From a virus, in IMG/VR virus record IMGVR_UViG_3300050821_005836, positions 1 through 28,032 of that record: a stretch of 28,032 nucleotides of DNA. One strand, 5' to 3'. Positions 1 to 28,032 of the stretch are shown here, piece after piece; within the stretch, counting starts at the first letter, position 1, and each line of letters begins with the position of its first letter. A program made the position numbers and the translations under genes. The notes below the pieces were generated by a model. The model was not told where the DNA came from. It saw nothing but the letters and a program-made list of their open reading frames with translations, and did no database searches.

Positions 1-909
1 ATCTATCTGCTGTTGTTGACCAGTCAATTGCTGACCGCCTGCCGCTGTTGCCGCCCCTATTTGCTGGCCCTCGCCGGTTACTGCGGCGTTGTAGGTGTTG
101 GCAAGACCTTGCTGTTCACCTGCGAGCTGATTGCCAAGTATCTGTCCACGGCCTGAAGAAATGAGAGCGGCCATAGGCAGAGATGCTTGAGCTGATTGTA
201 GCAATGGATTTGACTGATTAAATCCCGCCAGAGCGTTATACGCACCTTGGACTTGAGGAGTTTGATTTTGTCCTATTCCCGTTAACGTATTGATATTCTG
301 TTGAGCGGGATTTTGTCCCTGAGCCTGTCCTTGAAGATAATTATAGGCGTTTGATGTTGCAGTGGGGGCTTGAGTGTTGGCCAGACTTGAGAGGACACCC
401 GGAAATATATTACCTATTACACCATTAACAGATTGTTGTGAAGATGGGATATTTGTTTGTGTTGTTCCCGCAGTACTTCCTCCGCCACCCGGTGTCATCA
501 TGGAATTTTGATTGCCACCGGTTACTGCGCCATTGGCGGCATATCCTTGTCCATTGCTTATAGCGTATCCTCCTCCTGTATTAGTTTGAGACGTTGAGCC
601 AGTGTAGTAAGGATTATTGGCGGGATTTCCTGCATATCCGCCATTGGCAGTTGCTCCGCTTTGACCTTGTGTTTGTGATGGTGTACTTGTTATCGCCTGC
701 CCAGTATTGGAAAACCCCGTTACATTTGAAGTGCTCGGTGGAGTGAAAGAATTTATGGAACTGTACCCTGTACCCGCCCACGGATTATATGAACCTCCAT
801 TACTTACCGAGGGGGAAGAAGTTTGCGTACTCGATGACTGCCCTCCAAATTTAGGGGCAAACACACTGTTTGAAAGTCCTGGAGCTATGTTTGATATTGG
901 AGTTGACAT
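1..909 (-). CDS. Gln/Asn/Gly/Ser-rich phage structural protein (C-terminus cut by window edge)
   Basis: The reading frame runs from an ATG at 909 to the left edge without a stop, about 303 codons. Residues 1-160 are low-complexity Ser/Thr/Gly/Asn/Pro-rich. The visible end is Ala/Gln-rich and helical-looking (for example LANTYNAAVTGEGQQIGAA). This pairing of a disordered N-terminus with Ala/Gln-rich helices is common in minor virion or DNA-ejection proteins encoded late in phage structural operons. It is the last gene seen in the minus-strand cluster, separated from the tail genes only by a homing endonuclease gene. The virion role comes from position and composition; no specific family is recognised. 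Confidence 0.75.
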   Translation of the reverse strand, partial: MSTPISNIAPGLSNSVFAPKFGGQSSSTQTSSPSVSNGGSYNPWAGTGYSSINSFTPPSTSNVTGFSNTGQAITSTPSQTQGQSGATANGGYAGNPANNPYYTGSTSQTNTGGGYAISNGQGYAANGAVTGGNQNSMMTPGGGGSTAGTTQTNIPSSQQSVNGVIGNIFPGVLSSLANTQAPTATSNAYNYLQGQAQGQNPAQQNINTLTGIGQNQTPQVQGAYNALAGFNQSNPLLQSAQASLPMAALISSGRGQILGNQLAGEQQGLANTYNAAVTGEGQQIGAATAAGGQQLTGQQQQID

Positions 910-918
910 ATTACTAAT

Positions 919-1572
919 TTATGTTGTTTTATAAGGGAAGACTTTATTCTTCTTTTTCATCATTTTCCCTGCATACGTCGGCGTTGCTATATGACACTTT
1001 TTGCACAGAGTAATATCATTATCAATAGCAGTCCTTAATTCTGGGTGTGTGGAGAAAGGCTTAATATGATGTACGTGCAAAGTACCTCCTACCTGCTTAC
1101 ATTCTTGACACGTGAAACTATCACGTTTAAAAACCGATTCACGCCATAACTTATATTCAAGGGAAGTTCTGAATAATTCGTTTATAGTGCTTGCTCCACC
1201 TCTCCAATTCCAATGTTTTTCACCTTGCACAGATGGCCGTGGTTTTCCTTTACAACCTGCTGGCTTTCCAATTTTTGCTATGCTCAATTTCTTTTTTTGT
1301 TCTTCTGACATAGGAAGACCTTTGTTTGGGGGAGCATGTCCTTTATTAGCAATCTTTAATTTCAATTTTGATTCTTCGGTATGGTGTTTTCCGAAAAGAT
1401 AATGGTCTTTGCCAGTAGGATAGAAAGGACGTTTAGTCCTACCAGTCAAACTATTTATTTTGTGCATTGCATGAAGATGTGCATATTGAGCAGAAGAAGT
1501 CCCATTTTTTTTACGAGCTTCGCTCATATGTCTTCGTCGTTCTTCAGAGTATTTGTAGACTTTAGTTTTCAT
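919..1572 (-). CDS. Homing-type HNH endonuclease with NUMOD3 repeats
   Basis: 217 aa. Residues about 61-110 contain NUMOD3-like DNA-binding repeats (GKHHTEESKLKLKIANKG, then SEEQKKKLSIAKIGKP). A GEKHWNWRGG linker at about 117-126 follows. The HNH domain covers about 140-195, with zinc-type pairs C155/C158 and C190/C193 and the catalytic HVHH at 166-169. Such proteins cut DNA at specific sites and spread themselves as free-standing mobile genes in phages. It sits between two structural genes, nine bases from the next start, with no intron visible around it. It is AT-richer than the tail genes, which fits separate acquisition. Family assignment is firm; homing activity is inferred. Confidence 0.9.
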   Translation of the reverse strand: MKTKVYKYSEERRRHMSEARKKNGTSSAQYAHLHAMHKINSLTGRTKRPFYPTGKDHYLFGKHHTEESKLKLKIANKGHAPPNKGLPMSEEQKKKLSIAKIGKPAGCKGKPRPSVQGEKHWNWRGGASTINELFRTSLEYKLWRESVFKRDSFTCQECKQVGGTLHVHHIKPFSTHPELRTAIDNDITLCKKCHIATPTYAGKMMKKKNKVFPYKTT

Positions 1573-1595
1573 ATAATGATTGTATCATAATTTGA

Positions 1596-2756
1596 CTAAT
1601 TAAGATTTGTCTTGTATGGATAGAGATTTGCGTTATTTATGGGTTGACTATCCTCAAGATCAACAGAAATACTTTTTGTACCGATATAATCCTCCATAAG
1701 TCTTAAACGAGTTTCGTACATATCTTTGAAAATCTTGTACCGGTCGGGGTCTTTACCGATAGTCGTGTAATATGACATTAAAATTCCATAGATGATGGTA
1801 TCATGGAAATCTTCCTGCAAAAGGGGAAACTGTCCGATGGTGTAAGTTGAACCCGGCGTGATATTCGGAGCATTCACCACGGGCAATGCTAGTGTAAGAG
1901 ACGTATCGCTTTGGAATGATGAAATGGGATACCATATGCCGTCGCCGTTCGGCGGACTGACCCGCAGCATGAGATTGAAATATGATACGTCAACATTAAG
2001 AGGGAAACCTCCTGTTGTACTCCATGAAGTACCCGTTCCAGTTACCTGAAATCCCCCCTGTGTCATGGCGGTCACATTTCCTGTCGAATAGTCTTGAAAC
2101 GACAGGTCGGGTACACGGGCCTTGTAGTTAAACGTAAGCACATTGTTTGTCGTGGACGGTATCGGCCAAATGCCAAGCGTCCCCCCGTAAATGAAAAAGT
2201 AATTTGGAATGTCGGAAGTGTAGGGAATGGTGTTTATCATGTCCCATTCCTGACGGGACTGGACGGGGAAAGGCTGAAAGACGATTGAACCGACAGTAAC
2301 CGTGTCGTTAGTTATTTTTGAAATGTTTGCGGGAATTGGATAGTCCCTAACACCCAAAGTAGAAGCGGCAGTCGTTGCAGTATTGGCCAAACCTGCGTTC
2401 CATGTGATGACTGCGGAACCGTTTACAAACGAGCATATTCTCTGGTCTCCAGATGAAAAGGCAACTTGCTGTGTACATGTCATAAAAGCCCATGTCGAAG
2501 TCATGGTCGCTGTCGTAGCGCCTACAGCAAGAGTAGTGGTGAACGTTATGTTGCGTCCTCCGACTACGGGAATGGAAAAGGTACGTTCGTTATCGAAGTA
2601 TTTCTGTATGAGGAAGCGGTGATAGTTGTTTGCTTGTGCCTGACCAAATGTTACCGCCGTCTGCGAATTGTTGTTGCACAACGTCGTAAAAGCATTCCCA
2701 TATGTTGATGGTGAACTGCTTGCGGTCGTTCCTACAATGGCTGTGTTCGAGATCAA
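1596..2756 (-). CDS. Phage tail/head-tail connector-like structural protein
   Basis: 386 aa, starting at TTG 2756. No ATG occurs in the first 80 codons and an in-frame stop lies just upstream. The C-terminal half has a pattern I recall from many uncultured phages: YPIPANISKI..., PYTSDIPNYFFIYGG.LGIWPIPS, NVLTFNYKARVPDLS, then a helical end rich in Tyr, Arg and Asp (DFHDTIIYGILMSYYTTIGK). This resembles podovirus or siphovirus connector and adaptor proteins. Residues about 71-130 carry a beta-sandwich module (TLAVGATTATMTSTWA...VAFSSG) that recurs in the 273-aa and 1115-aa tail proteins. It is first in a short transcription unit with its own promoter and leader hairpin. The exact virion location is uncertain. 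Confidence 0.8.
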   Translation of the reverse strand: MISNTAIVGTTASSSPSTYGNAFTTLCNNNSQTAVTFGQAQANNYHRFLIQKYFDNERTFSIPVVGGRNITFTTTLAVGATTATMTSTWAFMTCTQQVAFSSGDQRICSFVNGSAVITWNAGLANTATTAASTLGVRDYPIPANISKITNDTVTVGSIVFQPFPVQSRQEWDMINTIPYTSDIPNYFFIYGGTLGIWPIPSTTNNVLTFNYKARVPDLSFQDYSTGNVTAMTQGGFQVTGTGTSWSTTGGFPLNVDVSYFNLMLRVSPPNGDGIWYPISSFQSDTSLTLALPVVNAPNITPGSTYTIGQFPLLQEDFHDTIIYGILMSYYTTIGKDPDRYKIFKDMYETRLRLMEDYIGTKSISVDLEDSQPINNANLYPYKTNLN

Positions 2757-2775
2757 AGTGGTGTGTTATTAAAAT

Positions 2776-2796
2776 AAAAAGCCACATGATTGTGGC
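2776..2796 (-). terminator. Leader hairpin with U-tract upstream of the 386-aa tail gene
   Basis: On the minus strand, stem GCCACA/TGTGGC (6 bp, loop ATCA) is followed directly by TTTTT. It lies between the predicted minus promoter (2829-2857) and the TTG start at 2756. It would therefore act as an attenuator or leader terminator, or as an upstream boundary. A related copy precedes the portal gene at 17182-17206. Confidence 0.6.
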
Positions 2797-2828
2797 CCGT
2801 AAGGGATTAGCTCTATTAAGTTGATATA

Positions 2829-2857
2829 ATACTACTACTTTTGTAAAGTCAATTCAA
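2829..2857 (-). promoter_or_regulatory. Predicted sigma70-type promoter for the distal tail genes
   Basis: Minus-strand TTGAAT (2857-2852), 17-nt spacer, TAGTAT (2834-2829), predicting transcription from about 2822. An overlapping alternative is TTGACT-N17-ATTATA. The same TAGTAT -10 is used by the scaffold promoter at 13412-13441. It lies back to back with the plus-strand promoter at 2862-2891. Confidence 0.5.
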
Positions 2858-2861
2858 GTGC

Positions 2862-2891
2862 TTGACAAGAGTATAGCACATTTGATAGTAT
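2862..2891 (+). promoter_or_regulatory. Strong predicted promoter of the 2898-3202 RNA
   Basis: Consensus TTGACA (2862-2867), 18-nt spacer, TAGTAT (2886-2891). The predicted start is about 2898, two bases before the first stem arm of the structured region. An extended -10-like TGATATAAT also occurs at 2822-2830 on this strand, without a good -35. Confidence 0.6.
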
Positions 2892-2897
2892 CATCAT

Positions 2898-3202
2898 AAC
2901 CCTTGTGCTTAAAGCTCGCATTCTCACAAGGGGTGCGAGCTTTGAGTTGGGGACTGATAGAGATGGCGGCGAATCTTTCGACCCTCTATTGGAAGCCAAT
3001 AATCGAAAGAACTTTATACCGATGCGACTGGCAGGAACCAGCTCACGAGAGGTTAAAGAGTCACTTCTACGTTACCTTAAACCCTGACGTAGAAAACACA
3101 CGAACAGCTCGTCGAGCTTCCTTCGATAGCGGGGTCGAATAGGATTAAAGGAGAGAAAACCTTATTTATTAATCCAAGGTCAAGGTCTGAATGCAGGCTT
3201 TT
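2898..3202 (+). ncRNA. Candidate structured non-coding RNA, about 305 nt
   Basis: No convincing protein gene occupies the 485-nt gap 2757-3241. Behind the promoter lies a chain of perfect inverted repeats. First come overlapping alternatives 2900-2907/2925-2932 (8 bp) and 2911-2920/2934-2943 (10 bp). Next is 2974-2981/3003-3010 (8 bp), enclosing 2987-2992/2996-3001 (6 bp, loop AAG). Then follow 3065-3072/3087-3094 (8 bp), 3106-3110/3114-3118 (5 bp), 3122-3126/3135-3139 (5 bp), 3142-3148/3169-3175 (7 bp, with inner AGG/CCT), and an end hairpin 3185-3198 followed by TTTT. I do not recognise a known RNA class; tmRNA, RNase P and tRNA hallmarks are absent. Strand choice rests on the promoter and the terminal hairpin. 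Confidence 0.6.
3185..3202 (+). terminator. Weak intrinsic terminator-like end of the candidate RNA
   Basis: GTCTG (3185-3189), loop AATG, CAGGC (3194-3198; one G-U pair), then TTTT (3199-3202). The stem is short, so termination may be partial and could allow read-through into the 95-aa gene. Confidence 0.35.
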
Positions 3203-3226
3203 ACCTTCCTATTCTCAAGGTTAAAG

Positions 3227-3235
3227 TGATATAAT
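3227..3235 (+). promoter_or_regulatory. Extended -10 promoter giving a predicted leaderless mRNA
   Basis: TGATATAAT is a perfect -10 with the extended TGn element. Its last base is 3235, so the expected +1 is 3242, the A of the start codon of the next gene. No good -35 is visible. The same TGATATA(A/C)T arrangement seven bases before an ATG recurs at 27010-27018. Confidence 0.5.
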
Positions 3236-3241
3236 ACACAC

Positions 3242-3529
3242 ATGAAAATCATACTACTTACTCTGACAATAGCCACATCCTCACATCAGCTTACGAATGC
3301 ACAGGTATATGCTCAAATAGAAGCAATAAATAACGCGGCCGCGGCGCAGGCTGTTCAAGAGGGATATTCTCAAACTTGGGTAACTCCTCCAGAGATGTTT
3401 GAAGCTACGACTACTGTTTCACAAGAAACATTTGAACAAGTAAACCCATTGCCGTGGTGTGGAAACGTAGCATATCAGTTTCAAAGTCATCCCTGCAATC
3501 CCAATTACTCTCATATTCTTGATGACTAA
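3242..3529 (+). CDS. Small predicted secreted protein, plus strand
   Basis: 95 aa, unknown function. The N-terminus MKIILLTLTIATSSHQLTNA looks like a signal peptide with possible cleavage after A20 (TNA-Q). The mature part is acidic and Gln/Pro-rich, with two cysteines (C73 and C84) that could pair outside the membrane. It is the only likely protein gene on the plus strand within the minus-strand structural arm. It converges on the 273-aa tail gene with a 4-bp overlap of ends. It has its own extended -10 promoter and follows the candidate RNA, so the two may form a separately expressed accessory unit. A role in superinfection exclusion, host-envelope modification or lysis is possible but not shown. 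Confidence 0.55.
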   Translation: MKIILLTLTIATSSHQLTNAQVYAQIEAINNAAAAQAVQEGYSQTWVTPPEMFEATTTVSQETFEQVNPLPWCGNVAYQFQSHPCNPNYSHILDD

Positions 3530-4347
3530 ATAAAAGTCAAATTTCCCAGTATATGCCAACCGTTCAAATTCGTTACTTGAAGCACCACTGAACCTTGATT
3601 GACAGTAAATAGTTGAGCGGTCGCTACGTTTCCATTGGTATTTGAATACACATTGACAATGAAGTTGGCGTCCAAATGGGCAGTCATGTTCGCCACATTT
3701 GTAGGGTCTAGATATGTATTTGCCGACGATTGCGCCAACAGTCCTATTTGATTTATGGACTGTGGGGTTATTGTCGATATGGGATATTCCAGTCCTCCTA
3801 CCACCACCGAAGAAGACGTGCTTCCCTGAAACTGATACGCCTGACTGATGATTGCATTTCCATTGATAAGGGCATACGCGGCCGCTGTCTGATATTCGGC
3901 GGTAGTTCCTGCCGAGAAATTCAACGGGGGCGTCCAAAATATCGTCAAAGAATTGTTGGTAAAACTAACCGCTCTTGTTTCGCCGCTTGAAAAAGTAACC
4001 AGTAAATTTTCCGTCGAACCTGCCCATACTGAAGTCAGTGTCCCGAAGTTTGCCCCTGCGGACAAAGAACTCGTCATCGTAAATTTAACTGTAGAAGTAT
4101 TTTGAAGTGCGTATCCCTCAAATAGTATTACTTGGGGGGATATGGACGGAAAATAAAAAGTGTAATCTTTATTTTCATCAAATCTCACCCGCGTGGCCAT
4201 TGCCCGAATCGGCGGAGTAACGCTTGTCGATGGAATGTTGATATTATCGCTTCCATCATGCTTATGCGGCGGAATCTTTGGAAGCTGAAACAGCTTCTTC
4301 TTGATTTCATCGTCCACTATTTTTCTAATTGCCTGTTCGTTAAGCAT
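3526..4347 (-). CDS. Phage tail-associated protein with N-terminal helix and HKHDG motif
   Basis: 273 aa. Residues 1-25 form a charged helix (MLNEQAIRKIVDDEIKKKLF). PPHKHDGSDNINIP follows at about 26-39, a His-x-His-Asp-Gly motif frequent at the head of phage tail or baseplate proteins. Residues about 88-150 carry the beta-sandwich module shared with two other tail proteins in this window (SLSAGANFGTLTSVWA...VTFSSGETR). The C-terminal 60 residues look like another beta domain. It lies directly downstream of the large Gly-rich protein, in the same direction. A minor tail or fibre-tip role is inferred from composition and position. Confidence 0.75.
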   Translation of the reverse strand: MLNEQAIRKIVDDEIKKKLFQLPKIPPHKHDGSDNINIPSTSVTPPIRAMATRVRFDENKDYTFYFPSISPQVILFEGYALQNTSTVKFTMTSSLSAGANFGTLTSVWAGSTENLLVTFSSGETRAVSFTNNSLTIFWTPPLNFSAGTTAEYQTAAAYALINGNAIISQAYQFQGSTSSSVVVGGLEYPISTITPQSINQIGLLAQSSANTYLDPTNVANMTAHLDANFIVNVYSNTNGNVATAQLFTVNQGSVVLQVTNLNGWHILGNLTFI

Positions 4348-4432
4348 TTTATTGTATTGCTATTCGTATTTCTCTCAAAGGAATGAAAGATGAATTACTT
4401 GCGGCCCCTTTAAAACCAACACGAAATTGTAC

Positions 4433-7400
4433 CTACTGTATCTGGGCTAAGTTTGAACCAAAAGCGTTTGCAAGCGTTGTCGTTGAAGTAACTACAGGCG
4501 TCGTGTACGAATCCGACAAAGATTGCCTCCATGACAGTTCTATTTGGTCTCCCGTCGCAAGTTCACGGTCGAGCATAAACTGTATCTGTCCCGGTGTTTT
4601 CTTGTCCAAGAACGTTCCAATGGGAATGATGTCGGTTTCGATGGTAGGCTCGAAATTCTGCCATACGGTCGTGTCGTTATAGTCAATGGCTCCCGACGAA
4701 GATCCCGTGGAATACACGCTGTAATAGCTGTCCTGACCGCTTGAGGACGGTACGTTGTCGATGAGTATGCCTGCACCTGTAGCTCCAGAAACTGGCGTTA
4801 GACCGTATGAATTCTGCGCTTCCATAACAAGACCGGACGCCACCTCCCCGGTAACGGCAGGAGAGACAATGAGGGAGAATATTCCTGCGAGGATGTTTGT
4901 ACCTGAAGTATTCTGGGCCATAGCCTGAAAGTATATCTTTCCACGGTGTGTCATGGTGTCTCCAAACGTCCACACGGGGTCTATCACTCCTGCAACGTAA
5001 TCGGGTATTTTGTACATCAATTGGACATATGAACCGTTTGAAACATACACGTTTCCTTTCTGTCCCGCGGTGATGTAAATGCTGTTGAGAAGATTTTTAA
5101 TTCTCTGAATGGGTTCTCCCAGAGGCACGGGAGCGTTGGTGAAACTCGACGTGTAATCCCATGTGTAGACATGGTTTTTACCTGCGACTACCATCGTCGT
5201 CTGCAGATCGGTCATGTCCACGATGGAATCCGAACCGGCGTTGCTTCCCGTCGCGAGTTCAAAGATGGAATACTGCACTGCATATGTCTGTCCGTTCCCG
5301 GGATTGAACGTCACATTGCTGTCGGCGTATATGATTGCCCCCATTGATTGGCCGTTTATGAAATAGAGGTTCCCATCCACTGTCGAGGTATATGCCCTCG
5401 AATTGACATTCGGATTGATGATATTGACCGTGAAGTTTCCCGTAGCGTATTGCGATATTGCGGGTGCGAAATTGACGGTGCCCGATGCCAGAGTAAATGT
5501 GGCTGATATATTATTCCCATTAGAATCAATGAGATTGTATATGCCCGTCGGCAACAGCCATTCTGTACCGCCTGCTGTGCCATTGGGAAGCGTATATCCC
5601 GCTATCGTGGCGCTTGTCGTCCCACTGCTAAGCGCCTGGGTAAAGGTAAGATTCGAGACGTTTCCTATGGGAAGATTTATATACTCGATTACTTCAAACG
5701 TGTGAGTTCCCGTTCCCTGGGTGTTTAAAACGATGGCAGTCCCCCCAGGAGTCGTGGCCACATTGAAAGCATATGCGGTATTTCCTGACGCCGCCGCGTA
5801 GTCCGATTGGACTGCGTAATATACCGTATTCGTTTGCAATGGGAACGGCAAGATTCCCGTAGTCGTAAATGTTATTTGCTGTCCACTCGTTACGATACTC
5901 GTCGAGTGAAACAGTCCCGGGCTTGAAATGAAGACAAGCGTATTGGGACTGCCCGTTATGACCGTCGAGGGAGTGGTGAATGAGGAACTTCCGTTCGTAA
6001 ACGTACAGCCGGTGATAGTCTGGCCCGTGGAGAGAATTATCGTTGCAGTACTGGTGCTGGCGTACCCCCAATTGGCAGACTCCCCCGAAGGATAATGGTT
6101 TGTGGCCGCCAACGTCCCTCCGGTGTATGTGCCGCTCGGCGCACCCGATAGGCTAAACTGTTGCGCGGTGAACGTCTGTTGATTAAGAGGAAAGAACGCG
6201 GTGTTGAGGTTCCAATTTGACGAATTGATGGCCGCATCCCCCGTTCCGTTGCCGCAGAATTCTATCAAACCGTCGCCAAACACCACGATGTAATTGTTCC
6301 AATAGGCAATGCCTCCGTTTCCGTTTCCCAAACGGCCCGGGCCATTGGCTATGAGCGAAAATGTTGAAGAATTGACCGAACTTTGCTTCCACACCTGACC
6401 CGATGTATCGAGAATATAGTTTAATCCCGCCGGTGATTGTGCCGACTGAACGGGATTAGCCATTGTATCGATACCGTACGCATGATAAATAAGATTATTC
6501 AAAGTTGGGCTATTTATATAAGCCCAATATGAACCGGTAGTGGTAGAATTGACTGCATTCATGCCAGTGTACTCATTGGTGATACCATATCCAACATTAA
6601 CCGTATCACTGACATCTCCTCCGGTATATGATAGACCTAAAAGATACGTTGTATTTGCAGAAAGTGAAGTTGATGAGAATGTGAAAGGAATTAGAGTAGG
6701 AGTTCCTGTTAAAGTAGAGGCACTTATTGGAGACGATGTTGCCACAATAGTAGCGGGAGCAGGAGAAGTTATCGTCCACGTTCCACTTGTCGTAAAAGTC
6801 CATATGTCATTTCCTCCGGATGTCGTGTGGGTTCCACCGGTTGCTGTGATTATTCCAGTCGGACATGAGATTATGACTATACCGTTATTTCCAGGACTGC
6901 CAGCTTGCGGAAAAAAACTATCAGCTCCTCCGCCGCCAGAACCCGGTCCGGGACTTGTACCTCCTGGGCCGCTTGATTGACCACCACCTCCTCCTCCGAC
7001 CGAGTAGGTGACGCTTGATCCGCTTATTGAATTGGCGGTTCCGGTTCCTCCGGCTCCACCATTGTTGCCTGATGAATTAGCCCCGTTTCCGGTATCTCCT
7101 CCTCCGCCGCCGCTCGCATTAGAATTATTCCCGGTTCCTCCGGTTTTGCCGCTTCCTGAAGCACCGCCGCTTCCGGCCGATCCATTTCCTTTACTGCCGC
7201 CGAGAGCGGTTATGGCGTTAAAGACTGAATTATTGCCATTAACTCCTTGAGCCCCCCCGGTTCCGACAGTAACCGAATAAGCTTGTGGAGTAATTGGTAC
7301 TGAAGTATTATAAAGAACTTGTCCACCTCCTCCTCCGCCGCCTATATCACTCGAGGTTCCACCTCCTCCTCCGCCGCCTCCAACAACTAAAGCGCTAACA

Positions 7401-7780
7401 GTTATACTAGGTATAGAATACGGATAGTATAAATATGCTGTTATATTTCCAGTCGGACTTCCTGTTTTTGAGAGATAAAAACTAGCATTGGTGAAACTCT
7501 GGCTTTGTGGTCCATTCTTAAATTGTTGACCTATATATGTGGTACCGCCGGAATACAAATTAAATGAGCCACTATAGTTTGATTCACTATAAAAATCTAT
7601 ATCATTCTCTCCGGTCAATGTCGCGGCCTGACGGCGATAATTGACATACGCAACACCAGGCATCCAGTGCGTTCCGACATTTCGCATGTTGCCGATGCCG
7701 AGGTAGGGGGAGGGAGAGATGCCATCCTGAAATCCGTCTATGACTATCTCATTATGTTCTTTGTCATATCTGTAAGCCAA
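4433..7780 (-). CDS. Large adhesin-like tail protein with nested Gly-rich domain
   Basis: 1115 aa; TTG start at 7780 (TTG GCT TAC). Residues 1-50 (IVIDGFQDGISPSPYLGIGNMRNV...PGVAYVNY) match the start of a large structural protein common in uncultured phages. Residues about 132-300 are a Gly/Ser/Asn-rich stretch with many Gly runs, like the polyglycine domains of receptor-binding tail proteins. This stretch interrupts a beta-sandwich whose halves are about 60-125 and 341-400. Residues about 635-695 have a widespread phage tail domain (FTTTG.LP...NTVYY...TQGTGTH). Residues about 713-775 hold the module shared with two neighbours. Around 450-520 and 800-950 repeated propeller-like segments (NYILDTSGQVWKQ) occur. 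It probably binds the host surface. Confidence 0.8.
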   Translation of the reverse strand: MAYRYDKEHNEIVIDGFQDGISPSPYLGIGNMRNVGTHWMPGVAYVNYRRQAATLTGENDIDFYSESNYSGSFNLYSGGTTYIGQQFKNGPQSQSFTNASFYLSKTGSPTGNITAYLYYPYSIPSITVSALVVGGGGGGGGTSSDIGGGGGGGQVLYNTSVPITPQAYSVTVGTGGAQGVNGNNSVFNAITALGGSKGNGSAGSGGASGSGKTGGTGNNSNASGGGGGDTGNGANSSGNNGGAGGTGTANSISGSSVTYSVGGGGGGQSSGPGGTSPGPGSGGGGADSFFPQAGSPGNNGIVIISCPTGIITATGGTHTTSGGNDIWTFTTSGTWTITSPAPATIVATSSPISASTLTGTPTLIPFTFSSTSLSANTTYLLGLSYTGGDVSDTVNVGYGITNEYTGMNAVNSTTTGSYWAYINSPTLNNLIYHAYGIDTMANPVQSAQSPAGLNYILDTSGQVWKQSSVNSSTFSLIANGPGRLGNGNGGIAYWNNYIVVFGDGLIEFCGNGTGDAAINSSNWNLNTAFFPLNQQTFTAQQFSLSGAPSGTYTGGTLAATNHYPSGESANWGYASTSTATIILSTGQTITGCTFTNGSSSFTTPSTVITGSPNTLVFISSPGLFHSTSIVTSGQQITFTTTGILPFPLQTNTVYYAVQSDYAAASGNTAYAFNVATTPGGTAIVLNTQGTGTHTFEVIEYINLPIGNVSNLTFTQALSSGTTSATIAGYTLPNGTAGGTEWLLPTGIYNLIDSNGNNISATFTLASGTVNFAPAISQYATGNFTVNIINPNVNSRAYTSTVDGNLYFINGQSMGAIIYADSNVTFNPGNGQTYAVQYSIFELATGSNAGSDSIVDMTDLQTTMVVAGKNHVYTWDYTSSFTNAPVPLGEPIQRIKNLLNSIYITAGQKGNVYVSNGSYVQLMYKIPDYVAGVIDPVWTFGDTMTHRGKIYFQAMAQNTSGTNILAGIFSLIVSPAVTGEVASGLVMEAQNSYGLTPVSGATGAGILIDNVPSSSGQDSYYSVYSTGSSSGAIDYNDTTVWQNFEPTIETDIIPIGTFLDKKTPGQIQFMLDRELATGDQIELSWRQSLSDSYTTPVVTSTTTLANAFGSNLAQIQ

Positions 7781-7793
7781 AGTTTTTTATTGA

Positions 7794-7934
7794 TTAAACC
7801 GAGTGAACTATCAAAGCGTGGAGTATCGGATCCGCATATAACGGCACTGTCGTCTGTTCATCTGCGTTCGAAACCGCAAGTTCCGATGGAACATCATTGC
7901 TGTCTCGTCTCGCCGTCGTGTGGTCTATTGACAT
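7794..7934 (-). CDS. Small conserved phage structural-region protein
   Basis: 46 aa, from ATG at 7934 to TAA at 7796-7794. The pattern RRDSNDVPSELAVSNADEQ, then TVPLYADPILHALIV, resembles a short protein often found among tail genes of uncultured phages (arginine, Asn-x-Val-Pro, Val-Ser, Asp, then Pro-Leu-Tyr-x-Asp-Pro and a hydrophobic end). It sits between the small beta-sandwich protein and the large adhesin-like protein, 13 bases before the latter's start, in the same direction. Function unknown; a virion or assembly role is inferred from context. Confidence 0.6.
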   Translation of the reverse strand: MSIDHTTARRDSNDVPSELAVSNADEQTTVPLYADPILHALIVHSV

Positions 7935-7941
7935 AGATTTG

Positions 7942-8268
7942 TTATCTATAAACTATGGTCATATCCTGGGCCGAGGTGGCTACAGTCACGAATAGTCCTA
8001 CTGCATAGTATAGGTTATACGTAAGGGTGACCGGTACCACCGTCGCGGTGCCGGTTATCGTTCCGATCTTGACGCCGGAAGTCGATGTGCCGTCGTATAA
8101 AGTGACGAGACCTGTTCCGCCGAATGTATTGAACGTGATTGAATATAAATATCCTTCGCCCGCCTTTATCTGGAAACCTGCCGTGGTGGCCGTTATGTTA
8201 CAGAACGTTCCGACATTAACCGGTTGTCCCATGGTCAGAGTCGGTGTTCCTGTGGTTGGATTTGCCAT
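7942..8268 (-). CDS. Small beta-sandwich virion protein
   Basis: 108 aa, almost entirely beta-strand-like. GFQIKAGEGYLYSITFNTFGG, then a VTLYDGTSTSGVKIGTITG stretch, then AQDMTIVYR at the end is a pattern seen often in small phage structural proteins. The start at 8268 overlaps the end of the coiled-coil gene by 53 bp in another frame. A later ATG (8232) would cut the N-terminus but remove most of the overlap. It may be a decoration or tail-surface subunit; this is inference. Confidence 0.75.
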   Translation of the reverse strand: MANPTTGTPTLTMGQPVNVGTFCNITATTAGFQIKAGEGYLYSITFNTFGGTGLVTLYDGTSTSGVKIGTITGTATVVPVTLTYNLYYAVGLFVTVATSAQDMTIVYR

Positions 8269-8974
8269 TTTGTTGTAATGCCTGCTGGGTCTGCATTAAG
8301 ACCTTATATTTGCTGTTAATAAAACGTTCCCGACGGGCGAGTTCGCGGACTGACTTTTCTATCGCCGCCTCCCGCACTTCGATGTCCCGGAGCTTCAATG
8401 CCAATTCCTCTGCTTTTTTATCAAGTTGATTGTTTTCCGCATCAATCCTCGATTGTGCTTCGGCTTTGGCTATTTGGGCACTTTCGAGGATGGAATGGGC
8501 TGATTTTACCTCATTCTTTGCCCTCTCCCTTTCGCTGTGGGCTTCTTTAAGGGCCAACTCGATACTTTCCCTGTCTTTCTCGTTTTGGAGGCGTATACGA
8601 GAGATTTCAGCCCTTTCCTGTTCTACGACAGTTTTGATGTGTTCCACTTCGTCGTAGCGTGCATCCAGTTCACCTATCCGGATATTCCTGATTGATTCCC
8701 ATTCCTCATCGAACGGAGCTTTGAGATTTTTATTATGACGTTCCAAAACCTCAACTTCGTACTTTAATTTCTCCTTTGAGGCAAAGAAATCGTCGAGTTC
8801 CTTTTGAATGCGCTTCGTTGTCTCGGTGCGGAACTTTTCCAAGTTATTCTGCTCCTTAATGAGCTCGATCCGAACATCATCCACTTTTCTGGCAAGTGAC
8901 AAACCGATTTTAGCTTCCTCCTGCTGTTCGAGAAGGCGACTTTTGACTATTTCGCTTTTCTCGGGAAGTCTCAT
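8216..8974 (-). CDS. Long coiled-coil protein in the structural operon
   Basis: 252 aa. From about residue 5 to 225 it is nearly continuous charged helix rich in Glu, Lys, Arg and Ala, with heptad spacing and no membrane segment. A short polar tail follows. Its ATG (8974) overlaps the TGA of the preceding gene (TGATG), a sign of translational coupling. Length and position after the 157-aa protein fit a conserved coiled-coil protein of uncultured phages. It seems too short for a tape measure of a long tail; a fibre, assembly or internal protein is possible. Confidence 0.8.
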   Translation of the reverse strand: MRLPEKSEIVKSRLLEQQEEAKIGLSLARKVDDVRIELIKEQNNLEKFRTETTKRIQKELDDFFASKEKLKYEVEVLERHNKNLKAPFDEEWESIRNIRIGELDARYDEVEHIKTVVEQERAEISRIRLQNEKDRESIELALKEAHSERERAKNEVKSAHSILESAQIAKAEAQSRIDAENNQLDKKAEELALKLRDIEVREAAIEKSVRELARRERFINSKYKVLMQTQQALQQNGKSNHRNTDSDHGTTG

Positions 8975-9447
8975 CAGAATGTTTCGCCTTTACCGGTCAC
9001 CAACGATTCGCCCTCTTGGATGGGATGCGTCACCCGGGCCTTTGGCCGCTTCTTGCCCTCGGGTTCCTCGTCGGTAGTCCTGACTTCTCCCATCGGAAGC
9101 GGTTCGAGACACCGTGAAATCAAAGCGTCAAGGTCGTTTTCGGTGTACGAAACTGCGGCATGGATGCTTTGAACTCCCTTATTCATCTCGTTCAACGTAC
9201 CGGCCCGTTTTGACTTTCGAAACTCCCTATCGGCCAATTGCTTGGCAAACATGGTGCGGATGTTAAAGGTCTCAATCGGAGACGCCGTGGGGATAAAAAT
9301 GGGAACGGTTGACTTTGGAGGATACGAATAGACCACGTTATTCCATTTCGCCGAAAACTCCTCATCGGAGAAATTAGTGAAATGGAGCGTGCCTTTGTAA
9401 TCCTTTGGAAGCTCTGACGCAAACTTGTACTTGGTATTCGGGTTCAT
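8974..9447 (-). CDS. Conserved phage virion-region protein
   Basis: 157 aa. The N-terminal half has the recognisable arrangement KWNNVVYSYPPKSTVPIFIP, then SPIETFNIRTMFAKQLADREFRKS, which I recall from many uncultured phage genomes between capsid and coiled-coil genes. The C-terminal third is charged and Pro/Glu/Lys-rich, probably disordered. It is translationally coupled to the coiled-coil gene downstream. Two small hairpins with GCAA loops lie just before its ATG. Biochemical role unknown. Confidence 0.75.
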   Translation of the reverse strand: MNPNTKYKFASELPKDYKGTLHFTNFSDEEFSAKWNNVVYSYPPKSTVPIFIPTASPIETFNIRTMFAKQLADREFRKSKRAGTLNEMNKGVQSIHAAVSYTENDLDALISRCLEPLPMGEVRTTDEEPEGKKRPKARVTHPIQEGESLVTGKGETF

Positions 9448-9455
9448 GTTGTTTT

Positions 9456-9492
9456 CCCTTTGCAGGGCGGTTAATTTTTCTCTTTGCAGAGA
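9456..9492 (-). promoter_or_regulatory. Two tandem GCAA-loop hairpins in the leader of the 157-aa gene
   Basis: Minus strand: TCTCT-GCAA-AGAGA (9492-9479) and CCCT-GCAA-AGGG (9467-9456), each preceded by ATTAAC and followed by AAAA. The two copies differ by a compensated stem change, which supports an RNA role. A third GCAA-loop hairpin lies in the scaffold leader (13357-13370). Confidence 0.45.
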
Positions 9493-9560
9493 GTTAATAA
9501 ACGGTAGCCATTATAGGCTCCATAAAATCCCCCTCAATGAATGAGAGAGATTTTAGGAAA

Positions 9561-10502
9561 CTACATATTTAACATGATAGGGAACGAAGTCGAAGCTGTA
9601 GCCGCAGTAACTGCATTGCCGATGACTGCAACATCGCCTGTCGAGGCACGAACTGCACCTGCGACCGATGTCGATGGCATGACTGCCGCACCCGCCGTCA
9701 ACGTGCCTGCCGCGTCATTTGTACCCGCCGCGAAACCATGACAGGCGATCAAACCGTACTGTACTGTTCCGGCAACGTTAACGAGACCGGCTGACGTATA
9801 TGTCGTCGCTACCGACGCCGCAATGGCTGTCAATGTCATTCCGACTGGAGCAGATGTCTGTGTCGTAGGATTGATGATGACACCGCCTGTTGGAGAACCA
9901 GTCGTACCGCTTCCGCCCAAACCACCGTACTGATTGTAGTGGAGGTTTACCTTTGAAGTGGCGTCAAGCGTAACTTGGATTGCGTCTTCAAGGGTTACAA
10001 GGAATGTAGCGCCCGATATTGCAGGTTGATGCGATGAAATTTTAAACATCTGACCGATACCAGTGCCTGCGCTGACGATAATATAGCCCTGCGCGTACTG
10101 ATTGACGTTAAGGACGGTTGTTCCGTTCGTAACGAGAATCTGGAAACTTCCCGCCGTTGCAGGCGTAGCCGTTGGAACGGTTATTGCCAGTGCCGTTACG
10201 GAGAACGCTGCGATTGGAGCCGCCTGTTGAACAAGCGTTCCTGCAGCAAGCGCACCCACGCCATTGGCTACAAGGACAAGCTCACGACCGTCTGCAGTGT
10301 CAAACTTCTCACCTACATAGGTGCAGAAGTTCGGGTCGTAGAAACCTGTGCCCGGTGTTGGCTGTGCCCCGTTTGCAGGGTTGGCGGAGTATGCCTGCGC
10401 TCCTGAAATTGGAGTTGAGGTGCCGATATAGTTGGAAGCCGTCGAAGCCGTTCCGAACGGATTCAAGATTCCTACTGCCGGACGTTGAGTAATTTTGCTC
10501 AT
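9561..10502 (-). CDS. Ala/Thr/Gly-rich head or decoration protein
   Basis: 313 aa. The N-terminus (residues 1-55) is Ala/Ser/Pro-rich and probably extended. The middle contains PNFCTYVGEKFDTADGRELVLVANG, then beta-rich repeats. The C-terminal third has VQYGLIACHGFAAGTNDAAG and ends in TSFPIMLNM. This is the style of abundant capsid-associated proteins in uncultured phages, encoded just after the major capsid gene. No enzyme motif is visible. Capsid decoration or minor head role is inferred from composition and position. Confidence 0.75.
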   Translation of the reverse strand: MSKITQRPAVGILNPFGTASTASNYIGTSTPISGAQAYSANPANGAQPTPGTGFYDPNFCTYVGEKFDTADGRELVLVANGVGALAAGTLVQQAAPIAAFSVTALAITVPTATPATAGSFQILVTNGTTVLNVNQYAQGYIIVSAGTGIGQMFKISSHQPAISGATFLVTLEDAIQVTLDATSKVNLHYNQYGGLGGSGTTGSPTGGVIINPTTQTSAPVGMTLTAIAASVATTYTSAGLVNVAGTVQYGLIACHGFAAGTNDAAGTLTAGAAVMPSTSVAGAVRASTGDVAVIGNAVTAATASTSFPIMLNM

Positions 10503-10528
10503 TTGTGATTAGTGATTAAGCTGATAAT

Positions 10529-11071
10529 TTATAACGGAATGTACGGAATGCGGATTTCCTCCGTAGTGGTTGCCGTGGTAAGACCGCTGTTGGCCACGCC
10601 CGAAGCGCCCGCCACGCAGTTCATGTATGACCCTGCCGCCCAATCGTGGGCGACCGAAGTCGAAGCGAGGCTTGTGTACGAATTGTACGACAATATGGCG
10701 GTGCCCAGAGCATTGAGGGTAGTATTGAACGTATAGTTTGAGTTTGAGTTCAAATCATACGGTTCCGTGCTCGTTGCGCATTGGACCAGTTCGGCGGATG
10801 TCGAACCCACGCCGGAGGTGCCACTAATTGCGATGTCGACCGACAGGACGATTCTGTCATTCGCATCGGTGTTCAACATCGAGAACCATGTGCTTGTCGC
10901 GGTGCCGTTTCCTGCAATCTGCGCAATGCGGGCAACATTGTTTATGGTACCTGGAGCGAGGTTGGATCCCCCGACGAGTTGCGGTCTTGAACGGAACATG
11001 AAGTATCCGATGCCGACGCCCACGATGACCGCGCCCACGATACCCAAAATATATTTTAGTTGTGTATTCAT
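10529..11071 (-). CDS. Membrane-anchored Thr/Ser-rich protein in the head gene region
   Basis: 180 aa. Residues about 7-27 form a clear transmembrane or signal-anchor helix (KYILGIVGAVIVGVGIGYFMF), followed by an Arg and a beta-rich outer domain full of Thr, Ser, Ala and Asn, with two cysteines (C107 and C153). A membrane anchor is unusual for a capsid-region protein. TST-rich text of this kind is common in Parcubacteria-like surface proteins. It lies between an 89-aa beta protein and the 313-aa head protein, with spacings of 1 and 26 bases. It could be a virion protein inserting in the membrane or a surface-expressed phage protein. Function not recognised. Confidence 0.7.
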   Translation of the reverse strand: MNTQLKYILGIVGAVIVGVGIGYFMFRSRPQLVGGSNLAPGTINNVARIAQIAGNGTATSTWFSMLNTDANDRIVLSVDIAISGTSGVGSTSAELVQCATSTEPYDLNSNSNYTFNTTLNALGTAILSYNSYTSLASTSVAHDWAAGSYMNCVAGASGVANSGLTTATTTEEIRIPYIPL

Positions 11072-11072
11072 G

Positions 11073-11342
11073 TTAGAGGACGATGTAGGTTAGTGGTAAT
11101 GTTGACTGTTCCGATGCCGATGAAGTGATGACGACCTGACCTGCCGTGACGGTGTACGACCATTGACCGGATGCCTGTACGCTTGTCCCCGTCACATAAC
11201 AATCTATGAATGAGTTGGGGGAGATGTACGAATCCTTGATAGTGGTCGTGTTTCCTCCCGCGCCCCATGTGGTCGTATTGAGCTGTTTTACTTTAAGGGG
11301 GGGAAAACTTGACTGTGGTGACTGATGTCCTGTAGTTGCCAT
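11073..11342 (-). CDS. Small beta-rich capsid-associated protein
   Basis: 89 aa. The sequence is mostly predicted beta-strand: TTTIKDSYISPNSFIDCYVTG, then QWSYTVTAGQVVITSSASE. The arrangement of an I-K-D-S start, V-T-G turn, W-strand and I-T-S-S strand is typical of a short protein found beside capsid genes in uncultured phages. It is the first gene after the major capsid protein, so a decoration or cement role is the simplest guess. No catalytic motif. Confidence 0.7.
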   Translation of the reverse strand: MATTGHQSPQSSFPPLKVKQLNTTTWGAGGNTTTIKDSYISPNSFIDCYVTGTSVQASGQWSYTVTAGQVVITSSASEQSTLPLTYIVL

Positions 11343-11398
11343 TTTTGGTTATTTAGGTACCGTTAGATTTTTGCTTTCGCGTATTCCTTTTACGGTTA

Positions 11399-11418
11399 AC
11401 CGTTAAGCTAATAATCAA
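11399..11418 (-). repeat. Recurrent intergenic motif ATTATYAGYTTAACGGT, capsid copy
   Basis: It matches 17 of 20 bases of 13321-13340. Shorter core copies (ATTATYAGYTTAA on the minus strand) lie at 10515-10529 and 15109-15122. All follow stop codons or precede starts within the structural arm. This copy is joined to a 12-bp perfect palindrome ACGGTTAACCGT (11392-11403). Confidence 0.4.
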
Positions 11419-12467
11419 CTTCCGGTGACGTTCGTGAGAGCGGCATTCCTCCAAGGCTGGACACAGACAAGCTGACCTCCGAGGATGACGAAGCCGTTAA
11501 TTGCGCCCATGTTGTAGGCCTTTATCCAGCCCGTCCAGGTGAATGCGCCCGGCGGAGAGTACATTGAATCTTCGTAGACGTTGCCCTGAATGTCCGCAGT
11601 CTTCTGGCTGATGGTCGTGCCCTCCCACCACTTCAAAGCGTAGAAGTTAAGGAACTCGGTGTTGAGCATGTATATCGTTCCCGTCGTGACTTTCTTGTCG
11701 CGGAAGAACGACATGCCATCCCACACAAGGTCCGCGTATCCTGAAACGGAGGCGGTCTCCTTGTTCTTCATTGCCGAAGCCTCAAAGCCCGTCATCATGT
11801 TCCTCTGGAACGGCGTGTAGAGCTGTTCCAGGTATGCCCATGTGGTGTAATCCGTAAGAAGCATGTCCGGTCGGATTGGCCCGTCGGAAATGTTGTTCCA
11901 CGATGTTCGGAGCGACAACAGGGTAATGTTGCCGCTGATGTTGTTGATGTAGGCGTTCAAACCCTGATAGGTTGCGCGTGAGAGTCCGCCGTAATTTGCA
12001 AGGTCTGAACCGTTGTCAACGATGCCTGCGAGACCCATCGGTGCTTTTCCGTCGGAGGCCGTGCCGTCTCCCTGAAGATAGTTGCCGATGTCGTCGGCGG
12101 CGTCCTGTCCCCGGGCCTTCATGGTTACCTCCATGAGGTCGAGGACTTTGAGCGCACCGTTGCCTTCCGCCCTGTTCTGGGAAATATCCGTGCCCGCAAT
12201 AGCGATATTCGTTGCGACGAATGCCGGATAAAAGAACATGTTCACAGTCGTCGGAATCTGATTGATTGGGAGAACGTCGAAACCGGAGAAAGGAACGGAT
12301 GCGATGCCTTTCTGATATTTGATTGGCTGAAGCATCTGCGAACCCTTCCATCGTTTTACTTTGGACAGAATCTTACCGAAAAAGTAGTTATCGCGTAAGA
12401 CCTGATCCTGCCACTCCGGTGCCAAGTACTGGTTGGTAGTGGTCTGTATAAGGTTATTTGGCCCCAT
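11415..12467 (-). CDS. Major capsid protein (HK97-fold type, inferred)
   Basis: 350 aa. It follows the scaffold gene by 17 bases in the standard scaffold-capsid order. The N-terminus (TTTNQYLAPEWQDQVLRDNYFFGKIL) and later TNIAIAGTDISQN...DLMEVTMKARGQDAADDIGNYLQGDG are typical of phage major capsid proteins with an N-arm, spine helix and P-domain; the C-terminus ends in GAINGFVILGGQLVCVQPW. No protease gene is visible between portal and capsid, so maturation cleavage may be absent. A recurrent A/T-rich motif lies just behind its stop codon (11399-11418). Assignment is from gene order and recalled pattern. Confidence 0.85.
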   Translation of the reverse strand: MGPNNLIQTTTNQYLAPEWQDQVLRDNYFFGKILSKVKRWKGSQMLQPIKYQKGIASVPFSGFDVLPINQIPTTVNMFFYPAFVATNIAIAGTDISQNRAEGNGALKVLDLMEVTMKARGQDAADDIGNYLQGDGTASDGKAPMGLAGIVDNGSDLANYGGLSRATYQGLNAYINNISGNITLLSLRTSWNNISDGPIRPDMLLTDYTTWAYLEQLYTPFQRNMMTGFEASAMKNKETASVSGYADLVWDGMSFFRDKKVTTGTIYMLNTEFLNFYALKWWEGTTISQKTADIQGNVYEDSMYSPPGAFTWTGWIKAYNMGAINGFVILGGQLVCVQPWRNAALTNVTGS

Positions 12468-12484
12468 AAATTAAATAAATAATG

Positions 12485-13255
12485 TTAGCTGTTAATGTGT
12501 TGCAGATATTCTATGTAGTCTCTGCCGCTTTTGAATTTCGGTGCCTGCGGAGAGCCGGTACTGCCCGATGAGGTCATGCTCCTGTCTGCGAGAGCTTTTT
12601 GACGCTGGGACGTTTCGCTTGGTTGTTTCTTCGATAGCTGCTGATACACCTCGAACGAACTGACGAAATCGGGAAATGAATCCGTAGTCAGCTTTTCAAG
12701 GAAGTCGATGTACCCGTTGCGAAGCTTCTGGCTCTCTTTCGTATCACCCGACAAGTCCACGTCAAACTCTTTTTCAACGAGAGACAAACCTTGGTCGATG
12801 GTCTGGGAGTCTTTGGCTTCTTCTTGGGCTACAGCCTCGCGCTCTTTCTTGATTTCGTTTACGGCACGGGTGTAGGCCCGTTCCTCAACGTCCTTCAATT
12901 GCTTTTCCATGAAAGACTTGGCGAACCTGCCCTCGGGCGTGTCTCCGTAAAACTTCACTTCGTCTGGGTTGGATGACGTACTGGCACGCTGTCCAAGCTC
13001 CATGATGGCGGCGGCCCGTTCTTCGGCCTTGATTCTCGCCTCACGGTCTGCCTGGGCCTGTTGGCGTACTTCCTCCATTTCCCTGACGAAACGCCGTTCA
13101 CGTCGGTTTCGGGGTGAATCATCGTCCTCCGCCTTTGCAGGCTTTGGTTCGGTCTTCACCTCGCCTCCGAGAATGTCGCTGTCGTTCGTCAACTTGATAT
13201 CGTCCGACTTCAATCCTTGCAGGAAATCGGCCTCTGCATTGTTTGTTTTTTCCAT
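12485..13255 (-). CDS. Capsid scaffold protein
   Basis: 256 aa, highly charged and helical. There is an acidic N-terminus, then a basic patch RNRRERRFVREMEEVRQQ (about 50-67), a long Glu/Lys/Ala-rich helical middle, and a C-terminal Ser/Thr/Gly linker ending in KFKSGRDYIEYLQHINS. This matches the usual build of scaffolds, whose C-terminal end contacts the capsid protein. It lies directly before the major capsid gene. It is first in a transcription unit whose promoter (13412-13441) and leader hairpin (13344-13376) precede it. Confidence 0.85.
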   Translation of the reverse strand: MEKTNNAEADFLQGLKSDDIKLTNDSDILGGEVKTEPKPAKAEDDDSPRNRRERRFVREMEEVRQQAQADREARIKAEERAAAIMELGQRASTSSNPDEVKFYGDTPEGRFAKSFMEKQLKDVEERAYTRAVNEIKKEREAVAQEEAKDSQTIDQGLSLVEKEFDVDLSGDTKESQKLRNGYIDFLEKLTTDSFPDFVSSFEVYQQLSKKQPSETSQRQKALADRSMTSSGSTGSPQAPKFKSGRDYIEYLQHINS

Positions 13256-13320
13256 AGGTTTACTCTTTTACAAGAGGTTTGATGCAGACTTTTTGTTATG
13301 GATTCCTGGGTAAGCCTTAA

Positions 13321-13340
13321 ACCGTTAAACTGATAATCCA
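13321..13340 (-). repeat. Recurrent intergenic motif, scaffold leader copy
   Basis: Minus-strand TGGATTATCAGTTTAACGGT lies between the leader hairpin and the scaffold ATG. It is the second long copy of the motif at 11399-11418. Confidence 0.4.
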
Positions 13341-13343
13341 AAT

Positions 13344-13376
13344 AAAAACAGAGCCGTCCTTTTGCAAGGAAAGCTC
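13344..13376 (-). terminator. Leader hairpin with U-tract upstream of the scaffold gene
   Basis: Minus strand: GAGC...GCTC (13376-13373/13354-13351) encloses TCCTT-GCAA-AAGGA (13370-13357), with a 2x2 internal loop, and is followed by TGTTTTTAT. It is placed about 30 nt after the predicted start of transcription and about 90 nt before the scaffold ATG. It could attenuate the capsid operon, or stop transcripts from the upstream gene. Confidence 0.6.
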
Positions 13377-13411
13377 GTTTAGAGTTTGTCTTTATTTGGT
13401 TTGACTAAAGT

Positions 13412-13441
13412 ATACTACTAAACAAAAAACGTGCAAGTCAA
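13412..13441 (-). promoter_or_regulatory. Predicted promoter for the scaffold-capsid operon
   Basis: Minus-strand TTGACT (13441-13436), 18-nt spacer, TAGTAT (13417-13412). The -35 starts directly behind the TAA of the glycoside-hydrolase-like gene. Spacing and -10 match the plus-strand promoter at 2862-2891. Confidence 0.6.
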
Positions 13442-14548
13442 TTAGAACTTATAGGTGTCGTCTGAATTTCCTGACGTGACCGTTGGTATATTAGAGGCTG
13501 TATATCCGGCTTCTGTGGTATAAAATTTCTGGAGTATCTCACCCCGTGCATTGAGTTGGTAATTTCCATTTGAATCGATCAACAGAAGTGACGTATTTTG
13601 TGCCGACCAACCTCCCCAATAGTTGAATCCGATAAGTACACTCGTATCGACTAAATTATCTCGATACTCGCTATAGAAGTCGACAAGATACGAAAGACGA
13701 GCCGCAATATTTGCTGGTGTTGGAATAGCTGAACCAGCTATATCTCCCCATTCGCCTTGGAACAGAGGTAAATTACCCCTAATCTCAAATATCTCATTTA
13801 AGTCTGTTATATAATCAGGTGGAGTATTTGCCGCACTGTCTTGATATTGACCATAATAATCAAATCCAACAATACCTTGGTCTGTAAACAATGACTGATT
13901 TATCCAACCACTTCGGACTTCACTATAATTATTAAAGGACATGAACTGGATATTTTTTCCAATTGATGCAAATGCGGCATTTGAGACAGCATGTGCGGTG
14001 ATAAAGAATGAAGCAAAATTAGCCTGTGAAGTTGAACCTGCTGATACCCAAAAATTGTTTCCATTAAAAGCGTTTGACGTTGGTTCTGGAATCGGAGCAA
14101 AAATGTCTCCGTTTTTCCAGTTCGCCTCTCCGACGCTGACTAGAATATAACGTCTAATACGTCCCATCCACGTATTCTCATTATCTGTTGGTGCCGAGTT
14201 AACCGTGCCGGCAGGTATGAAGTACGCCGAACCTTCTTTGGCATAGGGAAAATTATAAATTGCTTCCATTCCACTAAAAGTTCCTCTATGAATGACTTTT
14301 AATCCAGCCGCGTGAATCACCTGACACCACTGACGAGTTTCTCCTTCAATTGATAACGGGGACGGCGTATTTGAGTTGGCCAGCATCTGTACGTTCGTAT
14401 CCATCGGCACATCAATATCTATGTGCGTAACACCGAGAGTAGCAAGACATGAAACTAGATTCTGTTTTGTCGCTAGTGACAATTGATTATTTACCGTATC
14501 CTTCGATAATTTCATCACATCAACACTTTTGATCGGTAGATTTTTCAT
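13442..14548 (-). CDS. Glycoside-hydrolase-like TIM-barrel protein
   Basis: 368 aa. The strand pattern fits a clan GH-A (beta/alpha)8 barrel: HIDIDVP at 42-48, GLKVIHRGTF at about 82-91, DIFAPIPEP at about 148-156, IVGFDYYGQY at about 226-235, PLFQGEWGD at about 261-269 and LIGFNYWGGW near the end. E155 (in PEP) and E266 (in GEWGD) sit where the acid/base and nucleophile of such enzymes are expected. It would act on host surface polysaccharide, or be a barrel that only binds sugar. It lies between the portal cluster and the scaffold, an odd place for an enzyme, and is AT-richer than the scaffold and capsid genes. No signal peptide is seen, so virion attachment or lysis-time release is assumed. 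The exact GH family is not identified. Confidence 0.65.
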   Translation of the reverse strand: MKNLPIKSVDVMKLSKDTVNNQLSLATKQNLVSCLATLGVTHIDIDVPMDTNVQMLANSNTPSPLSIEGETRQWCQVIHAAGLKVIHRGTFSGMEAIYNFPYAKEGSAYFIPAGTVNSAPTDNENTWMGRIRRYILVSVGEANWKNGDIFAPIPEPTSNAFNGNNFWVSAGSTSQANFASFFITAHAVSNAAFASIGKNIQFMSFNNYSEVRSGWINQSLFTDQGIVGFDYYGQYQDSAANTPPDYITDLNEIFEIRGNLPLFQGEWGDIAGSAIPTPANIAARLSYLVDFYSEYRDNLVDTSVLIGFNYWGGWSAQNTSLLLIDSNGNYQLNARGEILQKFYTTEAGYTASNIPTVTSGNSDDTYKF

Positions 14549-14554
14549 TTAAGA

Positions 14555-14725
14555 TTATTCTCTGCCACCCTTTTTCTTTTTCTCAAGCGCTTCTTTCTTG
14601 GACTTTTTTACACGCTTTTCATAGGCTTCGGCACGCTTCTCGCCGCCAAGTTCTGAAAGCTCGTGTTCGGCTTCTTTCTTTAACTTTTCATTGCCCGATT
14701 TTTTGATATCACGAAATAAATCCAT
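14555..14725 (-). CDS. Tiny Lys/Glu-rich helical protein
   Basis: 56 aa from ATG 14725. The whole chain is charged helix (for example KSGNEKLKKEAEHELSELGG) ending in a Lys-rich tail and GGRE. It begins two bases after the preceding tiny gene's stop and ends six bases before the next start, clearly within the operon. Function unknown; it may bind DNA or assist head assembly. Confidence 0.6.
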   Translation of the reverse strand: MDLFRDIKKSGNEKLKKEAEHELSELGGEKRAEAYEKRVKKSKKEALEKKKKGGRE

Positions 14726-14727
14726 AG

Positions 14728-14883
14728 CTATTTCTTCTTATCTGATAATGCTTTCTTCTTGCCCTCTACGCCTTTGATTGTGCCCTTGTTCTTTGAGGCG
14801 TAAAAAACACTTTTTCCTTTCTTGTCGCCATACTCTTTTTCCATCGCATGCTCAATGGTTTTTCCTTTTGAAGTGAGTGGCAT
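14728..14883 (-). CDS. Small conserved Lys-rich protein beside the portal gene
   Basis: 51 aa. MPLTSKGKTIEHAMEKEYGD, followed by KKGKSVFYASKNKGTIKGVE, matches a short conserved protein I know from many phage genomes close to portal or terminase genes. It is basic (15 Lys) and starts five bases after its upstream neighbour. The role is unknown; its conservation next to packaging genes suggests a head-related function. Confidence 0.75.
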   Translation of the reverse strand: MPLTSKGKTIEHAMEKEYGDKKGKSVFYASKNKGTIKGVEGKKKALSDKKK

Positions 14884-14888
14884 GATGT

Positions 14889-15098
14889 TTATTTATTGTT
14901 AGCGTCCACGTCTTTTACAAACTCATCCTGTTCTTCATTATGGTCTACACCTTTCACTTTCTTGCTTTTCAAAATCGTCTTCTTGCTTTTCTTTTCCTTG
15001 CCCATTGGCTCGTCTTTGTGTTTTGTCATATATGTTTCTAAGCTAGCTGATAATCTTTTTGATGGGGGAATAATTGGATGTATAGATTCTTTTTTCAT
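14889..15098 (-). CDS. Small Lys-rich hypothetical protein
   Basis: 69 aa from ATG 15098; an internal ATG at 15029 is an alternative start. It is basic in the middle (KEKKSKKTILKSKKVKG) and acidic at the end, probably disordered. It starts 24 bases after the portal stop, with one of the recurrent intergenic motifs in between, and is the first of three tiny charged genes. Unknown function. Confidence 0.55.
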   Translation of the reverse strand: MKKESIHPIIPPSKRLSASLETYMTKHKDEPMGKEKKSKKTILKSKKVKGVDHNEEQDEFVKDVDANNK

Positions 15099-15122
15099 AT
15101 CTATAATATTAAACTAATAATG

Positions 15123-17033
15123 TTAATGAGGCAATGGCACAGATGCCAAAGACGGATTGGCCGGTACGCCTCCCGTACTACCTGGCTGTGGAGGGGCCAT
15201 TGGCGGCGTTCCTCCACCTTGCGGCTGTGGCACTCCACCTGGCGCAGGTGCCATAGGCTGTGGCATCATACCGGCCGCCTGTGCTTCCTCTGGAAAGTTC
15301 AATTGGAAATAGGCCATTGGATTGAGCTTATAAAGCATAAGTTGTCCTGCGGTCTCTTTAGGATTTGGAAAATTGATACGGGTGAAAAATGTTTGGGGGT
15401 CTAACAAGCCTCCCTCCATGAGGGTCATTGCCTGATTCATGGTCGTAATTTCATCATGTGGCTTCATGCTGTCCGGTGCAACAGAAACAATGAGCTTGGC
15501 CGTAAGGTTTTGCGACGATAGCTGAATATACTCCGTCGCCTTTAACTGTCCAACAACCGAGGCGAAATGCTGTTCGTCGTAATAGACGTAGTAGAGTTGC
15601 ACCCACCAGTTGAAGACCGTACGGGCGACCATTTCAAGCTTGTCGCCAATGCCTCCGCCAATTCGGGAATTGTCGTACTGCTGATTGAGTATCATTCCAC
15701 GGGCGGTCTGCTCGGGATCTTGCTGTTGTGCGGTAATGCCCTGCACGCCGAAGATGGAGCGCAGATTGTCCTTGTTGTTCTGAAGCTCGGTGAAGAAAGA
15801 GTCTGGAACGGATGGGGGCGGAAAGTCCTTTACTGCTTCATTGATTGGCCTGCCTGCGGGTACAAGTACCGGATGTCCTTTTGTCCATGCCGTCGCCGCC
15901 TGTTTCGCAGTCTGTTGATTGAAGTTTTCACCTGAAAACACAGTAGAGTTATTCGCTCTTGAAAGATTGTAGTCAATCTGCTCGGTACGTCGGGATATAA
16001 GCCTCTGGTTAGGAATGTTCTGTTCGATAAGGCCCGTAACATCATGTGGCTGTGTTTGGAGATTGAAGACTGATAGAAATGTATAAGGCTTGATGGGATG
16101 TGCAAAATGATTTTGTCCTAAAACAGCTTCCACGGCAGGCTGTATCACCGTTCCTGTAGCTTCATCCACCTGTTCTTCCTGTCCCTCTTGGTCATAGTTG
16201 AAATGAGGATTTTTGTGCTTGTCAAGCACACAGTCTTTCAATGTATAGAACGTATATTCGTCAGTCCACCATTCGGTGTAGGTTACTTCCGTGCCGAGCT
16301 TGCCATCCACAAGTAAAATGATGACATCCTTTTTCTTTGGAAACATTTCAATGAGCTTCTCCGCTTTGACGGTAATCTTCTCGCCCATCCATGAAGTAAA
16401 GTCGCCATACACATCAACGTATCCCTCGGGGTCAAAGACGAAATTCTTTGCGTCCCTGATTTCAGTCTTGATTTCCTGCAGGTCATTGTTCCAACCATGC
16501 TTCAAAACACCTAAGAAGTCCAAAGCCCATTTGCGGGTCATCAACGACAGTTTAGGACGCAGAGCCAATTGGTCTGCATGGTACTGGAGCATCGTCTTAA
16601 CGTTGTCCGCTATCTCATTGCCTGCGGGACTATTATCAGACCAAACAACTGGCTCGGGGTTCTTGGACAGAGCGGCTGGCAGGAAGGTCTCCATTGCCTC
16701 AAAAATGAGATTAGAGGTGATTGCGGACTGGTTGTCGTCTCCTGCACCGGGCATGCCAATTTTCTGACTCCCAAGATAGAACGTCTTGTTGGCTTCCTGT
16801 CGAAGTTTAATCTTGTCCTCATAGCCTGCATACTTCAATTGCCATTTTCTAGCAAGCTGAAGAAGATCCTGCTCGCTCATGTCGAGTTCAAGCACATCTA
16901 GCTTCTCTCCCTCCACGCCCTCACCATCAAGAGATGTACCATTTCCGTTGACTTTATTCATGCGCGAAGAAACCAAATTCCTCACACCGGAAATGTTTAA
17001 GGCAAATGGGTCGCTCTTTGAGTCTACAGCCAT
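15123..17033 (-). CDS. Portal protein
   Basis: 636 aa. Portals form the dodecameric ring at the packaging vertex. Visible portal-type features are a helical wing (residues about 50-170), a long central alpha/beta part with DFLGVLKHGW and FVFDPEGYVDVYGDFTSWMGE, and NIPNQRLISRRTEQIDYNLSRANN in the stem/crown region. The Pro/Gly/Met-rich disordered C-terminus has about 70 residues. Length and position downstream of the large terminase agree. A 47-aa frame ends four bases before its ATG. A promoter and leader hairpin lie upstream at 17182-17268. There is no frameshift or truncation. Confidence 0.9.
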   Translation of the reverse strand: MAVDSKSDPFALNISGVRNLVSSRMNKVNGNGTSLDGEGVEGEKLDVLELDMSEQDLLQLARKWQLKYAGYEDKIKLRQEANKTFYLGSQKIGMPGAGDDNQSAITSNLIFEAMETFLPAALSKNPEPVVWSDNSPAGNEIADNVKTMLQYHADQLALRPKLSLMTRKWALDFLGVLKHGWNNDLQEIKTEIRDAKNFVFDPEGYVDVYGDFTSWMGEKITVKAEKLIEMFPKKKDVIILLVDGKLGTEVTYTEWWTDEYTFYTLKDCVLDKHKNPHFNYDQEGQEEQVDEATGTVIQPAVEAVLGQNHFAHPIKPYTFLSVFNLQTQPHDVTGLIEQNIPNQRLISRRTEQIDYNLSRANNSTVFSGENFNQQTAKQAATAWTKGHPVLVPAGRPINEAVKDFPPPSVPDSFFTELQNNKDNLRSIFGVQGITAQQQDPEQTARGMILNQQYDNSRIGGGIGDKLEMVARTVFNWWVQLYYVYYDEQHFASVVGQLKATEYIQLSSQNLTAKLIVSVAPDSMKPHDEITTMNQAMTLMEGGLLDPQTFFTRINFPNPKETAGQLMLYKLNPMAYFQLNFPEEAQAAGMMPQPMAPAPGGVPQPQGGGTPPMAPPQPGSTGGVPANPSLASVPLPH

Positions 17034-17037
17034 ATGA

Positions 17038-17181
17038 TTATGAGCTTAACGCTCTGGTGTTAAGGTTAATACCGTATGTTCCCTCAGTATTTGATTCTTT
17101 TGCATTGCTTCTCTTGGGATTGCTGTTGTCCGCAATCTTCTTTACTTTCAACGCTTGTTTTTTGGTTTTGGTTGATAACAT
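17038..17181 (-). CDS. Possible 47-aa Lys-rich leader protein before the portal
   Basis: ATG at 17181 comes directly after the U-tract of the leader hairpin, and the stop lies four bases before the portal ATG. The product is basic at the N-terminus (MLSTKTKKQALKVKKIADNS), then polar. The frame can be extended to a TTG at 17238, but that reads through the hairpin. Small size and lack of a recognised family keep confidence low. Confidence 0.4.
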   Translation of the reverse strand: MLSTKTKKQALKVKKIADNSNPKRSNAKESNTEGTYGINLNTRALSS

Positions 17182-17206
17182 AAAAATAGCCGCAGATGAT
17201 TGCGGC
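17182..17206 (-). terminator. Leader hairpin with U-tract upstream of the portal
   Basis: Minus strand: GCCGCA/TGCGGC (6 bp, loop ATCATC), then CTATTTTTA. Sequence before and inside the hairpin (CCTTTACAGGCCGCAATCAT) is close to the copy at 2776-2805 (CCCTTACGGGCCACAATCAT). Several differences preserve pairing. Confidence 0.6.
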
Positions 17207-17239
17207 CTGTAAAGGTTAATCGTGTATTTAATTACCAAA

Positions 17240-17268
17240 ATAATAACACAATCTAAAAGTCAAATCAA
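17240..17268 (-). promoter_or_regulatory. Predicted promoter for the portal operon
   Basis: Minus-strand TTGATT (17268-17263), 17-nt spacer, TATTAT (17245-17240); start expected near 17233. It overlaps the last codons of the 71-aa gene. Confidence 0.5.
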
Positions 17269-17475
17269 TTGTTTGTGTATCGTGTGTATAACTGCCGAAA
17301 GGTTTCCGTGTCTATCCTTGTGCAATTCCACCTTGCCACCTTTCATTCCATAAAAGTCTATCCTGTCAAGTTCACAGACAACGTTGTAGTACTTCATGAG
17401 CTTGACATATTGCTCTTGCTCCATGATGGTCATGTACACGGCGTTTTTGAGAGGTTCCGGCATGTTTAAAACCAT
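17260..17475 (-). CDS. Small hypothetical protein between terminase and portal
   Basis: 71 aa from ATG 17475, or 67 aa from ATG 17463. The second start lies just after the large terminase stop and is perhaps more likely. The sequence is a mixed alpha/beta protein: helical EPLKNAVYMTIMEQEQYVKLMKYY..., then strands LDRIDFYGMKGGKVELHKDR. It contains no motif I recognise. It is tightly linked to the terminase gene and ends inside the portal promoter. Confidence 0.65.
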   Translation of the reverse strand: MVLNMPEPLKNAVYMTIMEQEQYVKLMKYYNVVCELDRIDFYGMKGGKVELHKDRHGNLSAVIHTIHKQLI

Positions 17476-19097
17476 TTATTTTGGTAATCGTTGATGCGTT
17501 CCCCGCCGACGGTTCCTCCCGGTATTCCGTCAAGTAAATCACCTCCGACTATCTGGGCCATTTGCTCTTGGAACTTGTCGAGGCCAATTCTGCAATACAG
17601 CCCGGCGTGACAGAAATGATCAGGCCCATTCCGTTCCCACTTGAAACCTTTCTCCCGGTTGACAAGACCGCTGTCATCATACTCCCATTCGCGATAGATG
17701 TTAAGCCAATGGGTTATATACTCATGCCAGTCGGCTTCAGTGCCGTTGTATGTCCATCGTTTCTCGGTCATTTCGTCAATGAACTGTTGAATGGCTTTAT
17801 TTCTGTTCACGGATACTTCGCCATATTTGTCTCCAATACCCCATTCTGCAATTTCGCCTGTATTTTTGAGGGTGCGATAGAAGCACATAAACACCCTGCC
17901 GGGATATTTCTGCCGCAATAGCCTTATGGGCGTAAGATCTCCATTGGCGTCAGACACGATGATTGATGACGGCCAGCGTGCCAACAATCCCTCAAGTTCT
18001 TTGGCTGGATCTCTGCCAGTACTTGGGTCAGAAAGCTTGCCATAATAGAAATATCCTTTCTTGTTTGCTACGACGAAATGGTAAGGGACTCCAGTATCAA
18101 CTCCGATAATTGGTCTGTCTTCTTGTGGATTAACTCTCGAAGAGATGCAATTTGTGATTGTAGAAGCAGAGACTTTATTTCCGCTTCCAATATAGGGTTG
18201 TCCGGCCACAAAGTTAGCGAAGTATTCAGCGGTCTTATTTTGTTTGAGGATTTTGATGTCTTTGGCACTTTTTTGGGGGTTAATCCAAAGCGGTATCCAA
18301 TATCCCGACCATTCTCCTTTAGACGTTGCAATCCACTCGCCCATTCTCCTGTCTTCATCGGTGATTTCCTTTTTGCACTTCGGACACTCAAAGATTTCTT
18401 TTTCATAGTTGATTGTTGATTCGTCTAATAGTATCACTTCTCCGCAACATGCGGAAGACGGTAATTTATCTATATTGGCGAAAGGATTATTAATTTGACG
18501 GCCTATATGTTTCACATGCCATTTCTTCTGGTCTGATATTCTCCAATACTTGTCTACACCAAAGTCCGGGGATGTAGGGTTTGAGAATACCCATTTGTAT
18601 CCAAACTTGGAATGTTGCAAACGGCTATCGTATGTTTCCAATATGTTCTGCGGCGCTTTGTCATATTCATCAGCCACAAGCATGTCCAATGAGAGCATGA
18701 TGGCGGAACGTTCCGTCTGTGCGCCAAGATAGTGGATGAATGATTCTCCCACTTGTTTCTGCGTAACACTGTCTTTGTCTTTCATCCATTCCAACAATAC
18801 GGTATTCTGTGTGGCCATCGGATTCACCTTTGATCCGACAAACTTCTGCACCATTTCAACCGTCGGAAGAATGTAGCCCACATTTATCTTCCTATTCTTC
18901 GCCATCCACAAGGTCTTCAAGATGGCCATTTGAGAGAAGCCTATCTGTCCCGCCTTGATGGAGCAAAGATACTTTGAGTTGTCACGGTAAATATCATACA
19001 GATACCGATGTGTGTGAAACTCCAATGGTTCGCCAGTCTCGGTTCTTATTCCGTTATTGACGATGAAGGCGATGATTGAGATTTGTTCGAGGAGCAT
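17466..19097 (-). CDS. terL: Terminase large subunit (GpA-like packaging ATPase/nuclease)
   Basis: 543 aa. The motor translocates DNA into the prohead and cuts concatemers. The Walker A-like segment KAGQIGFSQ is at 48-56 (the deviant GQxGxS form of the lambda gpA type). Walker B is LDMLVADE at 137-144. A zinc-ribbon-like pair C217-C218 and C238/C241 follows. The C-terminal nuclease has IIGVDTG (D334), IVSDANGD (D383) and a late DHFCHA near 503-508. It lies between the small terminase and the portal, as expected. The first 52 bp overlap a small upstream gene, so a later start cannot be excluded. Confidence 0.9.
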   Translation of the reverse strand: MLLEQISIIAFIVNNGIRTETGEPLEFHTHRYLYDIYRDNSKYLCSIKAGQIGFSQMAILKTLWMAKNRKINVGYILPTVEMVQKFVGSKVNPMATQNTVLLEWMKDKDSVTQKQVGESFIHYLGAQTERSAIMLSLDMLVADEYDKAPQNILETYDSRLQHSKFGYKWVFSNPTSPDFGVDKYWRISDQKKWHVKHIGRQINNPFANIDKLPSSACCGEVILLDESTINYEKEIFECPKCKKEITDEDRRMGEWIATSKGEWSGYWIPLWINPQKSAKDIKILKQNKTAEYFANFVAGQPYIGSGNKVSASTITNCISSRVNPQEDRPIIGVDTGVPYHFVVANKKGYFYYGKLSDPSTGRDPAKELEGLLARWPSSIIVSDANGDLTPIRLLRQKYPGRVFMCFYRTLKNTGEIAEWGIGDKYGEVSVNRNKAIQQFIDEMTEKRWTYNGTEADWHEYITHWLNIYREWEYDDSGLVNREKGFKWERNGPDHFCHAGLYCRIGLDKFQEQMAQIVGGDLLDGIPGGTVGGERINDYQNKWF

Positions 19098-19255
19098 GGA
19101 ATAATATTACGTTTAGAATCTTCACACCAATGAGTCCACTTTCCCGTTTCTGAATTATATCCCGCGCAATAATATCCCTTAATAACTCCTTCCTGTGGTT
19201 TAATCCAGCCACTCCATTTAAAACCTTTAGATGTTTTTTTTAAGTTTTTCTTCAT
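19046..19255 (-). CDS. Small Trp/Tyr-rich hypothetical protein between terminase subunits
   Basis: 69 aa from ATG 19255 (an upstream ATG at 19291 would add 12 residues and deepen the overlap). KGFKWSGWIKPQEGVIKGYY, then CAGYNSETGKWTHWCEDSKRN, looks like a compact beta domain with two Cys. The last 30 residues are Ser-rich. It fills the 129-nt space between the small and large terminase, overlapping both by 29 and 52 bases in other frames. Function unknown. Confidence 0.5.
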   Translation of the reverse strand: MKKNLKKTSKGFKWSGWIKPQEGVIKGYYCAGYNSETGKWTHWCEDSKRNIIPCSSNKSQSSPSSSITE

Positions 19256-19547
19256 ATTCTTTTGCAAGTGCCAGTGATTCTGGACTGACAACGTTTAGTT
19301 TCTCCCCTTTGGTGGTAATGTCAGTTTGAGTGGAAGGCGCTCCTTCCGCCATCTTCCATATAACCTCTTTGGATAGTCCATCAAGAAATTCCTCTCGTTT
19401 GTCTTCAGATAAAACAGCCAATCTTTCAGCAATATACGTCTTCATTGACTTACTTCCTTTTGTTCTACCCCCTGGATTACCAGATTGACCTTTCTTGTAC
19501 ATCCATGGTCTCTTATTTGGCTGTTCTTGAGCCTCATTCTGTTCCAT
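19227..19547 (-). CDS. terS: Terminase small subunit-like protein
   Basis: 106 aa. The N-terminus carries YKKGQSGNPGGRTKGSKS (about 18-35), the DUF5681-type KKGQSGNPGGR signature often found in small terminase-like proteins encoded just before the large subunit. A helical region (KTYIAERLAVLSEDKREEFL) and a charged C-terminal helix follow. It would recognise phage DNA and load the motor. The gene order chaperonin, zinc ribbon, this gene, large terminase supports the role. The start overlaps the end of the zinc-ribbon gene by 14 bases. Confidence 0.75.
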   Translation of the reverse strand: MEQNEAQEQPNKRPWMYKKGQSGNPGGRTKGSKSMKTYIAERLAVLSEDKREEFLDGLSKEVIWKMAEGAPSTQTDITTKGEKLNVVSPESLALAKEYEEKLKKNI

Positions 19548-19713
19548 TGTTTTTACCCATTATACTAAATCCTTTGCGTAATTGATAGGCACACTTCATG
19601 CAGTACTGTGATTTTGACTTCATGTCGATTTTCTGGAATGGAAGTTTGAATGTCCAGTATTTTATGAACAGAGAAAGTTTATGACATTTTTCACATTGAG
19701 AGAATAATCGCAT
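19534..19713 (-). CDS. Small zinc-ribbon-like protein
   Basis: 59 aa from ATG 19713. Two CxxC pairs, C7/C10 (CEKC) and C38/C41 (CMKC), are spaced as in a zinc ribbon. The rest is basic and aromatic. The ATG lies one base after the GroEL stop, and the end overlaps the small terminase start by 14 bases, so all three are probably co-translated. A nucleic-acid-binding or structural zinc role is likely; no partner is shown. Confidence 0.65.
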   Translation of the reverse strand: MRLFSQCEKCHKLSLFIKYWTFKLPFQKIDMKSKSQYCMKCAYQLRKGFSIMGKNNGTE

Positions 19714-19714
19714 G

Positions 19715-21169
19715 TTATCTTCGTTGTGATTGCATTTGCCGGGCCAATTCCTTGTAATACTCAGGTACTACCAACGCTCCTTTTGTGGTTAATATTATAC
19801 CAGAAAGTGATACGGCTGTCGTCAAGGCGGATTTTATTACCACGGCGGGATCAATCACATTTTCATCAAGTACTGCGCCAATAATTTCATGGGGTATTTG
19901 AAGAACACATTGTAATATTGCCGATAATCCGTCTTTCATTCCTATCATCGCCAAACATTGTCCTCCCCCAGGCACTATTCCGTCTTTCAACGCCAGACGG
20001 GAAGCGTTGGAAGCGTCAATGGTTTTCTTAATCTTCCATGAGAGTTCGCTTTCACTGTTAGCCCCAACTTTGAGTATAGCTACTTTGGTGTTGAGCCAGC
20101 CAAGCCTAGGCCTGTATTCTTCTTTCTTTTCTTCTGTCATAGTTTTCAACAGTTTATCCACATGTTCAGACATGTCTTTGGTACCGTTGAGACGCGATTC
20201 GTCCTTTTCCGCTTTCCATGTCTTTACATGGCCGAGCCATTCTTCTTTGAACCCTTCGAACGTTGCGCCTTTGGATGAGTCAACGGCAATTGCACCCGAC
20301 ATGATTTGTAGGTCTTCAAACAACCAATCCTTGAACATGACAGGGCTTTTAATAACGAGGGTTTTGATGACATCTTCTCCGTTTAAAGCGGCGATATTGG
20401 TCTTTGCAAGCGAGGCTAGGACGTTCTGCTCTATCTCATCACAGTAAAGCACGACTTCTCTCGTCTTTAATTTCTTGTATATGGCCTCTATTTGCCTCTT
20501 GGACGCGATTTTATCCTTAACGATGAGGATTGTAGCGTCTTCGACGATTGAAACGCTTTGGTAAGGGACTATGTCAAGTATCTTTTTTGCCCCATGAAGC
20601 CTGCAACCCTCCACCACTTCGTAGAATGTCTGGGGAACGTTTGAGCTTTCTACTTCGATAATGCCTTCTCTGCCAATTTTGGGATAGATTTCTCCGATGA
20701 GATTGCCGATTTCGGCGCTTTCGGAAGCTATCTTTGCAATCTTGCCTATTTCTTCAATCGGTATTTCCTTTTTCTGCTTGTCTATTTCAGCGATGATTTT
20801 AGGAAGCTCGGCGTCAAGTTCCCTTTTGAGAGTAAGACCGTCCATTTTTGTTTTAATTCCCTCATTGAGAATGGAAGCGGTTAAAATACACGTTGTCTTT
20901 CGGCCATCGCCGCATTCCCGTTCCTGCTTGTCGCACGCTTCCTTGAGCATATTTGCTCCCATCTGTTCTATGGGATCTTCAAGATAAATCATATCGGTAA
21001 TGCGTTTTCCATCATTTGTCACGCAATGCCCAGGATACAATTCGACTTCCACGACCACATTGCTGCCCTTTGGGCCATAGGTAGGCTTAATGACCTCTGC
21101 CACTTTATTTATTCCACTAACAAGTCTGTCTCGTGATGTTGAGTATTCCTTTAAATTATCTTTTGTCAT
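19715..21169 (-). CDS. groEL-like: Phage-encoded GroEL-like chaperonin (group I type)
   Basis: 484 aa, against about 540 in bacterial GroEL. Equatorial parts are clear: PTYGPKGSNVVVE (29-41), TNDG (51-54), LEDPIEQMGANMLKEACDK, CGDG (86-89), and C-terminally DASNASRLALKDGIVPGGG (385-403; D385 matches the catalytic GroEL D398) and LTTAVSLSGIILTTKG. The apical domain (about 180-340) is divergent, and the Gly/Met tail is missing. In the ATP loop, bacterial GDGTTT reads GDGRKT here, so two threonines near the phosphates are replaced by Arg-Lys. Its likely partner is the GroES-like protein 340 bases upstream. It probably folds capsid or tail proteins. Confidence 0.9.
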   Translation of the reverse strand: MTKDNLKEYSTSRDRLVSGINKVAEVIKPTYGPKGSNVVVEVELYPGHCVTNDGKRITDMIYLEDPIEQMGANMLKEACDKQERECGDGRKTTCILTASILNEGIKTKMDGLTLKRELDAELPKIIAEIDKQKKEIPIEEIGKIAKIASESAEIGNLIGEIYPKIGREGIIEVESSNVPQTFYEVVEGCRLHGAKKILDIVPYQSVSIVEDATILIVKDKIASKRQIEAIYKKLKTREVVLYCDEIEQNVLASLAKTNIAALNGEDVIKTLVIKSPVMFKDWLFEDLQIMSGAIAVDSSKGATFEGFKEEWLGHVKTWKAEKDESRLNGTKDMSEHVDKLLKTMTEEKKEEYRPRLGWLNTKVAILKVGANSESELSWKIKKTIDASNASRLALKDGIVPGGGQCLAMIGMKDGLSAILQCVLQIPHEIIGAVLDENVIDPAVVIKSALTTAVSLSGIILTTKGALVVPEYYKELARQMQSQRR

Positions 21170-21389
21170 ATTCTATGTAAAATTCTGGAAAACTGTGATT
21201 AAGTGTCTGACGTATGTGGTAAGAAAGAAATCTGTCGTTCGGATCGAAGTACCGGAAGAACTCTGACCGTCCGCACCGCGTGCACGTGTCTTCCACCCCA
21301 TCGTCAAAATATCTGTTGGCCTGAAAGTCGTGAAGCCATAGACCGGAATTACACTTCGATTTCTGCCACAATGGGTTTATATTTTCCAT
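21156..21389 (-). CDS. Small protein with a CxxC zinc motif
   Basis: 77 aa. A single DTCTRCGRSEFF knuckle (C35/C38, with C13 as a third candidate ligand) lies mid-chain. HDFQANRYFDDG and aromatic segments surround it. Its end overlaps the GroEL-like start by 14 bases, and its start lies inside the previous tiny gene by 41 bases. The overlaps argue for one translated block from GroES to GroEL. Function unknown. Confidence 0.65.
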   Translation of the reverse strand: MENINPLWQKSKCNSGLWLHDFQANRYFDDGVEDTCTRCGRSEFFRYFDPNDRFLSYHIRQTLNHSFPEFYIEYDKR

Positions 21390-21525
21390 CTAAAAAATCT
21401 TCTAAATCTTGTAATCGGTATTCCCTTTCTCCTTTTCTATCTTTTTCATAAGGATCGAAATCAGCTAAGTATTTCTTACCATATTTTTCCGCAACATAGA
21501 AACCTTTAATCGGGTAATTTTTCAT
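21349..21525 (-). CDS. Small charged hypothetical protein between GroES and GroEL genes
   Basis: 58 aa from ATG 21525 to TAA 21351-21349. KNYPIKGFYVAEKYGKKYLA, then DFDPYEKDRKGEREYRLQDL, ending KYKPIVAEIEV: a polar alpha/beta text with no known motif. The start overlaps the GroES-like gene end by 20 bases. Codon use looks like that of its neighbours. Confidence 0.55.
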   Translation of the reverse strand: MKNYPIKGFYVAEKYGKKYLADFDPYEKDRKGEREYRLQDLEDFLDGKYKPIVAEIEV

Positions 21526-21796
21526 ATTTTATAATTCCAAGAATAAATTCGGGCGAAACTCTTACGACATAGTGTTTCTTTCCGTCATGCTCCGCAAGTT
21601 CAAAGAAACCATGACGCCGAAAAAAGATGATGTCTCCAACTTTAAATTCATAATATTCTCTCCATTCGCTATCTCTAACCTGAATTATCCTTGCTTTCTC
21701 TTCCCATTTGTTGTTTTCATCACTAGCTAATACACCTGAAGATGAAATGGGCTCGACTTCCACAAATTCTGGGGCGGGTACAAAATTATCGTTCAT
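21506..21796 (-). CDS. groES-like: GroES-like co-chaperonin
   Basis: 96 aa, the same length as bacterial GroES. The mobile-loop segment SSSGVLASDENNKWEEKARI (about 18-37) parallels the GGIVL loop that docks on GroEL. FKVGDIIFFRRHG (51-63) and YVVRVSPEFILGII (76-89) match the GroES core strands (VKVGDIVIF and the ESDILAI end). Cap function over the phage or host GroEL ring is inferred. The gene lies two tiny genes upstream of the GroEL homologue on the same transcript, and its ATG overlaps the stop of the upstream membrane protein (ATGA). Confidence 0.8.
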   Translation of the reverse strand: MNDNFVPAPEFVEVEPISSSGVLASDENNKWEEKARIIQVRDSEWREYYEFKVGDIIFFRRHGFFELAEHDGKKHYVVRVSPEFILGIIKYEKLPD

Positions 21797-21957
21797 TTTG
21801 ATATGTCTTTCAATGGCTCTGTCAGATCGACTATTTCCGCCATTTGATTTCTGTTGATAAACTTTTCGACCTTTTCTTGGACACGTTTTTGGTATGCCAA
21901 GACGTTAAGAATTGCTACTAGTAATCCTACCACAATTCCGAGAATAAAATTAGTCAT
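21793..21957 (-). CDS. Small single-pass membrane protein
   Basis: 54 aa from ATG 21957. Residues about 4-22 form one membrane helix (FILGIVVGLLVAILNVLAY), then a basic QKRVQEKVEKFINRNQ helix and an acidic end. It starts right after the preceding gene and overlaps the GroES start by four bases. Function unknown; a holin or pore accessory role is possible but its place in the chaperonin block does not favour it. Confidence 0.6.
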   Translation of the reverse strand: MTNFILGIVVGLLVAILNVLAYQKRVQEKVEKFINRNQMAEIVDLTEPLKDISK

Positions 21958-22182
21958 CTATTTTAAGATATCACCCACTGTCTCTCCCATCGGGCTTTTG
22001 ACACCCTGCTGCGCCCTGTCAATGGGTACGATAATGGCTGATAGATTAAAACCTCGTTCTCCCGATGGAACCAACTGCGGTGCGGACATAAGTTCCACAT
22101 CGTACTTTTTGACCAATTCCTGATATTCTTTAAGAAACTTTTCTATTTTGTCTTTCGACGATCCTTTTTCCCAAACATTCAT
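21958..22182 (-). CDS. Hypothetical protein heading the minus-strand cluster
   Basis: 74 aa. A charged helix at 5-30 (EKGSSKDKIEKFLKEYQELVKKY) is followed by ELMSAPQLVPSGERGFNLSAIIVPID and a short tail. I do not recognise it. It is the first gene left of the divergent region, so it is probably expressed first in the minus-strand arm. AATAAATAATT precedes the ATG and no Shine-Dalgarno is seen. No clear promoter was found for it. Confidence 0.65.
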   Translation of the reverse strand: MNVWEKGSSKDKIEKFLKEYQELVKKYDVELMSAPQLVPSGERGFNLSAIIVPIDRAQQGVKSPMGETVGDILK

Positions 22183-22274
22183 AATTATTTATTGATTAAA
22201 TTAAACGACCTTTCTTCTCCATTCAATCGGGGTTTACGCCGAGTGACGTTCGACCTGAGAAGTCCATTGATTTA

Positions 22275-22577
22275 ATGGAAAAGAAAGATAGTTATTTACC
22301 TGGGCATTCGGCCGGAGAGCAAGTGGAGGATGTGCCCGCGGCTCGGAGAATTGAAATGTGTAAGCAACTTGAAAGAAAAATATATCGTTCCTTGTTCCTT
22401 TGTTGGATTGTGAGAGTTGTTTATCGTCCCGTCTTGGACGCCCGCAATGGGTTTGTGCATCTCCACCCGAATGACCATGTATTGAAATGTCTGGGAATAT
22501 TGTACCACGCTATAAGACATAAGCAATATCAAAGTTATGCACATATTGATAGTTTGCACGAGACGAAGACGTGGTAA
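22275..22577 (+). CDS. Uncertain 100-aa basic ORF in the divergent region
   Basis: The plus frame encodes a basic protein (AARRIEMCKQLERKIYRSLF, CWIVRVVYRPVLDARNG, HAIRHKQYQSYAH) without known motifs. A competing minus-strand frame of 103 codons covers the same DNA. The plus frame has the better purine-first codon pattern and reads with the right arm. There is no Shine-Dalgarno, and the early promoter at 22554-22583 begins inside its end. It may be a small regulator at the divergent switch, or not a gene. The rest of 22183-22712 holds the promoter and hairpin listed separately, and a weak inverted repeat CCATTCAATC/GATTTAATGG at 22219-22276. Confidence 0.4.
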   Translation: MEKKDSYLPGHSAGEQVEDVPAARRIEMCKQLERKIYRSLFLCWIVRVVYRPVLDARNGFVHLHPNDHVLKCLGILYHAIRHKQYQSYAHIDSLHETKTW

Positions 22578-22583
22578 TATTAT
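22554..22583 (+). promoter_or_regulatory. Predicted early promoter of the right arm
   Basis: TTGCAC (22554-22559), 18-nt spacer, TATTAT (22578-22583), predicting a start near 22590. An ATG at 22587 opens a 35-codon frame (22587-22694), so the transcript may be nearly leaderless or the frame may be chance. Confidence 0.5.
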
Positions 22584-22627
22584 TACATGCTCAAAATCGT
22601 TAATCATTACAATTCAATAATTTGTAG

Positions 22628-22688
22628 GCAACAGTCCGTAGAAGATTTTGGTTTTAACGAGCCAGAGCAGTCTTCTGCGGACTATTGC
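22628..22688 (+). promoter_or_regulatory. Long inverted repeat in the leader of the initiator gene
   Basis: 18-nt arms 22628-22645 and 22671-22688 pair at 16 of 18 positions (GCAA/TTGC, AGTCCG/CGGACT, AGAAGA/TCTTCT, with two mismatched or wobble steps). The loop is 25 nt. The element lies between the early promoter and the initiator ATG (22713). It could be an RNA leader switch, an operator or part of the replication origin. It also falls inside a possible 35-aa frame (22587-22694). Confidence 0.5.
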
Positions 22689-22712
22689 TTGTAAAAATAT
22701 GAAAAACAAACG

Positions 22713-23414
22713 ATGAAGTTGGTAAAAGAAAATATACCATTTACAATGGTTGCAAATGAAGTTTTAAAAGATGCGCGGCTATCTTTTAAAGCCAAAGGCA
22801 TGTATGCATATCTTTTCTCCAAGCCAGACGAATGGGATTTTTCAAGTAACAGGATGATACTTGAAACAACTGATCGAAGGGACGCAATTATGGGAATGCT
22901 GCAAGAATTAGAAGAAAATGGATATCTAGTTCGCCAAAGATTATCCAATGGGAAAATGGAATATACCCTTAAACACAGCCTAAGTCGGGAAATCCAACTT
23001 AGGGTAGAAAAGCCTAAGTCGGGAAATCCCACAGTGGGAAAATCCCTACGTGGGAAAATCCAACCTATAAGTAATATAGAAGAGAAAATAATAAGTAAAG
23101 AAGAAAATAATACAGATAGCGGCGTGCCGCCGCAGGAAATTACCGATTTCATTTATTCTTTCAAAGAGGTAAACCCCTCATACGAAAATATCTTTAAAAA
23201 CAAGACTGAGAGGAAATCAGCCGTATATCTCATAAAAAAATATGGATTGGAAAAAGTGCTTAAAATTACCGAACAATTACCTAAAATCATAATTCAGCCT
23301 TACGCACCACGAATTACTACTCCCTACGAGTTAGAACGAAATCTCGGTAAATTATTGGCTTTTATAGGCCAAAGCAAAATTATCAGCACTAAAAAAGAAA
23401 CTAAAATCATATGA
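22713..23414 (+). CDS. Helix-turn-helix replication initiator-like protein
   Basis: 233 aa. The N-terminal 85 residues (FTMVANEVLKDARLSFKAKGMYAYLFSKPDEWDFSS, then a second helix pair and LEENGYLVRQRL) are a winged helix-turn-helix of the HTH_36 / phage replication-initiator type. A linker at about 89-120 has short Gly/Lys/Ser repeats (SGNP, VGKS, RGKI). The C-terminal part (IYSFKEVNPSYENIFKNKTERKSAVYLIKKYG) is a helical domain seen in such initiators. It would bind the origin and load replication proteins. It is the first firm gene of the right arm, preceded by a promoter and a long inverted repeat. The DNA repeats coding the linker may be the origin. Confidence 0.75.
   Translation: MKLVKENIPFTMVANEVLKDARLSFKAKGMYAYLFSKPDEWDFSSNRMILETTDRRDAIMGMLQELEENGYLVRQRLSNGKMEYTLKHSLSREIQLRVEKPKSGNPTVGKSLRGKIQPISNIEEKIISKEENNTDSGVPPQEITDFIYSFKEVNPSYENIFKNKTERKSAVYLIKKYGLEKVLKITEQLPKIIIQPYAPRITTPYELERNLGKLLAFIGQSKIISTKKETKII
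22978..23061 (+). repeat. Iteron-like repeats inside the initiator gene
   Basis: An exact 18-nt direct repeat (GCCTAAGTCGGGAAATCC) occurs at 22978-22995 and 23012-23029. Two shorter copies of GTGGGAAAATCC follow at 23034-23045 and 23050-23061. CCTAAGT (22979-22985) also pairs with ACTTAGG (22997-23003). Origin repeats within an initiator gene are known from lambdoid phages. Alternatively the repeats only reflect the repeated peptide linker. Confidence 0.5.
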
Positions 23415-23767
23415 ACCTTAAAGTGAAAATAATCGCCGGATTTCGTGAAGATCAAAAATACACCATTAACGGAGAACAAGCTCACAAGGCTTATCGGCTA
23501 TTTTTTAATCCAGACGAACGGACAGTATTTGACAATGGTTTGGCTATAATCGGTAGTTCTATCCGTGGAATTGAACCAGACTATCAAGCCACAATGGGAT
23601 GGAATGCTACCCATGAACTCGATAGCGATGATTGGAATGAGATACGATCAAAAGGAGTTGATAAAAAATTAAGAGACTTATTATACTTGGCAAAACAAGT
23701 CGCTCAAGAAGAACCAAAAGAAAAGATGGGATTGCCCTTATCACAAATAAGACCATTGTTGGAGTAA
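23411..23767 (+). CDS. Conserved hypothetical protein of the early region
   Basis: 118 aa. The text VKIIAGFREDQKYTINGEQAHKAYRLFFNPDERTVFDNG, followed by RGIEPDYQATMGWN and DDWNEIRSKGVDKKLRDLL, resembles a family I have seen in uncultured, probably CPR-linked phages and genomes. No function is known to me. Mixed alpha/beta, soluble. The start overlaps the initiator stop by four bases (ATGA), so expression is coupled to it and a replication-related role is plausible. Confidence 0.75.
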   Translation: MNLKVKIIAGFREDQKYTINGEQAHKAYRLFFNPDERTVFDNGLAIIGSSIRGIEPDYQATMGWNATHELDSDDWNEIRSKGVDKKLRDLLYLAKQVAQEEPKEKMGLPLSQIRPLLE

Positions 23768-23768
23768 T

Positions 23769-24068
23769 ATGAAACCTTACCCCAAAAGCAAGGGACGAGA
23801 GTTCACAAGAATGCGAGTTCGTGAGAGAGATAACTTTACTTGTCAGACGTGCGGTAAAAGAATGACACCGGCCCAGGCGAAGCAACGACACAGAAAACTA
23901 TTCGATGTTCACCATTTAAACGGCCTCTGCGGCAAGAGAAGCCGGGGTTATGACAAAATAGCCGACGTACCGATTCTCATCACGCTATGTCATAAGTGCC
24001 ATTACCATCATCCCGAGCATTCAAGCCATAAATTACATCGCAAAAAGTTATCAACAGTTACTCCTTGA
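23769..24068 (+). CDS. HNH endonuclease, small phage type
   Basis: 99 aa. RMRVRERDNFTCQTCGK leads into the HNH: zinc pairs C25/C28 and C74/C77, catalytic FDVHHLNG (H48, H49, N51), and CHKCHYHH at 74-81. There are no NUMOD repeats, so this is the compact kind found as a phage nuclease or as a stand-alone mobile gene. It starts right behind the previous gene with GGAG five bases upstream, one of the few possible Shine-Dalgarno sites here. Its TGA stop overlaps the -35 of the lysozyme promoter. Confidence 0.85.
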   Translation: MKPYPKSKGREFTRMRVRERDNFTCQTCGKRMTPAQAKQRHRKLFDVHHLNGLCGKRSRGYDKIADVPILITLCHKCHYHHPEHSSHKLHRKKLSTVTP

Positions 24069-24092
24069 CAATACCAGACGGCTTGCTATACT
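24065..24092 (+). promoter_or_regulatory. Strong predicted promoter for the lysozyme gene and downstream genes
   Basis: TTGACA (24065-24070), 16-nt spacer, TATACT (24087-24092); start near 24099. This is the closest match to the sigma70 consensus in the right arm. Confidence 0.7.
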
Positions 24093-24100
24093 TCTACCAG

Positions 24101-24150
24101 ATGAACATACGAAAGTTCATTCACAAGAGATTCGTCGGGGCGACCCGATG
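24101..24150 (+). promoter_or_regulatory. Double-hairpin leader with possible 27-aa leader ORF
   Basis: Hairpin 1 is ATGAAC/GTTCAT (24101-24106/24115-24120). Hairpin 2 is TCGGG-GCGA-CCCGA (24135-24148), with a GNRA tetraloop and flanking pairs that extend it to about 8 bp. An ATG at 24101, two bases from the predicted +1, opens a 27-codon basic frame (MNIRKFIHKRFVGATRCRII...) ending at 24184 inside the lysozyme gene. It could control lysozyme translation. Confidence 0.5.
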
Positions 24151-24170
24151 CAGAATTATAAAAACTAACT

Positions 24171-24668
24171 ATGAAAAAGATTAAGGTCTTTGCGGGCGAT
24201 ACACGCCTCAAAGACGTGTGGGTAGGGGCAAGCAAGTGGGAAGTATTCAAGTTTCGCACCGCCCGGTTTCTTCGCAAATTGTTTATCACGACTGCGATTG
24301 TCACGTCGGTGTCGGGAATAGCGTACGGCTCGTTCAAGGCCGGCTCGACGCTCTCGCCGGTAACGGTGTTCGCAGACAGGGTTGTGAACGTGCCGGTCAC
24401 GCCGATCTCCCCTGTCCTTTCGAGGATCGAGAAGTGCGAGAGCAGTGATATGCAGGACAATACCCAGGGCCAAATGCTCATTCATGTAAACACGAATGGG
24501 ACATACGACCAGGGCGAATATCAGATTAACAGCACGTGGAATGCGACGGCGACGAAACTTGGATATGACCTCTCAACGTCAGTGGGCAACGAATCAATGG
24601 CGCAATGGCTCTACGAAAATGTCGGGACAAGCCCGTGGAGTTCTTCGCAGAAGTGCTGGTCTAAGTAG
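24171..24668 (+). CDS. Lysozyme/transglycosylase-like endolysin with membrane anchor
   Basis: 165 aa. Residues about 38-58 form a signal anchor (LFITTAIVTSVSGIAYGSF) after a basic cytoplasmic stretch. The catalytic-type domain covers about 83-165: RIEKCESSD with E90 as probable catalytic Glu, GEYQINSTWN (about 115-124), ATKLGYDLST, VGNESMAQWLYENVGTSPWS and a final KCWSK. This CES...YQIN...GN...GTxPW...CW pattern is a lysozyme-fold cell-wall hydrolase form I associate with Patescibacteria. It would cleave peptidoglycan outside the membrane at lysis or entry. It stands behind its own strong promoter and a two-hairpin leader, and a nested stem-loop follows its stop. Confidence 0.8.
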   Translation: MKKIKVFAGDTRLKDVWVGASKWEVFKFRTARFLRKLFITTAIVTSVSGIAYGSFKAGSTLSPVTVFADRVVNVPVTPISPVLSRIEKCESSDMQDNTQGQMLIHVNTNGTYDQGEYQINSTWNATATKLGYDLSTSVGNESMAQWLYENVGTSPWSSSQKCWSK

Positions 24669-24674
24669 ATTTTC

Positions 24675-24792
24675 TTCAGGTGTCCGTTTCTCTGGTGATG
24701 AGACGATGGGTTGAACCTCTTTCCGGTTTCGACGGGAAAAAAGGCAATCTCAAATCCATCAGCCCTTGTCATCAATGACACGGACATCTGAA
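24675..24792 (+). ncRNA. Candidate nested structured RNA element after the lysozyme gene
   Basis: Four stems nest inside one another. The outer is 24675-24687/24780-24792 (13 bp, one G-U). Next is 24696-24701/24769-24774 (6 bp). Then 24705-24714/24750-24760 (10 bp, one G-U, one bulged A). The inner is 24720-24724/24735-24739, with loop GGTTTCGAC closed further by CCT/AGG. No credible protein frame covers the region. It fills most of the 154-nt space before the next gene. Roles could be mRNA stability, processing, antitermination or a small RNA. No T-run follows, so it is not a simple terminator. Confidence 0.55.
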
Positions 24793-24822
24793 ACGATATT
24801 ATCAACGCTAACATACAAATTC

Positions 24823-25047
24823 ATGAGAATACAAATCAAAGTGGTGTTGGAGGCAAAGGACGATATGGACGTTGAAGCCATGCGGCCGGACTATGTCCTG
24901 ATTTCAAACGACTGGGACAGTGCCATGGCGGACATCGGCAGGATTCAGCGAAAAATTGAAAAGGTCGATCACGGAGATACTGCTGCACAGATGGACGATG
25001 ATAGCGATAACGAGGCGGATCCCTTGGTAATTGACAGAGAAAATTAA
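24823..25047 (+). CDS. Small acidic hypothetical protein
   Basis: 74 aa from ATG 24823. An upstream in-frame ATG at 24766 would read through the 3' arm of the structured element and is less likely. It begins with a beta strand (MRIQIKVVLEAKDDMD), then a helix (WDSAMADIGRIQRKIEKVDHG), and ends with a very acidic tail (DDDSDNEAD). It may bind a basic partner. Unknown function. The next gene starts one base after its stop. Confidence 0.6.
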   Translation: MRIQIKVVLEAKDDMDVEAMRPDYVLISNDWDSAMADIGRIQRKIEKVDHGDTAAQMDDDSDNEADPLVIDREN

Positions 25048-25048
25048 C

Positions 25049-25309
25049 ATGGACTATTCCGAAATCCAGGAAGACTTGAGAATGAGGCGGTACCGAAAGA
25101 CGATGGCCAAAATCTGGAGGTGGGTGCAGATAGTGCTCTACACCATCGTTATCGCCGGAGCGCTCCTCGCCTTTCTCTACACCGAAATCTACAACCACAC
25201 CCACTCGCTTCAATCAATCAAGTGGGAACAGGCACAGCAAGCTCTTGCATGGTCGAAGCAAGACCACCTCGATTTTGAGAATGAACATCCGGCAATTGTA
25301 ATAAAATAA
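25049..25309 (+). CDS. Single-pass membrane protein, possible holin
   Basis: 86 aa from ATG 25049; an upstream TTG at 25031 would overlap the previous gene. A basic N-terminal region (DLRMRRYRKTMAKIWRW) precedes one membrane helix at about 26-49 (VQIVLYTIVIAGALLAFLYTEIY), then a polar tail. Position two genes after the endolysin makes a holin or lysis accessory role plausible, but a single helix and a long tail fit many other small membrane proteins as well. Confidence 0.65.
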   Translation: MDYSEIQEDLRMRRYRKTMAKIWRWVQIVLYTIVIAGALLAFLYTEIYNHTHSLQSIKWEQAQQALAWSKQDHLDFENEHPAIVIK

Positions 25310-25311
25310 TT

Positions 25312-25560
25312 ATGGAAAGAATATTCAAAAAACTAAAAGTTAAAGAATGGAAACCGGGGATTAAATTAACCCATGAGGAATGGTTGGATGGAATGATACA
25401 TGACTGCAAGCTCAGGGAAAAAGGATTTTGCAAATGCACTGATGCCGACATCAATCTCGGTCTCAATGCAAAGGAACAAGCACAAGCGCTTAAAACGATA
25501 GAACAAGAAAATGAATTGTGTATAAATGGGGAATGTAAACACATTAACAAACCAAAATAG
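25312..25560 (+). CDS. Small Cys-containing hypothetical protein
   Basis: 82 aa. LTHEEWLDGMIHDCKLREKGFCKC and CINGECKH give five cysteines, suggesting a small metal-bound or disulfide fold. The middle (GLNAKEQAQALKTIEQ) is helical. It starts two bases after the membrane protein gene and ends one base before the SSB-like gene. Not recognised. Confidence 0.65.
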   Translation: MERIFKKLKVKEWKPGIKLTHEEWLDGMIHDCKLREKGFCKCTDADINLGLNAKEQAQALKTIEQENELCINGECKHINKPK

Positions 25561-25561
25561 C

Positions 25562-26056
25562 ATGTCACAAAAATACATCATCACAAAGCTAGAAAAAAAA
25601 ACAACCTCAACGGGCAAGGAAAAAGCTGATGCAACGCTTCAGGACACAAACGGTCTTGAAACGGAGAAAGTCACCATATGGAAGAACTCGGAAGACTTCA
25701 ACATGTTCGCCGTCGGCACCGAACTCGTGGGAGACATCACGGTCAAACAAAACGGCCAGTTCACCAACAGGACTTTCTACCCCGTCAAGGCTCCCGGAGA
25801 GTTTACGAGAAAACCAAGTGGCATGGTCACTGCGGTCAAGGAAAAAACGGCAGCTATATCAAAAGCCATGGACAGGAAAGAAGATGCCATCGCCCTCATG
25901 GCCGCTCATCGTGATGCAACTCTTTTGACGGTAGAGTGGATTAAGGGCAGTGAAGCGCGCGGAGCAACCATTACCGACGATGAGGTTAAAAAAACATGGT
26001 TGGGATGGCGTAAATGGCTTTTAGAGAACAATGGTGGCGATATACCATTCGTTTAA
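25562..26056 (+). CDS. Single-stranded DNA-binding-like OB-fold protein
   Basis: 164 aa from ATG 25562 (an upstream in-frame ATG at 25526 would run into the previous gene). The N-terminal 80 residues are beta-rich with an OB-like pattern (YIITKLEKKTTSTGKEKADA, VTIWKNSEDFNMFAVGTELV, GDITVKQNGQFTNRTFYPV). A helical middle follows. The chain ends in GGDIPFV, close to the DDDIPF tail by which SSB recruits partners. It would coat single strands during phage replication and recombination. The neighbouring NinG-like gene supports this. The OB-fold is inferred from strand pattern; the tail is the strongest evidence. Confidence 0.7.
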   Translation: MSQKYIITKLEKKTTSTGKEKADATLQDTNGLETEKVTIWKNSEDFNMFAVGTELVGDITVKQNGQFTNRTFYPVKAPGEFTRKPSGMVTAVKEKTAAISKAMDRKEDAIALMAAHRDATLLTVEWIKGSEARGATITDDEVKKTWLGWRKWLLENNGGDIPFV

Positions 26057-26089
26057 AGGCCCAAAAATGAGCTATAACGCGTCTAAACC

Positions 26090-26509
26090 ATGAAACGTAT
26101 CCAATCCCTCAAAAGGTCTAATAAACCCCTTAAAAGGTCAAAATTGAAGAAAAGGTCGAAACAGAAAATATCAGTCCTTAAAAGAAGATTGTGGAAAGAG
26201 TTTTCATTGTTCATCCGCAAGAGGGACAAATACATCTGTTTCATTTGCGGCAGAAAATGTGAAGGCTCCGGGTATCATGCGGCGCATTTCATTCCAAAAT
26301 CGGTCGGCGGAATTGAATTGTACTTCAATGAAGATAACGTTCACGGTTGTTGCTACCATGACAATATCAATCTTGGCGGCAATCTGTATGAGTACAGTCT
26401 AAAACTCGGCAAAGAAAAAGTGGATGAACTGTATAAACTGAAAAACAAGATATCCAAGTGGACGGAGGAAGATTACCTCAAAAAGATCGAATATTATAAA
26501 AATCTATGA
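26090..26509 (+). CDS. ninG-like: NinG/Rap-like recombination nuclease
   Basis: 139 aa. The first 35 residues are very basic (KRSNKPLKRSKLKKRSKQK). Then LWKEFSLFIRKRDKYICFICGRKCEGSGYHAAHFIPKS contains C50/C53, H63 and H66. EDNVHGCCYHDNINLGGNLYEYS (about 81-103) completes the pattern of the NinG/Rap family, an HNH-like structure-specific nuclease of the lambda nin region that targets recombination intermediates. The end is helical. It overlaps the next gene by four bases. No obvious truncation. Confidence 0.85.
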   Translation: MKRIQSLKRSNKPLKRSKLKKRSKQKISVLKRRLWKEFSLFIRKRDKYICFICGRKCEGSGYHAAHFIPKSVGGIELYFNEDNVHGCCYHDNINLGGNLYEYSLKLGKEKVDELYKLKNKISKWTEEDYLKKIEYYKNL

Positions 26510-26982
26510 CACTCCTCTACGCCACAGCTCAAAACGGTCAGTTGGTCTTCAACAACAAGGATGAGGCCATGAAAGAATTGCTGAATCTCGATACGAAACA
26601 GTTGGTCGTGAAGATTGATAAAAAGACGCATGTACGGACGGATGCACAAAATCGAAGTTTGCATCTCTGGCTCGACATGGTGGCCCGTGAGCTCAATGCC
26701 GGCGGATACACAGTACAGTTGGTCTTGAAAGAAGTCATAGACCTCGACTGGAACAAGGAGATTTGCAAGGAGCTTCTCTGGCGCCCGATACAGAAAGCCC
26801 TCATCAAGAAAAACAGCACGACTGACCTTGATAAAGTGTCGGAAATTGACATCGTGTACGATCACATCAATCGTTATTTGGGAGAAAAGTTCGGCATTCA
26901 TGTCCCTTTCCCCAAAGATGAGGACAAGGACAAACCATTAAATATCGAATACCCCGAAGAAGTATACCGGCCGGAGTTTTAG
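26506..26982 (+). CDS. Conserved phage recombination-region protein, possibly NinB-like
   Basis: 158 aa. The N-terminus is beta-rich (MTLLYATAQNGQLVFNNKDE...KQLVVKIDKKTHVRTDAQNRS). A conserved helical block follows: SLHLWLDMVARELNAGGYTV, LDWNKEICKELLWRPIQKAL, IVYDHINRYLGEKFGIHVPFP. This RTxxQNRSLH...WRPxQ...FGxHVPFP pattern is frequent in phages and is sometimes annotated as NinB-like. I am sure of its conservation but not of the name. It overlaps the NinG-like gene by ATGA, as expected for partners. Confidence 0.75.
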   Translation: MTLLYATAQNGQLVFNNKDEAMKELLNLDTKQLVVKIDKKTHVRTDAQNRSLHLWLDMVARELNAGGYTVQLVLKEVIDLDWNKEICKELLWRPIQKALIKKNSTTDLDKVSEIDIVYDHINRYLGEKFGIHVPFPKDEDKDKPLNIEYPEEVYRPEF

Positions 26983-27009
26983 TTATCCACTTCCCATTAC
27001 CAACCAGTT

Positions 27010-27018
27010 TGATATACT
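27010..27018 (+). promoter_or_regulatory. Extended -10 promoter giving a predicted leaderless mRNA
   Basis: TGATATACT with the last -10 base at 27018 places +1 at 27025, the A of the next gene's ATG. No strong -35 is seen. The geometry is the same as at 3227-3235. Confidence 0.5.
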
Positions 27019-27024
27019 ATTACC

Positions 27025-27222
27025 ATGAACAAGAAGATACTCAGACAAATCATGTCGGAAATCGGCAAGAAAGGCGGCACAAACAGCATGCGGAAACGGT
27101 CAAAACAGGAACGGAGCGAGTTCGGCCGCCGGGCGGTCAATATCCGGTGGCAAAGACATCGGGCAGAAAAGCAAAAGGTCGAACGGTATGTTGCAAAAAA
27201 CGAGCAGCGTGAAAATTATTAG
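27025..27222 (+). CDS. Small basic, probably DNA-binding protein
   Basis: 65 aa from ATG 27025. MNKKILRQIMSEIGKKGGTNSM is followed by RKRSKQERSEFGRRAVNIRWQRH and a charged helix. The GKKGG...RS...RRA...RW arrangement resembles short repeat proteins related to bacterial Lys/Arg-rich stress or histone-like peptides. Net charge is strongly positive, so nucleic-acid binding is likely. It has its own promoter and may be a regulator. Confidence 0.6.
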   Translation: MNKKILRQIMSEIGKKGGTNSMRKRSKQERSEFGRRAVNIRWQRHRAEKQKVERYVAKNEQRENY

Positions 27223-27251
27223 AGATAATCAAAAACCAATGAAATAAAACT

Positions 27252-27767
27252 ATGAAACCAACCACAAAAATCCCCAAGCTATCCTCCCTCATCAAACAAG
27301 CAAAGTTTGATTGGGTGAACAACTCAATAACCGACATTTTGTTCAAAACGCCGAAAGAAATCTCGACCGATTTTAAGCTCTATCACTTCAACCGATACAT
27401 TTCATCTGAAGATGCTATAAAAGAAATGGAGAAGGATGGATACAAGGCAGTAAATGCATGGGAACTCATTAAGTATGCCATTGAAGGCTGGAATAGAAAT
27501 GATTTGGTGATAGGTCTAGGATCCGTTGCTGAGGTCGACGGTGCTCGCTACGTGCCGTACCTCGACAGGGGCGGTTCCGAGCGGAGCCTGTACCTCGACT
27601 ACTGGGACGACGATTGGGACTCCTACTGTCGCTTCCTCGGTGTTCGCAACTTTAAATCTGGAAACTCGGAAAAGGCACTTGGAGACTCGGACACTTTGAC
27701 CCTCGAAAATGCCATCAAAATAGTCAAAGAAGCAGGATATGTAATATATAAAAAAATAAAGTCATGA
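27252..27767 (+). CDS. Candidate DGR-diversified protein (CPR-type WDDDW...CRFLGVRN family)
   Basis: 171 aa. The N-terminal 90 residues (KFDWVNNSITDILF, LYHFNRYISSEDAIKEMEKDGYKAVNAWELIKYA) recall a family widespread in Patescibacteria. Residues about 97-132 (GARYVPYLDRGG, RSLYLDYWDDDWDSYCRFLG) look like the variable core of proteins altered by diversity-generating retroelements: aromatic, Asp, Ser and Gly residues on a fixed frame, closing with CRFLGVR. DNA of this stretch differs from the rest of the gene, with no codon ending in A over 36 codons. It probably binds a ligand with a C-type-lectin-like or related surface. The gene starts 29 bases after the small basic gene and overlaps the next by ATGA. 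No reverse transcriptase is in the window. Confidence 0.65.
   Translation: MKPTTKIPKLSSLIKQAKFDWVNNSITDILFKTPKEISTDFKLYHFNRYISSEDAIKEMEKDGYKAVNAWELIKYAIEGWNRNDLVIGLGSVAEVDGARYVPYLDRGGSERSLYLDYWDDDWDSYCRFLGVRNFKSGNSEKALGDSDTLTLENAIKIVKEAGYVIYKKIKS
27540..27647 (+). other. Candidate DGR variable region
   Basis: 36 codons with a clear change in base use. All end in C, G or T, with many NNC codons (TAC, GAC, TCC, CTC). The last 22 bases (27626-27647), coding for CRFLGVR, contain no adenine, as expected near an initiation-of-mutagenic-homing end. The template repeat and reverse transcriptase would have to lie outside the window. Confidence 0.45.
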
Positions 27768-28032
27768 AAACACTTATATCATTCAACAACGATACAGCAT
27801 TGAAGACGATGATTCTCGCCGAAGTGGAGAATCACCGCAAGCAGGACCAGATTATTCAAGGAACGTATGGCACAGAAAATGGCATATGGAAAGGGTGCGC
27901 CGTCGGCTGTTCCATCCATTCACTGAATATAAGGTTGGGCAAAGAATATTCGACATCAGACCACAGTGTCTATGAAAAGGAATTAGGCATCCCCGAGTGG
28001 CTTGCCCGGTTGGAGGACACTATTTTCGAGGG
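27764..28032 (+). CDS. Conserved hypothetical protein (cut by the right edge)
   Basis: The first 89 codons are present. The text MKTLISFNNDTALKTMILAE, VENHRKQDQIIQGTY, GIWKGCAVGCSIHSLNIRLG, then YEKELGIPEWLARLEDTIFEG matches a conserved protein of unknown function that I recall from phages and CPR genomes. The KGCAVGC motif and the GIPEWLARLED segment are its best-kept parts. The ATG overlaps the preceding stop (ATGA), so it is co-translated with the candidate variable protein. Confidence 0.8.
   Translation, partial: MKTLISFNNDTALKTMILAEVENHRKQDQIIQGTYGTENGIWKGCAVGCSIHSLNIRLGKEYSTSDHSVYEKELGIPEWLARLEDTIFE

Follow-up and report, generated by a model that had tools for sequence, protein, structure and literature searches.

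The window, the 28,032 nt of the 28-kb virus record IMGVR_UViG_3300050821_005836, carries a tailed-phage virion operon on its minus strand. We could recognize the genes for TerL (17466-19097), the portal (15123-17033), the major head protein (11415-12467) and an SU10-type adaptor (1596-2756), and the operon also encodes a glycine-rich protein of 1115 aa and a GroEL-like chaperonin. The chaperonin gene (19715-21169) adjoins TerL, and its product is less than 30% identical to any chaperonin in the phage records listed. Inside the operon lies a free-standing homing-type endonuclease gene of the NUMOD3-HNH type (919-1572). Relatives of TerL with 38-42% identity were found in genome contigs, namely in MAGs of Jorgensenbacteria, a Parcubacteria group bacterium and Nealsonbacteria, as well as in one further bacterium and a Nanoarchaeota MAG. 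Since three of these MAGs are Patescibacteria (CPR), the host is likely a bacterium of this group; the assignment is not proven, because binning can misplace phage contigs. A full-text literature search combining ncRNAs with Patescibacteria phages returned nothing by title, and little appears to be known about such RNAs.

The replication region is located elsewhere in the window. An almost perfect hairpin of some 30 bp (GCAACAGTCCGTAGAAGA...TCTTCTGCGGACTATTGC, 22621-22695) lies just before the replication-initiation gene at 22713; it reaches a z of -8.3 as RNA, is strong on both strands and is a candidate origin or regulatory hairpin. The lambda O gene contains iterons. Three 22-nt direct repeats (AGCCTAAGTCGGGAAATCC, 22977-23064) within the replication-initiator gene resemble them and are a likely origin of replication.

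Upstream of the adaptor gene, the virion operon is interrupted by a gap of 485 nt (2757-3241) and a small plus-strand gene (3242-3529) encoding 95 aa with a signal-peptide-like N terminus. We compared sixteen adaptor-gene loci. In the distant set L061-L075, which amounts to 14 phages with the similar L061 and L062 counted once, the adaptor gene starts at most 60 nt from the end of its upstream neighbour, and some of these pairs overlap. Only the sister phage L002 has a reverse-oriented gene at this junction, whose 97-aa product is 41% identical to that of the window; apart from it, the small gene has no homologue in our comparisons. The structured RNA described below is absent from the same junction in L002, where a gap of 134 nt folds like shuffled sequence. 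Because the junction is closed in the 14 relatives and the RNA segment alone is missing in L002, we regard the site as an accessory (moron) locus. It has a promoter of its own and is an extra unit absent at the same junction in related phages; an own terminator was not found on the plus strand (2700-3600), and 'moron' is used here to name the location. The small gene appears to have entered the virion operon, and the RNA would then have been gained in the lineage of the window or lost from that of L002, two orders that cannot be told apart because only two phages are involved. The adjoining 273-aa protein is 92% identical between the two phages, compared with the 41% of the small-gene product, which points to fast evolution of the latter, such as a moron exclusion protein might show.

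The preliminary description of the locus saw no credible gene in the gap, and the codon usage agrees with this. Scored against the phage's own usage, genes average +0.18 bits/codon (sd 0.12) and off-frames -0.22, while the two ORFs of at least 60 aa inside the gap, 2903-3142 and 2905-3087, reach -0.21, a value typical of off-frames, and -0.08. It could be argued that frame 2903-3142, which is open for 79 codons and offers an ATG at 2963 behind GGGGA as a possible ribosome site, encodes a small protein of 59-79 aa and that the structure is incidental. We consider this highly improbable. The codon usage of the frame is non-coding, and the version starting at ATG-2963 scores -0.19 bits/codon, lower than every 177-nt gene chunk of the phage. 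A family search gave no match, and no relative was found in viral or genome contigs. Moreover, such open frames are common in non-coding frames here, the window having 116 ORFs with a length of at least 60 aa.

On the plus strand, segment 2895-3225 (331 nt) has a computed minimum free energy (MFE) of -115.6 kcal/mol, compared with -84.5 (sd 5.3) for dinucleotide shuffles. None of 1000 shuffles folded as well (z -5.9), which removes the objection, raised in the preliminary description itself, that the MFE might be no lower than that of shuffled sequence. A folding tool returned z values of -6.34 for the plus and -2.07 for the minus strand. When the contig was scanned on both strands in 330-nt windows, the candidate RNA was the most extreme of the 168 tiles, with a score of -9.45 (based on 20 shuffles only) and a runner-up at -4.78. 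It is not outstanding in a 200-nt tiling, in which the tiles are too short to span the long P2 domain and split it. The GC content of the region is average (45%). The gap had also been credited with at least seven perfect stems and with exact inverted repeats at a higher density than in surrounding intergenic DNA. Positions 2890-3210 indeed contain seven perfect Watson-Crick inverted repeats of at least 7 bp, five of them of at least 8 bp; shuffles have 2.4 and 0.6 (0 of 100 reach either count), and eight 320-nt stretches from other gaps of the window have 2-6 and 0-1, respectively.

These repeats might function as DNA, for example as a packaging site or protein-binding palindromes, or the segment might be a recombination or insertion remnant. 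The DNA fold of the segment likewise surpasses that of shuffled sequence (z -3.8), the sister phage lacks the segment, and a pair of 17-nt near-repeats flanks it (2816-2832 and 3221-3237); these repeats may be insertion debris or two similar promoters. However, the large strand asymmetry that arises from G-U pairs makes a DNA element very unlikely. With G-U pairs disallowed, the strands differ little in energy (-85.0 on plus, -82.5 on minus); allowing them gains 31 kcal/mol on the plus strand and 12 on the minus strand. The wobble pairs thus suit a plus-strand transcript and point to RNA, not to DNA palindromes. This asymmetry is the best available stand-in for covariation and is worth one sequence of evidence; a single well-folded sequence can mislead, and the candidate is no more than that as long as no second copy turns up.

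Folding and the contig scan place the candidate structured RNA at about 2898-3214 on the plus strand, which corresponds to roughly 310 nt with an approximate 3' end. Its predicted fold begins with P1 (2907-2947), an 18-bp hairpin (2907-2924/2930-2947) with a pair probability of 0.96. The P2 domain (2977-3139) is closed by a 17-bp helix (2977-2993/3122-3139, one bulge) and encloses a three-way junction, from which arm A (2995-3032) and arm B (3034-3121, with its tip at 3065-3074/3085-3094) extend; the pair probability is at least 0.9 in most helices of this domain. Two hairpins follow, P3 (3142-3175, paired at 3142-3148/3169-3175) and P4 (3176-3207, paired at 3176-3180/3203-3207 and 3182-3189/3194-3201). 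Several mutually exclusive pairings exist in the region, including 2911-2923 with 3189-3201. Another one involves the presumed 5' end, CCCTTGTG (2900-2907), which is perfectly complementary to CACAAGGG (2925-2932) at the apex of P1; this pairing excludes the top of P1. An H-type pseudoknot between 2900-2907 and the P1 loop was rejected on geometry. As there is no linker across the 13-bp stem, the 2900-2907/2925-2932 helix and P1 must compete. The former may be either an early hairpin that is displaced by P1 during transcription or a pairing between molecules.

The sigma-70-like promoter reported earlier, TTGACA-N18-TAGTAT, is present on the plus strand at exactly 2862-2891 and has a TG before its -10 element; we infer a transcription start near 2898. 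About 1-2 such matches are expected per contig by chance, and the promoter is supportive, not proof. A hairpin plus TTTT near 3202 had been proposed as the terminator, but this assignment does not withstand inspection: the TTTT (3200-3203) is contained in P4, the last hairpin, where it mostly forms the 3' strand, and ACCTTCC follows it. A terminator scan of 2700-3600 found no intrinsic terminator on the plus strand, and a discrete transcript is therefore putative. Given the folding z, the strand asymmetry, the non-coding codon usage and the promoter, a structured RNA on the plus strand, opposite to the minus-strand structural operon, is nevertheless well supported.

On the minus strand, the operon has its own intrinsic terminator hairpin (2779-2798), preceded by CCCTTACGGGC. 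This motif is kept in relatives and thus is part of the surroundings, not of the RNA. The arrangement of CCCTTACGGGC, hairpin and T-run is found on the minus strand at 2779-2810 of the window and at about 14084-14160 of L005, and it appears to be a shared module kept at different places across the phage group. The adjoining terminator and the opposite orientation to the operon would fit a function in which plus-strand transcription, or a stable RNA, restrains the late operon on the minus strand or protects the moron gene. Such an antisense or insulator role seems quite unlikely, though, as simple terminators suffice for this purpose, the RNA region itself is antisense to nothing but intergenic DNA, and the relatives manage without the RNA.

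The RNA could also be a cis-regulatory 5' leader. Transcription from 2862-2891 would then continue through the structure as far as the gene at 3242, whose expression would be tuned by refolding (2900-2907 with 2925-2932 against P1, and 2911-2923 with 3189-3201). In favour of this, RNA and gene share a strand, 35 nt separate the end of P4 from the ATG with no terminator between them, and the region offers several mutually exclusive pairings. Of the two 17-nt near-repeats, the upstream one, TTAAGTTGATATAATAC (2816-2832), contains an extended -10 element (TGATATAAT, 2822-2830) and is a near-copy of 3221-3237, where the extended -10 (TGATATAAT, 3227-3235) precedes the ATG of the small gene by six bases. 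No Shine-Dalgarno sequence that could serve a long leader is visible before this gene. Because of these two features, the mRNA of the small gene is probably leaderless and would not need the RNA as a leader. In addition, the sister gene in L002 exists without such a leader. A leader function therefore has some chance of being correct, albeit a low one.

We could not assign the RNA to a known family. As had been suggested from the sequence, it does not match tmRNA, RNase P RNA, tRNA or a known riboswitch: a search with the covariance models of all Rfam families, including those for 6S RNA, introns and HEARO, gave no match, either at the gathering score or with E allowed to rise to 10, and ARAGORN and covariance models found neither tRNA nor tmRNA. 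In blastn searches against phage and plasmid records, there were at most chance matches of 20-28 nt. The exact P1 pattern had 0 matches in IMG/VR. Degenerate scans with the translated frame, two of IMG/VR and one of genome contigs, revealed no relative; by our estimate they detect only homologues of roughly 85-90% identity or more. Neither did 36 related phage records contain a homologue of the RNA. A single-sequence covariance model of the P2 domain (R1) found nothing in the relatives or in 384 genomes from the class of the Jorgensenbacteria MAG. When two possibly overlapping samples of Patescibacteria genomes (380 and 384) were searched at the DNA level, scattered segments had six matches of 19-36 nt. 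Their E-values predict a similar number, and the RNA fold is absent in all five of these that were tested. The large gaps of L005-type relatives were rejected as RNA sites, their only DNA match being the terminator motif; the gap that we read is filled by small reading frames. 'No homologue' thus refers to these collections, and outside the directly searched records a diverged RNA (below about 80-85% identity) would be missed. Within this scope, the proposal of a new structured RNA stands, with no Rfam family or DNA relative found and with support from fold, strand, codon usage and promoter; the part that fell is the terminator.

A homo-oligomeric cage is one mark of GOLLD and ROOL RNAs. Like the candidate, they are phage-borne, highly folded, non-coding and of unknown function (PMC12286853). 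However, their models give no match to it even at E up to 10, they often occur near tRNA islands while no tRNA lies near the candidate, and many GOLLD members exceed 800 nt (PMC12286853), compared with about 310 nt and no known homologues here. The comparison drawn earlier is therefore only a loose one: the candidate has no tRNA array, matches these RNAs neither in sequence nor in structure and is far shorter. AsxR and AgvB of lambdoid prophages are, like the candidate, ncRNAs in a moron site, beside a moron gene and independent of it (PMC4104026). They are, however, Hfq-binding anti-sRNAs of 51-60 nt with conserved 3' regions (PMC4104026), whereas our RNA has about 310 nt, folds into a closed structure of several helices and has no relative that we could detect. 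TIGR arrays (TIGR-Tas) are an RNA element of phages and CPR bacteria (PMC12045711), and an HNH gene (919-1572) is near the RNA. We rejected a TIGR array, as there are no tandem repeat units and the HNH protein is a NUMOD3-HNH protein; among the proteins of the window that we compared with Pfam, none showed a Nop domain as in Tas. Type III toxin-antitoxin repeats and introns were likewise considered and rejected. By the tests made, the candidate is an orphan that belongs to neither GOLLD/ROOL nor the lambdoid moron-site sRNAs.

We lean, by a little more than even chances, towards a trans-acting structured RNA carried at a moron site. A non-coding RNA of about 310 nt would be transcribed on the plus strand from its own sigma-70-like promoter (2862-2891), adjoining the small gene at a site flanked by two virion genes, in a phage whose hosts are probably Patescibacteria. 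It would fold into the 5' 18-bp hairpin, the closed three-way-junction domain and the two 3' hairpins. Like other accessory RNAs of phages, it would serve as a stable trans-acting scaffold and bind a protein or an RNA of the host or the phage. Computation establishes the structure, its strand, the lack of coding character and the patchy occurrence, whereas transcription, action in trans and a binding partner are inferences. Action in trans is the likeliest, since the neighbouring gene apparently has its own leaderless promoter and persists in the sister without the RNA. It is conceivable, but as a whole unlikely, that the RNA represents, as its founding member, a new class of ornate CPR-phage RNAs, that it binds either to itself, by way of its 5' end and the loop of P1, or to a host factor, and that phages exchange it as a moron that has no protein partner. 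That the phage keeps in its compact virion operon a 310-nt RNA missing from its sister suggests that RNA alone carries out an accessory function, for which defence, exclusion and host control are candidates.
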